In this document: positions 1 to 64,000 of the stretch, piece by piece
How positions within the stretch are numbered: the first letter of the stretch is position 1
Layout: every line of letters begins with the position of its first letter
DNA from: Cupriavidus taiwanensis
GTDB taxonomy: Bacteria > Pseudomonadota > Gammaproteobacteria > Burkholderiales > Burkholderiaceae
Reading direction: 5' to 3'
Length of the DNA stretch: 64,000 bases
NCBI RefSeq assembly: GCF_900249755.1
Contig: NZ_LT976853.1
Coordinates: forward strand, 2,329,274 to 2,393,273
The notes under the pieces: model-generated
What the model saw: only the letters and a program-made list of their open reading frames with translations
Databases searched by the model: none
Told to the model about the DNA's origin: nothing
Program-made: the position numbers and the translations under genes

Positions 1-516
1 GATATCCAGCGCCGAGAACGGCTCGTCCATCAGGATGATGTCCGGGTCCAGCACCAGCGTCTGCGCCAGCGCCACGCGCTTGCGCATGCCGCCCGAGAGC
101 TGGTGCGGGTAGCGGTCGCCAAACCCGCCCAGGCCCACGCGGCGCAGCCATTCCTCGCCCTGCTGCACGGCCTCGGCGCGCGCCACGCCGCGGAACTCCA
201 GGCCGGCGACGACGTTGTCGAGCGCGCTGCGCCAGGGCATCAGCGCCTCGGTCTGGAACATGTAGCCGGCGCGGCGGTTGATGCCGCGCAGCGGCTCGCC
301 GAACACGCGCACCTCGCCGCTGGAGGGCTCAAGCAGGCCGGCGCCGACATTCAGCAGCGTCGACTTGCCGCAGCCGGTGGGGCCCACCACCGATACGAAT
401 TCGCCGGGCTGGATCGACAGCGTGACGTCCTTGACCGCGGTATAGCGCTGGCTGCGGTCATCGCGCGAGACAAAGGTGCAGGTGACCTGGTCGAGTGAAA
501 GTGCGGGAATACTCAT
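1..516 (-). CDS. ABC transporter ATP-binding protein (SsuB/TauB/NrtD-like), 3' part beyond window
   Basis: The ATPase subunit of an importer of the nitrate/sulfonate/taurine class. Reading leftward from an ATG at 516, the first 172 codons are in the window and the frame is open to base 1. Residues 45-53 are the Walker A loop (GPTGCGKST), followed by the Q-loop region ([10 protein letters not shown]), the signature [13 protein letters not shown] and the Walker B segment [12 protein letters not shown] at the window edge. Only the distal D-loop/H-loop part is missing, and family members run about 250-270 residues. It follows the periplasmic binding protein at 646-1689 on the same strand, so both should be one operon, with the permease expected further left outside the window. 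The substrate cannot be told from the ATPase. Confidence 0.9.
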
Positions 517-645
517 GATGAACCGATCTCGGGCCCGCCGTGGCGCGCGGGGGCGGCGCGGGCGGGTGATGAGGGATGGACCGTCGGCGCCGCAAAGCAA
601 AGGCCCGCTGCGGGCAGCGGGCCGATGGCATCGACGGCAGGAAAA

Positions 646-1689
646 TTACTTGTACTTGGCGTTGGCCTTCTGCACGAAGGCGTTGGTGTAGGTCTCTTCC
701 AGCTTGACCGGCTTGCCCTTGAGCTCGGCATCGAACTGGCTCAGCGCGTTGAGCGCGGTGCGCGGGCCGTCGGCCGGCATGGTGCCGTCCGGCGAGATCG
801 CTTCCTTGACCTTGTCCCACGCGGCCAGGTACAGCGCACGGTCACCCAGCAGGTAGCTTTCCGGCACGGTCTTGACGATGTCGGACGGGCCTGCCTTCTG
901 CAGCCACTTGAGCGCGCGCACCATGGCGTTGGTCAGCGCCTGCGTGGTGTTGGGATTCTGCTGGATGAAGGCCTGCGACGCGTACAGGCAGCCCGACGGC
1001 ATATTGCCGCCGAACACCGCCTGGGTGTCCTTGAGCGTGCGGGTGTCCGAGGCGATGCGCACCTCGTTCTTCTGCGTCAGCATCGATACCACCGGGTCCA
1101 GGTTGGCCATCGCATCGATCTGGCCCGAACGCATCGCCGCCACCGCTCCGGCGCTGGCGCCCACGCCGATAAACGACACGTCGGACGGCTTCAGGCCGGC
1201 CTTGGCCAGCACGAAGTTGGCCATCATGTTGGTCGACGAGCCCGGCGCGGTCACGCCGATCTTCTTGCCCTTCAGGTCGGCGATCGACTTGAAGTTGGGC
1301 ATGGTCTTGTTCGACACCACCAGCACGATCTGCGGGGCGCGGCCCTGCAGCACGAATTCCTGGTAGCGCTGGCCCTTGGCCTGCAGGTTGATGGTGTGCT
1401 CGTAGGCGCCCGAGACCACGTCGGCGCTGCCGCCCACCACCGCCTGCAGCGCCTTGGCGCCGCCGGCGAAGTCGACGATCTCGACGTCCAGCCCTTCGTC
1501 CTTGAAGTAGCCGAGGCGCTCGGCGATGGTCAGCGGCAGGTAATAGAACAGGTTCTTGCCGCCCACCGCGATGGTGACCTTGGTCTTCTCGGGCTTGCCC
1601 TGCGCCTGCGCCTGGCCGAAGGTGAACCAGCCGGCCAGGAACAGCGCCAGCGCGATCAGGAATTGCTTCCAGAACTTCTTGTTATACAT
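646..1689 (-). CDS. ABC transporter substrate-binding protein (SsuA/NMT1-like)
   Basis: Periplasmic receptor that hands a small anion or aromatic/sulfonate-type ligand to the importer whose ATPase lies at 1-516. The protein is 347 residues from the ATG at 1689. That start is preceded by GGAG seven bases upstream and opens directly into a Sec signal peptide (KKFWKQF, a hydrophobic run, then GQAQAQG). An in-frame start at 1755 adds 22 residues ahead of the signal peptide and is rejected. The mature part has the NMT1/SsuA layout: an early TIAVGG strand, LTIAERLGYFKDEGLDVEIV, GGSADVVSGAYEH and the second-lobe segment GKKIGVTAPGSSTNMM. The ligand is not deducible; taurine, alkanesulfonate, nitrate and pyrimidine-precursor receptors all share this fold. 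Confidence 0.88.
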   Translation of the reverse strand: MYNKKFWKQFLIALALFLAGWFTFGQAQAQGKPEKTKVTIAVGGKNLFYYLPLTIAERLGYFKDEGLDVEIVDFAGGAKALQAVVGGSADVVSGAYEHTINLQAKGQRYQEFVLQGRAPQIVLVVSNKTMPNFKSIADLKGKKIGVTAPGSSTNMMANFVLAKAGLKPSDVSFIGVGASAGAVAAMRSGQIDAMANLDPVVSMLTQKNEVRIASDTRTLKDTQAVFGGNMPSGCLYASQAFIQQNPNTTQALTNAMVRALKWLQKAGPSDIVKTVPESYLLGDRALYLAAWDKVKEAISPDGTMPADGPRTALNALSQFDAELKGKPVKLEETYTNAFVQKANAKYK

Positions 1690-1897
1690 GCGAGATCTCC
1701 TACCCGTGTGGACTGGCGCCGCGGCGGATGCGCTGGAAAAAAAGCGCTGGAACAAAGGCGCTGAAAAGGGGGCGCGCCGCGGTGCGGCAAGTTGCGATGC
1801 TACCGGACGGCGCCGCGCACCGCATCGGTATCAATACCTAGCAAACCCGCCAGCTTAGCGCCCTTACCTTTCGATCAGCTTGCCACTGCCAACGGCA

Positions 1898-2923
1898 TCA
1901 TTCGGCGTGGATGTCGGCGGACTTGATCACCTTGGCCCAGCGCGCCAGTTCGGCCTTCTGGTACTGCCCCAGCTGCTGCGGGTTCATGTACTTGGCCTCG
2001 GCGCCCAGTTCCTCGGCCTTCTTGCGGAAGGCCTCGGTACGCATGATCTTGTCGATCTCGCCGGTCAGCTTGTCGACCACCGGCTTGGGCGTGCCGGCCG
2101 GCGCGTACATGGCAAACCACGACGACACGTCCAGGTCAGGGTAGCCGGCCTCGGGCGCCGACGGCACGTCCTTCAGGCTGGGCAGGCGGGTCTTGCTGGT
2201 CACCACCAGCGGGCGCAGCTTGCCGGCGGCGATATGGCCCATCAGCGGCGGCGGCGTGGTGATGGTCAGGTCGACCGAGCCGCCCAGCAGGTCGGTCATG
2301 GCCGGGCCGGTACCCTTGTACGGCACGTGCGTGATCCTGGTTCCGGCCATCTGGTTCAGCAGCTCGGTCGACACGTGCTGCAGCGAGCCGTTGCCCGACG
2401 AGGCGTAGTTGAGCTTGTCCGGGTTGGCCTTGGCGTAGGCGACCAGCTCCTTCAGCGACTTGACCGGCAGGCTCGGGCGCACCACCAGCACCTGCGGCGC
2501 CGACAGGATATTGGCCACCGGCGCGAAGTCCTTGACCGGGTCCCACGACAGGTTCTTCACCAGCAGCGGCGTGATCACGTGGAAGCCCGAGTACTGCAGC
2601 ATCAGCGTGTAGCCATCGGGCTTGGCGCGCGCCACCAGGCTCGCGGCGATGCCGCCGTTGCCGCCGGGCCGGTTGTCGACCACCACCGGCTGGCCGAGCG
2701 CCTTCGCCAGCGGCTCGGCAATCATGCGCGCGGCGATGTCGGTGGTGCCGCCGGCCGCGGCCGATACCACCAGCGTGACCGGACGGGCGGGATAGCTCCC
2801 GTCCTGCGCGAGTGCCGCCGGGGCAAACCATGCCGCGCCGATTGCGGCCAGTGCCGTCAGTGCCGAGGCCACGGCCTGGCGCCGTGCGGGCATGGCGGGC
2901 TGGGGTTGAAGGGCTTGCTTCAT
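1898..2923 (-). CDS. Bug/TctC-family tripartite tricarboxylate transporter receptor
   Basis: Periplasmic solute-binding protein of the Bug (Bordetella uptake gene) family, 341 residues, which is typical length. It starts with a basic, Ala-rich signal peptide ending near ALAQDGSYPARPV. The family signatures are present: YPARPVTLVVSAAAGGTTD at the mature N-terminus, DNRPGGNGGIAA, and the GSGNGSLQHVSTELL-type loop (here SSGNGSLQHVSTELL). Bug proteins bind carboxylates and amides and are greatly expanded in Burkholderiales, usually without linked TctA/TctB membrane genes, as here. It is the last gene of a same-strand set with an HMG-CoA-lyase-like enzyme, a CoA-transferase and a LysR regulator, so its ligand is probably the acid that those enzymes activate and cleave (inference). 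Confidence 0.9.
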   Translation of the reverse strand: MKQALQPQPAMPARRQAVASALTALAAIGAAWFAPAALAQDGSYPARPVTLVVSAAAGGTTDIAARMIAEPLAKALGQPVVVDNRPGGNGGIAASLVARAKPDGYTLMLQYSGFHVITPLLVKNLSWDPVKDFAPVANILSAPQVLVVRPSLPVKSLKELVAYAKANPDKLNYASSGNGSLQHVSTELLNQMAGTRITHVPYKGTGPAMTDLLGGSVDLTITTPPPLMGHIAAGKLRPLVVTSKTRLPSLKDVPSAPEAGYPDLDVSSWFAMYAPAGTPKPVVDKLTGEIDKIMRTEAFRKKAEELGAEAKYMNPQQLGQYQKAELARWAKVIKSADIHAE

Positions 2924-2974
2924 GAGGGTCTCCGTTTGGTCTTGTGGATGCGTTGTTGTGGTGCGCGTGCGGGG

Positions 2975-3946
2975 CTACGCCTGCGCGGCGAAATGCTCTG
3001 CCATCCAGGCCGGCGCCTGGTGCGTGCGCAGGCGCGGGCCGGCGCTCAGCAGCTGGCTGTGGAGGTCGCGCCCGACCAGCGCCGGCATGCCGGCCACCAC
3101 GTCGAGCAGCGCGCCCAGGTCGACGCCGGTCTGCACGCCCATGCAGTCGAACATGTGGACCAGGTCTTCGGTGCTGACGTTGCCGCTGGCACCGGGCGCG
3201 TACGGGCATCCGCCCAGGCCGCCGGCGGCCGCGTCGAAGCGCGTCACGCCGGCCTGCCAGGCGGCCACGGCATTGGCCAGGCCCATGCCGCGGGTGTTGT
3301 GCAGGTGGATGGTCAGGCCGGTATCGGGCAGCGCCGCCTGGAAGGCTTCGCACAGCGCCGCAACCTGGTTCGGATAGGCCATGCCGGTGGTGTCGCACAG
3401 CGTGATGCCGGCCGCGCCCGCCTCGGCGAAGCCGCTGGCCAGCGCCATCACCTCGGCGGCATCGACCTCGCCCTCGAACGGGCAGCCGAACACCGTCGAC
3501 AGCGACACATTGACCGGCACGCCGGCAGCGCCCGCCTCGGCAATCATCGCCAGCAGCTGCTGCTGGGATTGCGCGCGCGTCATGCGCAGGTTGGCGCGGT
3601 TGTGGGTCTCGCTGGCCGACATCACCAGGTTGACCTCGTCAGGCCGGCACGACAGCGCCCGCTCGAGCCCGCGCAGGTTGGGCACCAGCGCGGTGTAGCG
3701 CACGCCCGGCTGGCGCCGCATGCGGTGCATCAGCGCCTCGGCGTCGGCCAGCGCGGGGATGGCGCGGGCCGAGGTGAACGAGGTGGCTTCGATACGCGCG
3801 AAGCCGCAGGCCGACAGCGCATCGACGAAGGCCACCTTGGCGTCGGTCGGCACCACCACCGGCTCGATCTGCAGGCCGTCGCGCGGCGCGACTTCATTGA
3901 TCTCGACGCGGGCCGGGCCGCGCAGCGGGCTGGCGGCGGCGCTCAT
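2975..3946 (-). CDS. hydroxymethylglutaryl-CoA lyase family protein
   Basis: A 323-residue TIM-barrel lyase of the HMG-CoA lyase/DRE-metallolyase group. This reaction class splits 3-hydroxy-3-methylglutaryl-CoA to acetyl-CoA plus acetoacetate, or a related 3-hydroxyacyl-CoA. The metal/catalytic motif EVAPRDGLQIE is near residue 18, the HLHNTRGMGLANAV histidine motif is in the later barrel strands, and the lyase glycine-rich loop with its catalytic cysteine reads GGLGGCPYAPGASGNVSTED. Its ATG (3946) overlaps the stop of the upstream CoA-transferase by four bases, so the two are translationally coupled. This suggests that a free acid is converted to its CoA ester and then cleaved. It could serve leucine breakdown, but no isovaleryl- or methylcrotonyl-CoA genes are nearby. 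Confidence 0.9.
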   Translation of the reverse strand: MSAAASPLRGPARVEINEVAPRDGLQIEPVVVPTDAKVAFVDALSACGFARIEATSFTSARAIPALADAEALMHRMRRQPGVRYTALVPNLRGLERALSCRPDEVNLVMSASETHNRANLRMTRAQSQQQLLAMIAEAGAAGVPVNVSLSTVFGCPFEGEVDAAEVMALASGFAEAGAAGITLCDTTGMAYPNQVAALCEAFQAALPDTGLTIHLHNTRGMGLANAVAAWQAGVTRFDAAAGGLGGCPYAPGASGNVSTEDLVHMFDCMGVQTGVDLGALLDVVAGMPALVGRDLHSQLLSAGPRLRTHQAPAWMAEHFAAQA

Positions 3947-5139
3947 GCGACCACCTTGCGCGCGCGCAGGTCGGCGATGGCGGCGTCATCGAAGCCGGCC
4001 TGCCTCAGCACCGCATCGGTATGCTCGCCGAGCGTCGGCGCACGGTCATGGATTTCCCCCGGGCTGGCCGACAGCTTTGGCACCACGCCTGGAACTTCCA
4101 CGGTCAGGCCGCCGGCCGAGGTCACCGACTCGATCACGCCGCGCGCGCGGTAGTGCGGGTCTTCGGCGATGTCCTTGACGGTATAGATGCGGCCCGACGG
4201 CACCTGGGCCTCGCGCAGCACCGCCAGCGCCGACTCCACCGTCTGTGTGCGGGTCCAGCCGGCAATGGCGGCATCGATCTCGTCGACGCGCGCCACGCGG
4301 CCATCGTTATGCTCCAGCGCGGGATCGGCGGCCAGGTCGGCGCGGCCGATGGCGAGCATCATGCGCTTGAAGATGGCGTCGCCGTTGGCCGCCACCAGAA
4401 TGTATTCGCCGCTGGCGCAGGGATAGGCGTTGGATGGTGCGATGCCCGGCAGCGCGCCGCCGGCGGGCTGGCGCACCGCGCCGAAGGCCGAGTATTCCGG
4501 CAGCAGGCTTTCGCTCAGGTTGAACAGCGACTCGTACAGCGCCACGTCGATCACCTGCCCCTCGCCGCCGCGCGCATCGCGCTGGTACAGCGCCAGCAGC
4601 ACGCCCATCGCGCCGTGCAGCCCGGCGATGGTGTCGCCCAGCGACAGGCCGGCGCGCACCGGCGCGCGGCCGGGCTCGCCGGTCAGGTGGCGCAGGCCGG
4701 CCATGGCCTCGGCCACCGCGGCAAAGCCGGGCTCGTCCTTTTTCGGCCCGGTCTGGCCGTAGCCCGACACGCGCAGCATGATCAGGCGCGGGTTGTCGGC
4801 ATGCAGCACGTCCCAGCCCAGGCCCCACTTCTCCATGGTGCCGGGGCGGAAGTTCTCGATCAGCACATCGGCCTCGGCGGCCAGCTTGCGCACCAGCGCC
4901 TGGCCTTCCGGCTGGCGCAGGTCGATGCAGACCGATTCCTTGTTGCGCGACTGCGCCTCCCACCAGACCGAGGTGCCTTCATGCAGCATGCGCCATTTGC
5001 GCAGCGGGTCGCCCTGCCCGGGCGGCTCGACCTTGATGATGTGGGCGCCAAAGTCGGCCAGGGTCTTGGCAGCAAAAGGGCCGGCGATGAGTTGTCCGAG
5101 TTCGAGGACGCGAATGCCCTCAAGGATCTGTTGCGCCAT
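3943..5139 (-). CDS. CaiB/BaiF (class III) CoA-transferase
   Basis: A 398-residue family III CoA-transferase, which moves CoA between acyl-CoA and a free carboxylate through an aspartyl-anhydride intermediate. It opens with ILEGIRVLELGQLIAGPFA and LADFGAHIIKVEPPGQGD, and contains RNKESVCIDLRQPEGQ, the ENFRPGTMEKWGLGWD segment and SGYGQTGPKKDEPGFA, all characteristic of the fold. The start at 5139 has GGAG at good spacing. An ORF reading upstream to 5256 adds an unrelated leader and is rejected. It overlaps the lyase gene by 4 bp. By analogy with succinyl-CoA:glutarate/HMG transferases of this family, it may activate a C5-C6 dicarboxylate for the downstream lyase; the donor and acceptor are not shown by the sequence. 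Confidence 0.9.
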   Translation of the reverse strand: MAQQILEGIRVLELGQLIAGPFAAKTLADFGAHIIKVEPPGQGDPLRKWRMLHEGTSVWWEAQSRNKESVCIDLRQPEGQALVRKLAAEADVLIENFRPGTMEKWGLGWDVLHADNPRLIMLRVSGYGQTGPKKDEPGFAAVAEAMAGLRHLTGEPGRAPVRAGLSLGDTIAGLHGAMGVLLALYQRDARGGEGQVIDVALYESLFNLSESLLPEYSAFGAVRQPAGGALPGIAPSNAYPCASGEYILVAANGDAIFKRMMLAIGRADLAADPALEHNDGRVARVDEIDAAIAGWTRTQTVESALAVLREAQVPSGRIYTVKDIAEDPHYRARGVIESVTSAGGLTVEVPGVVPKLSASPGEIHDRAPTLGEHTDAVLRQAGFDDAAIADLRARKVVA

Positions 5140-5316
5140 GGGTGTCTCCGTGCGATGCGGCAGTTTTGTTGCAGTGCGGCAGCGCCATTGACTGGCATGC
5201 CATACATTGCGTTCGGACGGAGTTTGCCCCAGCGCGGGGCAGCCAGGAATCGGCAATCGGAGAAGCGGGCTTTCTCGGAACGCGAAAGGCTTGGTGGTGC
5301 CTTGCGCAAGGACGCC

Positions 5317-6225
5317 CTAGAACGGCGCCCGGTCCCCGCACAGATGGGTGATCAGCAGCCGCGCCGAGACCGTCAGGCCAGCCGGGTCGCGCAGCCCGAT
5401 CAGCAGCGAGCGACGCGCCCAGGCGTCCTGCAGCGTCACCAGCGACAGCCCCATCGACTTGACGTGCGGCTCGGCCGCGATGCGCGGCAGCACGCCCACG
5501 CCCAGCCCGGCCATCACCATGCGGCACATGGCGTCGAAGCTGCGCACCTGGATGCGCAGCCGGAACGGCCGGTCGAGCCGGCTGCTCTCTTCGAGCAGGC
5601 GCGCGGCCAGCGAGGTTTCCTGCGGCAGGCTGACGAAATCGAATTCCAGCGTATCGGCGTAGTGCACCGGGCCGCGCGCGGCCAGCGGATGGTTGGGCGG
5701 GGTGATGATGACCAGCTCGTCCTGGCGGTATTCGATCGTCATCAGCCCGGCGGCGGGGGTACGATCGGCGAAGATGCCGACGTCGGCACGGTTCTCGACC
5801 AGCGCGGCGACGATGTCGCGGCTGTTCTGCTCTTCCAGCTCGATGCGGATGGTCGGATGGCGCTGCATGAACGAGGCCAGGTCATCGGGCAGGAACTGCG
5901 TGATCGCCGAGGTGTTGGCGCACACGCGCACCTGCCCGCGCACGCCGGAGGCGTAGTCCGACATCACGCCGGCCATGCGCTCGACGTCCTGCAGGATGGT
6001 CAGCGCATGGTGGAAGCAGGCCTGGCCGGCCTCGGTCAGCTGCACGCCGGCGGCATGGCGAAAGAACAGCGGCGCGCCGACCGCGGTCTCCAGGTCGGAA
6101 ATGCGCTTGCTCGCCGCCGCCACGGCCAGGTGCGACTGGCGCGCGCCGGCCGAGATGCTGCCCTGCCGGGCCACGGCGACGAACAAGCCAAGCGTGACGA
6201 GATCGAAGCGGGCCAGGTTCATGGG
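5317..6225 (-). CDS. LysR-family transcriptional regulator
   Basis: A 302-residue LysR protein. The N-terminal winged helix-turn-helix spans about residues 1-60 (FVAVARQGSISAGARQSHLA, then AAASKRISDLE and APLFFRHAAGVQLTEAG). A periplasmic-binding-like effector domain follows (RVCANTSAITQFLPDDLASF, ENRADVGIF). The chosen ATG at 6225 begins the conserved helix-turn-helix; longer readings run into recR. It lies upstream of and on the same strand as the CoA-transferase/lyase/Bug genes rather than divergent from them, with a 177-bp gap before the CoA-transferase that can hold its operator. It likely senses the substrate or CoA ester of that pathway. Confidence 0.9.
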   Translation of the reverse strand, partial: PMNLARFDLVTLGLFVAVARQGSISAGARQSHLAVAAASKRISDLETAVGAPLFFRHAAGVQLTEAGQACFHHALTILQDVERMAGVMSDYASGVRGQVRVCANTSAITQFLPDDLASFMQRHPTIRIELEEQNSRDIVAALVENRADVGIFADRTPAAGLMTIEYRQDELVIITPPNHPLAARGPVHYADTLEFDFVSLPQETSLAARLLEESSRLDRPFRLRIQVRSFDAMCRMVMAGLGVGVLPRIAAEPHVKSMGLSLVTLQDAWARRSLLIGLRDPAGLTVSARLLITHLCGDRAPF

Positions 6226-6308
6226 GCGGGGAGGCAGCGGAAGAAGGCGGAAGAACGCGGAAGAACGCGATGACCGGTGCGCGGGCAAGGGGCCCCGCGC
6301 GCCCGGGC

Positions 6309-6923
6309 TCAGAGGTTGCGGCGATCCATCACCGCGCGGGCAATGGTGCCGGCATCGACGTATTCGAGCTCGCCGCCCACCGGCACGCCGCGCGCCAGGC
6401 GCGACACCTTGAGGCCGCGCGCCTTGAGCATCTCGCCGATGTAGTGCGCGGTGGCCTCGCCTTCGCTGGTGAAGTTGGTGGCGACGATGACTTCGCCGAC
6501 CGGGCCGCCCAGCTCGGGCTCGGTGGCGCGCGCGAGCAGCCGGTCCAGGTGGATCTCGCGCGGACCGATGCCGTCCAGCGGCGAGAGCCGGCCCATCAGC
6601 ACGAAGTACTTGCCGCGGTAGGTCAGGGTCTGCTCGATCATGACCTGGTCGGCCGGGGTTTCCACCACGCACAGCACCGAGGCATCGCGGCGCTCGTCCA
6701 GGCAGGTGGCGCAGATCTCCTGCTCGGTGAAGGTGTTGCAGCGCTGGCAGTGGCGGATATGGTCCGCCGCGCCGCGCAGCGCGTCGCCCAGCTTGCGCGC
6801 GCCCTCGCGGTCGTGCTGCAGCAGGTGGTAGGCCATGCGCTGGGCGGACTTGGGCCCGACGCCGGGCAGCACCCGCAGCGCCTCGACCAGCGCCTGCAGC
6901 GAAGTCGGCGACGAGGCTTTCAC
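6309..6923 (-). CDS. recR: recombination mediator RecR
   Basis: A 204-residue RecR, normal length. It loads RecA at gaps together with RecF/RecO. The N-terminal helix-hairpin-helix ([17 protein letters not shown]), the four-cysteine zinc finger ([16 protein letters not shown]), the Toprim core ([15 protein letters not shown]) and the C-terminal Walker-like tail are all present. The start codon is GTG at 6923, with AAGG five bases upstream and the ybaB stop only 7 bp away. The order dnaX-ybaB-recR on one strand is the classic conserved bacterial cluster, consistent with co-transcription. Confidence 0.97.
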
Positions 6924-6930
6924 AATGGCC

Positions 6931-7263
6931 TTAGAACGGCAGCTTGAAGCCCGGGGGCAGCGGCAGGCCCGAGGTCATCGAGCCCATCTTTTCCTGCGTG
7001 GTGGCCTCGGCCTTGCGCACGGCATCATTGAAGGCCGCGGCGACCAGGTCTTCCAGCAGGTCCTTGTCCTCGCCCTCGGCCAGCAGGCTGGGGTCGATGG
7101 TGACGCGCTTGACGTCGTTCTTGCAGGTCATGACCACCTTGACCAGGCCGGCGCCGGACTGGCCCTCGACCTCGATCAGGGCCAGCTGCTCCTGCATCTT
7201 CTTCATGTTTTCCTGCATCTGCTGGGCCTGCTTCATCAGCCCGGCGAGTTGACCTTTCATCAT
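6931..7263 (-). CDS. ybaB: YbaB/EbfC-family nucleoid-associated protein
   Basis: A 110-residue DNA-binding protein of the YbaB/EbfC family. These form dimers that bind duplex DNA and sit between dnaX and recR in most bacteria. The N-terminal helix is amphipathic and rich in Met and Gln ([20 protein letters not shown]), followed by the conserved G..G.V.V..... core ([20 protein letters not shown]) and a Pro/Leu-rich C-terminus ([12 protein letters not shown]). Two adjacent ATGs (7263 and 7260) are possible; AGGAG lies nine bases before the first. The annotated range assumes the first. Confidence 0.95.
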
Positions 7264-7332
7264 GATGGAATGCTCCTGGATTCGGTAAGGGTTCGGTGAC
7301 GGAAATTGGGTAAAACCAAGGCCGGCCGCCGC

Positions 7333-9690
7333 TCAGGCGGCGCGCGGCTGGATCGAGCCTGGCACGATCTGGCCGCCGAAGTCGCGCAGCAGCCCCTGCA
7401 CGAAGGGATCGGCCTCGATCGCGGCCTCGGCCTGGCGCTGGCGTTCGGCACGGGCCTCGGCATCGGCTGCGGCGGCGGTGACGGTGACCCCGCCCACTTC
7501 GCAGACCACGCGCACGGGCTCGCCGAAGTGGTCGCACAGCGCCTGCTGCAGCCGCTCGGCGACGCCGTTTTCGCCCAGCGCCGCGACCGGGATGCGCAGG
7601 TGGAAGGTGCGGCCGACCACCTGGGTCAGTTCGCTCTGGTAGGCCAGCTGCTGCGCCAGGCCCTTCAGCGGCAGGCCGGCGGCCAGCACCGGCCAGTCGC
7701 CGGTGAAGGCCGGCGGGGTGCCGTCCTCGCCCGCAACGGGCGGGCGCGGCGCGACGAGTTTGGCGGATTCGGCTGGCGCCGCCGGCGCGGCAGCGGGCTC
7801 GCGGGCCGGCTCGGCCTCGCGGGCCGGGGCCGCCGGGCGCGCCGCGCCGTGGCGCGGTGCCGTGGCGCGCGGGGCCGGTTCGCTGAAACCGTAGTCGTTG
7901 TAGCCCGGGTCGCTGTCATAGGGGCCGATCACCGGCAGGTCGGGCGGCAGCTCTTCCCACGGCGGCACATCGCTGCCACCGGCAGCTTCCCAGGGCGGCA
8001 CGGATTCGGGCTGCGGCTGGCTGGCCGCGGGCCGTGCCGCGGGCGCGGCCGGCCTGGCCGCCGGTGCGGGCGGGCGCAGCGACTGCGGCGGCGCCTCGGG
8101 CCTTGCAACAGGGGCCGGTGCCGCAGCAGGACGGCTCACGGCTGCGGCCGCGGGGGCGCGCAATGGTTGTGCCGGCGGCCGCTGCGCAGCGGCGGGCGCG
8201 GCCGGCGCGGCGGGCATGGCCTGCGCCTTGCGGCCGCCACCGCGGGCGGCAGATGCCTGGCGCGCGGCGGCCAGCGCCGCGGCCGCGGGCGACATGGCGC
8301 CTGTGGCCGGGCGGGCAGGCGCGGGCTCGGCCGCGGCAGGCGCAGCCGCCGGTGCTGCGGCTGGCTCGGCCACGGGCGCGGCTGGCGCAGTCGCGGACGG
8401 CACCGCGGCTGGCAGCGGTGTGGAATCGGTAATGGATGCAGCGGCTGCAGCAGACTCGGCGGACGCAGCCGGGGCAGCGGCGGCAGGCGCCGCCTGGCGT
8501 GCCTCGGCCGGTCGCGCCGCGACTGGCATGCCGGCACTGCGCGGGCGCGCGGGCGCCACACCGCCCTGCCCAGGCGCCGCAGCCGGTTCCGACGACGGGC
8601 GGAACGCCAGCATGCGCAGCAGCGTCATGGTGAAGCCGGCGTACTCGTCCGGCGCCAGCGCCAGTTCGCTGCGGCCCAGGTTGGCGATCTGGTAGAACAG
8701 CTGGACTTCCTGCGCGTCGAACACGCCGGCCAGGCGCCGCACCTCGTCGGCTTCGGGCCATTCGTCCTGCACCGAAGCGGGCACGGCCTGCGCCAGCGCG
8801 ACCTTGTGCAGCAGCGAACCCAGGTCCTGCAGCGCGCCGGCAAACGACAGGCTGCGGTCGGCCATGGCATCGGCGATGGCCAGCATGGCGGCGCCGTCCT
8901 CGGCGGCCAGCGCGTCGAGCAGCTGCACCAGGTAGCCCTGGTCGATCGCGCCCAGCATGCCGCGCACGGCTTCCTCGGACACCTGCCCCGCGCTGTAGGC
9001 GATGGCCTGGTCGGTCAGCGACAGCGCGTCGCGCATCGAACCATGCGCGGCCTGGGCCAGCAGCCGCAGCGCGTTGCCGTCGTGGGCGATGCCTTCCTGC
9101 GCCAGGATATGGTCCAGGTGCGAGACGATATGTCCCGGCGGCATCTGCTTCAGGTTGAACTGCAGGCAGCGCGACAGCACCGTCACCGGGATCTTCTGCG
9201 GGTCGGTGGTGGCGAGGATGAACTTGACGTGCCCGGGCGGCTCTTCCAGCGTCTTCAGCATGGCGTTGAAGGCGTGGTTGGTCAGCATGTGCACTTCGTC
9301 GATCATGTAGACCTTGAAGCGCCCGGCGGTGGGAGCGTAGACGGCCTTGTCGAGCAGCTGCGCCATCTCGTCCACGCCGCGGTTCGACGCGGCGTCCATC
9401 TCGATGTAGTCGACGAAGCGGCCGCTGTCGATCTCCTGGCAGGCCTTGCACTGCCCGCACGGCTGGGCGGTGATGCCGCCGTTGCCGTCAGCGCCGGTGC
9501 AGTTCAGGGCCTTGGCCAGGATCCGCGACAGCGTGGTCTTGCCGACCCCGCGCGTGCCGGTGAACAGGTAGGCGTGGTGCAGCCGCTGTTGTTCCAGCGC
9601 GTGCGTGAGCGCGCGGACCACGTGCTCCTGGCCGACCAGCGTGGTGAAATCCCTGGGGCGCCATTTGCGCGCTAGAACTTGATAACTCAT
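7333..9690 (-). CDS. dnaX: DNA polymerase III subunit tau/gamma
   Basis: Clamp-loader ATPase, 785 residues. The N-terminal AAA+ module has a Walker A loop (GTRGVGKTT near residue 45), a zinc-binding cluster (CTGADG... then CGQCKACQ), a DEVHML Walker B and the SRC arginine finger (TVLSRCLQF). Domain III follows to about residue 360. Next comes a roughly 200-residue, extremely Ala/Pro-rich linker and a C-terminal tau domain that should contact DnaB and Pol III alpha. No A-rich slippery heptamer was seen in the linker, so a programmed-frameshift gamma form is not supported. The promoter (9698-9706) places the transcript start at or next to the ATG, and no Shine-Dalgarno sequence precedes it, so the mRNA may be leaderless. 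Confidence 0.96.
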   Translation of the reverse strand: MSYQVLARKWRPRDFTTLVGQEHVVRALTHALEQQRLHHAYLFTGTRGVGKTTLSRILAKALNCTGADGNGGITAQPCGQCKACQEIDSGRFVDYIEMDAASNRGVDEMAQLLDKAVYAPTAGRFKVYMIDEVHMLTNHAFNAMLKTLEEPPGHVKFILATTDPQKIPVTVLSRCLQFNLKQMPPGHIVSHLDHILAQEGIAHDGNALRLLAQAAHGSMRDALSLTDQAIAYSAGQVSEEAVRGMLGAIDQGYLVQLLDALAAEDGAAMLAIADAMADRSLSFAGALQDLGSLLHKVALAQAVPASVQDEWPEADEVRRLAGVFDAQEVQLFYQIANLGRSELALAPDEYAGFTMTLLRMLAFRPSSEPAAAPGQGGVAPARPRSAGMPVAARPAEARQAAPAAAAPAASAESAAAAASITDSTPLPAAVPSATAPAAPVAEPAAAPAAAPAAAEPAPARPATGAMSPAAAALAAARQASAARGGGRKAQAMPAAPAAPAAAQRPPAQPLRAPAAAAVSRPAAAPAPVARPEAPPQSLRPPAPAARPAAPAARPAASQPQPESVPPWEAAGGSDVPPWEELPPDLPVIGPYDSDPGYNDYGFSEPAPRATAPRHGAARPAAPAREAEPAREPAAAPAAPAESAKLVAPRPPVAGEDGTPPAFTGDWPVLAAGLPLKGLAQQLAYQSELTQVVGRTFHLRIPVAALGENGVAERLQQALCDHFGEPVRVVCEVGGVTVTAAAADAEARAERQRQAEAAIEADPFVQGLLRDFGGQIVPGSIQPRAA

Positions 9691-9697
9691 GGCGGCG

Positions 9698-9706
9698 ATT
9701 GTAGCA
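9698..9706 (-). promoter_or_regulatory. extended -10 promoter of dnaX
   Basis: On the minus strand this reads TGCTACAAT, an extended -10 (TGn plus TACAAT). Only seven bases separate the hexamer from the dnaX ATG, so initiation is predicted at the ATG itself. The roughly 100 bp between this and the nrdJ stop consist almost entirely of G and C, with nested inverted GCCGGC/GGCCGCC blocks that can fold strongly and may end the nrdJ transcript. Confidence 0.6.
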
Positions 9707-9810
9707 AAATGCGGCCCCCCGCCGGCCGCCCCGGCGCCGCTGCCGGCGTCTTTATCCGGCCCCGGCGCCGGCGGCCCGCGCCGGGGGCCGCCGGCCGCCC
9801 GCGGCGCGGC

Positions 9811-12294
9811 TCAGCCGCACTCGCCCACGTAGCCGCAATTGGCGCATTTGGCGCAGCCATCGACCTTGTGCAAGGCATGCGCGCCACACTCCGGGCAGGG
9901 CTTGCCGGTGCCCACGCCGGGCGTGCCCGGCGCCGTACTGGCCGGGCCGGCAAGTTCGGCCCCGGCCAGCGCCTGCCCGCCGGCGTCGCGCTGCGCCAGG
10001 CGCGCGGCCAGCGCCGCCACCGGCACCTGGCCGCCGTCGGCGTCGAGGAAGCCGCGCTTGATCAGGATGCGCTGCAGGGCGTAGCTGAGCGCCGCCACCT
10101 CGGAGTCATGGAAGCGCGGCACCTCGGTGCCGTCCTGGCGCACCAGCGTGCCGTAGCGCACCGTGCCCTTGTCCCACACCACGTTGCGCATGTCGGCCAG
10201 CGCCTTGGCCACCGAGCCGCCCGAGCGCGCCACCATCGACAACAGCCGCATGGTGGAGGTGATCCATTGCTGGCCCTCGCTGCGCTGGCCCGCCGGCATG
10301 AAGAATTCCACCGGGCGCTCGATCTCCACCGGCCTGCCGTCGGCCACGCCGGCGACGCGCATGAAGTTGACGGTCAGGTAGACGGTCTTGTGGCCCTCGT
10401 AGGTCAGGTATTCGACCTTCGACGTCACTCCCTCCAGGTCGCCCACCGGCCGGCTGCCGAACGGGCGCACCAGCGGGTTGTCGTCGGCCGCGGGCGCAGC
10501 CGGCGCGGCCGGGGCCTCGACCGACAGCACCGCGCCCAGCACCGAATTCGGCCGGTAGGTCGCCAGCCCCTTGAGGCCGGCCTTCCACGCCTCGAGGTAC
10601 AGGTTGCGGAAGGCTTCGTACGGGTAGTCCTCCGGCACGTTGACGGTCTTGCTGATGCTGGTGTCGATATACGGCTGCACCGCTTCCAGCATCCGCATAT
10701 GGTCCAGCGCCGACATCTGCAGCGCGGTGACGAAGGCGTCCGGCAGCTGCGCCATGTCGGCCCCCATGTGACGGTAGAGCCGCCATGCATGGTCCGCCAC
10801 CTCGAAGCTGCGATAGCTGTTGTCCGGCATGCGCTTCTTGCGGTTGTAGGTCCACGAGAAGGCCGGCTCGATGCCATTCGAGGCATTGTCGGCAAAGGCC
10901 AGCGTGATGGTGCCGGTGGGCGCGATCGACAGCAGGTGCGAGTTGCGCAGCCCATGGCGGGCAATGGCATCGCGCACGGGTTCGGGCAGCCGGCCGGCAA
11001 ACCCGCTCTGCAGGTAGGCGTTGGCATCGAACAAGGGGAAGGCACCCTTCTCCACCGCCAGTTCGGTCGATGCCAGGTAGGCCTCGTCGCGCATGCGCTC
11101 CGAGATCCGCGCCGCCAGTTGCCGCGCCGGCTCGGTGTCATACCGCAGGCCCAGCATCACCAGTGCGCTGCCCAGGCCGAGGAAACCCAGCCCGACGCGG
11201 CGCTTGGCGTGGGCCTCGGCCTGTTGTTCGGGCAACGGCCAGAAGGTGACGTCGAGCACGTTGTCGAGCATGCGCGTGGCCACCCGCACCACTTCCGCAA
11301 AGGCATCGAAATCGAAGCCGGCCTGCGGCGTGAACGGCTGGCGCACGAAGCGGGTCAGGTTGATCGAGCCCAGGCAGCAGCAGCCATACGATGGCAGCGG
11401 CTGCTCGGCGCAGGGGTTGGTGGCCTCGATGCGCTCGCAGTAGTAGAGGTTGTTGTCGGCGTTGATCTGCGACAGGAACAGGATGCCGGGCTCGGCATGG
11501 TCGTAGGTGGCCTGCATGACCTGGTCCCACAGGTTGCGTGCCGGCACGCGCCGGTACACCCACTGCCCGTCGTCGCGGCGGTACGCGCCGGCGGCGATCA
11601 TGTCGGCGCCGGGCTCGGCCTCGTGCACCAGCTCGATCTCGGCATCGGCCTGCACTGCCTGCATGAAGGCGTCGGTGACGCCGATGGAGATATTGAAGTT
11701 GCTGAGCTCGCCCTTGTCCTTGGCGTGGATAAAGCTCTCGATATCCGGGTGGTCGCAGCGCAGCACGCCCATCTGCGCGCCGCGGCGCGCACCGGCCGAT
11801 TCCACCGTGGCGCAAGAGGCGTCGAACACCTTCATGAACGACACCGGCCCCGACGCGCGCGAATGCGTGGCCCGCACCAGCGCGCCGGCCGGGCGGATCG
11901 CCGAGAAGTCATAGCCCACGCCGCCGCCGCGGCGCATGGTTTCGGCGGCCTGCGCCACCGCGGTGTAGATGCTGGGGCGGCCGTCGCGCGGCTCCGACAC
12001 CGAATCGCCGACCGGCTGCACGAAGCAATTGATCAGCGTGGCCTGGATGCCGGTGCCCGCCGCCGAATTGATGCGACCGGCCGGAACGAAGCCGTTTTCC
12101 TGCGCCCACAGGAAGCGCGCGCTCCAGGCGTCGCGCTGGTCTTCGGGTTCGGCCTGGGCCAGCGCGCGCGCCACGCGCTGCCTGACATCGGCGATGCTGC
12201 GCTCTTCGCCCTTGGCGTATTTTTCGAGCAGGACTTCGGTGGAGATTTCCTGCGGCGCCAGCGCGCCGCGAATGATCTGGTCGTTTGCGTTCAT
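9811..12294 (-). CDS. nrdJ: adenosylcobalamin-dependent (class II) ribonucleotide reductase
   Basis: Class II reductase of 827 residues from the ATG at 12294, which has GGTGAG seven bases upstream; a GTG five codons earlier is less likely. It reduces ribonucleotides with a radical from coenzyme B12 and needs no oxygen or R2 subunit. The radical-site motif NPCAEQ puts Asn293, Cys295 and Glu297 in the usual positions. The redox partner cysteine is in INCFVQP (Cys90), and [15 protein letters not shown] is conserved. The C-terminus ends in a cysteine-rich zinc-ribbon-like tail (CPECGAH..., then [13 protein letters not shown]) that may recycle the active-site disulfide. No ATP-cone precedes the catalytic domain. 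No cobalamin riboswitch motif is visible upstream. Confidence 0.95.
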
Positions 12295-12447
12295 GTATTG
12301 GCTCACCACGTGTGCGGGTTGGTGAATGGTCGGGGCAGCGCGGCCCGCATTGCCTGCGCCAGATCAAGCCGGCGCCATGACACCGGCAATGACCCGCGCG
12401 CGCCAGGGGCATTCGATGCAAATCCTGCGCGCGCCCGCGCTCTGGGG

Positions 12448-12453
12448 TACAAT
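12448..12453 (+). promoter_or_regulatory. -10 box of the 4.5S RNA gene
   Basis: TACAAT lies seven bases before the predicted 5' end of the SRP RNA. The -35 region is not close to consensus, so activity may rely on the -10 and upstream contacts. Confidence 0.55.
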
Positions 12454-12459
12454 GCCGCT

Positions 12460-12559
12460 CGGACGGGCCTCCTCGCATGGTGGCGCGGTCAACCTGGTCA
12501 GGTCGGGAACGAAGCAGCCACAGCCGTTTTCCGCCAGTGCCGAGGGTCAGGCTCGTCCA
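12460..12559 (+). ncRNA. ffs: signal recognition particle RNA (4.5S, small bacterial type)
   Basis: The apical domain matches the universal SRP RNA core: GGTCAGGTCGGGAACGAAGC, holding the Ffh-binding asymmetric and symmetric loops and the tetraloop position, followed by AGCC. The ends pair over 9 bp (GGACGGGCC at 12461-12469 with GGCTCGTCC at 12550-12558, allowing one G-U). The total of about 100 nt is right for the Alu-less bacterial form. It acts with Ffh and FtsY in co-translational membrane targeting. It is transcribed opposite to its neighbours nrdJ and addA. Ends are set from the terminal helix and may be off by a few bases. Confidence 0.93.
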
Positions 12560-12738
12560 CCTCACACTCCCCTTCCGCCATACCCCCTCCCCTGTTTCCC
12601 CTTTGTGCGGCAATGCCACGCACCATCGGCTCGCAGCGCAGTCCCTGTCACTTTAGTACAGCCAGGCGGCCCTCGCGCGCGCCATGCGCCCCATTTTGCG
12701 CCGATTCCGCGGCCCTTGCCGGGGCGCCGCGCCAGCGT

Positions 12739-15700
12739 TCAGAACAGCGAACCTTGTTGCGGAGCCTGCGGCGCCAGGCGCTCGGCGGGAATCCATTCGC
12801 CATCGGCAGTCGCCACGCCCGCTTCGACCCGCTTGCCCGGGAACATCGGCGCGATCGCCGCCGCGTAGCGGCCCAGCTGCGCGCGATAGGCGGCGTGTTC
12901 CTGCGGCAGCAGGCGCAGCTTGTAGTCGATCACGACGACGCGATCGTCGAATTCCACCAGCCGGTCGATACGCAGCAGCCGGCCGCGCGCGTCGTACAGC
13001 TCGACCTCGTTGCGCGCGCTGCGCGCTTCCCCGGCGGCCAGCAGCGGTGCCAGCGCCGGCGCGCGCAGCATCGCCGCCACTGCTGCCAGCGCCTCTTCCA
13101 CTTGTTGCCGCCAGGCTTCCCGTGCCGCCGCGGTGTGCGCGCCGGTCAGCGGGAACCAGCGCAAGACCGTATCGATCGCCGGCACGCCGGCAAAGGCTTC
13201 GGGATAGCGCGTCAGGCGTTCCAGCAGCGCATGCACCAGTTCGCCATGGCGCGCCGCGGCGGCGTTGAAGACGATGCCGTCGGACGCATCGTCGGCCTGG
13301 GCATCGTCTTGCGCGACGGCGGGCTCGCGCCGGTCATCGATGGCGTCGCGGTAGCGCAGCCGGAAGTCGGTGAAGCGCACCGGCTCGCTCAGCCGCGCGG
13401 GAAGCGATGCCTGCGCATCGGCCGCATTGTCCTGGGCCTCGGGATAGGACGGCACCATCTCGCCAACGCCCGCGGCCTGCAGCCGCACATACCAGCTGCC
13501 GGCGATCTCGGCGTTGCCTTCGCCGGCACTGTTGCGGCTGGCGCGGCCCTTGACGCCGCTGACCAGCAGGCCCTGCTGCGCGCGCGTCATCGCCACGTAC
13601 AGCAGGTTCCAGTTCTCGCGCTCGCCCAGCGCCGCCTCGGCTTCGAACAGCGGCGCACGCGCCAGCCCGCGCTCGCTGCGCTTGCCGTACGCGGAGAAAT
13701 GCCGCGGCACCGGCGACGACGGCGGCCAGTCGACCAGGATGCCGCCCTTGTCGGCGGCGGGCTCGCTGTGGTTGGCGTCGAGCAGCACCACGAACGGCGC
13801 CTCCAGTCCCTTGGCGGCATGCACGGTCAGGATATGGACCGCGTCGAGGCCGGCGTAGGCGGGATCGTCGTCGGCCGGCTCGAGGTCTTCGGCAAGCTCG
13901 CCCATGCCGCCTTCGTCCGGGCTTTCGGCTTCGTCGCCGCGGCGGATTTCCTGCAGCTCGTCGATAAACTTCGGCAGGCTCGGATAGCGCCCGCCATCGA
14001 GGTCCAGCGACAGCTTCAGGAAGGCATCGAGGTTGGCCAGCACCTGTTCGCGGATATCCGGCGGCGCGGCCTCGGCGTAGCGGCGCCGCACTTCGCCGCC
14101 GTGGAAGATCTGGTCGATCAGGTCGTGCACCGGCTGCTGCGGCGCGATGCGCAGCCACTGCCGCAGCCGCGGCACGCCCTCGCGCAGCGCGTCGGAAGCG
14201 TGCGCCGGCAGGCCGCCGGCCTCGATGCGCGCCCACCAGCCGCCCTCGCCCTCCATTTGCGCGAGGGCCAGCAAGTCATCGTCGCTCGCGCCCACCAGCG
14301 GGCTCTTCAAGACGTGCGCCAGGTCCAGGTCCGACTCGGGCGTCATCAGGAACGCCAGCAGCGCCGACAGGTCGAGCGCCTCGAGCGTGGCCAGCAGGCC
14401 GCCGCGGCGCGGGCTCAGGCATGGGATGCCGGCCTCGCGCAGGGCGCGTTCGTAGTCGGCCAGATGGGTCTTGCGACGCACCAGCAGGTGCATGTCGCTC
14501 CAGCGCGCGGGGCGCTGCGTGTTGCCTTCGTGCACCGGCACGGTATCGCGCAGCAGCCGCAGCCACGCCGCCACGCGCCGCCCTTCTTCCAGCCGCAGCG
14601 AGTCGCCGGCCTGCCGGCGCGGCTGCAGCAGCGTGTCGCGATGCGCCGGCGCGGCTTCGGCCTGCTCGTCATCGGCGCCCTGCTGCGCGCTGTCGCCGGC
14701 CTCATCGGGCTCCACCAGCGGCAGCAGCCACACCGGCCCGCCGCAGCCGCCCAGCGCCGTGGTCTGGGTAGAGAACAGCGGATAGCGGCCCTCGGCGCGC
14801 GCGCCGTCGAACACGGCGTTGACCCAGTCGAGCACTTCGGCGCGGTTGCGCCGGGTCCGGTTGGTGCGCAGCACGGTGGCGCCGAACGCGTCGCGCAGCA
14901 TCTCGCCGGCGGCGCCGAAGAGCCGGGCATCGGCGCGCCGGAAACGGTAGATCGATTGCTTGGGATCGCCCACCAGGAACACCGTCGGGCGCTCGCCCAG
15001 CCCCGCATAGCCGGCCAGCCAGCCCTGCAGGATGCGCCATTGCAGCGGGTTGGTATCCTGGAACTCGTCGAGCAGCAGGTGGCGGTAGCGCGCATCGAGC
15101 CGCACCTGCAGGTAGGTGGCGGTCTGCTCGTCCGACATCAGCCGCGCGGCCTGCCATTCGAGGTCGGCGAAGTCCATCGCGCGCTGTGCGTCCTTGTGCC
15201 GCTGGTAGCGCGTCAGCAGCGCATCGCCGATGCAGAACAGGGCCCGGTTGATCGCCAGCACCGCGGCTTCGCAGCAGCGCGCGCTGATCTCGTCGAGCAT
15301 CGCGCAGATCGCGGCATGCTGGTCCAGCAGCGCATCGACCATGCCTTCGCCGCCCGCGGCCCTGGCCAGTGCCGCGGTGCGCCGCAGCGAGCGCGGCCCG
15401 CCGGTGGTGGTGAAGAACGCGGCGCGCAGCTGCGCGAACACCCGTGCGGCGGGCTTGCCGGGCGCGGCGCCGGCCGCGCGCCAGTCGGCGATCGCCATCA
15501 GCGCCTCGGTGATGCGGCCGGCGTGGGCCTGCTCGCTCTTGCCGGCCGCGCCCAGCCGCGCCGCGAGCGCTTCGCAGGCATCGCGCCAGCCCTCGTCGGA
15601 CAGCGCCTGCAGCAGCACGTCGCCCTGCGCATCCTCGCCCAGGCAGTCGGACAGCGCCTGCAGCGGGTCGCCGCCCTCCTGCATCGCCCACCATTCGCTG

Positions 15701-16344
15701 CGGGCATGGAACATCGCGTCGAGCAGCGCGCGCGCCTGGAAGTCGCCGACGGTATCGACCAGCGTTTCCCACGCGGCGCGCAGCTCGGCGTAGGCCGGCG
15801 TGGCCAGCGCGCGCCACACCGGCGCCCAGGCCTCGCGCTTCATGCGCAGCGCATCTTCGCGCAGCGACGCGCCCGGCACGATGCCCGAGGCCAGCGGCGC
15901 GCCGCGCAGCAGCGTGCCGAACCAGCCGTGGAAGGTGTCGATGGCCATGCGGCCCGGTGCCGCCAGCACCTGCGCATGCAGGCGGCGCGCGCGCGGCAGC
16001 GCCTCGCGCGCGGCGTCGGGCGCGAGGCCGCGCTGCACCAGTGCGGCAATGACGTCGTCGTCGCTGTCGCGCGCCAGTTGCGCCAGCACCTCGAGCAGCC
16101 GGTCGCGCATTTCTTCGGCGGCCTTGCGCGTAAAGGTGATCGCCAGGATTTCATGCGGCGCCGCGCCGGCCAGCAGCAGGCGCACCAGCCGCGCCACCAG
16201 CAGCCAGGTCTTGCCGCTGCCGGCGCAGGCTTCGACCACCACCGAGCGCGCCGGGTCGCATGCGGCGCGCGTGAATTCGGCCTCGGAAACCGGCGCGCCA
16301 TCGCGCTGGTAGGGCTGGACCTCGTGCAGATCGTCAGGCGTCAT
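12739..16344 (-). CDS. addA: AddA-type UvrD/RecB-like helicase-nuclease subunit
   Basis: A 1201-residue SF1A helicase fused to a C-terminal PD-(D/E)XK nuclease, the AddA/RecB-like half of a double-strand-break processing enzyme. Walker A is EACAGSGKTWLL (about residues 38-50), Walker B is LLLDEFQDTNPLQW, motif IV/V is HILTVHAAKGLEAPFVVLLD and motif VI is LLYVAMTRAQQGLLVSG. The nuclease core near the C-terminus reads LRIDRLVEF, then VVVIDYKLRLLPQ, with Asp and Lys in place. The ATG at 16344 overlaps the addB stop by 4 bp, so the two subunits are co-translated. No RecC/RecD is nearby; this is the AddAB-like arrangement used in place of RecBCD in many betaproteobacteria. Confidence 0.9.
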   Translation of the reverse strand: MTPDDLHEVQPYQRDGAPVSEAEFTRAACDPARSVVVEACAGSGKTWLLVARLVRLLLAGAAPHEILAITFTRKAAEEMRDRLLEVLAQLARDSDDDVIAALVQRGLAPDAAREALPRARRLHAQVLAAPGRMAIDTFHGWFGTLLRGAPLASGIVPGASLREDALRMKREAWAPVWRALATPAYAELRAAWETLVDTVGDFQARALLDAMFHARSEWWAMQEGGDPLQALSDCLGEDAQGDVLLQALSDEGWRDACEALAARLGAAGKSEQAHAGRITEALMAIADWRAAGAAPGKPAARVFAQLRAAFFTTTGGPRSLRRTAALARAAGGEGMVDALLDQHAAICAMLDEISARCCEAAVLAINRALFCIGDALLTRYQRHKDAQRAMDFADLEWQAARLMSDEQTATYLQVRLDARYRHLLLDEFQDTNPLQWRILQGWLAGYAGLGERPTVFLVGDPKQSIYRFRRADARLFGAAGEMLRDAFGATVLRTNRTRRNRAEVLDWVNAVFDGARAEGRYPLFSTQTTALGGCGGPVWLLPLVEPDEAGDSAQQGADDEQAEAAPAHRDTLLQPRRQAGDSLRLEEGRRVAAWLRLLRDTVPVHEGNTQRPARWSDMHLLVRRKTHLADYERALREAGIPCLSPRRGGLLATLEALDLSALLAFLMTPESDLDLAHVLKSPLVGASDDDLLALAQMEGEGGWWARIEAGGLPAHASDALREGVPRLRQWLRIAPQQPVHDLIDQIFHGGEVRRRYAEAAPPDIREQVLANLDAFLKLSLDLDGGRYPSLPKFIDELQEIRRGDEAESPDEGGMGELAEDLEPADDDPAYAGLDAVHILTVHAAKGLEAPFVVLLDANHSEPAADKGGILVDWPPSSPVPRHFSAYGKRSERGLARAPLFEAEAALGERENWNLLYVAMTRAQQGLLVSGVKGRASRNSAGEGNAEIAGSWYVRLQAAGVGEMVPSYPEAQDNAADAQASLPARLSEPVRFTDFRLRYRDAIDDRREPAVAQDDAQADDASDGIVFNAAAARHGELVHALLERLTRYPEAFAGVPAIDTVLRWFPLTGAHTAAAREAWRQQVEEALAAVAAMLRAPALAPLLAAGEARSARNEVELYDARGRLLRIDRLVEFDDRVVVIDYKLRLLPQEHAAYRAQLGRYAAAIAPMFPGKRVEAGVATADGEWIPAERLAPQAPQQGSLF

Positions 16345-19214
16345 GATGTCAGCGCCGGCACGGCGGTGGAGTCCCAGAAGCCCTTGCGGCACAGGCCGCG
16401 GGCGGTGCAATACACGCAGGCCGAGGCATCGCCGAAGGCCGGCAGCCTGGCGCCCTGGCGCAGCCGCATCACGTCGTCGCGCATCTGGCGCTCCAGCCAG
16501 GTAACCGCGGCCTCGAAGTCAGGCAGGCCGACCTCGCGCTGCGCCGCCGGCGCGCCCTCGCGCGCGCCTTCCAGCGCGACCCAGCTGCCGGCCGCGGCGT
16601 CGGCGCGCAGCAGGCCGTAGAACGGCAGCTGGCAGTCTTCGCCGACCTCGGCCAGCTTGCGCTTCAGGCGCGTGGCGCTCTGGGTCTTGTAGTCGAGCAC
16701 GGCATGCGCGCCGCCAGGGCCCTGGTCGAGACGGTCGATGCGCCCGGTCAGGCGCAGCGGCTGGCCGTCCGGCATCGGCAGGTCGATGCCGGCGTCGAGC
16801 TCGCCGCCGCGCCAGAACCAGCCCTCGGCCTCGCGCGCGGACTGCCACGCGACATACGACGGCAGCACCTCGCGCCAGCGCCGGTAGTAGGCAATGGCGT
16901 TGCCATCCTCGGCCATCAGCGCGCCGAACACCTCGTCGGATATCCCGCTCAGGCGCGCCAGGCGCTGGTCCTCGGACAGCGTCTCGCCGCGCTCGCGCCG
17001 CGCCTGCAGGTCCTTGTGGTAGGTCAGCAGCACGCGGTGCAGGGTCTCGCCGATCTCGCGCTTTTCGAGCTCGTCGCTGACCGTCTCCAGCCCGGCCAGG
17101 CCCAGCATGCGCCCGGCGAAGAACTGGTAGGGGCAGCGGCGCAGCATGTTGTACGCCTGCGCGCTCCAGCGCTGCGGCACCAGCGCGGGCTCGGCCGCGG
17201 GGGCCGGCATGCCGCGCACGTCGGCGAAGGTCTGGTGCGCCTGCGGCGCGGCGGCGGCTTCGATGCTGACCCCGGCGCGCGCGCAGCACGCCGCCAGCCG
17301 CTCGATCCAGCCCGACACGTGGTGCGGCTCGCCTCGGCTGCCGTAGCGCTGCCAGGTCAGCACCACGTCGTCGTTGTTGAGCAGCACCTCGGCCAGGTCG
17401 CGCGCCTGCTGCGCAAAGCGCGCCTCGCGGTCTTCCAGGTCCAGCTCGCGCCGCATCTGGTTGGAGAAGAACATCAGCTCGGCGGCGCTGGACGGCAGCT
17501 GGGCGTCATCGCAGCCGACGATCACCACGCCCTCGAAGCGCCGCATGCGCGCGCCGTTCAGCGGCAGGATGGTGATGCGCGCGGATCCGCTGGCCGAGGG
17601 CTCCTTGTAGGCCACCGATTCCAGCAGCGCCGACAGCATCGCGCGGAACTCGCCCTGCGACAGCGTGGCATGGCCGCCGGTCTCGTCGCGCGGCAGTTCC
17701 TGCAGCCGCGCCAGCGCATCGAGCAGCTGGCTGCCGGCATCGTCGGCGGCCAGCGCGGCGCGCATGCCGAGGCGATCGAGCATGCCGTCGAGCCGCTCCA
17801 GCCAGGTTGCCAGCGGATGCTGCGCAAGGCCGCGCGGCCAGCGTTCGGCCTCGTCGGCCAGCAAGCCGATCAGGCCATGGGCCGCGCGGCGCGGCGCCTG
17901 CCCGGCATCGTCATCATCGCCCGTGGCGTGCGGCGCGCTGGCCGGCGCGGGCGCGAACAACTGGCGCAGCCGCGCCCAGCCGCCGGTAATGCCTTCGCGC
18001 CGCACCTGGCGCTCGAGCAGCGCGATGGCGGCGCCGCGCGCGGCCACGCCGGGCAGGCAGAACGGGCTCTTGAGCAGGTCGAGCAGCGCCGCGGTATCGC
18101 CGTCGCGCACCAGCAGGTCGAACCAGCGCATCAGCGCGGCGGCCGCGCGCGTGGTGGAAAGCTTCCAGCCGGTCTCGTCGCGCACCGGCGCACCCGCGCG
18201 CGCCAGCAGTGCGCGCGCGCGGCGTGCCACCACGCGGTCGTGCGCGACCAGCGCCACCTGGCGGCGGCCTTCATTGAGCCACTGCACCAGCTGCGCGGCC
18301 GCGGCGGCGGCCTCGTCCTCGAAGCGCGCGCAGCCGACCACGCGCACCGACGGGCGCTGCGGCGGCAGTTCCGGCATCGCCGGCGGCGGCGCCAGGGCTG
18401 CGGCGTCGGCATCGTCGGCAATGCGGGCTTCCGGCCACAACGCCAGCAGCGCCTGGTACCAGCCGGCATCGCCCTGATCCTGGCCGGACCAGTCGTAGCC
18501 GACCTGAAGCACCGGCACCAGCTCGGCGGCATCGCGCAGGAACGCGGCCTCGAGCGGCGTGGGCGGCGTCGGCGCAATCCACACCACCGGGCCGCGCAGC
18601 TGCTGGGACAGTTCGCGCAGCGCGCGGCGCTTCGCCGGCAGCGGATCGTCGGGCCCGGACAGCGCCTGCCAGAACGCCAGCACGATGCGCGCCTCTTCGC
18701 CCAAAAAACGCTCCGACAGATGCGAATAGGTCCGCGCCAGCGCGCCCTGCAGCAGGCCGGCGCGATCGTCGCCGTCGATTTCGTCGTCGTCGCGGATGGC
18801 GGCGTCTTCGAGCCAGCGCGCGCTGAGCTCGTCGCAGATCGCCAGCAGCGTCTGCGACAAACCCCATGCCGCGGTTTCGTTCTGGGCGCCGAACGCCCGG
18901 CGCAGCCAGTCCTGGCCGCGCACCGCCTGCTGCACCGCGAGCAGGCGCGCGGCCGGGCTGCGCACCGGCGCGCCCTCGGGCGGCAGGTCGAGCAGCCAGT
19001 GGCCCAGCGTCAGCACGCGCGGCAAGAGCCGTGGCTGCCCGCCGGCACGCGCGGCGGCGTCCAGCGCCTGGCGTACGCCCGGAATCTGCGCGGCGGTCGG
19101 CACGACCACGTGCGCCTGCGCCTCGGGCGCGCCGCAGCGGTCGAGGAAATACCAGGCAGCCGTGGCCGCCTGCTCGAGAAAATCAGGGCCGGGGCGAAAA
19201 CTGAGCGACGTCAT
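16341..19214 (-). CDS. addB: AddB-type nuclease/inactive helicase subunit
   Basis: A 957-residue partner of AddA. The N-terminal half resembles a helicase fold but lacks a good Walker A (VVVPTAAQIPGVRQAL at the expected place), as in AddB proteins that scan for the recombination hotspot rather than hydrolyse ATP. The C-terminal part carries a PD-(D/E)XK nuclease (LTGRIDRLDQ, then AVLDYKTQSATRLKRK). A cysteine set (RRCPYQFFAGRML upstream, and CVYCTARGLCRKGFW at the end) fits the four-Cys iron-sulfur staple of AddB. It is the upstream gene of the pair and is followed without a gap by addA. The start at 19214 is the only sensible ATG. Confidence 0.88.
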   Translation of the reverse strand: MTSLSFRPGPDFLEQAATAAWYFLDRCGAPEAQAHVVVPTAAQIPGVRQALDAAARAGGQPRLLPRVLTLGHWLLDLPPEGAPVRSPAARLLAVQQAVRGQDWLRRAFGAQNETAAWGLSQTLLAICDELSARWLEDAAIRDDDEIDGDDRAGLLQGALARTYSHLSERFLGEEARIVLAFWQALSGPDDPLPAKRRALRELSQQLRGPVVWIAPTPPTPLEAAFLRDAAELVPVLQVGYDWSGQDQGDAGWYQALLALWPEARIADDADAAALAPPPAMPELPPQRPSVRVVGCARFEDEAAAAAAQLVQWLNEGRRQVALVAHDRVVARRARALLARAGAPVRDETGWKLSTTRAAAALMRWFDLLVRDGDTAALLDLLKSPFCLPGVAARGAAIALLERQVRREGITGGWARLRQLFAPAPASAPHATGDDDDAGQAPRRAAHGLIGLLADEAERWPRGLAQHPLATWLERLDGMLDRLGMRAALAADDAGSQLLDALARLQELPRDETGGHATLSQGEFRAMLSALLESVAYKEPSASGSARITILPLNGARMRRFEGVVIVGCDDAQLPSSAAELMFFSNQMRRELDLEDREARFAQQARDLAEVLLNNDDVVLTWQRYGSRGEPHHVSGWIERLAACCARAGVSIEAAAAPQAHQTFADVRGMPAPAAEPALVPQRWSAQAYNMLRRCPYQFFAGRMLGLAGLETVSDELEKREIGETLHRVLLTYHKDLQARRERGETLSEDQRLARLSGISDEVFGALMAEDGNAIAYYRRWREVLPSYVAWQSAREAEGWFWRGGELDAGIDLPMPDGQPLRLTGRIDRLDQGPGGAHAVLDYKTQSATRLKRKLAEVGEDCQLPFYGLLRADAAAGSWVALEGAREGAPAAQREVGLPDFEAAVTWLERQMRDDVMRLRQGARLPAFGDASACVYCTARGLCRKGFWDSTAVPALTS

Positions 19215-19365
19215 GGGCCGTCATTGAGGCGTTGGCCGCAAGGCTGCGGCAACGGCGTCGGGTTGGAACGAATCAGGAAGCAACGAGAGCAACAATGACG
19301 CGGCGCCGCCAGCCGGCGCGTCCGGCGGCGGCGGGCACCGCGGTACGGGGACAGGCCGTGCCGCT

Positions 19366-19638
19366 TCAGTCGGAACCGCCTTCCAGGCGGGCGCGGATTT
19401 CGCGCGCGGTCTCGAGCAGCCCTTCGTAGCCCGAGCGCGCGTGCTCGGGCAAGTCCGGGTCGCCCACCAGCGTGCCGAGCGTTTCGATGATGCTGTAGAC
19501 CAGCCCGCGCGCGGCGCCGCTGGCGATGCTGTTGGTCTCCACGGCGCTGCTGAGATGGTCCAGCGCATCGCTCAGGTGGTCGACGTCCGGCGCCTGGCCG
19601 GACTCGGGCTGCGAAGGCTTGTGGGGATCGGTGTTCAT
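19366..19638 (-). CDS. hypothetical protein, 90 residues
   Basis: A small acidic, soluble-looking protein that I do not recognise. It has no signal peptide or membrane segment. The N-terminal 20 residues are polar and disordered-looking (HKPSQPESGQAPD). The rest is predicted helical: HLSDALDHLSSAVETNSIAS, GLVYSIIETLGTLVGD and HARSGYEGLLETAREIRARL. The start is ATG at 19638. It sits 150 bp upstream of addB on the same strand and so could be the first gene of an addB-addA transcript, or independent. Codon use looks native. No function is proposed. Confidence 0.65.
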   Translation of the reverse strand: MNTDPHKPSQPESGQAPDVDHLSDALDHLSSAVETNSIASGAARGLVYSIIETLGTLVGDPDLPEHARSGYEGLLETAREIRARLEGGSD

Positions 19639-20108
19639 GTCGATGACCTAGTCAGGGGCGCAGGGTGGCGTGAATGGTGCGCCGCGAGCTGCCCGTCGGG
19701 CGCCGTGCGAACCGCTTCTATTCTACGCGCAGGCTGTACGCATCCGGCACTGCGGCGCGCATAAGTGCATTCTATGACACCCATCCGCCACCGGCGCCGC
19801 GATAAGGCAAAGCTCTCGCCGTCATTGAAAATAAGCATTTCAATGAATCAAACCTTTGCACCAGAATGACGGCATTGTTTGCGGACCCTTGTGCAGGGAG
19901 TTGCCGCGGCCTTGCCGGAGGTGCCGGGGGCCGGTCTTGAATATCGGCAAACTGGTAACATATCGGCAGCACCGGGCGCGGCAGCGGCCTCCACCGCCTG
20001 CTTCAGGGGGAATGGGGCGGCCCGACGGGTCCGCGCAATCTCGTGTAAGGTAACGGCTCGGCCGTCCAGCCTTCAACATAAACAGAGCGAAACCAGAGGT
20101 TTTCCGCC
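19639..20108. other. 470-bp divergent intergenic region upstream of trxA
   Basis: No convincing gene. It separates the 90-residue protein (minus) from trxA (plus) and should hold both promoters. It includes an AT-rich patch with an 8-bp inverted repeat (19823-19845). The trxA-proximal 250 bp are ordinary GC-rich sequence; no clear -35/-10 pair could be chosen. Confidence 0.5.
19823..19845. repeat. 8-bp perfect inverted repeat, 7-bp spacer
   Basis: CATTGAAA and TTTCAATG flank seven bases in the only AT-rich patch between two divergent genes. Shape and position suit a dimeric repressor site or a short hairpin. No protein can be assigned. Confidence 0.5.
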
Positions 20109-20435
20109 ATGAGCGAACAAATCAAGTATGTGAGCGACGCCTCGTTCGACGCTGACGTCCTCCAGTCCGACAAGCCCGTCCTGCTCGATTTCTGGGCGGA
20201 ATGGTGCGGCCCCTGCAAGATGATCGCGCCGATCCTGGATGAAGTCGCCAAGGACTACGGTGACAAGCTGCAGATCGCCAAGATCAATGTCGATGAGAAC
20301 CAGCAGGTGCCGGCCAAGTTCGGCATCCGCGGCATCCCGACGCTGATCCTGTTCAAGAACGGCGCGGTCGCGGCCCAGAAGGTCGGCGCGCTGTCCAAGT
20401 CGCAACTGACTGCCTTCCTCGACGGCAACCTGTAA
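20109..20435 (+). CDS. trxA: thioredoxin
   Basis: A 108-residue classical thioredoxin, the cytoplasmic disulfide reductant for ribonucleotide reductase, PAPS reductase and others. The active site WCGPCK has cysteines 33 and 36 in an [17 protein letters not shown] context. The cis-proline loop [12 protein letters not shown] and the [12 protein letters not shown] strand are typical. It begins with ATG at 20109 behind GAGG. The trxA-rho order is conserved in many Proteobacteria. A GC-rich hairpin with few T residues (20444-20467) separates it from rho, so partial read-through is likely. Confidence 0.97.
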
Positions 20436-20443
20436 GCTGCGCG

Positions 20444-20467
20444 CCGGGACCCGACCCACGGTCCCGG
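20444..20467 (+). terminator. hairpin after trxA, weak terminator
   Basis: CCGGGACC pairs with GGTCCCGG over an 8-base loop, followed by only TTT. The stem is strong but the T-tract is poor, so this probably attenuates rather than blocks read-through into rho. Confidence 0.4.
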
Positions 20468-20615
20468 TTTCGTCACGATCCGACGTGCGTGCGCCACACC
20501 CTGGCGCGCCGGTCGGATTGTGCTAAGATGCCACCAACAACTCCCCGAGCGTTCGCTCATTTTCTCCCCCTTCCATTAGGTCTCGCCCGTCCGGGCCCAT
20601 CTGTACCCCTCGTCT

Positions 20616-21878
20616 ATGCACCTGACAGAACTCAAATCGCTTCACGTGTCTGCGCTTCTCGAAATGGCGGCTACGCTCGAGATCGACAACGCACAACGGA
20701 TGCGCAAACAGGAACTGATGTTTGCGATCCTGAAGAAGCGCGCCAAGATGGGCGAAACCATCTACGGAGACGGCACCCTGGAAGTCCTGCCTGACGGCTT
20801 CGGTTTCCTGCGCTCGCCCGAGACCTCCTACCTGGCCAGCACCGACGACATCTACATCAGCCCGTCGCAGATCCGCCGCTTCAACCTGCACACCGGCGAT
20901 TCGATCGAGGGCGAGGTACGCACGCCCAAGGACGGCGAGCGCTATTTCGCGCTGGTGAAGGTGGACAAGGTCAACGGCCAGGCGCCCGAAGCGGTCAAGA
21001 ACCGCATCATGTTCGAGAACCTGACGCCGCTGCACCCGAACCGGCCGCTCACGCTCGAACGCGACATCAAGGCGGAAGAGAACATCACCGGCCGCATCAT
21101 CGACATGATCGCGCCGATCGGCCGCGGCCAGCGCGCGCTGCTGGTGGCGTCGCCCAAGTCGGGCAAGACCGTGATGCTGCAACACATTGCACACGCGATC
21201 GCCAACAATCATCCGGAAGCCGACCTGTTCGTGCTGCTGATCGACGAGCGCCCGGAAGAAGTGACCGAGATGCAGCGCTCGGTGCGCGGCGAAGTGGTCG
21301 CGTCCACCTTCGACGAACCCGCCATCCGTCACGTGCAGGTGGCGGAAATGGTGATCGAGAAAGCCAAGCGCCTGGTCGAGCTGAAGCGCGACGTGGTGAT
21401 CCTGCTGGACTCCATCACCCGCCTGGCGCGCGCCTACAACACGGTGGTGCCGGCCTCGGGCAAGGTGCTGACCGGCGGTGTCGACGCCAACGCGCTGCAG
21501 CGCCCGAAGCGCTTCTTCGGCGCCGCGCGTAACCTTGAAGAAGGCGGTTCGCTGACCATCATCGCCACCGCGCTGATCGAGACCGGCAGCCGCATGGACG
21601 ACGTGATCTACGAAGAGTTCAAGGGCACCGGCAATATGGAAGTGCACCTGGAACGCCGCCTGGCCGAAAAGCGCGTCTATCCGTCGATCAACCTGAACAA
21701 GTCCGGCACGCGCCGCGAAGAACTGCTGATAAAGCCGGACATCCTGCAGAAGATCTGGGTGCTGCGCAAATTCATCTCCGACATGGACGAAGTGCAGGCG
21801 ATGGAATTCATCATGGACAAGATGAAGGCCACCAAGAACAACGCAGAGTTTTTCGATATGATGCGCCGAGGCGGCTGA
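20616..21878 (+). CDS. rho: transcription termination factor Rho
   Basis: A 420-residue hexameric RNA-dependent ATPase that ends untranslated transcripts. The N-terminal helical domain starts [20 protein letters not shown]. The cold-shock-like RNA-binding domain contains [19 protein letters not shown], Walker A is [14 protein letters not shown], Walker B is [16 protein letters not shown], the Q-loop region is [16 protein letters not shown] and the R-loop is [19 protein letters not shown]. Length and sequence are normal for Proteobacteria, with no insertion domain. A 180-bp leader separates it from trxA, a usual place for Rho autoregulation. A perfect intrinsic terminator follows at 21912. Confidence 0.98.
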
Positions 21879-21911
21879 GCCTCGCTGCGGCCGTGCCGCA
21901 ACGCAGACAGG

Positions 21912-21937
21912 AAGGCGTGCCGCGGCACGCCTTTTTT
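21912..21937 (+). terminator. intrinsic terminator after rho
   Basis: GGCGTGC/GCACGCC stem (21914-21931) with a 4-base loop and six T residues. It lies only 18 bp before the mtfA start codon. Confidence 0.85.
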
Positions 21938-21954
21938 GTTTTTTCGACCATGTC

Positions 21955-22806
21955 ATGCTGGGCAAACTGACCACCTTCCTGCGCTCGCGCTCCCGCGCCC
22001 GCAAGCTCGAGCACTACGCCATCCCCGACGCGCTCTGGACGCGCACCGTGGCCACGCTGCCGTTCGTGCAGCGCTACGGCAGCGCCGATCTTGCCGCGCT
22101 GCGCGAGCTGGCCACGCTGTTCATCGCCGAGAAGGAATACTCGACCGCGCACGACCTGCCGCTGGCCGACGACATGGTGGCCAGCGTCGCGGTGCAGGCC
22201 TGCGTGCCGATCCTGAAGCTGGGACTGCCGTGGTACCGCGGCTGGCATGGCATCGTGCTCTACCCGGGCGAGTTCATCATCCGCCGGACCGTGCAGGACG
22301 AGATCGGCCTGGTCCACGGGGTGGTCGAGGAAGCCAGCGGCGAAGCGTGGGAGCACGGCCCGGTGATCCTGTCCTGGCCCGACGTGCACAGCCCCGGCGC
22401 GGGCCTCGACAGCGATCATGCCCTGCCGGCGGACACCTACAACGTGGTCATCCACGAATTCGCCCACAAGCTCGACATGCTCGACGGCGAGCCCGACGGC
22501 GTGCCGGCGTTCTCGCGCGTGCTGCATCCGGACATCGACGCCGAAGCCTGGGCCGAAACCTTCCTGACCGAATACGACCGCTTCGCCGAAGCCTGGGATG
22601 CGCGCGACGAGGCCGACTGGGAGCACCCGGAGCGGCTGCCCGCGGCGCTGCGCGTCATCGACCCCTATGGCAGCGAGGCGCCCAGCGAGTTCTTTGCCGT
22701 GACGTCGGAGGCGTTTTTTGTCGAGCCGGTCGGACTGGCGCGGCACTGGCCGGTGGTTTACCAGTCGCTGGCGGCGTTTTATCGGCAGGATCCCGCCGCG
22801 ATGTGA
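21955..22806 (+). CDS. mtfA: zinc-dependent peptidase, MtfA/M90 family
   Basis: A 283-residue metallopeptidase of the MtfA family. In enterobacteria MtfA is an aminopeptidase that binds the glucose-PTS repressor Mlc. The zinc motif HEFAHKLDMLDG is near residue 165, and a conserved YGSEAPSEFFAVTSEAFF segment carries the distal ligands. LYPGEFIIRR and ILSWPDV are also family features. The ATG at 21955 has no Shine-Dalgarno sequence and falls 18 bp after the rho terminator, inside its T-rich tail. Expression therefore depends on terminator read-through or an unseen start. A glucose-PTS partner is not expected in this lineage, so the role here is open. Confidence 0.88.
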   Translation: MLGKLTTFLRSRSRARKLEHYAIPDALWTRTVATLPFVQRYGSADLAALRELATLFIAEKEYSTAHDLPLADDMVASVAVQACVPILKLGLPWYRGWHGIVLYPGEFIIRRTVQDEIGLVHGVVEEASGEAWEHGPVILSWPDVHSPGAGLDSDHALPADTYNVVIHEFAHKLDMLDGEPDGVPAFSRVLHPDIDAEAWAETFLTEYDRFAEAWDARDEADWEHPERLPAALRVIDPYGSEAPSEFFAVTSEAFFVEPVGLARHWPVVYQSLAAFYRQDPAAM

Positions 22807-22886
22807 AACAGACGCCTCTTTTTCGGCGCATCACTTTGTTGGGCCGATGCCCCCGTACGCCCTTCCCCAAGTATTTGTTTTTCTGC

Positions 22887-22892
22887 CATAAT
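22887..22892 (+). promoter_or_regulatory. candidate -10 box of rpmE2
   Basis: CATAAT stands in an AT-rich patch in front of the L31 gene, with TTCCCC 18 bp upstream as a poor -35. No Zur-type AT-rich palindrome was seen, unlike the zinc-repressed type B L31 paralogues of some bacteria. Confidence 0.35.
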
Positions 22893-23008
22893 CCCGGTTT
22901 GCCCGTAATCGGCAAGTGGTTCGTTCGTCGCCGCGCCATACCTTCTCCGCTTCTGGCGGAGCACCGCGGATGGCAACGGACTGGCTACCCAACCAGAAAG
23001 GACTCATC

Positions 23009-23269
23009 ATGAAAGAAGGCATTCACCCGAATTACCGCGAAGTCGTGTTCCAGGACATGTCCAGCGACTTCAGCTTCATCACCCGCTCGACCATCCAGAC
23101 CAAGGACACGATCGTGAAGGACGGCAAGGAATACCCGCTGGCCAAGATCGAAGTCTCGTCGGAATCGCACCCGTTCTACACCGGCACCCAGAAGATCATG
23201 GACACCGCCGGCCGCGTGGAAAAGTTCCGCCAGAAGTTCGGCAACAAGCTGGGCAAGGCTGCGAAGTAA
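23009..23269 (+). CDS. rpmE2: 50S ribosomal protein L31, type B
   Basis: An 86-residue L31 of the zinc-free (type B, C-minus) class. It starts [20 protein letters not shown] and lacks the CxxC pairs of zinc-binding L31; the C-terminal EKFRQKFG is typical. L31 bridges the 50S and 30S subunits. The ATG at 23009 is preceded by AGAAAGGA. An ORF starting at 22916 adds a non-conserved leader and is rejected. The position close to rho suggests that this may be the housekeeping L31 rather than a zinc-starvation spare. A clear terminator follows. Confidence 0.96.
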
Positions 23270-23333
23270 TCGCTTTCAGCGACCCCGCGTCGCGCCTGCC
23301 GCGGACAAGCTCCGGGCGCGCGCGAACCAGCAC

Positions 23334-23363
23334 AGAGGCAGCATCGGCTGCCTCTTTGCTTTT
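23334..23363 (+). terminator. intrinsic terminator after rpmE2
   Basis: AGAGGCAGC/GCTGCCTCT stem with a 4-base loop, followed by a T-rich tail (TTGCTTTT). Confidence 0.8.
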
Positions 23364-23510
23364 GTGCCGGAGCGGTTGGCCGGCACGGCCCGCCATCGGG
23401 ATTTACCCCCACATTTCGTGAGGCTTCCACGCCATGCCACGGCCACGCGGCCGCCGCATGCGCGATACTGTGGCCTTCGCGCCATGGGCCACGGCCCGAC
23501 CTGAGCATCG

Positions 23511-25298
23511 ATGCGTCAAGCCAACACCTCACCCGTCCAGCTGACCGCAGCCGCCACCGGCGCCCTGCCGCGCGCGCTGCTGCTGGCCATCTGCATCATC
23601 TACGGCCTGGTCGGCCTGTTCGGACGCGACCCGTGGAAGAACGAGGACGCCGCGGGCTTCGGCGTGATGTGGCAGTTGGCCACCGGCAGCACGCACGACT
23701 GGCTGATGCCGAACATCGTCGGCCGCCCGTACAGCGAGGACGGCCCGCTGGTGTTCTGGATCGGCGCGCTGATGATCCGCGGCTTCGGCGGCTGGCTGGG
23801 CGCGACCGACGCGGCGCGGCTGGCGACGGCGCTGTTCTTCTTCGCGACCTGCGCCTGCATCTGGTACACCACCTACCTGCTGGGCCGGCGCGATGAAGTC
23901 CAGCCCTTTGCCTATGCCTTCGGCGGCCAGCCCAATGCGCGCGACTACGGCCGCACGCTGGCCGACGGCGCTCTGCTGATTTTCCTGGCTTGCGTCGGCC
24001 TGGCCATGCGCGTGCACGAGACCACGCCGCAGGTCGGCCAGGTCGCGTTTATCGCGCTGGCGCTGTACGGCCTGGTGCGCGGCCTCGACAAGCCCACCCA
24101 GGGCAGCCTGATCTATGGCGCCGCGCTGGGCGGCCTGACGCTGGCCAGCGGGCCGCTGCTGGCGCTGGCGCTGCTGCTCGGCACCGCGGTCTGCGCGCTG
24201 GTGTGCAAGCCGCTGCCGTGGCGCCGGCTTGCCGTGGTCGCGATTCCGCTGGCACTGCTGATCGTGGCCGCATGGCTGGCAGCCGCGTATTTCGGCGCGG
24301 CCGACCGCAACGAGGCGGTCACGTTTATCCGCGAATGGTCGCGCTATGACCGCCGCAGCTACGGCTCGCCCAATATGGCGACGTTCGGCTTCAACATGCG
24401 CAACCTGTTCCTGTACACGTGGCCGGTGTGGCCGATCGCGGGCTGGGCCTGGATTGCCTGGACCGGCATGCGCCGGGCGCCCCATGTGGCGGCGCCGCTG
24501 GCGCTGCTGTTGCCGGTGCTGGTGCTGCTGTTCCTGCAGCGCAGCGCCGGCGACGTGCAGTTCATCCTGCTGCTGCCGCCGATGGCAGTGCTGGCCGCCT
24601 TTGCGCTGCCGACGCTGGCGCGCGGCGTGATCAACGCTATCGACTGGTTCGCGCTGCTGTTCTTCACCATCTTCGGCGGCACGGTCTGGTTTATGTGGAT
24701 CGCCAAGACCACCGGCTGGCCGCCGCGCATCGCGCGCAACGTGTTCCGGCAGTTGCCGGGCTACCAGCATGAATTCACCATCGCCGCGGTGGTGTTCGCG
24801 CTGGCGGCGACGGTGGCATGGGTGTTGATCGTGCGCTGGCGCCTGTCGCGCGCGCCCAAGCAGATCTGGCGTCCGGTGGTGATTTCCGCGGCTGGCACCA
24901 CCCTGATGTGGGTGATGGCGATGACGCTGTGGCTGCCGTCGATCAACTACGGCAAGACCTATCGCGACGTGGCCCAGGCGGCGTCGATGGCGCTGCCGCC
25001 GGCCTACCAGTGCGTGCAGCCGATTCGCATGGGCGATGCGCAGCTGGCGTCGTTCGCGTACTTCGGCCATATCCGCTTTGGCGGGCCCAACGACGGCTGC
25101 GACGTGCTGCTGCGCCACGATTCGGTCGACTACGGAGAGCCGGGCAATATCTCGCACTTCGAGTGGCGCCTGATCTGGGAAGGCAGGCGCCCGGCGGACC
25201 GCGACGAGCGCTTCCGCATGTATCGCCTGGTCGATACCGCGCGCGCCGCCCACCCGCGCCCGGACCTGCCGCGGCGCCGCCTGCCGCGCCAGCCCTGA
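23511..25298 (+). CDS. ArnT-like (GT39/GT83) membrane glycosyltransferase
   Basis: A 595-residue polytopic inner-membrane protein of the ArnT/PMT superfamily, which moves sugars from polyprenyl-phosphate donors onto lipid A or other periplasmic acceptors. The diagnostic first periplasmic loop is present: GRDPWKNEDAAGFGVMWQLA, then DWLMPNIVGRPYSEDGPLVF, matching the D-E / DW-P / KPPL pattern of ArnT. About twelve hydrophobic segments follow, ending in a roughly 150-residue periplasmic C-terminal region. No arn pathway genes are adjacent, so aminoarabinose transfer cannot be claimed. It lies between rpmE2 and a MATE exporter on the same strand. Confidence 0.78.
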   Translation: MRQANTSPVQLTAAATGALPRALLLAICIIYGLVGLFGRDPWKNEDAAGFGVMWQLATGSTHDWLMPNIVGRPYSEDGPLVFWIGALMIRGFGGWLGATDAARLATALFFFATCACIWYTTYLLGRRDEVQPFAYAFGGQPNARDYGRTLADGALLIFLACVGLAMRVHETTPQVGQVAFIALALYGLVRGLDKPTQGSLIYGAALGGLTLASGPLLALALLLGTAVCALVCKPLPWRRLAVVAIPLALLIVAAWLAAAYFGAADRNEAVTFIREWSRYDRRSYGSPNMATFGFNMRNLFLYTWPVWPIAGWAWIAWTGMRRAPHVAAPLALLLPVLVLLFLQRSAGDVQFILLLPPMAVLAAFALPTLARGVINAIDWFALLFFTIFGGTVWFMWIAKTTGWPPRIARNVFRQLPGYQHEFTIAAVVFALAATVAWVLIVRWRLSRAPKQIWRPVVISAAGTTLMWVMAMTLWLPSINYGKTYRDVAQAASMALPPAYQCVQPIRMGDAQLASFAYFGHIRFGGPNDGCDVLLRHDSVDYGEPGNISHFEWRLIWEGRRPADRDERFRMYRLVDTARAAHPRPDLPRRRLPRQP

Positions 25299-25437
25299 GC
25301 CATCGCTGCCGCTTTCCGTGATCCGCCGGTAGCCGCCCCACCCGCTACACCGCAGCGCCTGACGCGCCCAAGCACCATTCCGGCCGCAGGCGGCTGCGGG
25401 GCTGGATTCCAGCCCGCCCCTGCCTGCAGAGCCCTGA

Positions 25438-26790
25438 ATGACACTGTTCCAAGATCTTCGCCGCATTGCTGCCCTGGCCGCTCCCGTGCTGGCCGGGCAA
25501 CTCGCCGTGATCGCCTTCGGCGTGATCGATACCGTGATGGCCGGACGCGCGTCCGCCACCGACCTCGCCGCGGTGGGGCTGGGCGGGTCGATCTACGTGA
25601 CCATCTATATCAGCCTGATGGGCGTGCTGCAGGCGCTGTCGCCGATCGCCGGGCAGCTCTACGGCGCCGGCCGCCTCGAAGCCATCGGCGCGGAAGTGCG
25701 GCAGGCCGCCTGGCTGGGCGCGGCGCTGGCGCTGCCGGGCGTGCTGCTGCTGGCGTTTCCCGGCCTGCTGCTGGCCTTCGCCAAGGCGCCGCCGGAACTG
25801 GTCGAGAAGGCCACCGCCTACCTGCATTTCGGCGCCTTCGGCTTGCCGGCGGCACTGGCCTTCCGCATCTACTCGGCGCTGAACAATGCGCTGTCCCGGC
25901 CGATCATGGTGACGGTGCTGCAGGTCGGCGGGCTGGCGCTGAAGGTGCCGCTCAATGCCTGGTTCATCCACGGCGGCCTGGGCGTGCCGGCGATGGGCGG
26001 TCCCGGCTGCGGCCTGGCCTCGACGCTGATCAGCTGGACCTGGTGCATCGCCGGCGTGCTGATCCTGCGCTATGGCAGCGCCTATCATCCGCTGCGCATC
26101 TTCGGCACCTGGAGCTGGCCCGCCGCCGCGCCACTGCGCGCGCTGTTGCGCCTGGGGGTGCCGATGGGGCTGACCTACCTGATCGAGATCACCTCGTTCA
26201 CGCTGATGTCGATCTTCATCACGCGCCTGGGCACGGTGACGCTCGCCGGCCACCAGATCATCGCCAACCTGGGCGCGGTGGCCTACATGCTGCCGCTGTC
26301 GCTGGGGATTGCCACCTCGACGCTGGTGGCGCAGCATCTCGGCGCGCGCGACCGGGCCGGCGCCAGCCGCCTGGCCTGGCGCGGCATCCGCATGGCAGTG
26401 GTGCTTGCGGTGCTGACCGGCGCCGTGCTGTGGCTGCTGCGCAAGCCGGTGCTGGACGCCTATGCCAGCGATCCCGCGGTGGTCGCCGCGGCGCTGCCGC
26501 TGGTGCTGTTCGTCGCGTTCTACCAGGCCTTCGACGCGGTCCAGGTGATGACGGCGTTTATCCTGCGCGCGTACAAGATCGCGCTGATCCCGACCGTGAT
26601 CTACGCCGGCTCGCTGTGGGGCATCGGCCTCGGCGGCGGCTATGTGCTGGGTTTTGGCCTGATCGACGGCATGCCGGCCTTCACGCATGGTGCCAGCGGC
26701 TTCTGGCTGGCCAACAGCATCAGCCTGGCGCTGGCGGGGGTGCTGCTGGTGCGGTATTTCAGCCGGGTCAGCAAGGATCTGGAAAGCTGA
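25438..26790 (+). CDS. MATE family multidrug exporter (NorM-like)
   Basis: A 450-residue transporter of the multidrug and toxic compound extrusion family, with twelve predicted membrane segments in two homologous halves. The N-terminal half reads LRRIAALAAPVLAGQLAVIA and VIDTVMAGRASATDLAAVGL, typical of NorM proteins that exchange Na+ or H+ for cationic drugs. The second half repeats the pattern (RLGVPMGLTYLIEITSFTLM, then LAGHQIIANLGAVAYMLPLS). The start is ATG at 25438. Its terminator is shared with the oppositely transcribed tRNA operon at 26802-26828. Confidence 0.92.
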   Translation: MTLFQDLRRIAALAAPVLAGQLAVIAFGVIDTVMAGRASATDLAAVGLGGSIYVTIYISLMGVLQALSPIAGQLYGAGRLEAIGAEVRQAAWLGAALALPGVLLLAFPGLLLAFAKAPPELVEKATAYLHFGAFGLPAALAFRIYSALNNALSRPIMVTVLQVGGLALKVPLNAWFIHGGLGVPAMGGPGCGLASTLISWTWCIAGVLILRYGSAYHPLRIFGTWSWPAAAPLRALLRLGVPMGLTYLIEITSFTLMSIFITRLGTVTLAGHQIIANLGAVAYMLPLSLGIATSTLVAQHLGARDRAGASRLAWRGIRMAVVLAVLTGAVLWLLRKPVLDAYASDPAVVAAALPLVLFVAFYQAFDAVQVMTAFILRAYKIALIPTVIYAGSLWGIGLGGGYVLGFGLIDGMPAFTHGASGFWLANSISLALAGVLLVRYFSRVSKDLES

Positions 26791-26801
26791 AACGCGAAAA
26801 G

Positions 26802-26828
26802 AAAAAAGCCCGCTTGCGCGGGCTTTTG
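26802..26828. terminator. bidirectional intrinsic terminator
   Basis: AAAAGCCCGC/GCGGGCTTTT stem with a 4-base loop, and T-rich tails on both strands. It serves the MATE gene on plus and the first tRNA operon on minus. Confidence 0.85.
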
Positions 26829-26831
26829 AAT

Positions 26832-26908
26832 TGGCGGAGTGGACGGGACTCGAACCCGCGACCCCCGGCGTGACAGGCCGGTATTCTAACCGACTGAACT
26901 ACCACTCC
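26832..26908 (-). tRNA. tRNA-Asp (GTC), copy 1
   Basis: 77 nt with encoded CCA. GGAGTGG pairs with CCACTCC in the acceptor stem, the anticodon loop is CTGTCAC, and the TTCGAGTC T-arm is intact. It is the last gene of operon Ala-Glu-Asp. Confidence 0.97.
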
Positions 26909-26977
26909 TTAGTCGGCTGCCGCCTCAAGCTTGCACTTGAGGCGACATGCTGGACGTCTGATTACGCCCTGCTGTTA

Positions 26978-27053
26978 TGGCGTCCCCTAGGGGATTCGAA
27001 CCCCTGTACTCACCGTGAAAGGGTGATGTCCTAGGCCTCTAGACGAAGGGGAC
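26978..27053 (-). tRNA. tRNA-Glu (TTC), copy 1
   Basis: 76 nt with encoded CCA. The acceptor is GTCCCCT/AGGGGAC, the anticodon loop CTTTCAC gives TTC, and the T-arm is GGTTCGAATCC. It is the middle gene of the operon. The cognate synthetase gltX lies upstream on the same strand. Confidence 0.97.
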
Positions 27054-27158
27054 AGAAACTTGTTCTTCAACGCGTTTTCTGTCTTGCGCTGGAAAGTCCG
27101 CCACTATAGCAGGCTTTTTCGCGCTTGGGAAGCTTCTTTTCAGACACTTCCCGGATCC

Positions 27159-27234
<76 letters not shown>

Positions 27235-27310
27235 GTATCCGATACTCTGGACGGTTACTGCTGGATTCTTCTGCCGCCGCCGCTTGCGCAGCGTTTGCAG
27301 CGAAGACAGG

Positions 27311-27340
27311 ATTATATAGCGTCTTTCGCAACGAATGCAA
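27311..27340 (-). promoter_or_regulatory. promoter of tRNA operon copy 1
   Basis: On minus: TTGCAT, 18 bp, TATAAT. It is placed for a short leader before tRNA-Ala. Confidence 0.75.
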
Positions 27341-27385
27341 CATTTTTTATTGCATTTACCGCGATTCACAACATAATCCCTCATC

Positions 27386-27421
27386 CAAAGAAAAACCCGC
27401 ATGGTGGATACACCATGCGGG
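27386..27421 (-). terminator. terminator of tRNA operon copy 2
   Basis: CCCGCATGGTG/CACCATGCGGG, an 11-bp stem with a 4-base loop and a T-rich tail on minus. It separates the second operon from the promoter of the first. Confidence 0.85.
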
Positions 27422-27429
27422 CTTAGTTT

Positions 27430-27506
27430 TGGCGGAGTGGACGGGACTCGAACCCGCGACCCCCGGCGTGACAGGCCGGTATTCTAACCGACTGAACTAC
27501 CACTCC
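27430..27506 (-). tRNA. tRNA-Asp (GTC), copy 2
   Basis: 77 nt with encoded CCA, identical to the copy at 26832-26908. Last gene of the second Ala-Glu-Asp operon. Confidence 0.97.
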
Positions 27507-27575
27507 TTAGTCGGCTGCCACCTCAAGCTTGCACTTGAGGCGACATGCTGGACGTCTGATTACGCCCTGCTGTTA

Positions 27576-27651
27576 TGGCGTCCCCTAGGGGATTCGAACC
27601 CCTGTACTCACCGTGAAAGGGTGATGTCCTAGGCCTCTAGACGAAGGGGAC
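27576..27651 (-). tRNA. tRNA-Glu (TTC), copy 2
   Basis: 76 nt with encoded CCA, identical to the copy at 26978-27053. Confidence 0.97.
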
Positions 27652-27717
27652 AGAAACTTGTCTTTCAACACGTTCCGTCTGGCATCAACCGAAACTGCAG
27701 AGTTGACACCTGAATCT

Positions 27718-27793
<76 letters not shown>

Positions 27794-27863
27794 ATGGTAC
27801 TTCTCTTTACTGCCACTTGCTGCGTTTTCGCTTGAATTAACTACCGTTTCAAGCGAAGCCAAG

Positions 27864-27891
27864 ATTATATATCAACCATTAATCTTTGCAA
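27864..27891 (-). promoter_or_regulatory. promoter of tRNA operon copy 2
   Basis: On minus: TTGCAA, 16 bp, TATAAT. The -10 and its flank (TATATAATC, then CTTCGCT a few bases on) resemble the promoter of copy 1. Confidence 0.75.
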
Positions 27892-28020
27892 GTTCCCGAT
27901 TCAGCTTTTTTCGCCTGCTCTGCACTTCAATAATCCATTCAGAGTAGACGTGGATCCTTGCGGATCCGCCGGCTCGCTTGGTCGTAGACCGCGCTGCAGG
28001 GAGAACGAGATTATGCGCAA

Positions 28021-28058
28021 GTCCGTGCCGAAGCGCAAGCCCCGGCACGGATTTTTTT
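28021..28058 (+). terminator. plus-strand intrinsic terminator with no known plus-strand gene
   Basis: TCCGTGCCG/CGGCACGGA, a 9-bp stem extendable to 12 with G-U/A-T pairs, followed by seven T residues on plus. The minus strand lacks a T-tract at this hairpin, so it is not a gltX terminator of the usual kind. It implies a plus-strand transcript starting near 27940. Confidence 0.7.
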
Positions 28059-28066
28059 GCGGCGTT

Positions 28067-29467
28067 TCAGGCTGCCGCAGCCAGGCGGCGCAGCACTGTG
28101 TCGCGGCCGAACAGTTCCAGCACCGCGTCGATGCTGGGCGTCTGCAGCTGGCCCGCCACCAGCAGGCGCACCGGCATGGCCAGCTTGGGCATCTTCAGTC
28201 CGAATTCGGCCAGCACGGCCTTGAACGCGGCGCTGATCTCTTCGCGGGTCCAGACGGGCAGCGCGGCCAGCCGGGTCGACAGCGCGGCCAGCGCCGGCTG
28301 GATTTCCGGCGTCAGGTGTTCGGCCTTGAGCGCGGCATCGGCCTGCGGCTCGCCGCGATAGAACAGCAGCGCGGCCTGCGCGACTTCCTTCAGCGTGTTG
28401 GCGCGGTCCTTCACCAGCGCGATCACGCCGACGAGGTCCGCCCCTTCCACCTTGCCGCCCAGCGCCTCGATAAAGGGCTGCGTCAGCTTGGCCAGGCGCT
28501 GGTTGTCGCCGGCCTTGATGTAGTGGTTGTTGAGCCAGGCCAGCTTTTCGGGGTTGTACTGGGCGGGCGACTTGCCCAGGTGTTCCAGGTCGAACCATTC
28601 GACGAACTGCTCGCGCGAGAAGATCTCGGCATCGCCATGGGCCCAGCCCAGCCGCGCCAGGTAGTTCAGCACCGCCTCCGGCAGGTAGCCCTCGTCGCGG
28701 TAGCCGGTGACGCTCATTGCGCCATGGCGCTTGCTCATCTTCTCGCCCTGCTCGTTGAGCACGGTCGGCAGGTGGGCATAGACCGGGGGCGTGCCACCCA
28801 GCGCGCGGATGATGTTGATCTGGCGCGGCGTGTTGTTGACGTGGTCGTCGCCGCGGATCACGTGCGTGATCCGCATGTCGAGGTCGTCCACCACCACGCA
28901 GAAGTTGTAGGTGGGCGTGCCGTCGGGGCGCGCGATCACCAGGTCGTCGAGCTCGTCGTTGGCAATCTCGATGCGGCCCTTGACCGCGTCGTCCCACACC
29001 ACGCTGCCGCCGATGGGGTTCTTGAAGCGGATCACCGGATCCACGCCGGCCGGCGGCTCGGGCAGCACCTTGCCCGGCTCCGGCCGCCAGAAGCCGTTGT
29101 AGCGCGGCTTCTCGCCGCGCTCGCGCTGGGCGTCGCGCAGCGCATCGAGTTCCGCCGTGCTCATGTAGCAGCGGTAGGCCAGCCCGGCCTCGACCATCTG
29201 CGCCACCACCTCGCGATAGCGGTCCATGCGCTGCATCTGGTAGAACGGCCCTTCGTCGATATCCAGTTCCAGCCAGGCCATGCTTTCGAGGATCACGTCG
29301 ACGGCTTCCTGCGACGAGCGCTCGACGTCGGTGTCCTCGATGCGCAGGATGAAGTCGCCCTGCATGCGGCGGGCAAAGGCCCAGGGATAGAGCGCGGAGC
29401 GGATGTTGCCGAGATGGATGAAGCCGGTCGGGCTCGGCGCAAAGCGGGTGCGGACGCGTTGGGTCAT
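28067..29467 (-). CDS. gltX: glutamate--tRNA ligase
   Basis: A 466-residue class I synthetase that charges tRNA-Glu, and normal length for the discriminating or non-discriminating bacterial enzyme. The HIGH-type motif is [19 protein letters not shown] at the N-terminus and the KMSKS-type motif is [13 protein letters not shown]. The start at 29467 begins [13 protein letters not shown]; the in-frame extension to 29605 is rejected. Two copies of its substrate tRNA-Glu lie downstream on the same strand, though each tRNA operon has its own promoter. Transcription probably starts at the extended -10 at 29534-29542. Confidence 0.96.
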
Positions 29468-29533
29468 GGTCAGGGGAAAAACAAGAAAGCCCGCGCGCGG
29501 CGGCGCGCAGGCTGGTGTATGTGCGGGCCCTGC

Positions 29534-29542
29534 ATTATACCA
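29534..29542 (-). promoter_or_regulatory. extended -10 promoter of gltX
   Basis: Minus strand TGGTATAAT, a consensus TATAAT with a TGn extension, about 70 bp before the gltX start. No good -35 is needed with this element. Confidence 0.65.
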
Positions 29543-29728
29543 ACGCGTATTCGCTGGCCTCGCCTCGCCCGAGCCGCTGCGCGCACCGGCGGCGCGCGGA
29601 ATCATTTATGCTTGCGCCGGTCTGAGGTGTGGCCGGCAGCCAGGCCCGAGCGATGCGAACGTGAATCGAAAAGCACCCGCATCACATCGCCGCCGCCCGG
29701 CCCCACCTTGCTTCCGATTCCCCGCTGC

Positions 29729-30658
29729 ATGCAACGACGTCATTTTCTCGGCATTCCCGCGGCCGCCCTGCTGGCGGGCTGCGCCTTCGGCCCGCGCCCG
29801 GCGCCGCCGGTCGCGGCCACGCCGCCCTCGCCGCCCTCCCCGCGGCCCATCAAGATCGGCCTGGCGCTGGGCGGCGGCGCGGCGCGCGGTTTTGCCCATA
29901 TCGGCGTGATCAAGGCGCTCGAGGCGCAGGGCATCCACGCCGACCTGGTCACCGGCACCAGCGCCGGCGCAGTGGTGGCGGCGCTGTACGCGAGCGGGCT
30001 CAATGGTTTCCAGCTGAACAAGCTGGCCCTGACCATGGACGAGGCCGCGATCGCCGACTGGGCACTGCCGTTCGGCACCCGCTTCGGCGGCTGGCTCAAG
30101 GGCGAGGCCCTGCAGAACTACATCAACCGGCTGGTGCAGAATCGCCCCATCGAAGCGATGAAGCTGCCGCTGGGCATCGTCGCCACCGACCTCAAGAGCG
30201 GCGAGAAGATCCTGTTCCGGCGCGGCAACACGGGCCAGGCCGTGCGCGCTTCGAGCAGCGTGCCGGGCGTATTCCAGCCGGTCTCGATCCAGGAGCATGA
30301 TTATGTCGACGGCGGCCTGGTCGAGCCGGTGCCGGTCGATTCCGCCCGCGGCATGGGCGCGGACTTTGTCATTGCGGTCAATATCTCGGCCGACCCGTCG
30401 GCGCAGCAGCACGCCGGCCAGAGCGGCGTGCTGCTGCAGACCACCGCGATCATGGGCCAGTCGATCAACCGGATGGCGCTGGCGCGCGCCGACGTGGTGA
30501 TCCGGCCCGAACTGCCCGATATGGGCGGCAGCGATTTCAACGCGCGCAACCGCGCCGTGCTGGCCGGCGAGCAGGCCACCGCGGCCGTCATGGCAACGCT
30601 GCGCCAGCGGCTGGAACAAGCCCGGCTGGCGCCGGCGGGCAAGGTCGCGGCGCAGTAG
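29729..30658 (+). CDS. patatin-like phospholipase, lipoprotein
   Basis: A 309-residue RssA-type patatin with a lipoprotein signal (RRHFLGIPAAALLAGC, lipid-modified Cys18 or so). The oxyanion-hole motif LGGGAARGFAHIGV, the nucleophile elbow GTSAG and the catalytic aspartate in YVDGGLVEPVP are intact, so acyl hydrolase activity is likely, probably on membrane lipids at the cell envelope. The start at 29729 is chosen because it opens the lipobox; the frame is open much further upstream without homology. A 28-bp palindromic terminator separates it from the convergent NlpC/P60 gene. Confidence 0.9.
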   Translation: MQRRHFLGIPAAALLAGCAFGPRPAPPVAATPPSPPSPRPIKIGLALGGGAARGFAHIGVIKALEAQGIHADLVTGTSAGAVVAALYASGLNGFQLNKLALTMDEAAIADWALPFGTRFGGWLKGEALQNYINRLVQNRPIEAMKLPLGIVATDLKSGEKILFRRGNTGQAVRASSSVPGVFQPVSIQEHDYVDGGLVEPVPVDSARGMGADFVIAVNISADPSAQQHAGQSGVLLQTTAIMGQSINRMALARADVVIRPELPDMGGSDFNARNRAVLAGEQATAAVMATLRQRLEQARLAPAGKVAAQ

Positions 30659-30683
30659 CCACGCCGGCACCATTCGACAAAAC

Positions 30684-30711
30684 AAAAGGGACTGCCGCGG
30701 CAGTCCCTTTT
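30684..30711. terminator. bidirectional terminator
   Basis: A perfect 28-bp palindrome, AAAAGGGACTGCCG and its complement, between two convergent genes. Confidence 0.85.
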
Positions 30712-30731
30712 GGTATGAAGCGTCGCAGCGC

Positions 30732-31412
30732 TCAGCCGCCGTACATCGACGCGCGCGCGGCCTTGGGGTCGTAGCGCTTGAGCGTCTCGACCATGTCGCC
30801 GAGGCCCTCGGCACCGCGCTCCTTGCCTTCATCGATGCGGCGGGCGCCGTTGTAGCGGGTCACCCAGTAAGCCGCGCGCATGTCGTCGACCCGGATCTTG
30901 CTGCCGGTGGACGGTGCGTGCACGAACTTGTTGTCGCCGATATAGATGCCGACATGCGAGAAGGTCTGGCGCATGGTGTTGAAGAACACCAGGTCGCCCG
31001 GACGCAGGTCGCTGGTCGCCACGGTGGTGCCGACGCGGCTGATTTCGACGGAGCGGCGCGGCAGCATGAAGCCGAAGGTGTCATGGAACACGTAGCGGAC
31101 GAAGCCGCTGCAATCGAGGCCGGATTCGGGCGTGTTGCCGCCGAAGCGGTAACGCACGCCGATCAGGCCCAGCGCATTCATGACCAGGTCGCCGGCCTTG
31201 CTGGCAACGTTGCTGGTGGAATTCACCACCGACGACAGCAAGCCGCGCTTGCCTTCCGGATGCGAATCCATGGCCGGGGCCGCGGATTCGATACGGGTGT
31301 CGGCATCCTTGAACACCGTATCCGCCAGCACTCCATTCGACACAGTCGCACCGCAGGCAAGGGCAAATCCGACGGCGGCGCGCGCCAGGGAATGAAGCAC
31401 CGATCGCTGCAT
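30732..31412 (-). CDS. NlpC/P60 (C40) cell-wall endopeptidase
   Basis: A 226-residue periplasmic peptidoglycan hydrolase. A signal peptide (RSVLHSLARAAVGFALACGA, then SNGVLAD) is followed by an Ala/Ser-rich stretch and the catalytic domain: nucleophile in GLDCSGFVRYVF, histidine in FSHVGIYIGDNKFVHAP, and a third polar residue in TGSKIRVDDM. The ATG at 31412 has AGGAG at good spacing. Such enzymes cut the D-Glu to diaminopimelate bond of stem peptides. It is transcribed from a strong promoter at 31647-31675 with a leader of about 230 nt. Confidence 0.92.
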   Translation of the reverse strand: MQRSVLHSLARAAVGFALACGATVSNGVLADTVFKDADTRIESAAPAMDSHPEGKRGLLSSVVNSTSNVASKAGDLVMNALGLIGVRYRFGGNTPESGLDCSGFVRYVFHDTFGFMLPRRSVEISRVGTTVATSDLRPGDLVFFNTMRQTFSHVGIYIGDNKFVHAPSTGSKIRVDDMRAAYWVTRYNGARRIDEGKERGAEGLGDMVETLKRYDPKAARASMYGG

Positions 31413-31821
31413 TGGTTCTCCTGTTGATCGTTCCAAAGCAAGCCCCGGCACAAGGTCCGGGGCGGCTGGGTATTGAGCGGATGTCGCGCGAACGTTTCAA
31501 CGACGTCGGGCGATCATCTTGTGAACTACGGGGGCTGAACCTACGCAACCTTCGCGCCAGGCCTTCGTGCCGGCCGCCGCACCGCGGTTGTGCGCGGCGT
31601 GCGCAAATGCGCCGGACGCACCACCCCCAAAACTAGTTCTGGCGGGATGGTAAAGGGTTGTCATTCACATGTCAAAGTTCGTTACAAATTCGGCGGATTT
31701 GGCTTCCGAATCAACGATATAGACCGGTTTTCGCATCTTCTTTATCGGATTAATCCCATGATTCGATGCTAGCCGGCGCGGCCATCCACCATCGCCGCAT
31801 CGCAACAGAAAGCCCCGCCAG
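31413..31821. other. 409-bp gap holding the NlpC/P60 promoter and leader
   Basis: No gene. On the minus strand it contains the promoter at 31647-31675 and the long 5' leader of the NlpC/P60 gene, with a CCCCGG/CCGGGG hairpin about 40 nt before the start codon. Bases 31676-31770 are unusually AT-rich for the window and include the inverted pair TTCGG/CCGAA. Confidence 0.5.
31647..31675 (-). promoter_or_regulatory. sigma-70-type promoter of the NlpC/P60 gene
   Basis: Minus strand TTGACA, 17 bp, TACCAT, the best -35 box in the window. The predicted start is near 31640. Confidence 0.65.
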
Positions 31822-33483
31822 TCAGGCGGCACCGACCTGCGCCGCCGCCATCAGCTTGCGCGTATACGGATGCTGCGGTGCGCCCAGCACCGCTTCGGTG
31901 TCGCCGGCCTCGACCACCTCGCCAGCCTTCATCACGATGACCCGGTGCGCCATGGCCCGGATCACCGCCAGGTCATGGCTGATAAACAGGTAGCTGAGGT
32001 TGTACTTGTGCTGCAGCTGGGACAGCAGTGCCAGCACCTGCTGCTGGATCGACACGTCCAGCGCCGAGGTGGGCTCGTCCAGCACCAGCACCTGCGGCTT
32101 GAGGATCAGCACGCGGGCGATGGCAATGCGCTGGCGCTGCCCGCCCGAGAACTCATGCGGATAGCGGCCCAGCGCGGTGCGGTCCAGCCCGACCTCGCGC
32201 AGCGCCTCGATCACGCGCTGGCGCAAGGCCTCGCGCGACAGCCCGGGCTGGTGCAGCGCCAGCCCTTCGCCGACGATCTGCTCGATGGTCATGCGCGGCG
32301 CCAGCGAGCCGAACGGGTCCTGGAACACCACCTGCATGCGCGCGCGCAGCTTGCGGCGGTCGTCGCGGGTGGCGGTGTCGAAGCTGCGGCCCAGGAAATG
32401 GATGGTGCCCGCGCTCTTGCGCTGCAGCGCCAGCACGGTATGCGCGAGCGTGGTCTTGCCGGAGCCGGACTCGCCCACGATGCCGAGGGTCTCGCCCTCG
32501 CGCAGCTGGAAGTCGACATCCTTGACCGCAGCGAACTGGTCCTTGCCGAACCACCCTGCCAGGCCGCGGCGCTTGCGCGCATAGCTGACGCCCAGCTTGC
32601 GCGCCTCCAGCAACACCGGCGCCAGCGGCACCAGCGGCAGCACCTCGCGCCGCGGGCGGCTGTCGATCAGCTTGCGGGTATAGGGGTGCTGGGGCGAGGC
32701 GAACACGCTGGCGGTGTCGCCGGTCTCGACCAGCACGCCCTTCTCCATCACGCCCACGCGCTGGGCAAAGGAGCGCACCAGGTTGAGGTCATGGGTGATC
32801 AGCATCACCGCCATGCCGAACTCGGCCTGCAGGTCGCGCAGCAGGTCCATGATCTGGGCGCGGATGGTCACGTCCAGCGCCGTGGTCGGCTCGTCGGCCA
32901 GCAGCAGCTTGGGCCGGCACGCCAGCGCCATGGCGATCATGGCGCGCTGGCGCTGGCCGCCGGAGAGCTGGTGCGGAAAGCTGTCGAAACGGTGCGCGGC
33001 ATCGCTGATGCCGGTGCGCTCCAGCAATGCGATGGCGCGCTCGCGCGCGGCGCGGCGGTCCAGGCCCTCGTGCAGCGCCAGGGTCTCGACGATCTGGTTG
33101 CCGATGGTGTAGAGCGGGTTCAGCGCGGTCATCGGCTCCTGGAAGATCATCGCGATCTCGGCACCGCGAATCGCGCGCATCTCACGGTCGGAGACCTCCA
33201 GCAGGTTCTTGCCCTCGAAGCGGATCGCGCCGTCGTAGTAGGCGTCCTCGACCAGCCGCAGCATGGCCAGCGCCGTCACGGTCTTGCCCGAGCCCGACTC
33301 GCCGACCAGCGCATAGCGCTCGCCGGCGCGCAGGTCGAAGCTGACCTCGCGCACCGCGCGGGTGGCATGCTCGCCATGGCCGAAGGTGACGGACAGCTTG
33401 TCCACGCACATCAGCGTGGTTCCGGGCGCGGGCATCGGCGCGGCCGCCGCGTCTGGCAGCATCACTTGCGACACCGCGGTCAT
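31822..33483 (-). CDS. yejF: peptide ABC transporter, fused twin ATPase (YejF-like)
   Basis: A 553-residue protein with two complete ABC ATPase domains, as in YejF of the YejABEF peptide/microcin C importer. Each half has a Walker A (GESGSGKT twice), a signature (LSGGQRQRAMIA and FSGGQRQRIAIA) and a Walker B (LLLADEPTTALD and VLVLDEPTSALD). The ATG at 33483 overlaps the yejE stop by 4 bp; the reading frame continues upstream through yejE without homology. It is the last gene of yejA-B-E-F. Confidence 0.94.
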   Translation of the reverse strand: MTAVSQVMLPDAAAAPMPAPGTTLMCVDKLSVTFGHGEHATRAVREVSFDLRAGERYALVGESGSGKTVTALAMLRLVEDAYYDGAIRFEGKNLLEVSDREMRAIRGAEIAMIFQEPMTALNPLYTIGNQIVETLALHEGLDRRAARERAIALLERTGISDAAHRFDSFPHQLSGGQRQRAMIAMALACRPKLLLADEPTTALDVTIRAQIMDLLRDLQAEFGMAVMLITHDLNLVRSFAQRVGVMEKGVLVETGDTASVFASPQHPYTRKLIDSRPRREVLPLVPLAPVLLEARKLGVSYARKRRGLAGWFGKDQFAAVKDVDFQLREGETLGIVGESGSGKTTLAHTVLALQRKSAGTIHFLGRSFDTATRDDRRKLRARMQVVFQDPFGSLAPRMTIEQIVGEGLALHQPGLSREALRQRVIEALREVGLDRTALGRYPHEFSGGQRQRIAIARVLILKPQVLVLDEPTSALDVSIQQQVLALLSQLQHKYNLSYLFISHDLAVIRAMAHRVIVMKAGEVVEAGDTEAVLGAPQHPYTRKLMAAAQVGAA

Positions 33484-34616
33484 GGCGCAGCCTCCGGAGC
33501 CGCCCCGGTGGGCGCGCCCGCCGGGACCTTGGGTTCGACCCGGCCGCGCAGCGCGGCCAGGCCCAGCCGGGTATCGAAGGCATCGCGCAGCGCGTCGCCC
33601 ATGAAGGTCAGCAGCAGCAGCGTCACCACCAGCACCGCGAAGGTCGACAGCGAGATCCACCACGCATCGAGGTTGGCCTTGCCCTGCGCCAGCAGCTCGC
33701 CCAGGCTCGGCGTGGTGGGCGGCACGCCCAGGCCGAGGAAGTCCAGGCTGGTCAGCGCGAGGATTGCCGCGCTCATGCGGAACGGCAGGAAGGTGATCAC
33801 CGGGGTCAGACTGTTGGGCAGGATATGGCGCCACATGATCTGCACGTTGGACAGTCCCAGCGCGCGCGCGGCCTTGACATAGTCGAGCGAACGGTTGCGG
33901 TAGAACTCGGCGCGCACGTAGTCGGACAGGCCCATCCAGCCGAACAGCGACAGCAGGATGATCAGCAGCGCCAGGCTGGGCTCGAAGATCGACGCGAAGA
34001 TGATCAGCAGGTACAGCTCGGGCATCGAGCTCCAGATCTCGATGGCGCGTTGCGAGAACAGGTCGAAGCGCCCGCCGAAGAAGCCCATCAGCGCGCCGGT
34101 CAGCGTGCCGACCAGCACCCCGATCACGGTCAGCGCCAGCGCGAACAGCACCGACACGCGGAAGCCGTACAGCAGCCGCGCCAGCACATCGCGGCCGCGG
34201 TCGTCGGTGCCGAGCCAGTTCTCGGCCGAGGGCGGCGCCGGGTTGGGTTCCTTGGCGAAGTAGTTGAGCGAGTCGTACGAATAGCGGTTCAGCGGAAACA
34301 CCGCGAAATTGCCGTCGGTGGTGATGCGGTCGCGGATATACGGGTCCAGGTAGTCGGCCGGCGTGGCGAAATCGCCGTCGAAGGCGGTTTCGGGATAGAC
34401 CTTGACGATGGGGAAATACCATTCGCCCTTGTAGTGCACCACCAGCGGCCGGTTGCTCGACAGCAGTTCGGCACCCAGGCTGAGCACGAAGATGACGACG
34501 AAGATCACCAGGCTCCAGTAGCCGCGCCGGTTGCGGCGAAAACGCTGCCAGGCGCGCTGGCGCGGCGAAGGCGAATGCGGCAGCCCGTTGGGCGCCGCGT
34601 GCGAGAACGGTTTCAT
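33480..34616 (-). CDS. yejE: peptide ABC transporter permease YejE
   Basis: A 378-residue inner-membrane permease of the DppC/OppC class. A long N-terminal segment (RRNRRGYWSLVIFVVIFVLS, then a periplasmic insert with YKGEWYFP and DYLDPYIRD, characteristic of YejE) precedes the core with NWLGTDDRGRDVLARLLYGF and the EAA-loop sequence YVKAARALGLSNVQIMWRHI that docks on the ATPase. It overlaps yejB upstream and yejF downstream by 4 bp each. Confidence 0.94.
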   Translation of the reverse strand: MKPFSHAAPNGLPHSPSPRQRAWQRFRRNRRGYWSLVIFVVIFVLSLGAELLSSNRPLVVHYKGEWYFPIVKVYPETAFDGDFATPADYLDPYIRDRITTDGNFAVFPLNRYSYDSLNYFAKEPNPAPPSAENWLGTDDRGRDVLARLLYGFRVSVLFALALTVIGVLVGTLTGALMGFFGGRFDLFSQRAIEIWSSMPELYLLIIFASIFEPSLALLIILLSLFGWMGLSDYVRAEFYRNRSLDYVKAARALGLSNVQIMWRHILPNSLTPVITFLPFRMSAAILALTSLDFLGLGVPPTTPSLGELLAQGKANLDAWWISLSTFAVLVVTLLLLTFMGDALRDAFDTRLGLAALRGRVEPKVPAGAPTGAAPEAAP

Positions 34617-35662
34617 CGGTGCAAGCCCTCGAAATGGATGCGCGGGTCCACCAGCACGTAGCAGACGTCGGAGATCAAACGCGTGACCAGCCCGATCAGC
34701 GTGAACAGGTAGAGCGTGCCCAGCACCACCGGATAGTCGCGCCGCAGCACCGCCTCATACGACAGCAAACCCAGCCCGTCGAGCGAGAACAGCGTCTCGA
34801 TCAGCAGCGAGCCGGTGAAGAAGGCGCCGATGAACGCCGCCGGGAAACCGGTCACCAGCGGGATCAGGGCGTTGCGGAACACGTGCTTCCACAGCACGCG
34901 GCGCTCGCCCAGGCCCTTGGCGCGCGCGGTCAGCACGTACTGCTTGCGGATTTCCTCGAGGAAGGCGTTCTTGGTCAGCATGGTCACCACCGCGAAGCTG
35001 CCCACCACCGACGCCGTGATCGGCAGCACCAGGTGCCACAGGTAGTCCATCACCTTGCCCATCAGCGACAGCTGCTCCCAGTTGTCGGAAGTCAGTCCGC
35101 GCAGCGGGAACCATTGCACGAAGGTGCCGCCGCCGAACAGCACCAGCAGCAGCACGCCCAGCACGAAGCCGGGAATGGCGTAGCCGACCAGCACGATGAT
35201 GCTGGTCACCACGTCGAAGCGGCTGCCCGCCCGGATCGCCTTGGAGATGCCGAGCGGCACCGATATCAGGTAGGTCAGGAAGAAGGTCCACAGGCCCAGG
35301 CTGACCGACACCGGCAGCTTGGACTTGACCAGCTCCCACACGCTGCGGTGCTGGAAATAGCTCTGCCCCAGGTCGAACTGCGCGAAGCGCTTGAGCATCA
35401 GGAAGTAGCGCTCCAGCGGCGGCTTGTCGAAGCCGTACAGGGCCTGGATCTCCTTGATCTTGTCGGGGTCGACGCCGCGCCGCCCGCGGTATTCGGCGCC
35501 GCCGCCGCTGGCTTCGCCAGCGCCGCCGCGCCCTTTCAGCTCCATCATCATCTGTTCGACCGGGCCGCCCGGCACGAACTGGATCACGACGAAGGTCAGC
35601 GTGATGACCCCGACCAGCGTCGGGATCATCAGCAGGATGCGCTTGAGCAGATAAGCAAGCAT
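34613..35662 (-). CDS. yejB: peptide ABC transporter permease YejB
   Basis: A 349-residue permease of the DppB/OppB class with six predicted membrane segments. The N-terminus is MLAYLLKRILLMIPTLVGVI, then FVVIQFVPGGPVEQ. A YejB-typical Gly-rich insert follows (GRGGAGEASGGGAEYRGRRG). The EAA-loop is YVLTARAKGLGERRVLWKHV. A 51-bp gap separates it from yejA, and a 4-bp overlap joins it to yejE. Confidence 0.94.
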   Translation of the reverse strand: MLAYLLKRILLMIPTLVGVITLTFVVIQFVPGGPVEQMMMELKGRGGAGEASGGGAEYRGRRGVDPDKIKEIQALYGFDKPPLERYFLMLKRFAQFDLGQSYFQHRSVWELVKSKLPVSVSLGLWTFFLTYLISVPLGISKAIRAGSRFDVVTSIIVLVGYAIPGFVLGVLLLVLFGGGTFVQWFPLRGLTSDNWEQLSLMGKVMDYLWHLVLPITASVVGSFAVVTMLTKNAFLEEIRKQYVLTARAKGLGERRVLWKHVFRNALIPLVTGFPAAFIGAFFTGSLLIETLFSLDGLGLLSYEAVLRRDYPVVLGTLYLFTLIGLVTRLISDVCYVLVDPRIHFEGLHR

Positions 35663-35713
35663 GGGGGCCCTCTCTTTCTTTGTCCGCGCTGAACGCGTCA
35701 GCGCCCGGGTGCC

Positions 35714-37615
35714 TCAGCGGGCTTGCGCCTGCACGTCGGTACGCCACCAGTGGCTCAGGATCCAGCCTTCTGCCGTGTAGTAATACGGAAGCCGCTCCGG
35801 ATAGGCCAGCGTCTTGCGGTAGGCAACCCGGTGCGAGGCGCTGTACCAGTTCGGCACGATGTAGTAGCCGTGCATCAGCACCCGGTCCAGCGCGCGGCCG
35901 GCGGTGACCAGTTCCTCGCGGGTATGGGCGTGCAGCACGTTGTCCACCAGCTTGTCGACCACCGGCGACTTCAGCCCGAACAGGTTGTCCGAGCCGGGCG
36001 TGCCCGCGGCCTCGCTGGAGAAGCGGTCGCGCAGCTCGTTGCCCGGGCTCTGCGAATCGGGGAAGCGGATCGACACCATGTCGAAGTCGAAGTCTTCCAG
36101 CCGCTTCTGGTACAGCGCGAAATCGGTGGTGCGCTGGTGCACCTGGATGCCGAGCTTCTCGAGATTGCGCACGTAGGTGGTGATCACCCGGCTCATGGCG
36201 CCGCCGTCGTCGAGGAACTCGAACACCAGCGGCTCGCCCCTGGCGTTGCGCAGCGCGCCGTCGGTATAGGTCCAGCCGGCCTGGGCCAGCAGGCGCCGCG
36301 CCAGGCGCAGGTTGTCGCGCAACGAGCGCGGCGGCGCGGTGCTGGGCTGGACCACGTCGGGGCCGAAGACTTCAGGCGGCAGCTGCGCGCGCAGCGGTTC
36401 GAGCAGCGCCAGCTCGCCCGGGCCGGGACGGCCGTCGAAGGTGGCGCTGGCCGACAGCTCGCTGTTGGAGAACCAGCTGTCCAGGCGCTTGTAGGCGCCG
36501 TAGAACAGCTGACGGTTGAGCCATTCGAAATCCAGCGCAAGGATCAGCGCCTGGCGTACGCGCACGTCCTGGAACACCGGCTTGCGCAGGTTCATCACAT
36601 AGCCCTGCATGCCGGCGCCGTTGCGGTGCGGGAACTCGGTCTTGAGCAGCTCGCCGTTGCGAAAGCGCGTGCCCTGGTAGCTCTTGGCCCAGTTCTTGGC
36701 CTTGTATTCGACGATGGCGTCGAACTCGCCGGCCTTGAAGGCCTCGAGCCGGGCGGTCTCGTCCTTGTACAGGCGATAGACCACGCGCGAGAAATTGAAG
36801 GTGCCGCGGCGCACCGCGAGGTCCTTGCCCCAGTACTTCGGGTCGCGCTTGAAGACGATGCCGCGGCCGGCGTCGAAGCGCTCGATCAGGTAGGGGCCGC
36901 TGGTGACAGGCGGCTCGAAGGTCAGCTTCTCGAACGGGACCTTGGCGGTCCACTTGCGCGAGAACACCGGCAGCGAGCCGACGATCAGCGGCAGCTCGCG
37001 GTTGCGCTGCTTGAAGTCGAAGCGCACGGAGCGCTCGCCGGTCACGACCACCGCCTTCACGTCGGTGCACATGCTGCGATAGCCCGGGCTCGAGGCCTTG
37101 CTCATCAGCATGTCGTAGGAATACTTGACGTCCGAGGCCAGCACCGGATCGCCATTCGAAAAGCGCGCCTGCGGGCGGATCGTGAATGTGACCGACAACT
37201 CGTCGGGCGCCACCGTGACGTCCTCGGCCAGCAGGCCATAGGCGCTGGCGCTTTCGTCGGCGCTGCTGATCAGCAGCGACTCGAACATCAGCGCGTTCAG
37301 CCCCGGGGCCGAGGTGCCCTTTAGCGTGAACGGATTGAACTTGTCGAAACTGGTACGCCGGTCAGGATTGGCCAGCGTCAGCGTGCCGCCGACGGGCGCA
37401 TTGGGATTGGCGTAGTCGAAGTGCGAGAAATTTGCCGGGTACTTGAGGTCCCCATGCAGCGCAAAGCCATGCGCCGCCCATGCCGGATCAGAAAAGAGCG
37501 AGACCCCCGCCGCCAGCATCAACGCCAGCTTCATTGCCGCCCAACCACGCAGTACTGCATCCCGCCGGAAGCACTGCCATGCCGCCTGAAGCGGCCAACG
37601 TGCTTGAATAGGCAT
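35714..37615 (-). CDS. yejA: peptide-binding protein YejA
   Basis: A 633-residue periplasmic receptor of SBP family 5, delivering peptides (microcin C in E. coli) to YejBEF. Family segments are present: HGFALHGDLKYPANFSHFDY, then GGTLTLANPDRRTSFDKFNP, PDELSVTFTIRPQARFSNGD and IVPNWYSASHRVAYRKTLAY. The start at 37615 has GGAGG eleven bases upstream. An internal ATG at 37534 would open directly into the signal peptide (KLALMLAAGVSLFSDPAWA) and is a real alternative, since the first start gives a long 30-residue n-region. It is divergent from fabI. Confidence 0.92.
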   Translation of the reverse strand: MPIQARWPLQAAWQCFRRDAVLRGWAAMKLALMLAAGVSLFSDPAWAAHGFALHGDLKYPANFSHFDYANPNAPVGGTLTLANPDRRTSFDKFNPFTLKGTSAPGLNALMFESLLISSADESASAYGLLAEDVTVAPDELSVTFTIRPQARFSNGDPVLASDVKYSYDMLMSKASSPGYRSMCTDVKAVVVTGERSVRFDFKQRNRELPLIVGSLPVFSRKWTAKVPFEKLTFEPPVTSGPYLIERFDAGRGIVFKRDPKYWGKDLAVRRGTFNFSRVVYRLYKDETARLEAFKAGEFDAIVEYKAKNWAKSYQGTRFRNGELLKTEFPHRNGAGMQGYVMNLRKPVFQDVRVRQALILALDFEWLNRQLFYGAYKRLDSWFSNSELSASATFDGRPGPGELALLEPLRAQLPPEVFGPDVVQPSTAPPRSLRDNLRLARRLLAQAGWTYTDGALRNARGEPLVFEFLDDGGAMSRVITTYVRNLEKLGIQVHQRTTDFALYQKRLEDFDFDMVSIRFPDSQSPGNELRDRFSSEAAGTPGSDNLFGLKSPVVDKLVDNVLHAHTREELVTAGRALDRVLMHGYYIVPNWYSASHRVAYRKTLAYPERLPYYYTAEGWILSHWWRTDVQAQAR

Positions 37616-37824
37616 CCTGTTGGATTCCTCCACTGTCACCTGTGGGGCCCGGCGTTCTGCGGCCGGGCCAAGTATGAGACAATTTTACATGCGTCCGGGG
37701 TGGCCCCAGCCATCCGGACATTCCCTCTGCGCGGCGCAATAAAAGGGCCGCAAGACAGCCCGGCACCCGCACCGCCGCACGGCGGACGCACGAAGCGTGC
37801 CTGATACACCACCTTGGAGAATTT

Positions 37825-38613
37825 ATGGGATTTCTGGCAGGTAAGCGGATCCTGATCACCGGCTTGCTTTCGAACCGCTCGATCGCCTACGGCATTGCCT
37901 CGGCGTGCAAGCGCGAAGGCGCCGAACTGGCCTTCACCTACGTCGGCGAACGGTTCAAGGACCGGATCAGCGACTTTGCCAAGGAATTCGGCAGCGACCT
38001 GGTATTCGAATGCGACGTCGGCAGCGACGAGCAGATCGCCGCCACCTTCGCCGCGCTGGGCCAGCGCTGGGAAAAGTTCGACGGCCTGGTGCATTCGATC
38101 GGCTTCGCGCCGCGTGAAGCGATTGCCGGCGATTTCCTCGACGGCCTGTCGCGCGAAGGCTTCCGCATCGCCCACGACATTTCCGCATACAGCTTCCCGG
38201 CATTGGCCAAGGCCGCCCTGCCGCTGCTGTCGGACAAGGCCTCGCTGCTGACGCTGACTTACCTGGGCGCCGAGCGCGTGGTCCCCAACTACAACACCAT
38301 GGGCCTGGCCAAGGCTTCGCTGGAAGCCAGCGTGCGCTACCTGGCCTCGTCGGTCGGTCCGCGCGGCATCCGCGCCAACGGCATCTCGGCCGGCCCGATC
38401 AAGACCCTGGCCGCCTCGGGCATCAAGGGCTTCGGCAAGCTGCTCGGCCACTTCGAGCAGGCCGCGCCGCTGCGCCGCAATGTCACCATCGAAGAAGTCG
38501 GCAACGTCGCCGCCTTCCTGCTGTCGGACCTGGCCAGCGGCGTGACCGGTGAGATCACCTATGTCGACGGCGGCTTCAACGTGGTCGGCGCGAGCGTCGC
38601 CGACGCGGAGTAA
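37825..38613 (+). CDS. fabI: enoyl-[ACP] reductase (NADH) FabI
   Basis: A 262-residue short-chain-dehydrogenase-type enoyl-ACP reductase, the last step of each fatty-acid elongation round and the target of triclosan and isoniazid-class inhibitors. The N-terminal [20 protein letters not shown] loop binds NADH. The catalytic Tyr-x9-Tyr-x6-Lys set is in [18 protein letters not shown], and the C-terminal [14 protein letters not shown] is typical. The ATG at 37825 follows GGAGA. It is monocistronic with a strong terminator. Confidence 0.97.
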
Positions 38614-38641
38614 ATCCGGCGCCGGCAACACGCGCAACAAG

Positions 38642-38672
38642 AAAGGGGGTGCCGCTATGGCACCCCCTTTTT
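38642..38672. terminator. terminator after fabI
   Basis: AAAGGGGGTGCC/GGCACCCCCTTT stem with a 5-base loop and a TTTTT tail on plus; AAA on the other side lets it also act on the convergent MFS gene. Confidence 0.85.
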
Positions 38673-38708
38673 GCTTCAGGATTCCGACGCGCCGCGCACG
38701 CCTGGGTA

Positions 38709-39950
38709 CTACGCCGTGAGTGGGACGCGCCGCTCCATGCTCAGCATCGACCAGGCAAAAATCACCAGCCCGCCAAGCGCCAGCAGCAGGCCGACCCAGC
38801 CGGTCGATTCCCAGCCGAAGCCGGCGGCAATGGTCAGCCCGCCCAGCCACGCGCCCAGCGCATTGGCCAGGTTGAACGCCGAATGGTTGAGCGCCGCGGC
38901 CAGCGTCTGGGCATCGCCGGCGACGTCCATCAGCCGGATCTGCAGCGCCGGGCCCAGTGCCACGGCGGTACCGACCAGCAGCACATTGAAGGCCGCCAGC
39001 CACGCATGCGACGCGGTAAAGGTAAAGGCGCCCAGCACCAGCGCGGTCCAGACCAGCACGCCGCCCACGGTGGGCATCAGCGCCTTGTCGGCCAGCCGGG
39101 CGCCGGCCAGGTTGCCCGCCACCATGCCGACGCCGAACAGCGCCAGCACCACCGGGATGCCTGCCGCCGGCATCCGCGCCAGCTCCAGCATGGTCGGCTT
39201 GATATAGCTGAATACCGCGAACATGCCGCCAAACCCGATCGCGCCGATGCCCAGCGTCAGCCAGACCTGCTTGCGCCTGAGCGCCGACAATTCGCGCAGC
39301 GGGCTGGCACGCCGGTCAGCCGGCACGAACGGCACCCAGCGCCAGACCAGCAGCGCCGTCAGCGCGCCGAGCGCGCCAACGATGACGAAGGCCGAGCGCC
39401 AGCCCAGCCACGTGCCGACCGCGGCGGCGATCGGCACGCCCACCAGCGTCGCGGTGGTCAGGCCCAGCATCACCAGTCCCACCGCCTGCGCGCGCCGCTC
39501 GCGCGGCACCAGGCTGGCGGCGACCAGTGCCGCGACGCCGAAGTACGTGCCGTGCGGGAAGCCGGTGAGCAGGCGCGCCACCATCATCGACAGGTACGAC
39601 GGCGCCAGCGCGCTGGCGATATTGCCGGCGGCAAACACCGCCATCAGCGCGACCAGCAGGTTGCGCCGCGGCCAGCGCGCGCCCAGCACCGCCAGCAGCG
39701 GCGCGCCGACGACCACGCCGAGCGCATAGGCGCTGATCAGGTGGCCGGCTTGCGGAATCGAGATGCCGAGGTCGGTCGCAGCGTCAGGCAGCAGGCCCAT
39801 GATGACGAACTCGCCGGTGCCGATGCCGAAGCTGCCGACGCCCAGCGCCAGCAGTGGCAGCCGGCCGGACGGGTTGTGATCGCGGGAAGACAGGGAAGCG
39901 TTGGCGCCGCGGTCAGGATCCGCGGCGGATTGTGCATGTGGGGCGGCCAT
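38709..39950 (-). CDS. MFS transporter, DHA1 family
   Basis: A 413-residue, twelve-segment major facilitator of the drug:H+ antiporter-1 (YdhP/AraJ-like) group. After a polar 30-residue N-terminus it reads ALGVGSFGIGTGEFVIMGLL and LGISIPQAGHLISAYALGVV. The A-motif-like loop is GARWPRRNLLVALMAVFAAG, and the antiporter motif C region is LGLTTATLVGVPIAAAVGTWLG in shortened form. Substrates of this group include sugars, purines and drugs; none can be assigned. The start is ATG at 39950. Confidence 0.9.
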   Translation of the reverse strand: MAAPHAQSAADPDRGANASLSSRDHNPSGRLPLLALGVGSFGIGTGEFVIMGLLPDAATDLGISIPQAGHLISAYALGVVVGAPLLAVLGARWPRRNLLVALMAVFAAGNIASALAPSYLSMMVARLLTGFPHGTYFGVAALVAASLVPRERRAQAVGLVMLGLTTATLVGVPIAAAVGTWLGWRSAFVIVGALGALTALLVWRWVPFVPADRRASPLRELSALRRKQVWLTLGIGAIGFGGMFAVFSYIKPTMLELARMPAAGIPVVLALFGVGMVAGNLAGARLADKALMPTVGGVLVWTALVLGAFTFTASHAWLAAFNVLLVGTAVALGPALQIRLMDVAGDAQTLAAALNHSAFNLANALGAWLGGLTIAAGFGWESTGWVGLLLALGGLVIFAWSMLSMERRVPLTA

Positions 39951-40114
39951 GTACAGGATTTGCAGGGGTTCAACGAAATGCCGCCCGCTGACGGGCGAGG
40001 TAATGTCCTCGCCTCTGATCGACCCAGCGTGCTCCTGTGCGGCGCGCAGGCCGTATTGTGCGGCAAATCCGCAAATCCTGCCGGCACCGGCCTAACGGCC
40101 GGCGTTGCGTCTGC

Positions 40115-40285
40115 TTATCTGATCACGTGGACCAGCCGATGCCTCCAGTACCGAAGCGTATGCCTCGTCATGCCGAACACCGGCTTGCGGTGGATGCCCA
40201 CCCGGATGATGTAGCCGTAGAGCCCCACCAGCACGGCCAGGAACACAAGGGACCAGATCATCCCTGCGCTGTCGGTCTCGTTCAT
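40115..40285 (-). CDS. small single-pass membrane protein, 56 residues
   Basis: A small protein with one hydrophobic segment (MIWSLVFLAVLVGLYGYIII-like, about residues 9-28), followed by a basic C-terminal tail (RKPVFGMTRHTLRYWRHRL), which predicts the C-terminus inside. The ATG at 40285 overlaps the stop of the lysine-rich gene upstream (ATGA), so it is translationally coupled. I do not recognise a family. The coupling, the codon bias and the clear membrane segment argue that it is real. Confidence 0.6.
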   Translation of the reverse strand: MNETDSAGMIWSLVFLAVLVGLYGYIIRVGIHRKPVFGMTRHTLRYWRHRLVHVIR

Positions 40286-40416
40286 TTCTTCTTCTTGGCG
40301 TCCAGATCGTGCCCGCGGGACTGTACCGGGCTGAAGGGGGAAGCCGGCGCCGATGGCTTCTTCGGCTGCTTGGGCTTTTTGGCCTCGCGGCCGCTGCGTA
40401 GTTGACTCTTGGCCAT
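40282..40416 (-). CDS. small lysine-rich protein, 44 residues
   Basis: A 44-residue, very basic and apparently disordered protein (AKSQLRSGREAKKPKQPKKP, a Pro/Ser middle, and a C-terminal DAKKKK). It has a good Shine-Dalgarno sequence (AGGAG) before ATG 40416, and the downstream small membrane-protein gene overlaps its stop. It resembles short conserved hypothetical proteins of Proteobacteria beginning KSQLRSxRExKKPK, from memory. The charge suggests nucleic acid or ribosome contact, but nothing in the sequence proves it. Confidence 0.6.
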   Translation of the reverse strand: MAKSQLRSGREAKKPKQPKKPSAPASPFSPVQSRGHDLDAKKKK

Positions 40417-40641
40417 GATGGGCTCCTGAAGGGCTTGCCTGGAGATAATGGCAACCCCAGCATACGCGCTAAATCGCCCGCACAAGAAATATCTTTTGCG
40501 AAGGTCCGGCCATGCGCCGCAGCGCGCCGCGGCCACCGACGCCCGGCTTGCCGGAAACGGGTGCATACTGGGGCCGACGGCCCCGGCTGGCGCCACCAAG
40601 CCCGACACGCACGGCGCAATATGACCGGACAGGAGTCTGCG

Positions 40642-40893
40642 ATGGCACTGAACTTTCCCAATCCCAGCCGCAGCTACGATGCGGCGCGGCACTGCGTTTG
40701 CTTCTGGGGCTACGACAACGCGCGCGAAGTGGCATTCCAGGTCACTGACGAGATCCTTCTGCGCCTGAGCCATCAGGGGAGCGCGGACGAATCCGCCCTC
40801 CTCGCCACCTTCGACCATCATCGGGACCAGATCCTGCAACTGGCCAGGGAACTCTACAACCCCGGCGAACGTACCACCTACACGATTTCCTGA
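40642..40893 (+). CDS. DUF1488 domain protein
   Basis: An 83-residue soluble protein of the DUF1488 type: SRSYDAARHCVCFWGYDNAR, then EVAFQVTDEILLRL and FDHHRDQILQLARELY. The start ATG at 40642 has AGGAG six to seven bases upstream; the frame is open further left without homology. The function of the family is unknown. It is divergent from the two small genes and convergent with the potassium-channel gene. Confidence 0.8.
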   Translation: MALNFPNPSRSYDAARHCVCFWGYDNAREVAFQVTDEILLRLSHQGSADESALLATFDHHRDQILQLARELYNPGERTTYTIS

Positions 40894-40948
40894 CCGGAAG
40901 AACCGGGTCGTTGAACGGGAGTGCAGCGGGCCGAAGCGTCGCACGACG

Positions 40949-41398
40949 CTATGGCCCTTCCTGCCGCCGCAGCCTGGCCAGGTTGTGCCGGATCACGTCC
41001 AGCACCGCAGCGGTCATCACCGAAGTGGAGACGCCGAACATCAGGATGCCGTTGGCGGCCTCGAGCGGCCCCAGCGAGCGCCGGGCGTGCGACATGACGA
41101 TATCGCCGTAGCCCAGCGTGGCGAAGTTCACGCCCGAGTGATAGAGCGCGGTAGCGAAATCGCCGAACTCGCCCAGCAGCATGAACAAGACCGCCCAGAT
41201 CGCCATCTGCACGAAATTGCCGAGCAGCATCAGCACCATGACAACCGACAACAGCAGGACGTCCTGCCACAGCGATTCGCGGCGAAGCCGGACATGCTTG
41301 AAGCGCACGTAATAGCGCAGGCAGATCGCCACGAAGACCGCCTGCAGCAGCAGGCAGAGCAGCATCACGGGAAGGCCGATCAGCAGGTTGCTCAGCAT
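40949..41398 (-). CDS. two-TM potassium channel family protein
   Basis: A 149-residue ion-channel protein. An N-terminal hydrophobic stretch, a second segment (VLLLSVVMVLMLLGNFVQMA), the pore loop with selectivity filter TLGYGDI preceded by YHSGVNFA, and a final membrane helix (LEAANGILMFGVSTSVMTAA) match the Ion_trans_2 family. There is no RCK or cyclic-nucleotide domain. Its ATG (41398) overlaps the end of the DUF2955 gene by 7 bp, so it belongs to the efflux operon, an unusual partner for a tripartite exporter. Confidence 0.85.
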   Translation of the reverse strand: MLSNLLIGLPVMLLCLLLQAVFVAICLRYYVRFKHVRLRRESLWQDVLLLSVVMVLMLLGNFVQMAIWAVLFMLLGEFGDFATALYHSGVNFATLGYGDIVMSHARRSLGPLEAANGILMFGVSTSVMTAAVLDVIRHNLARLRRQEGP

Positions 41399-42459
41399 GG
41401 CCGGCCTCTTCGGCGGACGTGCCGGCGTGCGCCGCGCGGCTGGTCGAGCAGTTCGATCATCAGCCAGGCATACAGCGTGACGCCGATAAACAGGCCCATG
41501 CGCACGGCGAAGGCGGTATAGACATCCTTCCCTGCCACGCTGTCCTGCACGGACTGGCCCAGCAGGATGATCAGCGTCACGAGGGTGTTGACCCAGAAGC
41601 CCGGCGGGTATCGCGTCGGGCTGATGCCATACAGCTTGCGCGCCGCGACCAGGCCGAACAGCAGCATCCACAGGAAGTACATCCACAAATGCACGAACAG
41701 GCTCAGTGCGCACCAGAACACGATGGCCAGCACGCCGCCCAGCATGGTCGAGCCAAGCAGTTCGCGCCCGGCGCCGCGTGCCGCGGTGGTGCAGCTCTGC
41801 CGGCCGAGGCTGACCGCTTTCAGGATGACCGGGATGTACGCGGCCGGGTCGTTCAGCGCCAGCAGGAAGGCCGGCATCACCACCAGCGCGGCGCGCAGCG
41901 CGATCCAGGCCGCCTGGTCATCCGGCAGCGCCGTGGCCGCGGGCGGCGCCGGCGCGCCGGCGGGATCGGGAAACAGCCAGTGACAGAGTGCCAGCACCAC
42001 GACCGCGACGAGCAACCCCTTGACCAGCGCGCCGATCACCAGCAGCGCCAGCCCGAAATCGAAGGTGCCCGCCGCCGAGATCATGGTCAGGCCGATCACC
42101 AGGAAGGTGGAAACCAGGTTGTTGCCGCCGCGCAGTCCGTAGCGGAAAGCGAGGAACAGGCACAGCGCGATCAGCAGCACGCCGGTGAAGGGGTAGTAGC
42201 GCAGCAAGGGGATCAGCAGCAGGCCGGAGCCGGTGGTCAGCATCACGACCAGCACCAGGCCCAGCCCGGCCCTGGGCGACATCGGCTGGTTGACGCTGGC
42301 CAGCAGGAACACGCCGAGCACCGGCGCAATCATCGGAATCGGCAGGCTCAAACCAAAGCTGGCCGCCAGGCACAGCGCGGTGCCGCTGGCCAGGCGCAGC
42401 GAACGCCGGCCACGCGGATCGCGCGCGGGATACAGGATCGCCGTGCTTTCAGTAGACAT
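41392..42459 (-). CDS. DUF2955 (FUSC-like) inner-membrane protein
   Basis: A 355-residue polytopic protein with two hydrophobic halves separated by a Pro/Ala-rich cytoplasmic linker (DPAGAPAPPAATALPDD). The N-terminal half (LRLASGTALCLAASFGLSLP, MIAPVLGVFLLA, then PMSPRAGLGLVLVVM) follows the FUSC/AaeB pattern, in which this kind of protein pairs with an HlyD adaptor to export aromatic acids. It overlaps the adaptor gene upstream by 11 bp and the channel gene downstream by 7 bp. It is the presumed substrate-moving subunit of the exporter; the substrate is unknown. Confidence 0.82.
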   Translation of the reverse strand: MSTESTAILYPARDPRGRRSLRLASGTALCLAASFGLSLPIPMIAPVLGVFLLASVNQPMSPRAGLGLVLVVMLTTGSGLLLIPLLRYYPFTGVLLIALCLFLAFRYGLRGGNNLVSTFLVIGLTMISAAGTFDFGLALLVIGALVKGLLVAVVVLALCHWLFPDPAGAPAPPAATALPDDQAAWIALRAALVVMPAFLLALNDPAAYIPVILKAVSLGRQSCTTAARGAGRELLGSTMLGGVLAIVFWCALSLFVHLWMYFLWMLLFGLVAARKLYGISPTRYPPGFWVNTLVTLIILLGQSVQDSVAGKDVYTAFAVRMGLFIGVTLYAWLMIELLDQPRGARRHVRRRGRPC

Positions 42460-43594
42460 AGGACAGCCAGCTCATCAGGTACAGAAAAGCACGGCCGAGC
42501 GGATTGAGCGGATTGCCCTGGGTGGGAAACGCCATGACTTCGGCCTGCCCGCCCACGCGAATGCCGCGCATCGACGCGAGTTCGCCGCGGGCAAACTCGA
42601 CCACCACCGGGAAACGTTGCGCCGGACGCAGCCAGTCACGGCTGTTCTGCACCGTCGGCAGGCTGCCCGGCGGCGTGCCCGGGCCCACGTTGACGCCATA
42701 GCCGACGCTGCGCACACGCCCTTCGAAGATCCTGCCCGGCAGCGCATCCAGCACGATGGCAACCGGTGTGCCGGGCTCGACGCGGCCCAGGTTGTTCTCG
42801 GTCATTTCCGCGCTGACCCACACATCGTGGATGGCGATCAGCGTCATGACCGGGTTGCCGGCCGCGGCAAACTGGCCGACATCGGTGCGCAAGTCGGTGA
42901 CCAGGCCGGCGGCGCGCGCCCGCACCCGGGTATTGGCAAGGTCCAGCTCGGCCTTTTCCAGCGCCGTGGCGGCGCTGCGCAGCTTGGCGTTCTCCTCCTC
43001 GCTGCCCCCCTGCTGTTCGCGCGCACGCTGGACCTCGGCCCTGGCGGCGGCGACCTGGCTGACCGCCTGCTCGAGGCTGGCCCGCGCCACCTCCAGGCGG
43101 CGCAGGGAGATGGTGCCCGGGTCTTCGCGGTACAGGCGCTCCAGGCGCTCGCTGTCCTGGCGCGCCTTGAGCTCGTTGGCGCGTGCTGCGCGCAAGGATG
43201 CCTGCGCCGATTCGATGCCAGCGGTGCCGGCGCCGACCTGCCGGCGCGTCGACTCCAGATCGGCGCGGGCGCGCTCAACGGCGATCTTGTAGTGCTGGGG
43301 ATCCACCTCGAACAGCACAGTGCCTGCCGCCACGTCCTGGTTGTTGCGCACATGCACTCTGGTTACGCGCCCGGACACTTCCGCCGCGACCGGCACCACG
43401 AAGGCCTGCACCCGCGCCTGCTGCGTGTACGGGGTCAGGCGGTCGGCCAGCAGGTACCAGGTCAGGCTGATGACGATCAGCAACAGCACCCAGCGCACGC
43501 CCTTCCTTGCCGGGTCGGCAGCGGGCGGCGGTGCGCCGGGCGCCGGCGCTGGCGGAGCTGCTGGAGCTGCGGGAGGTTGCGGGGCGTCGCTCAT
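42449..43594 (-). CDS. HlyD/EmrA-type membrane fusion protein
   Basis: A 381-residue periplasmic adaptor. After a Pro/Ala-rich cytoplasmic N-terminus, one membrane helix (VRWVLLLIVISLTWYLLA) leads to the lipoyl half (VVPVAAEVSGRVTRVHVRNN), a long coiled coil with heptads of Ala, Arg and Glu (about residues 105-215), and the returning half RVRARAAGLVTDLRTDVGQF. The ATG at 43594 is preferred; a GTG two codons earlier lacks spacing for a ribosome site. It connects the DUF2955 protein to the outer-membrane factor encoded just upstream. Confidence 0.9.
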   Translation of the reverse strand: MSDAPQPPAAPAAPPAPAPGAPPPAADPARKGVRWVLLLIVISLTWYLLADRLTPYTQQARVQAFVVPVAAEVSGRVTRVHVRNNQDVAAGTVLFEVDPQHYKIAVERARADLESTRRQVGAGTAGIESAQASLRAARANELKARQDSERLERLYREDPGTISLRRLEVARASLEQAVSQVAAARAEVQRAREQQGGSEEENAKLRSAATALEKAELDLANTRVRARAAGLVTDLRTDVGQFAAAGNPVMTLIAIHDVWVSAEMTENNLGRVEPGTPVAIVLDALPGRIFEGRVRSVGYGVNVGPGTPPGSLPTVQNSRDWLRPAQRFPVVVEFARGELASMRGIRVGGQAEVMAFPTQGNPLNPLGRAFLYLMSWLSYVY

Positions 43595-43614
43595 CGGCAC
43601 TCACTCAAAGAGAT

Positions 43615-45150
43615 CTACCTCTGCTTCACAGTGGGGCTGGCACCGGCGGACGGGGGTGTGGGTTCATCCAGCAGGTTCCCCCAGTCGGTGCGTTGCTGCA
43701 TCTGCTGGCGGGTCGCCGGATCCACCAGTGGCTGTCCGCTGTGCCAGCCGCCGCCGAGGGCCCGGTACAAGGCGATCAGGTTGCTGACGGCATTGCTGCG
43801 GTTGACCAGGTAGGCGTCCTGCTGCGAGGCCAGCGCCCGCTGGGCATCGAGCACGCGCTGGAAGTCCGAGTAGCCTTCGCGATAGAGCGCGTTGGCCAGC
43901 GTCAGCGAACGCCTGGCGGCCAGCGCGCTGTCGCGCAGGAGCTGCTCGCGCTCCAGCGCCTTGACCAGGGCACTGGCGGCATCGTCGGCCTCGCGCGCCG
44001 CCTGCCGCACGGCATCCTGGTAGGCGACGATCAGCTGCTGCAGGCGCGCGTCCTGCACGCGCACGGTGTTCCTGATGCGGCCGTAGTCGAACACGTTCCA
44101 GCGCAGGCTGGGGCCGCCGATCAGGGCCAGGCTGTTGGGCGTGCCGGCCAGCGTGCTGGCGGACCACACGATGCTGCCGAGCAGCGTCAGCGACGGATAG
44201 AGATCGGCTTCGGCCACGCCGATCAGCGCCGATTGCGCGGCGACCTGCAGTTCGGCGGCGCGGATATCGGGGCGGCGCAGCAGCAGGCTGGCAGGGACAT
44301 CCTGCAGTACCGCGCGATCGATCAGCGGAATCACTCCTTCCTTGCCCGCCAGTTCCGGCAACGGGCCCGGCGGGCGGCCCATCAGCACCGCCAGGGCATT
44401 GCGGGTGCGCGCGATCTGGCTTTCGAATTCAGGGATGGTGCTCAGGGTGCCCAGATACTGCGTCTTCGCCTGCTGCAGGTCGAGCTCGTCGGTCGCGCCG
44501 CTCCTGAACAGCCGCTCGGTAATTTCAAAGCTGCGTTTTTGCAAGGCCGCGTTATCCCGGGCGATGCGCAGGCGTGCCTCGGCCGTGCGCAAGGCAAAGT
44601 AGGTCTCCGCCACCTGGGCGCGCAGCAGCACCAGTACATCGTCGCGGTTGGCGCTGGCGGCAAAGTAGGCGGCATCGGCGGATTCGATGGCGCGGCTGAA
44701 GCGGCCCCAGAAATCGAGTTCCCAGCCGATGTCGAAGCCCGCGCTGTATTGCCAGAAGCGGCTGTTCTGCGGGTTCAGGCCGCCGGCCTGCCGGCGCTCC
44801 GTGTACAGGGCATCGGCACTGGCCTGCTGCAGTTGCGGGAAGCGCCCGCTCTGGGCAATGCCCAGTTGGGCGCGCGCTTCCATCACGCGCAGGCCCGCAA
44901 GCTTCACGCTGGCATTGTGTGCGTCGGCTTCGGCGATCAGGCGTTCTAGCGTCGGGTCGGCAAACACCTGCCACCACTCGCGGATGTCGGGCGTGGCCTG
45001 CTGCACGGTTGCCTGCTCGAGTGCCGGGCTGCGCCACTGCTGCGTCCAGGGCTCCTGCTGCGGCTGGAAATCAGGTCCCAGCCGCGCGCAGCCTCCCACG
45101 CAGCAGGCGCCGGCCAGCAATGCGCGCAAAGAAGGCTGCCAGCGCGGCAT
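43615..45150 (-). CDS. NodT-family outer-membrane efflux lipoprotein
   Basis: A 511-residue TolC-like channel. A lipoprotein signal (SLRALLAGACCVGGCARLGPDF) is followed by the family start PDFQPQQEPW and two repeats of the outer-membrane-efflux domain, with long coiled-coil helices (ASVKLAGLRVMEARAQLGIA; FRSGATDELDLQQAKTQYL; YREGYSDFQRVLDAQRALAS). It forms the exit duct for the HlyD/DUF2955 pump. ATG 45150 lies 17 bp after the AI-2E-family gene stop. Confidence 0.92.
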   Translation of the reverse strand: MPRWQPSLRALLAGACCVGGCARLGPDFQPQQEPWTQQWRSPALEQATVQQATPDIREWWQVFADPTLERLIAEADAHNASVKLAGLRVMEARAQLGIAQSGRFPQLQQASADALYTERRQAGGLNPQNSRFWQYSAGFDIGWELDFWGRFSRAIESADAAYFAASANRDDVLVLLRAQVAETYFALRTAEARLRIARDNAALQKRSFEITERLFRSGATDELDLQQAKTQYLGTLSTIPEFESQIARTRNALAVLMGRPPGPLPELAGKEGVIPLIDRAVLQDVPASLLLRRPDIRAAELQVAAQSALIGVAEADLYPSLTLLGSIVWSASTLAGTPNSLALIGGPSLRWNVFDYGRIRNTVRVQDARLQQLIVAYQDAVRQAAREADDAASALVKALEREQLLRDSALAARRSLTLANALYREGYSDFQRVLDAQRALASQQDAYLVNRSNAVSNLIALYRALGGGWHSGQPLVDPATRQQMQQRTDWGNLLDEPTPPSAGASPTVKQR

Positions 45151-45167
45151 GGGCGGCCCGGATGCGG

Positions 45168-46289
45168 TCAGGTCTGCTGCGGGTTGCCGGGCTCGGTCTG
45201 CGACGGCGGCGGATCTTCCACCCATTGCCAGAACAGCTGATAGCCGACGGCCAGCACCACCGGGCCGATGAACAGGCCGATCACGCCGCCCGTCACCATT
45301 CCGCCCAGCGCCCCGATCAACACCACCGGCATCGGCACCTCGACGCCGCGCCCGAGCAGCAGTGGCTTGAGCACGTTGTCGGCCAGTCCCGCCACGAAGA
45401 CATAGACGGAAAAGACGATGGTGGCAACGCTGGCACCTTCCGTGGCAAACACGAAGATGATCACCGGCACGGTGATCAGCGTGGCCGGCAACTGCGCGAT
45501 GCCCAGCAACAGCACCGCCATGGCCAGCAAGCCCGCGGCCGGGATCCCCTTGATCACGAAGGCAACGCCGATCAGCAGCATCTGGATAAAGGCGATGCCG
45601 ACCACGCCCTGGGCGACCGCGCGAATGGTCGCCGTGCACAGGGACGCGATGCGCTGCCCCCGTTCCGGGCCAAAGACCCGCGCGGCGATCTGCACGGCGC
45701 TGCGACTGCCGGCCTCGCCGTAGGCCATGAAGATGCCCCCGATGATCAACGCGAAGACGAATATCAGCAGCCCCTTGCCGATGCCGGCGGCGGTGCCGAG
45801 CACGACCAGGGTGATTTCCTTGACCTGGGGCACATGGGCCTGGATCACTCCGGTCAGGTCGGAGGCCGCCTGCAGCCATACGTCGTACAGGCGCTGGCCC
45901 ACCAGCGGCCAGCTGGCGACCGACGCAGCCGGCGGCGGAATATGCATGCCCTCCTTCCTTACCGTGGCCATGGCATTGCCGACCGAGTCGACCATGGCGG
46001 CGCCCAGCAGGTAGGCCGGCAGCGCGATGATGGCAATGGCGGCCAGCACGATCAGCGTCGCGGCGCGCCCGTCCTTGTTGCCCAGCCTGCGCCTGAGCCG
46101 CACCTGCAGCGGATAAATGGTCACGGCCAGGATCATCGACCAGACGATGAGATCGAGAAAGGGCCGGAATATCCGGAAGCAGAAGATCGCCAGCACCGCG
46201 ATCAGCCCGGCGCGGATCAGCACATCGAGCAGTCCGCGCGACAGCGCTCTCTCCGACAGCGCTTTCTCTGAAGTGGGCGTGGGCATCAT
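45168..46289 (-). CDS. AI-2E transporter (UPF0118) family permease
   Basis: A 373-residue membrane protein of the AI-2E/TqsA family. It has about eight hydrophobic segments, with a central soluble region (VRKEGMHIPPPAASVASWPL) and the conserved C-terminal set LLGIAQLPATLITVPVIIFV, then VPMPVVLIGALGGMVTGGVI and FIGPVVLAVGY. Members export signals, Na+ or other solutes, and the name does not prove AI-2 transport. It is the first gene of a five-gene minus-strand operon with the tripartite efflux parts. GGGAG precedes the ATG at 46289. Confidence 0.88.
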   Translation of the reverse strand: MMPTPTSEKALSERALSRGLLDVLIRAGLIAVLAIFCFRIFRPFLDLIVWSMILAVTIYPLQVRLRRRLGNKDGRAATLIVLAAIAIIALPAYLLGAAMVDSVGNAMATVRKEGMHIPPPAASVASWPLVGQRLYDVWLQAASDLTGVIQAHVPQVKEITLVVLGTAAGIGKGLLIFVFALIIGGIFMAYGEAGSRSAVQIAARVFGPERGQRIASLCTATIRAVAQGVVGIAFIQMLLIGVAFVIKGIPAAGLLAMAVLLLGIAQLPATLITVPVIIFVFATEGASVATIVFSVYVFVAGLADNVLKPLLLGRGVEVPMPVVLIGALGGMVTGGVIGLFIGPVVLAVGYQLFWQWVEDPPPSQTEPGNPQQT

Positions 46290-46426
46290 CGCTGGTCTCC
46301 CTGCAGATCACCGCAAAGGTATCGGATCGGCAGCCTCACCCCCGCGCGCATTCGGCAAGCCAGGTTAAGTACCGGTCTCTTGGACAGGTGAAATCCAGTC
46401 TAGGCGAGTGCCCGGGCTGGGACAAC

Positions 46427-46470
46427 CTCAATACGTATGCCAATCGCTACATTGGCCGTCTAGTATTGAG
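46427..46470. promoter_or_regulatory. nested inverted repeat between efflux operon and patatin gene
   Basis: CTCAATAC and GTATTGAG (8 bp each) enclose an inner pair CCAAT/ATTGG around a 6-base loop, 44 bp in all. It lies between divergent genes, in the AT-richest part of the gap, as expected for an operator controlling both directions. Confidence 0.5.
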
Positions 46471-46531
46471 AGAGTTGCAGGACGCCGCCCCCACCCGGTC
46501 CGGTTCGTCCCGCATTTGCCGCGGGGGACCT

Positions 46532-47983
46532 ATGGCCAGATCGCCGACCTCAGCCCTGGCCGTCATTGCGCTGGCGCTTCTGCTTGCCGCCTGCGCCTCC
46601 CGGCCGGTCAATCCGCCGCTCGCCCACGCGGAGCAGGGTGCCGGCTACCGCTTCTTCACGCGGCCCCAGTATGCGGCGGACAACGAGAACCTGGTCATCC
46701 TGGCCTTCTCGGGAGGCGGTACGCGCGCGGCGGCCTTCTCGTATGGCGTGCTTGAATTCCTGCGCAATACCGAAGTGGTCGGCCCCAAGGGCAACCGGTC
46801 GCGCCTGCTCGACCATGTCGGCGTCATCACCGGCGTGTCAGGTGGCAGCTTTACCGCCCTCGCCTACGGCCTGTATGGCGACAAACTGTTTGATCACTAC
46901 GAACAGGACTTCCTCAAGCGCGACGTGCAGGGCGAAATCACGTTGCGGACGCTGAATCCTGCGAATTGGCCGTCGTTGTGGTCGAGCGGCTGGGGCCGCT
47001 CCGAACTGGCCGCCGACCTGTACGACGAGGTCCTGTTCCATGGGGCAACCTTTGGCGACCTCCATCGGGGCAAGGGCCCGCTCATCATTGCCTCGGCCAC
47101 TGACATCTCGACCGGCGCACGCCTGCCGTTCACGCAGACCACCTTCGACGTACTGTGCTCCGATCTCAGTGCGCTGCGCCTGTCCCGTGCCGCCGCGGCG
47201 TCGTCGGCAGTTCCCGTGGTCCTGACGCCGATCACGCTCAACAACTACGGCGGCAATTGCGGCTACGCGCCCCCTGACTGGATCAAGCCGTTTGTCGATG
47301 GCAGCGACCCGCCCCGGCCGGCCGCGCGTGCCACCCGGCACCTGAGGGAAGAAGCACAATACGGGGACAGCATCAACCGGCCCTTTATCCATCTCGTCGA
47401 CGGCGGTGTCTCGGACAACCTGGGCATGCGCAGCGTGCTGGATTCCCTCGAAGTCATGGAGGCCTTGCACCTGAACGGCCAGCCTTCGCCGCTGGACCAT
47501 ACCCGCAGGATCATTGTCTTCGTCGTCAATTCGCTGTCCACGCCCCGGACCACATGGGACAAGTCGGAGTCGGCGCCGGGTACGCTGGAGATTCTGGTGA
47601 AAGCCACCGGCGTGCCGATCGACCACTATTCCTACGAGGCGACCGAACTGCTGAAGGACAGCCAGTCCCGCTGGCAAGCCATGCGCCGGCTGCGCGAGTC
47701 CCGCGCCTTTGCCGCGAACCAGGATGCTGCCGTCGCGGCGGCGTTGCGCACGCCGGACGCTACCATCTATGCCATCGACGTGTCGTTTGCCCGGCTGACG
47801 GACAAGGCGGAACTGGATTATCTGAACGAGCAGGCGACGTCGTTCTCGCTGCCGGCCGAAGCCGTCGACCGCCTGCGCGCCGCCGCGGCCAGGATCATCC
47901 TGGACTCGCCCGATTTTCAGCGTTTGCTCAGGGACGTCGGTGCCAGGATCGTGACAGACCAGGCGGCGGGGGCGAACCAGTAG
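46532..47983 (+). CDS. patatin-like phospholipase, lipoprotein
   Basis: A 483-residue lipoprotein (TSALAVIALALLLAACAS with lipid-modified Cys) carrying a patatin domain: oxyanion hole FSGGGTRAAAFSYGVL, nucleophile GVSGGSFTALAY and catalytic aspartate in LVDGGVSDNLGM. It is larger than the protein at 29729-30658 and has a different GxSxG context, closer to bacterial outer-membrane-associated patatins with a C-terminal helical region. The start ATG at 46532 follows GGGGGA; the reading frame open back to 46388 is not conserved-looking. It is divergent from the efflux operon. Confidence 0.9.
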   Translation: MARSPTSALAVIALALLLAACASRPVNPPLAHAEQGAGYRFFTRPQYAADNENLVILAFSGGGTRAAAFSYGVLEFLRNTEVVGPKGNRSRLLDHVGVITGVSGGSFTALAYGLYGDKLFDHYEQDFLKRDVQGEITLRTLNPANWPSLWSSGWGRSELAADLYDEVLFHGATFGDLHRGKGPLIIASATDISTGARLPFTQTTFDVLCSDLSALRLSRAAAASSAVPVVLTPITLNNYGGNCGYAPPDWIKPFVDGSDPPRPAARATRHLREEAQYGDSINRPFIHLVDGGVSDNLGMRSVLDSLEVMEALHLNGQPSPLDHTRRIIVFVVNSLSTPRTTWDKSESAPGTLEILVKATGVPIDHYSYEATELLKDSQSRWQAMRRLRESRAFAANQDAAVAAALRTPDATIYAIDVSFARLTDKAELDYLNEQATSFSLPAEAVDRLRAAAARIILDSPDFQRLLRDVGARIVTDQAAGANQ

Positions 47984-48013
47984 CCTGGATCGATGGGATG
48001 GGCCCCGGGGGGC

Positions 48014-48090
48014 TGGCGCGTCCTAGAGGATTCGAACCTCTGACCGCTCGCTTAGAAGGCGAGTGCTCTATCCAACTGAGCTAAGGACGC
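48014..48090 (-). tRNA. tRNA-Arg (TCT)
   Basis: 77 nt with encoded CCA. The acceptor is GCGTCCT/AGGACGC, and the anticodon stem CTCGC/GCGAG around CTTCTAA gives TCT. Confidence 0.97.
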
Positions 48091-48100
48091 GAAGGCGTGC

Positions 48101-48131
48101 ATTCTACCGCAGCGCCCGGCCGCGGTGACAA
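48101..48131 (-). promoter_or_regulatory. candidate promoter of tRNA-Arg
   Basis: Minus strand TTGTCA, 19 bp, TAGAAT. The spacing is slightly long. The predicted start is about 5 nt before the mature tRNA. Confidence 0.45.
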
Positions 48132-48141
48132 GCCATGCGAG

Positions 48142-49407
48142 TCAGGATGCCGCGCGCGGCTCGCCGCGCGTGACGTAGCGGGCGGCGCCGACGGTGTCGG
48201 CAGCCGGCTCCGCGGCATCGCCGCCCGCGGGGTGCAGCGCCACGCAGTTGCGTCCCTTCAGCTTGGCGTCATACAGGGCGCGATCGGCGCGGCGCATCAG
48301 CGCATCGGCGCTCTCGCCGGGCTGCCGCGCCGCCACGCCGATGCTGACGGTATAGGCGATCGGATCGGGCTCGGACGGGCACGGCGTGGCGCGCACCGCC
48401 GTGGCCAGCCGCAGGCACGCGAGCCGCCCGGGCTCCAGCGCGGTATCCGGCATCACGATGGCGAATTCCTCCCCGCCCAGGCGCCCCGCCAGCTCCCCGT
48501 GGCCGAGGGTCTTGCGCAGCAGGCCGGCAAAGTGCCGTAATACGCTGTCGCCGGCCAGGTGGCCATAGACATCGTTGATGGCCTTGAAGTGGTCGAGATC
48601 GACAAACGCGACCGTCATCGGCTTGCGCTGCCGCTCGGCCTGCAGGCAGGCGGCCTCCAGTTCCTCCCAGAAGGCGCCGCGCAGCAGCACATCGGTCAGG
48701 TCGTCGTGCCGGGCGCGCCGCTCCAGCATGCGGCGCAGCCGGTCGTGCGCCATCAGCGCAAAGCTGACCGATACGCCGACCAGGGCAAAGACGTTGAACA
48801 TGGCCAGCTCGCCATCCCACGGCATGGGCCGCGGCCAGGTGCCGCCCTGCGCCAGCGCCGCCAGCGGCCGCAACACGGTCCAGGCATTGATGGCCGCGGC
48901 GGCGATCACGATCGCCGCCAGCGACCATGCCGCCAGCCGGCCGGTGCCGCGCGTGGCCGGCAGCGCCGGCACCACGCTGCGGGCGAGGTCCAGCAGCAGC
49001 ACGATATGGCAGGCGCTCAGCACCGGCGCCAGATCGGGCAGCGCCACAGCGGCGGCCAGGTAGCGCGGCGCCAGGTCGCCCCACGCCACCGCTGCCGCGG
49101 CCGCGAGGTTCAGCCCCAGCAGGCTCGTGGCACGGCCCGGCCGTTGCGCGAAGTGCCGGGCACCCACCGCCATCACCGAGAGTGCTGCGAGCAGCGCCAG
49201 GTCGGTCGACTCCGGCACCAGCCACATCGGCCGCAATGCCTGCACCGCCGCCAGCGCCGCGGCAACAGCCGCCAGCACGCTGCCCAGCGCCCAGGATGTC
49301 AGGCCGCTGCGCTCCATGCCCGACGACCGGCGCAACACCACGCAAACCACCGCCATCTGCAAGGCAAACAGCCCTGCGATGAGCACAACCACGTGCGACT
49401 GAAACAT
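48142..49407 (-). CDS. membrane-bound diguanylate cyclase (GGDEF)
   Basis: A 421-residue protein. The N-terminal half has about seven membrane helices (FQSHVVVLIAGLFALQMAVV onward) that may sense a ligand or the membrane state. The C-terminal GGDEF domain is catalytically complete: VAFVDLDHFKAINDVYGHLA binds Mg/GTP and the A-site is RLGGEEFAIV. The RxxD inhibitory site is missing (GHGE at that place), so product feedback inhibition is not expected. The ATG at 49407 is chosen because it starts the first membrane helix. An upstream in-frame TTG at 49629 would add 74 polar residues and is not excluded. The promoter is at 49678-49705. Confidence 0.9.
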   Translation of the reverse strand: MFQSHVVVLIAGLFALQMAVVCVVLRRSSGMERSGLTSWALGSVLAAVAAALAAVQALRPMWLVPESTDLALLAALSVMAVGARHFAQRPGRATSLLGLNLAAAAAVAWGDLAPRYLAAAVALPDLAPVLSACHIVLLLDLARSVVPALPATRGTGRLAAWSLAAIVIAAAAINAWTVLRPLAALAQGGTWPRPMPWDGELAMFNVFALVGVSVSFALMAHDRLRRMLERRARHDDLTDVLLRGAFWEELEAACLQAERQRKPMTVAFVDLDHFKAINDVYGHLAGDSVLRHFAGLLRKTLGHGELAGRLGGEEFAIVMPDTALEPGRLACLRLATAVRATPCPSEPDPIAYTVSIGVAARQPGESADALMRRADRALYDAKLKGRNCVALHPAGGDAAEPAADTVGAARYVTRGEPRAAS

Positions 49408-49677
49408 CTTTATTCCCGTCCAAGGCAACGAGCGGCGCTCCGCATGCCACCGCTCTTCCCTGCTTCTTTGCCGATCCTGTGCCGGACCGTTGTTATCGAA
49501 TGCCGCGCCTCCTGTTTCAGGCCGCCAGCGCAGCCAGTCGGCAAGCGCGGGCAGACCGAGCCGCTCATCCAGGGTGGAGAGCGCCGTTCTTGTTATGGTG
49601 ATCAGGTCAGTCCGGAAGGAAATACGCAAAACCGGGCGTTCCCAACAGCACGCCGGTCGGACTGGAGCGGTGTGCGG

Positions 49678-49705
49678 ATTATCGCAGCGCGCAAACCCAA
49701 GTCAA
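49678..49705 (-). promoter_or_regulatory. promoter of the diguanylate cyclase gene
   Basis: Minus strand TTGACT, 16 bp, GATAAT. The predicted start is near 49671. Confidence 0.6.
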
Positions 49706-49780
49706 GACAAAGCGCCCCCGCCAGAAGGGGGAGCATCGCGGCTGGCCGGCACGCCCAGAACCACTCCGCATCGACGCAGA

Positions 49781-49810
49781 TTGACCGTGGTGCGTCCACG
49801 CGGCTACAAT
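49781..49810 (+). promoter_or_regulatory. promoter of tRNA-Pro
   Basis: TTGACC, 18 bp, TACAAT, ten bases before the mature tRNA. Confidence 0.75.
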
Positions 49811-49819
49811 GGCCGGCTT

Positions 49820-49896
49820 CGGAGCGTAGCGCAGCCTGGTAGCGCATCTGATTTGGGATCAGAGGGTCGTAGGTTCGAATCCTATCGCTCCGACCA
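49820..49896 (+). tRNA. tRNA-Pro (TGG)
   Basis: 77 nt with encoded CCA. The acceptor is CGGAGCG/CGCTCCG, and anticodon loop TTTGGGA in a TCTGA/TCAGA stem gives TGG. Confidence 0.97.
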
Positions 49897-49913
49897 GAAA
49901 CAGTAGTGGAAAC

Positions 49914-49947
49914 AACGGCCTGGATCGCAAGATCCGGGCCGTTTTTC
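49914..49947 (+). terminator. terminator after tRNA-Pro
   Basis: ACGGCCTGGATC/GATCCGGGCCGT stem (one G-U-type mismatch zone) with GCAA loop and a T-rich tail. Confidence 0.85.
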
Positions 49948-50043
49948 TTTTGTCGGGCTGGGCTCACAAAGCGGCCATGCCATGCATCATTCAGCGCTTG
50001 ACATGTCCACCATACGGCCTGGATGACAGCCGGTGGCCGTGGC

Positions 50044-50787
50044 TCACCACGGGAACAGGTCCGGCCAGATCACCGCGCCGGCGAACAACATCAGGATCAC
50101 GGCCGCCATGACCAGGCCCCGGCCGGGGCCATGCTGGCTGGCTTCGACCTGCGGCATCCAGGACGATGCAGCCTCCTGCGGCGCCGGCGCTGCGGGAGGA
50201 GGTGCCGGCACGCTGGCGCTATGCGGTGCCGCGCTCATCGCAAAATCGGCTTCGGCCAGCAGGAAGCCCATCGGTGTCGCCTGCTGGGTGGCGCCTATCG
50301 GCCGGAACAGCAGCTTGGACAGCGCCAGGCAATCGTCCAGCGCAACCTGCGGCCGGGGACGGAAGATATGCAGGTGCTCGCACAGCGTATCGAGCTTGTG
50401 GTTGGCGGCGTGGAAATACTGGGACCAGCGCACCTGCCGCACCGAACAGCGCCAGCGCCTGCCCTGGATGCCGGGCAGCACCTTCTCCAGCATCCTGGCG
50501 TTGAAGGCGGCGCCGTGGGCCACCAGCACGTCGGCATCGTCGACGATGGCGCGGATGGCACCGATATCGAAGCGGCGCCCGCGCAGCATGTCGGCAGTCA
50601 GCCCGTGGGTATCGGTGGCTGCCGCGCTGATCGGCACGGTGGGTTCCTGCGAACCGTAGTACTCCGCCACTTCGCGCAGCAGGCCGCCGGCGCGCGGCGA
50701 CACTTCGACCAGCAGCAAGCCGATGCTGACGGGCTCATCCGCTGGCGTGAGCCCGGTGGTTTCGGTACTGACGATTGCGACCCGCAT
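50044..50787 (-). CDS. degenerate DnaQ-like (DEDDh) exonuclease-fold protein with C-terminal membrane anchor
   Basis: A 247-residue protein. Residues 1-160 follow the DnaQ/RNase T fold: strand AIVSTETTGL, THGLTADMLRGRRFD, VLVAHGAAFNARML and RPQVALDDCLALSKLLF. Of the five catalytic residues, only Glu9 and Asp152 remain. The first Asp is Ser7, the second is Asn96 and the histidine is Gln147, so nuclease activity is unlikely. A Pro/Ala-rich linker (about 185-210) ends in a single hydrophobic helix (GLVMAAVILMLFAGAVIW), a tail anchor. The ATG at 50787 (GGAG five bases before) is preferred over the GTG two codons upstream. It stands alone between tRNA-Pro and a small membrane-protein gene. Confidence 0.8.
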   Translation of the reverse strand: MRVAIVSTETTGLTPADEPVSIGLLLVEVSPRAGGLLREVAEYYGSQEPTVPISAAATDTHGLTADMLRGRRFDIGAIRAIVDDADVLVAHGAAFNARMLEKVLPGIQGRRWRCSVRQVRWSQYFHAANHKLDTLCEHLHIFRPRPQVALDDCLALSKLLFRPIGATQQATPMGFLLAEADFAMSAAPHSASVPAPPPAAPAPQEAASSWMPQVEASQHGPGRGLVMAAVILMLFAGAVIWPDLFPW

Positions 50788-50901
50788 GGGCACTCCGGTG
50801 TGGCTGTGCGCAGGCGAGCCAGGCGCCAGCCGCTATGGTTGTTTGCCTCTAGCGTAGTGCGAGCGCGTTAATCGTCATATCAACCAGATGGGCTAAACGG
50901 T

Positions 50902-51423
50902 TCAGGCGGGCGGCCGGTCCGCCGCGGCGCTGCGCCGCCGCTGCAGGTTGCAGTACACATCGGCCGCGACCAGCCCGAACAGCGCGTGCGCGAACAGGCT
51001 CTCCCAGCCGCGGGCTTCATCGAACCAGTTCATATAGCGCCCGAACACATAGAAGTTGACCAGGTAGACCACCACGCCGAACACGATGCCGACCACCGAG
51101 GCCAGCCCCAGGCTGGTATCGAGCCGGAACGACGACAGGATCAGCGCCAGCACCGCCGCCAGGATGATCGACAAGCCGAAATGCACCGTCCCCGCGGCCA
51201 GCACGATGGTCCAGTTGAAGGCATCCGCCGACAGCGCCTCGCGGCCCAGAATGATGGCGGCGACCATCTTCACGGTACCCCAGGCGCCCTGGTACAGCAG
51301 AAAGCGCGCGGTCAGCAGCTCCAGCACCATGTAGACCGCGCCGGCAATCAGCCCCGCCAGCACCGCGGCGCGCCAGTCAGGACGGCAGCGGACATAGCGG
51401 TGCGATTCCAGATGGAGTTCCAT
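50902..51423 (-). CDS. small membrane protein, four predicted TM helices
   Basis: A 173-residue inner-membrane protein that I cannot name. The hydrophobic segments are about 20-40 (AAVLAGLIAGAVYMVLELLT), 70-95 (WTIVLAAGTVHFGLSIILAA), 103-125 (LASVVGIVFGVVVYLVNFYV) and a short one near 145 (LFAHALFGLVAADVY). The N-terminus is polar with several His/Arg residues, and the C-terminus is Arg-rich. The start is ATG at 51423. Its promoter region borders the infA leader divergently. Confidence 0.7.
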   Translation of the reverse strand: MELHLESHRYVRCRPDWRAAVLAGLIAGAVYMVLELLTARFLLYQGAWGTVKMVAAIILGREALSADAFNWTIVLAAGTVHFGLSIILAAVLALILSSFRLDTSLGLASVVGIVFGVVVYLVNFYVFGRYMNWFDEARGWESLFAHALFGLVAADVYCNLQRRRSAAADRPPA

Positions 51424-52022
51424 GGCAGTCTCCTTGCGAGATCCGGCCGGGCACGGCCGTACGCGTTAGTTCTAGTCCATATGGCCCAAATACCAAGCGG
51501 GCCGCGAGCCGATTTGTGGATTTCTCGCCCCTTTTATTGCGCTGCGCGCAGGCCGGGCGCAAGCGACGCACCGGCAATGCTGCATCTGCGTACGTGATAC
51601 AATGTCGCAGTAGCCCCCGGGGTGTCCGAGCCTCCCTGTAACCGGGCGTTCTCACCAGCGCGCTCTTGCGAGCGAACAGCAGCCGCCGGCGCGGTCCATC
51701 CGCGACGACACCGAACTGGCGAACCACCGGGTACACCTGCCCGCCTGCTCCGCGAAGCACACGGCCTCTCCGGCTGTCAGCGACCAGGTTATCGCCCAAG
51801 CAATCCGCGCCCGCAGGGCAAAACCGCTGACACCGCTGACTGGACCGGTCATGCAGGCGCCACGCGTCGCAACGCGCGCGAGCCCGCTCCCGAACCACCC
51901 GAGGCGCGGTTGGCCGCATCGGCACGATGTGCCGCGGTTTCGCGCCGCCACGGGCGAACCGAACAGGAATTTTTGATAACGCAACCATGCAGCCTTCGCG
52001 GGCTGCCGAAAAGGAAGACAGA
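51424..52022. other. 599-bp gap: long infA leader
   Basis: No convincing gene. ORFs that cross it on both strands overlap infA in the wrong frame. From the promoter at 51595-51603, about 410 nt of untranslated leader precede the IF-1 start. Such length is reminiscent of cold-shock mRNA leaders, but no specific fold was derived. The first 170 bp belong to the divergent membrane-protein gene's control region. Confidence 0.5.
51595..51603 (+). promoter_or_regulatory. extended -10 promoter of infA
   Basis: TGATACAAT (TGn plus TACAAT). The predicted start is near 51610. Confidence 0.6.
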
Positions 52023-52244
52023 TTGGCTAAGGAAGAACTCATTGAATTTGGCGGCGTGGTGTCGGAAGCCCTGCCTGACAACCGCTATCGAGTCACGCTG
52101 GAAAACGGCGTTGAAATCTGGGCATACGCTTCGGGCAAGATGCAGAAGCACCGCATCCGCATCCTGGCCGGCGACCGCGTGACCCTGGAAATGTCGCCCT
52201 ACGACCTGACCAAGGGCCGCATCAACTTCCGCCACAAGTCCTGA
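52023..52244 (+). CDS. infA: translation initiation factor IF-1 (second-type copy)
   Basis: A 73-residue S1-like OB-fold protein that blocks the ribosomal A site during initiation. Conserved core: [39 protein letters not shown], then [20 protein letters not shown] and TKGRINFR. The best start is TTG at 52023, which gives the canonical LAKEE N-terminus and has AGGA seven bases upstream; an ATG at 51987 would add 12 residues. The sequence differs from the ribosomal-cluster IF-1 type known in this group (AKDDVIQMQGEV from memory), so it is probably the paralogue. It ends in a clear terminator. Confidence 0.93.
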
Positions 52245-52349
52245 GTTTCCCCACGGCGCCGATGGCAACGCGCGTACGTTGCCGTCCGCGCCGCTGCCGT
52301 GTTGCGCCGACGCGCTGTCTCGCCGCTGACACCGCGCCCGGAGACACTT

Positions 52350-52382
52350 GCGGGCTGCCCTGACCGGCAGCCCGCTTTTGTT
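52350..52382 (+). terminator. terminator after infA
   Basis: GCGGGCTGCC/GGCAGCCCGC stem with a 6-base loop and TTTTGTT. Confidence 0.85.
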
Positions 52383-52447
52383 GGCGCAGCGCTTGCGCCG
52401 GTCGGGCCGCTTCACCATACTCGAAGCGAACTCATTGCCCGTCCGAC

Positions 52448-52924
52448 ATGAACCTGATCCTGTGGCGCCACGCCGAAGCCGAAGACCTTCCCGACGCGCT
52501 CAGCCTTAGCCGTACCGCCGACCTGCAGCGCCCGCTGACGCGCCGCGGCCGCAAGCAGGCCGAGGCCTCGGCCAGGTGGCTGCGCGCCCATCTGCCCGCC
52601 GATACCCGCGTGCTGTGCAGTCCCGCCGTGCGCGCGCGAGAAACCGCGGCTGCGCTGAGCGGCGAGCCGGAAATCCTGGATGCGCTGGCGCCGGGCGCCG
52701 ACGTCAGCGCCGTGCTCGCCGCCGTCGAGTGGCCGGAACGCGCCGAGCATGTGGTGGTAGTCGGCCACCAGCCGTGGATCGGCCGCGTCGCCAGCCTGCT
52801 GCTGGCGGGCACCGAAATGGACTGGAGCGTGCGCAAGGGCGGCGTCTGGTGGCTGACCGGCCGCACCCGCGAGAGCGAGGCCCAGACGGTGCTGCGCGCG
52901 GTTATCAATCCCGAATTTCTCTGA
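52448..52924 (+). CDS. sixA: phosphohistidine phosphatase SixA-like
   Basis: A 158-residue histidine phosphatase. The catalytic RHG-type motif is LILWRHAEAEDL (phospho-acceptor His8). The second Arg/His set is in VLCSPAVRARETAAAL and VVVVGHQPWIGRVASLLL. Length and lack of a signal peptide fit the small cytoplasmic SixA group, which removes phosphate from histidine-phosphotransfer proteins. It lies upstream of the OlsB-like gene on the same strand, but that gene has its own PhoB-type promoter. Confidence 0.9.
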   Translation: MNLILWRHAEAEDLPDALSLSRTADLQRPLTRRGRKQAEASARWLRAHLPADTRVLCSPAVRARETAAALSGEPEILDALAPGADVSAVLAAVEWPERAEHVVVVGHQPWIGRVASLLLAGTEMDWSVRKGGVWWLTGRTRESEAQTVLRAVINPEFL

Positions 52925-53089
52925 GCCTGTCCTCAAGCCCCCGCTCCGCCCGGCCGGCATGGGCCGGCTTCGGCAAAAATCAGAATTGCCTCATGGCAGG
53001 CGGAATCTCCCATCCCTAGAGTGCATTGGCGCCCTTTCCCGCGCCACTTGCAACTGTCCCGGAGATTCCATTGACCAACCCTGCCACCG

Positions 53090-53145
53090 CCGTCACGCAA
53101 CCGTCATCGCCGGGTCACGGCACTGTCACCGGCCCTCACTACATT
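53090..53145 (+). promoter_or_regulatory. PhoB-type promoter: four 11-bp half-site repeats plus -10
   Basis: Half-sites CCGTCAC, CCGTCAT, GGGTCAC and CTGTCAC begin at 53090, 53101, 53112 and 53123, exactly 11 bp apart. Each contains GTCA and fits the PhoB consensus CTGTCAT with 4-bp spacers. TACATT (53140-53145) follows the last half-site by 10 bp, the spacing of known PhoB-activated promoters that lack a -35. Confidence 0.75.
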
Positions 53146-53181
53146 GCATCGCAACAGTTTCGTCACCAAAAGGACATACTG

Positions 53182-54021
53182 ATGCGAGATCTGCCGACGC
53201 CTACCCAGCCGCTCTTCGACTCCCTGCCCAATGGCCTCGGCCAGACGGCGCGGAGGCGTCTTCATCGCCCATCGGATACACCGGCACATGAGTCGCCTGT
53301 TCTCAGCGTGGCGTGGGCGCGCCACCAGGATGAAGTAGTCGAGGCCCAGCGCCTGCGCTACAAGGTCTTTGCCGAGGAAATGGGCGCGCGCCTGACGTCT
53401 TCGGTGCCCGAACTCGACATCGACATGTTCGATGCCTACTGCGACCACCTGATCGTGCGAGACATGGCCACGCTGCGCGTGGTCGGCACCTACCGCGTGC
53501 TGCCGCCGCACCAGGCCAAGCGCCTGGGCTGCCTGTACGCCGAGTCGGAATTCGATCTGGTGCGGCTGTCGCACCTGCGCCCGAAGATGCTGGAACTGGG
53601 CCGCTCGTGCGTGCACCGCGACTACCGCTCCGGCAGCGTGATCATGGCGTTGTGGGGCGGGCTGGGCGAATACCTGCAGCGCTGGGGCATCGAGTCCATG
53701 CTGGGCTGCGCCAGCGTGCCGATGAGCGACGGCGGCCACTACGCGGCCAGCCTGCACCGGCTGTTCACCGAGCGTTCGCTGGCCCCCATCGAGTACCATG
53801 CGTTCCCGCGCCTGCCGTTGCCGGTGGAAGACCTGAACCAGCAACTGGCGGTCGAGCCGCCCGCGCTGATCAAGGGCTACCTGCGCCTGGGCGCGAAGAT
53901 CTGCGGCCAGCCGGCCTGGGACCCGGATTTCAACGTGGCGGACTTCCTCACGCTGCTGCGCGTGAACGACATGAACCCGCGCTACGCCCGCCACTTCCTG
54001 GGCCTGAACAACGCCGCATGA
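53182..54021 (+). CDS. olsB: OlsB-like GNAT N-acyltransferase (ornithine-lipid synthesis type)
   Basis: A 279-residue acyltransferase of the OlsB/Acetyltransf_5 family. The first step of ornithine-lipid synthesis N-acylates ornithine with 3-hydroxyacyl-ACP. Family features: VVEAQRLRYKVFAEEMGARL, then LDIDMFDAYCDHLIVRD, VVGTYRVLPPHQAKRLG, EFDLVRLSHLRPKMLELGRS, CVHRDYRSGSVIMALWGGLG and GCASVPMSDGG. ATG 53182 has AAGGA at good spacing and lies about 30 nt after the predicted PhoB-dependent start; a TTG further upstream falls before the PhoB sites and is rejected. No olsA-type O-acyltransferase is adjacent. Other N-acyl-amino-acid synthases share this fold, so the head group is inferred. Confidence 0.82.
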   Translation: MRDLPTPTQPLFDSLPNGLGQTARRRLHRPSDTPAHESPVLSVAWARHQDEVVEAQRLRYKVFAEEMGARLTSSVPELDIDMFDAYCDHLIVRDMATLRVVGTYRVLPPHQAKRLGCLYAESEFDLVRLSHLRPKMLELGRSCVHRDYRSGSVIMALWGGLGEYLQRWGIESMLGCASVPMSDGGHYAASLHRLFTERSLAPIEYHAFPRLPLPVEDLNQQLAVEPPALIKGYLRLGAKICGQPAWDPDFNVADFLTLLRVNDMNPRYARHFLGLNNAA

Positions 54022-54091
54022 ACAACACCACCTGAGCGGCGCCCCGCCACCGCCCTTCCGGTCGCAGCCGCCCATCGGCGGCCGGCCGCGC

Positions 54092-55624
54092 TCAGTCGTA
54101 GACCACCTTGTAGCGCTTGCCGATGCGCTGCCATTCGTCGGCTTCCTGCACCAGGCTGTATTCGATCAGCGGATTGGCGTCGATCCACGCCTTCGGCAGG
54201 CGCACGGTAAAGCCTTCGTCCAGCGCCTCGGCCAGTTGCGTCACGCGAATGTCCGGCAGCGCGACATCCGAGCGGCGCCGGCACAGCACGAAGGCCAGCC
54301 GCAGGCTGAACAGCATGCGCCAGTCGACGAACTTGCCACTGCCCGACAGCTTGCCCAGCTTGCCCGCATGGCCCAGCAACAGCGTCGCCAGCCGCGCCTG
54401 GTCGGTCTTCGAAAAGCCCGGCATGTCGGCATGCGTGGCAATGTAGGCGGAATGCTTGTGATAGCCGCTGTGCGAAATCGACATGCCGATCTCATGCAGG
54501 CTGGCCGCCCAGCCCAGCAGCGCCAGATTGTCCTCGCGCCGTTCATTGGCCGGATCCGGGAACTGTGACAGCAGCGTCTGCGCGGTGCGGCGCACGCGGC
54601 TGGCCTGGGCGCGGTCGACGCCGTAGCGGCGCATGAACTGGTCCACCGTGACCGTGCGCATGTCCTCATGGTGGCTGCGTCCGAGCAGGTCGTACAGCAC
54701 GCCCAGCCGCAGCGCGCCGTCGGTCACGTCCATGCGCTCGATATCGAGTTCGGCGAACACGCCCAGCATGATCGACAGGCCGCCCGGGAGCACCGGGATG
54801 CGGTCCGGCTTGAGCCCGGTCAGCTTGACGCGGTTGGTGTTCTCCGCCTTGATCAGCGCACGCTTCAGGCGCTCCAGTCCTTCGCGCGTGATGCCGTGCT
54901 CGGCATTGCTGTCGTTCATGCCGTTGAGCTCGATCAGCTCGGCCAGCGCGCGCGCGGTGCCCGACGAGCCCACCGCCTGTTCCCAGCCCGCGGCGCGGTA
55001 CTGGCGCACCAGCACCTGGATCTCGCGGCGCGCCGCCAGTTCGGCCTGCTTCATCGCGTATTCGTCGACATTGCCGCTGGGGAAGAACTGGCGGCTGTGC
55101 GACACGCAACCGATATACAGGCTTTCCATCAGCCTGGACTGGTAGCCGTTGCCGATGATGAACTCGGTCGAGCCGCCGCCGATATCGACCACCAGGCGGT
55201 TGCCCTGGCAGGCCGGCGCATCGTGCGAGGCGCCCAGGTAGATCAGCCGCGCCTCCTCGCGCCCGGCGATCACTTCGATCGGGAAGCCCAGTGCGCTCTC
55301 GGCCTCGATCAGGAATTCAGAGGCGTTCTTGGCCACGCGCAGCGTGTTGGTGGCCACCGCGCGCACCTGGCCCGGCGCGAACTCGCGCAGGCGGTCGCCG
55401 AAGCGCCGCAGCGCATCGATGCCGCGCCGGCGCGCGGGCTGGTCCAGGTATTTATCGGGCGTCAGCCCGGCCGCCAGCCGCACCGGCTCGCGCAGCGCGT
55501 CCACCTGAAAGATCTGGCTGGCCGGGCCGTTGGCCGTCGGGGTTTCGTCCACCCGCCCGATCATCAGGCGGAAGCTGTTCGAGCCCATGTCGACGGCGGC
55601 CAGCAGGCGTGGAGTGTTGTTCAT
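54092..55624 (-). CDS. ppx: exopolyphosphatase
   Basis: A 510-residue Ppx/GppA-family phosphatase that removes terminal phosphate from polyphosphate. The ASKHA ATPase motifs are LLAAVDMGSNSFRLMIG at the N-terminus and RLVVDIGGGSTEFIIG around residue 140. The C-terminal HD-like region begins near RYGVDRAQASRVRRTAQ, with WAASLHEIGMSISHSGYHKH. The start ATG is at 55624; an extension to 55666 is not needed. It is divergent from ppk across 190 bp. The two opposing enzymes share a control region with PhoB-like half-sites. Confidence 0.94.
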   Translation of the reverse strand: MNNTPRLLAAVDMGSNSFRLMIGRVDETPTANGPASQIFQVDALREPVRLAAGLTPDKYLDQPARRRGIDALRRFGDRLREFAPGQVRAVATNTLRVAKNASEFLIEAESALGFPIEVIAGREEARLIYLGASHDAPACQGNRLVVDIGGGSTEFIIGNGYQSRLMESLYIGCVSHSRQFFPSGNVDEYAMKQAELAARREIQVLVRQYRAAGWEQAVGSSGTARALAELIELNGMNDSNAEHGITREGLERLKRALIKAENTNRVKLTGLKPDRIPVLPGGLSIMLGVFAELDIERMDVTDGALRLGVLYDLLGRSHHEDMRTVTVDQFMRRYGVDRAQASRVRRTAQTLLSQFPDPANERREDNLALLGWAASLHEIGMSISHSGYHKHSAYIATHADMPGFSKTDQARLATLLLGHAGKLGKLSGSGKFVDWRMLFSLRLAFVLCRRRSDVALPDIRVTQLAEALDEGFTVRLPKAWIDANPLIEYSLVQEADEWQRIGKRYKVVYD

Positions 55625-55739
55625 CGTGTGCTTGGAGGGCAGGTTCGCGTTGGCGTTGCGAAGCACGGCAGGGACACGCTGGTGGCCTGGCCTGCCGGCA
55701 TTCGGGCCCGGGAAAATTATGTCGTCGTCATGTCCGCAT

Positions 55740-55772
55740 CATGACAAAATCAAACTGTCATGAAAGTGACAC
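55740..55772. promoter_or_regulatory. cluster of PhoB-like half-sites between ppx and ppk
   Basis: CATGACA (55740-55746), CTGTCAT (55755-55761) and GTGACAC (55766-55772). The first two form a 7-bp perfect inverted repeat, CATGACA/TGTCATG with a 9-bp spacer. Orientation is mixed, so this is weaker evidence for PhoB than the array upstream of the OlsB-like gene. Confidence 0.4.
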
Positions 55773-55817
55773 GATTCTATGAAAAAGTCGCCACATTACC
55801 AAAAGAAGGTCATGACC

Positions 55818-57905
55818 ATGTCGACGACTCCGTCCAGTACGCTGCTCAATCGCGAACTGGGCATCCTGGAATTCAATGCCCGCGTGCTGGCGCAAGCCGC
55901 CGACCCGAAAGTCCCGCTGCTGGAACGGCTGAAGTTCATCTGCATCGTGTCCAGCAACCTGGACGAGTTCTTTGAAATCCGCATGGCGGGCCTGAAGGAA
56001 CAGATGCGCGACAATGCCTCGGGCCTGACGCCGGATGGTCTTTCCTTCCAGCAGACCTACCAGCTTGTCACCGAGCGCACACAACGGCTTGTGGCCTCGC
56101 AGTATGACATGCTGCAGAACACCATTTTTCCACTACTTGAAAAAGAAGGGGTCTTTTTCCACCTGACCACCACCTGGACCGAGGCCCAGCGTGAATGGGC
56201 GCGCCAGTTCTTCCAGCGCGAACTGGCGCCGGTGCTGACCCCGATCGCACTGGACCCCGCGCACCCGTTCCCGCGCGTGCTCAACAAGAGTCTGAACTTC
56301 GTGGTGGAACTGTCGGGCAAGGACGCCTTCGGGCGCGATGCCGATCTTGCCATCGTGCAGGCGCCGCGCGCGCTGCCGCGCGTGGTGAAGATGCCGGAGA
56401 AGCTGTCGGGCTATCCGTACGGCTTTGTCATGCTGTCGTCGTTCATGCAGGGGTTCGTATACGAGCTGTTCCCCGCCATCGCCGTGCATGGCTGCTACCA
56501 GTTCCGCGTCACGCGCAACTCGGACCTGTTCGTCTCGGAAGACGACATCACCGACCTGCGCGAAGCGCTGCAGGGCGAACTGCCCGCGCGCCATTTCGGC
56601 GACACGGTGCGGCTGGAGATTTCGTCGGATACGCCGGTCCCGCTGGCGCGCCGGCTGTTGCTGGAATCGGGGCTTGCCGAAAAGGACCTGTACCGCGTTT
56701 CCGGCCCGGTGAACCTGGTGCGGCTGATGCAGATTCCCGACATGGTCGACCGGCCCGCGCTCAAGTTCCCGCCCTACGTGCCGGCCCCGGTCAAGGCCTT
56801 TGCCGGCGGCGCATCGATGTTCGACGTGATGCGCCAGCAGGATGTGCTGCTGCACCATCCGTACGAGAGCTTCAGCTCCGTGCTCGACCTGCTGCAGCTG
56901 GCCGCGGCCGATCCCAACGTGGTGGCGATCAAGCAGACGGTCTACCGCACCGGCAACGAATCGCTGGTGATGGAAGCGCTGATGACCGCCGCGCGCAATG
57001 GCAAGGAAGTGACGGTGGTGGTGGAACTGCTGGCGCGCTTCGACGAAGAGACCAATATCAACTGGGCCGAGCGGCTCGAGTCCGCCGGCGCGCACGTGAT
57101 CTACGGCGTGGTCGGGCACAAGTGCCACGCCAAGATGCTGCTGATCGTGCGGCGCGAGCCCACCGGGCCGAAGGCCAAGCAGGTCAAGCTGCGCCGCTAC
57201 GCCCACCTGGGCACCGGCAACTACCACCCGCGCACGGCCCGGCTGTACACGGACTTTGGGCTGCTGACCGCCGACGAGGCCATCTGCGAAGACGTGCACC
57301 ATGTGTTCCAGCTGCTGACCGGCACCGCCGGCACGATCCGGCTGAACCACCTGTGGCAGTCGCCGTTCACCATGCAGAGCAACCTGGTCGACCATATCCG
57401 CGCCGAGGCCCGCAACGCGCGCGCGGGCAAGCCGGCGCGCATCATCGCCAAGATGAACGCGCTGCTGGAACCTTCGATCATCGACGAACTGTACAAGGCC
57501 TCGCGCGCCGGCGTGAAGATCGACCTGATCGTGCGCGGCGTGTGCGCGCTGATGCCGGGCGTGCCGGGCATGTCCGAGAACATCTCGGTACGCTCGATCA
57601 TCGGGCGCTTCCTCGAGCATCACCGCGTCTATTACTTCCACGCCGCCGGCGAAGAAGTGCTCTACCTCTCCAGCGCCGACTGGATGGACCGCAACCTGTT
57701 CCGCCGCGTGGAGGTCGCGTTCCCGATACTGGACAAGGCGCTCAAGGCGCGCGTCATCCGCGAAAGCCTGCAGGTCCACCTGCGCGACAATGCGTCAGCG
57801 TGGATCATGCAGTCGGACGGCAATTACGTGCGCAAGCAGACGCGCTCCAAACATCCGCATGTCAGCCAGAACGACCTGCTGGTGATGTTCGGCGGCACGC
57901 CCTGA
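55818..57905 (+). CDS. ppk: polyphosphate kinase 1
   Basis: A 695-residue Ppk1 that builds polyphosphate from ATP. The N-terminal domain reads LLNRELGILEFNARVLAQAA. The phosphorylated-histidine region is VIYGVVGHKCHAKMLLIVRR with TGNYHPRTARLYTDFGLLT, and the second catalytic histidine is in FLEHHRVYYFHAAGEE with SSADWMDRNLFRRVE. The ATG at 55818 has AGAAGG eight bases upstream. Starts at 55779 and 55812 are open but lie too close to the control region or the ribosome site. It is divergent from ppx and convergent with phoR. Confidence 0.95.
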   Translation: MSTTPSSTLLNRELGILEFNARVLAQAADPKVPLLERLKFICIVSSNLDEFFEIRMAGLKEQMRDNASGLTPDGLSFQQTYQLVTERTQRLVASQYDMLQNTIFPLLEKEGVFFHLTTTWTEAQREWARQFFQRELAPVLTPIALDPAHPFPRVLNKSLNFVVELSGKDAFGRDADLAIVQAPRALPRVVKMPEKLSGYPYGFVMLSSFMQGFVYELFPAIAVHGCYQFRVTRNSDLFVSEDDITDLREALQGELPARHFGDTVRLEISSDTPVPLARRLLLESGLAEKDLYRVSGPVNLVRLMQIPDMVDRPALKFPPYVPAPVKAFAGGASMFDVMRQQDVLLHHPYESFSSVLDLLQLAAADPNVVAIKQTVYRTGNESLVMEALMTAARNGKEVTVVVELLARFDEETNINWAERLESAGAHVIYGVVGHKCHAKMLLIVRREPTGPKAKQVKLRRYAHLGTGNYHPRTARLYTDFGLLTADEAICEDVHHVFQLLTGTAGTIRLNHLWQSPFTMQSNLVDHIRAEARNARAGKPARIIAKMNALLEPSIIDELYKASRAGVKIDLIVRGVCALMPGVPGMSENISVRSIIGRFLEHHRVYYFHAAGEEVLYLSSADWMDRNLFRRVEVAFPILDKALKARVIRESLQVHLRDNASAWIMQSDGNYVRKQTRSKHPHVSQNDLLVMFGGTP

Positions 57906-57923
57906 GCCTGCGACGCTGGCAAC

Positions 57924-57950
57924 AAAAAACCCGCCGCGGCGGGTTTTTCT
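57924..57950. terminator. bidirectional terminator between ppk and phoR
   Basis: A 24-bp perfect palindrome AAAAACCCGCCG and its complement, with T-runs both ways. Confidence 0.85.
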
Positions 57951-57961
57951 TTGTGCGCTGA

Positions 57962-59353
<1,392 letters not shown>

Positions 59354-59369
59354 GCGCAGGGTTCAGGCT

Positions 59370-59399
59370 TGCAGCCAGCCACGGAAACGGCTGGCTGCA
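59370..59399 (-). repeat. 11-bp intercistronic hairpin between phoB and phoR
   Basis: TGCAGCCAGCC and GGCTGGCTGCA with an 8-base loop and no T-tract. On minus it lies just upstream of the phoR start and downstream of the phoB stop, suited to mRNA processing or to lowering phoR expression relative to phoB. Confidence 0.6.
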
Positions 59400-59465
59400 G
59401 GGTTGCGACGGAGTGTGCCACGATTTCGCCGCGCCCTGCCAGCGGCTTGAGACCCGTGCGGCGGC

Positions 59466-60173
59466 TCAGGCGCCAGGGGTGCGCGCCAGCCGGTAGCCGC
59501 TGCCGCGCACGGTTTCGATCATGTTGCTGTACCCGCCGGGCGTGAGCGCGGCGCGCAGGCGCTTGATATGGACGTCGACGGTGCGCTCCTCGACAAAGAC
59601 ATGGTCGCCCCAGACCTGGTCGAGCAATTGCGACCGGCTGTGCACGCGCTCGGGGTGCGTCATCAGGAAGTGCAGCAGGCGGAACTCGGTCGGGCCCAGG
59701 TCCAGCTTGATCGGGCCGCTGTCGTCCTGGCCGGTGACGCGGTGCGTGGCAGGGTCCAGCCGCAGGCCGTTGATCGCGACCACGTCGTCGGTCAGCTGCG
59801 GCGCGCGGCGGCGCAGCACCGCCTTGATCCGCGCCAGCAGCTCCTTGGGCGAGAACGGCTTGGTGACGTAGTCGTCGGCACCGGCTTCCAGCCCCATCAC
59901 CTTGTCCTGCTCCTCGCCGCGGGCGGTCAGCATGATGATGGGAATCTGGCGGGTGCGGTCGTTGGCGCGCAACTCCTTGGCGAAGTTCGCGCCCGACTTG
60001 CCCGGGAGCATCCAGTCGAGCAGCACCAGGTCGGGCAGCACATCGCTCATCAGCGACAGCGCCTGCTCGGCGTTATAGGCCCGGATCGGATAATGCCCCG
60101 CGTGCTGCAGGTTCACGGCGATCAGCTCGGCGATCGCCGGTTCGTCTTCGACAACGAGAATACTGCTTGGCAT
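59466..60173 (-). CDS. phoB: phosphate response regulator PhoB
   Basis: A 235-residue OmpR-class regulator. The receiver domain carries the acidic pocket (LVVEDEPAIAEL), phospho-acceptor in DLVLLDWMLPGKSG, the switch Thr/Ser (IIMLTARGEEQDKV) and Lys in YVTKPFSPKELLAR. The C-terminal winged helix includes LGPTEFRLLHFLMTHPERVH and VEERTVDVHIKRLR, whose recognition helix binds CTGTCAT half-sites. Predicted targets in this window are the array upstream of the OlsB-like gene and possibly ppx/ppk. Confidence 0.97.
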   Translation of the reverse strand: MPSSILVVEDEPAIAELIAVNLQHAGHYPIRAYNAEQALSLMSDVLPDLVLLDWMLPGKSGANFAKELRANDRTRQIPIIMLTARGEEQDKVMGLEAGADDYVTKPFSPKELLARIKAVLRRRAPQLTDDVVAINGLRLDPATHRVTGQDDSGPIKLDLGPTEFRLLHFLMTHPERVHSRSQLLDQVWGDHVFVEERTVDVHIKRLRAALTPGGYSNMIETVRGSGYRLARTPGA

Positions 60174-60201
60174 GTGTATGGTTCTCCGTGGGCGGCTGTA
60201 C

Positions 60202-60906
60202 TCAGCTCAGCGCTTCGCGCTCCATGTCCTCGCGCGAGACATGGCGGACGTCCGTCCCCTTGACAATGTAAATGATAAATTCCGCGATGTTCTTGGCGTG
60301 ATCGCCAATGCGCTCCACCGCCTTGGCGATGAACAGGAAATCCAGCGCGACCGAAATCGTGCGCGGGTCTTCCATCATGTAGGTGATCAGCTTGCGCACG
60401 AAGCCGCGGAATTCCTCGTCGATGGCCTTGTCTTCCTTGACGATGCGCGCCGCCGCGACGGTGTCCAGCCGGGCGAACGCGTCCAGCGCCTGGCGCAGCA
60501 GCGAGATCGCCATCTCGCCCGAGAGCTTGACCTCGGCGTAGTTAATGCTGTGCGCCGACGCGTCTTCCATGATGTGCTTGGTGCGCTTGGCGATCTTCTC
60601 GGCCTCGTCGCCGGCGCGCTCGAGGTTGGTGATGGTCTTGGAGATCGCCATCACCAGGCGCAGGTCGCGCGCGGTCGGCTGGCGCCGGGCGATGATGTTG
60701 CCGCAATCGGCATCGATCTCGACTTCCAGCGCGTTGAGCTCGATCTCCCGGGCGATGACCTGGTCGGCGGTCTCGGTGTCGAAGTCGGTCAGCGCGCGCA
60801 TGGCCAGCTCGATCTGCGACTCCACCAGCCCGCCCATCTGCAGCAGCTTGGTGTTGATGGCGTTGAGGTCTGCGTCGAACTGGGTCGACAGGTGCTTGTC
60901 AGTCAT
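60202..60906 (-). CDS. phoU: phosphate transport regulator PhoU
   Basis: A 234-residue protein with two three-helix PhoU repeats (LNAINTKLLQMGGLVESQIE..., then EMAISLLRQALDAFARLD...). The conserved metal-binding acidic motifs are in TNLERAGDEAEKIAKR and VERIGDHAKNIAEFIIYIVK. It damps PhoR signalling and Pst transport when phosphate is plentiful. ATG 60906 follows AGGAGA. It lies 47 bp after pstB and 28 bp before phoB. Confidence 0.97.
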   Translation of the reverse strand: MTDKHLSTQFDADLNAINTKLLQMGGLVESQIELAMRALTDFDTETADQVIAREIELNALEVEIDADCGNIIARRQPTARDLRLVMAISKTITNLERAGDEAEKIAKRTKHIMEDASAHSINYAEVKLSGEMAISLLRQALDAFARLDTVAAARIVKEDKAIDEEFRGFVRKLITYMMEDPRTISVALDFLFIAKAVERIGDHAKNIAEFIIYIVKGTDVRHVSREDMEREALS

Positions 60907-60953
60907 GGGATTCTCCTGGCCGCTTATGGATATGCTAGTCCCTGCCCTGCCCG

Positions 60954-61742
60954 TCAGCCGAACCGGCCGGTAATGTAGTCTTCCGTTTCCTTGCGGTGCG
61001 GCTTGATGAAGATCTTCTCGGTCTCGCCGAACTCGATCAGTTCGCCCAGATACATGTAGGCGGTGTAGTCCGAGCAGCGCGCCGCCTGCTGCATGTTGTG
61101 CGTGACGATCACCACGGTGTACTCGTCCTTCAGCTCCGCGATCAGCTCTTCGATGCGGCCGGTGGAAATCGGGTCGAGCGCCGAGCACGGCTCGTCCAGC
61201 AGCAGCACCTCGGGGCGGATCGCGATGCCGCGCGCGATGCACAGGCGCTGCTGCTGGCCGCCGGACAGGCCGTAGCCGGACTGGTGCAGCTTGTCCTTGG
61301 CCTCGTTCCACAGCGCCGCCTTGGTCAGCGCCCATTCCACGCGGTCGTCCATTTCCGAGCGCGAGAGCTTCTCGAACAGGCGCACGCCGAAGGCGATGTT
61401 GTCGTAGATCGACATCGGGAACGGCGTCGGCTTCTGGAACACCATGCCGACCTTGGCGCGCAGCAGCGCGATGTCCTGGCGCGCGGTCAGCAGGTTGTCG
61501 CCGTCCATGTTGATCTCGCCCTCGGCGCGCTGCTCGGGATAGAGCGCGTACATCTTGTTGAAGGTACGCAGCAGCGTCGACTTGCCGCATCCCGACGGGC
61601 CGATAAAGGCCGTGACCTTGCGGTCCGGGATCGACATGTTGATGTCCTTCAGCGCATGGAACTGGCCGTAGTAGAAGTTCAGGTTGCGCACGTCGATCTT
61701 GGCGCGCACCGAATCGGGAATGTCGATGACGGTGGAGGTCAT
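60954..61742 (-). CDS. pstB: phosphate ABC transporter ATPase PstB
   Basis: A 262-residue ATPase of the Pst importer. Walker A is [17 protein letters not shown], the Q-loop is [20 protein letters not shown], the signature is [16 protein letters not shown] and Walker B is [13 protein letters not shown], followed by [20 protein letters not shown]. All are diagnostic for PstB. It is in order after pstA on the same strand. Confidence 0.97.
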
Positions 61743-61794
61743 TGCGTTTTCTCGCTTGCAGTCTTGGGGCGGGTCCGGATGCCGGGCGCGCCGC

Positions 61795-62694
61795 TTATTT
61801 CTTGAACAGGATGCGCGCCAGGATATTGAGTGCCAGCACGCCGATCGTAATCAGGAACACGCCCGCCCAGGCCAGCTGCTGCCATTCGGTGAACGGGCTC
61901 ATGGCGAAGCGGAAGATCGTCACCGGCAGGTTGGCCATCGGCTTGTTCAGGTCGCTGGTCCAGAACTGGTTGGACAGCGCGGTGAACAGCAGCGGCGCGG
62001 TTTCGCCGGCGATACGGGCCACGGCCAGCAATACGCCGGTCACAATTCCCGCGTACGGTGACTTCACCGTGATCGACAGCACCATCTTCCACTTGGGCGT
62101 GCCCAGCGCGAAGGCGGCCTCGCGCAGCGCGTTGGGCACCAGGTTCAGCATGTTCTCGGTGGTGCGCACCACGATCGGCACCTGCAGCAGCGCCAGCGCG
62201 CAGATGCCGGCCCAGCCCGAGAAGTGGCCCATGCGGGTCACCACCAGCGCGTAGACGAACAGGCCGATCACGATCGACGGCGCCGACAGCAGGATGTCGT
62301 TGATAAAGCGGATAAAGCTGGCCAGCGGCGAGCTCTTGCCGTACTCGGCCAGGTAGATGCCCGCCAGGATGCCCAGCGGCGTACCGAACAGCGTGGCCAT
62401 GCCGACCATCACGAAGCTGCCGAAGATGGCGTTGGCCAGGCCGCCGCCGGCGGTGTTGGGGGCCGGCGTCATCTGCGTGAACAGGTCCAGCGACAGCCCG
62501 CCGACGCCCAGCGTGACGGTGGTCCACAGGATCCACGCCAGCCAGAACAGGCCGAAGGCCATGGCCACCAGCGAGGCGGTCAGCGCGTACAGGTTGGTGC
62601 GGCGGCGGCGCGCCTGCAAGCGGGTGCGGATGGCATCCGCGTCAGGACGGACCGCCGGGATCGATACGGTAGACACGGCTTGGCTCGCGCTCAT
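61795..62694 (-). CDS. pstA: phosphate ABC transporter permease PstA
   Basis: A 299-residue permease with six membrane helices. An Arg-rich cytoplasmic N-terminus ([18 protein letters not shown]) is followed by [19 protein letters not shown] and the ATPase-docking loop [20 protein letters not shown]. Its start overlaps the pstC stop by 4 bp. Confidence 0.96.
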
Positions 62695-63659
62695 TTGGTT
62701 CCCTCATTCTTGGCCAGTCGCAGCAGCAACAGCTTGGACAGCGCCAGCACCACGAAGGTAATGAAGAACAGGATCAGGCCCAGCTCCATCAGCGCGGCCG
62801 TGTGCAGGCCGGCGCCGGCTTCGGCGAACTCGTTGGCGAGCGCCGAGGTGATGCTGTTGCCCGGCGAGAACAGCGAGGCGCTGTCCAGCAGGTTGGTGTT
62901 GCCGATCACGAAGGTGACGGCCATGGTCTCGCCCAGCGCGCGGCCCAGGCCCAGCATCACGCCGCCGATCACGCCGGCGCGGGTATAGGGCAGCACCACG
63001 TTCCACATCACTTCCCAGGTGGTGCAGCCCACGCCGTAGGCGGATTCCTTGAGCAGCACCGGGGTGACTTCGAACACGTCGCGCATCACCGAGGCGATAT
63101 ACGGGATGATCATGATCGCCAGGATCACGCCCGCGCACAGCAGGCCGATGCCCAGCGGCGCGCCCTGGAACAGCTTGCCGACCACCGGCAGCTGGCCCAC
63201 CGTGGCGGCCAGGGGCTTCTGGAAATACTCGCCGAAGATCGGCGCGAACACGAGCAGGCCCCACATGCCGTAGACGATAGACGGCACCGCGGCGAGCAGT
63301 TCGATGGCGGTGCCGAGCGGGCGGCGCAGCCACGCCGGCGACAGCTCGGTCAGGAACAGCGCAATGCCGAAGCTGACCGGCACCGCGATGATCAGCGCGA
63401 TCAGCGAGGTCACGATGGTGCCGTAGATGGGCACCAGCGCACCATAGACATCGGCGGGAGGATCCCACTCCGCGGTCCACAGGAAGCGCGCGCCGAAGGT
63501 CTGGATCGACGGCCAGGCGCTGATCGCGAGCGAAACGATGATGCCGCCCAGCAGCAGCAGCGTCACGATCGCGGCGCCCCGGGTCAGGCCGCCGAACAGG
63601 ATGTCGCCCATGCGGCTGGGGGGCTGGACGTTGCGGATCTCGGAGGGGGTAGTCGCCAT
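62691..63659 (-). CDS. pstC: phosphate ABC transporter permease PstC
   Basis: A 322-residue permease with six helices. [20 protein letters not shown] is helix 1, followed by the periplasmic segment with [40 protein letters not shown] and the docking loop [20 protein letters not shown] are typical of PstC. The start ATG is at 63659, and a 115-bp gap separates it from pstS. Confidence 0.96.
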
Positions 63660-63775
63660 ATCGGGAATTCAGGGTGGATCGCCGCTGCCGCCTGGGCGGG
63701 AGCGCGGTGGCCGGGCCGGTTTGGGGCTGCCCGGCCACCGCCGCCGCGCTCGCGCGGCCGGCGATGCCGTCAGGA

Positions 63776-64000
63776 TCAGTACAGCGCCTTGCCCGAGGCG
63801 TCCTTGACGCTGGTCTTCCAGGTCGAGCGGATCTGGTTGACCACGTTTTCCGGCAGCGGCACGTAGTCCAGGTCGGCCGCCATGCCGGCGCCGCTCTTGT
63901 AGGCCCAATCGAAGAACTTCAGCACTTCGGTGCCCTGCGCCGGCTTTTCCTGGTTCTTGTGGACCAGGATGAAGGTGGCGCCGGCGATCGGCCAGGCATC
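63776..64000 (-). CDS. pstS: phosphate-binding protein PstS, C-terminal part
   Basis: The last 74 codons plus stop of the periplasmic phosphate receptor, open through the right window edge. The reading [20 protein letters not shown], then [40 protein letters not shown] and a final GKALY match the PstS C-terminus. It is first gene of pstSCAB-phoUBR. Its promoter, expected to hold PhoB boxes, is outside the window. Confidence 0.95.

Follow-up and report, generated by a model that had tools for sequence, protein, structure and literature searches.

A strongly conserved putative PhoB-type promoter upstream of an OlsB-like acyltransferase gene in Cupriavidus

Introduction

PhoB-dependent promoters of Escherichia coli, such as those of pstS and phoA, carry head-to-tail CTGTCAT-N4 units that replace the -35 element, and have the -10 element at about 10 bp. 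The locus described here, from Cupriavidus taiwanensis, a member of a genus with biotechnology uses, shares with them the head-to-tail units and the distance of about 10 bp to the -10, whereas its units are rich in C and G at positions 1-2, with C as the usual last base.

Pho boxes upstream of olsB have been predicted in 21 of 43 genomes of Burkholderia s.l. and, with a second matrix, in 43 of 43 (data not shown there; PMC7814305). In P. xenovorans LB400, according to the same paper and again as data not shown, ornithine lipid replaces phospholipid at low phosphate. That paper relied on an 18-bp matrix and names neither Cupriavidus nor Ralstonia in its main text. As far as that main text goes, the olsB genes of Burkholderia s.l. 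resemble the one described here in gene family, bacterial family and predicted upstream Pho box, and the difference lies in the description given here, for Cupriavidus, of a register of four units and of a -10 at a fixed distance of 10 bp. The olsB gene of A. baumannii has a predicted Pho box and is phosphate-responsive (PMC11828411). As that paper describes it, the likeness is in a Pho box before olsB and none before olsA, whereas in Acinetobacter, a gamma-proteobacterium, a two-unit consensus was used and expression was measured, and the Cupriavidus promoter is predicted from sequence. A literature search over titles and the openings of abstracts, with most subscription journals outside its coverage, returned no treatment of the Cupriavidus olsB Pho promoter.

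Here, we analysed a stretch of 64,000 nucleotides of the C. taiwanensis genome (hereafter the window), in which positions 53090-53145 in all likelihood constitute a PhoB-dependent sigma-70 promoter of an OlsB-type N-acyltransferase gene, with ornithine lipid replacing phospholipid under phosphate shortage. Judged by its sequence, the strongly conserved PhoB-type promoter before the OlsB-like gene is real; the link between the two was already predicted in Burkholderia s.l.

Anatomy of the promoter region

The putative promoter and the gene downstream of it comprise the following elements:

53090..53096, + strand: Pho unit 1, CCGTCAC; TCA invariant in 35/35 Cupriavidus sequences, G in 34
53101..53107, + strand: Pho unit 2, CCGTCAT; GTCA invariant in 35/35 Cupriavidus sequences
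53112..53118, + strand: Pho unit 3, GGGTCAC; the most variable unit, CA invariant in 35/35 Cupriavidus sequences
53123..53129, + strand: Pho unit 4, CTGTCAC; the promoter-proximal unit and the best conserved of the four, TGTCA invariant in 35/35 Cupriavidus sequences
53140..53145, + strand: -10 hexamer TACATT, 10 bp past unit 4
53168..53174, + strand: Shine-Dalgarno region AAAAGGA, also visible in the alignment of relatives
53182..54021, + strand: olsB-like gene, 279 aa, GNAT domain PF13444

An earlier, sequence-only reading of this DNA had placed four GTCA heptamers 11 bp apart (starting at 53090, 53101, 53112 and 53123) and a TACATT hexamer starting 10 bp beyond the last of them; the former were recovered at exactly these coordinates and the latter at 53140-53145. 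Its description of three units departing from consensus at one or two positions needs correction, as all four differ from CTGTCAT, by 2, 1, 3 and 1 positions, respectively. Pho promoters in general lack a -35 element, and a search of 52950-53250 for a TTGACA-type -35 paired with a -10 found none. Scored as four units in 11-bp register, with C or T accepted at position 7 (maximum 28), the array reaches 24/28, and the runner-up among non-overlapping sites on either strand of the window scores 20 (at 55755).

The ATG at 53182 is preceded by the Shine-Dalgarno sequence and lies downstream of the array and TACATT. The longest open reading frame opens at TTG 53026 and would contain the array. In Cupriavidus relatives, however, the leader from TACATT to the ATG measures 34, 35, 36, 37, 38, 45 or 55 nt, lengths that are often not multiples of three apart; the leader is therefore non-coding and the longer frame from TTG 53026 is not the gene. 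Together with the N-terminus, which is conserved in relatives from ATG 53182, this led us to reject the TTG start and to regard the array as non-coding DNA. Two Cupriavidus loci (L027 and L031) have a longer TACATT-ATG leader in which AAAGGACAC is repeated; L027 additionally has its -10 stretch, CTACATTG, in duplicate.

The OlsB-like protein and its gene neighbourhood

The PF13444 domain of the protein was matched with 127.6 bits (cut-off 22.4), the only such match in the genome. Its top NCBIfam matches are two OlsB equivalogs, both below cut-off (NF052555, 168.8 of 320 bits; NF052554, 165.6 of 350), and on this sequence evidence we call the protein OlsB-like, below the NCBIfam equivalog cut-offs. 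It matches a protein of Cupriavidus sp. WGlv3 at 100% (a rounded figure, across 279 residues) and one of C. alkaliphilus at 99%; no relative with a solved structure was found by sequence. The OlsA models are the best match of a further protein, an OlsA candidate (131.1 of 300 bits, NF052553; two of the six PF01553 proteins of the genome were scanned with NCBIfam), encoded approximately 445 kb from the olsB-like gene; no Pho array was found before it (best score 14, shuffle fraction 0.83).

The genes flanking the promoter and the olsB-like gene are:

52448-52924: sixA-like gene, upstream of the array, below the TIGR00249 cut-off
54092..55666, - strand: ppx, exopolyphosphatase, 316.8 of 307 bits with TIGR03706
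55779..57905, + strand: ppk1, polyphosphate kinase, true start possibly an ATG near 55812
57962..59353, - strand: phoR, over the TIGR02966 cut-off
59466..60173, - strand: phoB, over the TIGR02154 cut-off

Beyond phoB, phoU and pst genes were recognised by eye, pstS among them being confirmed by profile score. The proximity of the olsB-like gene to phoB, already proposed from the sequence, is borne out by phoB (59466..60173) and phoR, both over their cut-offs and close by. The divergent ppx-ppk intergenic region (55719-55772) contains conserved Pho-like units facing both ways, CTGTCAT-N4-GTGACAC towards ppk and TTGTCAT-N4-CGGACAT-N4-ACGACAT towards ppx. The ppk-side GTCAT-N5-TGACA is present in 21/21 Cupriavidus sequences (20 other genomes and the source), and no -10 at 10 bp was seen by eye on that side.

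Based on these data, it is unlikely, if conceivable, that the PhoB promoter is real and the enzyme acylates an amine other than ornithine, in the manner of GlsB, or serves some other function. The missed OlsB equivalog cut-offs would allow this, as would a weak match to the model of GlsB, a glycine acyltransferase (19.7 bits), but the OlsB model scores far higher (168.8 bits), the gene is the sole PF13444 gene of the genome, and among 24 loci from the family it adjoins sixA, upstream, in 23/24 and ppx, downstream, in 19/24. Furthermore, PMC7814305 states that the same-family OlsB Bcal1281 catalyses the first reaction in making ornithine lipid, and the C. taiwanensis protein is probably its orthologue.

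Shared architecture at pstS and phoX

The architecture of the putative olsB promoter recurs in the same genome. Upstream of pstS, whose product is over two PstS cut-offs (530.5 bits, cut-off 339), we found TGTCACGGAATTGTCAT, followed 10 bp on by TACAGT (the hexamer assigned by eye). The region upstream of phoX, encoding a PhoX alkaline phosphatase (PF05787, 329.6 bits), has TGTCATCAAAGTGCCAT and then, by eye, TACATT 10 bp on. The genome pattern search that gave both sites returned 7 matches, against 0 for the reversed control; four of the seven are without a clear Pho gene (C1:770512, C1:3237728, C2:488781 and C5:16283) and may be due to chance. The olsB site is missing from the seven because two of its positions differ from the search pattern. 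GGAA, the spacer at pstS, is likewise the one most often seen between units 1 and 2 of the Cupriavidus olsB arrays. A second pair, TTGTCAA-N4-TTGTCAT, lies upstream of pstS (L060 8100-8165, minus strand), 3' of both the main Pho box and the -10-like hexamer that goes with it.

Direct-repeat binding is common to OmpR-family regulators, and each unit at olsB has 1 to 3 mismatches to the E. coli Pho consensus; both facts would suit a different member of the family that binds 11-bp direct repeats, the gene then serving another signal. We regard this as very improbable, however, given the like units and 10-bp distance at pstS and phoX, typical Pho genes in the same genome, and given that the pstS spacer is the one commonest in the genus at olsB.

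Excess over chance and conservation

In 60 order-1 Markov sequences of 64 kb, the maximum array score ranged from 18 to 21, versus 24 for the olsB array. A two-unit consensus search of the window gave 5 matches against 2.7 expected, a number equalled by 16 of 100 shuffles and hence not above chance. Two places in the 5.95-Mb genome have exact GTCA at four successive 11-bp steps, namely the olsB array and a short repeat of the GGTCAAA type on contig C2. If two mismatches are allowed, there are 10 genome matches versus 5 for the reversed control pattern, and such a loose search has little discriminating power. On contig C2, positions 364778-364836 (genome G000; L051, about 1501-1560) hold tandem 11-bp repeats with a GGTCA core, Pho-like in their GTCA register and different in their unit, perhaps another regulator's site or a simple repeat.

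Within Cupriavidus, 35 of 36 genomes were compared (in G031, which was dropped, the match begins at the contig edge). A search without anchor, extending 200 bp from the ATG, gave best four-unit arrays scoring 21 to 24, with TACATT at exactly 10 bp in 35/35. Unit 3 reads GGGTCAC in 11 of the 35, GGTTCAC in 9, GCTTCAC in 6, GTGCCAC in 3 and otherwise in 6. Mean pairwise identity was 0.82 over the array and 0.95 over the GTCA cores, versus 0.30 and 0.32 in the two adjoining 40-bp segments on the upstream side, all in an ungapped register anchored on TACATT, whose own value of 1.0 arises by construction. Among the named loci from the close group, 40/40 likewise had TACATT at 10 bp, and 38 of these loci are titled Cupriavidus (L124, with no upstream DNA, is excluded, and the species overlap with those of the 35 genomes).

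Outside the genus, the family set was derived from 63 matching genomes, of which 30 loci were obtained and 24 used after 6 from Cupriavidus had been set aside, the other 33 genomes lying outside the sample. With the period set to 11 bp, the mean best score in the 24 family loci was 19.25; six other periods gave 14.7-15.6, and the reverse strand gave 16.3. In 34 named non-Cupriavidus loci the corresponding values were 15.4, 12.0-12.9 and 12.4. A shuffle fraction of 0.05 or less was reached by 21/24 family and 27/34 named loci, and missed by 3/24 and 7/34. It should be noted that the compared genomes are related and not independent, 12 of the 34 named loci being from Ralstonia or near kin. In the family run of the period and shuffle tests the segment searched at L217 was misplaced; this locus does carry an array on second look. 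The array of L204 has three units, not four, and in the family locus L219 no array was seen.

A hexamer of the form TAnnnT, a form picked after the sequences had been seen, was located exactly 10 bp after a three-unit array (threshold 14/21) in 21/24 family and 20/34 named loci. At other distances from 2 to 20 bp it occurred in 0/24 family loci and in at most 2/34 named loci each (five in all). With the threshold at 15 the 10-bp counts fell to 13/24 and 18/34, and at 16 to 7/24 and 14/34. The 10-bp TAnnnT test was failed by 14/34 named loci (including Sulfuritalea, Azonexus, Rhodocyclaceae, Roseateles, Rubrivivax, Zwartia and Planktotalea) and by 3/24 family loci. At the order level, 14 loci were read by eye without a control, two weak matches (G050 and G058) being left out; arrays were seen in several, and no array was found in L047 and L049 (best three-unit score 12). 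Conservation of the 11-bp register upstream of orthologues, named earlier as a check on the proposal, was thus observed in 35/35 Cupriavidus genomes, and 11 bp is the favoured period outside the genus as well.

That the array is a chance or neutral repeat is a negligible prospect: short degenerate repeats are common and the two-unit search alone is not above chance, but the score excess (24 vs 18 to 21), the genus-wide units, TACATT or TAnnnT at 10 bp and the conservation footprint speak against it, the footprint being the reason why we disfavour this explanation.

A second array upstream of a plcP-like cluster

The mismatch-tolerant pattern search also led to an array of TTCAT-GTCAT-GTCAC-GTCAC in 11-bp register (L053 1501-1537) before a gene for a calcineurin-like phosphoesterase, which is followed by genes for a GT4 glycosyltransferase and then a DgkA-family protein (cluster L170 1355-4188, minus strand). 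There were 39 matches among 40 genomes, of which 30 loci were used, the other 9 lying outside the sample; in 30/30 of these Cupriavidus loci the array scored 20 to 23 of 28, with a shuffle fraction of 0.0034 or less each. The mean was 21.4 at 11 bp versus 15.2-17.1 at other periods. The -10 of this array, read by eye as CTGAAT or a similar hexamer at a distance of 10 bp, is a poorer one. The two best NCBIfam matches of the glycosyltransferase are lipid glycosyltransferases, far below cut-off (86 of 480 and 55.7 of 400 bits), and the best match of the phosphoesterase is LpxH-like, also below cut-off.

A Pho box before a phospholipase-glycosyltransferase pair is likewise found with PlcP-Agt of P. 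aeruginosa (PMC8528852) and of marine bacteria (PMC4796936). Compared with these systems as described in the two papers, the Cupriavidus cluster differs in the addition of a third, DgkA-family gene, the likeness being one of layout. By analogy, the cluster may represent a PlcP-Agt-type pathway. As this second array precedes a PlcP-like/glycosyltransferase/DgkA cluster, PhoB may control two lipid-replacement routes. We tentatively suggest, as a possibility that we would not yet favour, that Cupriavidus PhoB runs through four-unit arrays a two-armed membrane renovation, with ornithine lipid synthesis (olsB) in one arm and phospholipid breakdown and glycolipid synthesis (plcP-agt-dgkA-like) in the other, in which the DgkA-family member would recycle diacylglycerol and the order of switching on would be set by the fixed 10-bp distance and differing unit quality.

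Proposed mechanism and significance

The promoter reading is based on its anatomy, its conservation, the architecture it has in common with the upstream regions of pstS and phoX, and the family to which the protein belongs; from these we infer PhoB binding, a phosphate response, the start site and the enzyme product. A PhoB array driving an OlsB-like acyltransferase, as first proposed, would best account for the unit, the 11-bp register, the 10-bp distance to the -10, the lack of a -35, the conservation, the sites at pstS and phoX, and the nearby phoB-phoR. As to the parallel that had been drawn with rhizobia, the host, Cupriavidus, is a beta-proteobacterium and not a classical alpha-proteobacterial rhizobium.

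In the PhoB-dependent scheme, PhoR would phosphorylate PhoB when phosphate is short, and PhoB dimers would occupy the four 11-bp repeats in head-to-tail arrangement, substituting for a -35 element and holding RNA polymerase at TACATT, 10 bp downstream. Transcripts would start a few bases past TACATT, giving a leader of approximately 30 nt to the ATG at 53182. The OlsB-type enzyme would then form lyso-ornithine lipid, the substrate from which an OlsA-type acyltransferase, its gene lying elsewhere, would make ornithine lipid, in place of phospholipid.

The predicted link between phosphate starvation and ornithine lipid would thus extend from Burkholderia s.l. to Cupriavidus and Ralstonia. The footprint is strong enough for a base-by-base definition of the promoter, and the resulting model of a beta-proteobacterial PhoB site (unit, register and 10-bp distance) may be used for listing Pho regulons. 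The analysis also provides a pointer to a second, glycolipid arm in Cupriavidus. The olsB locus itself would be an ordinary example of a known phosphate-saving strategy, a switch placed before a gene that probably makes a phosphorus-free membrane lipid.
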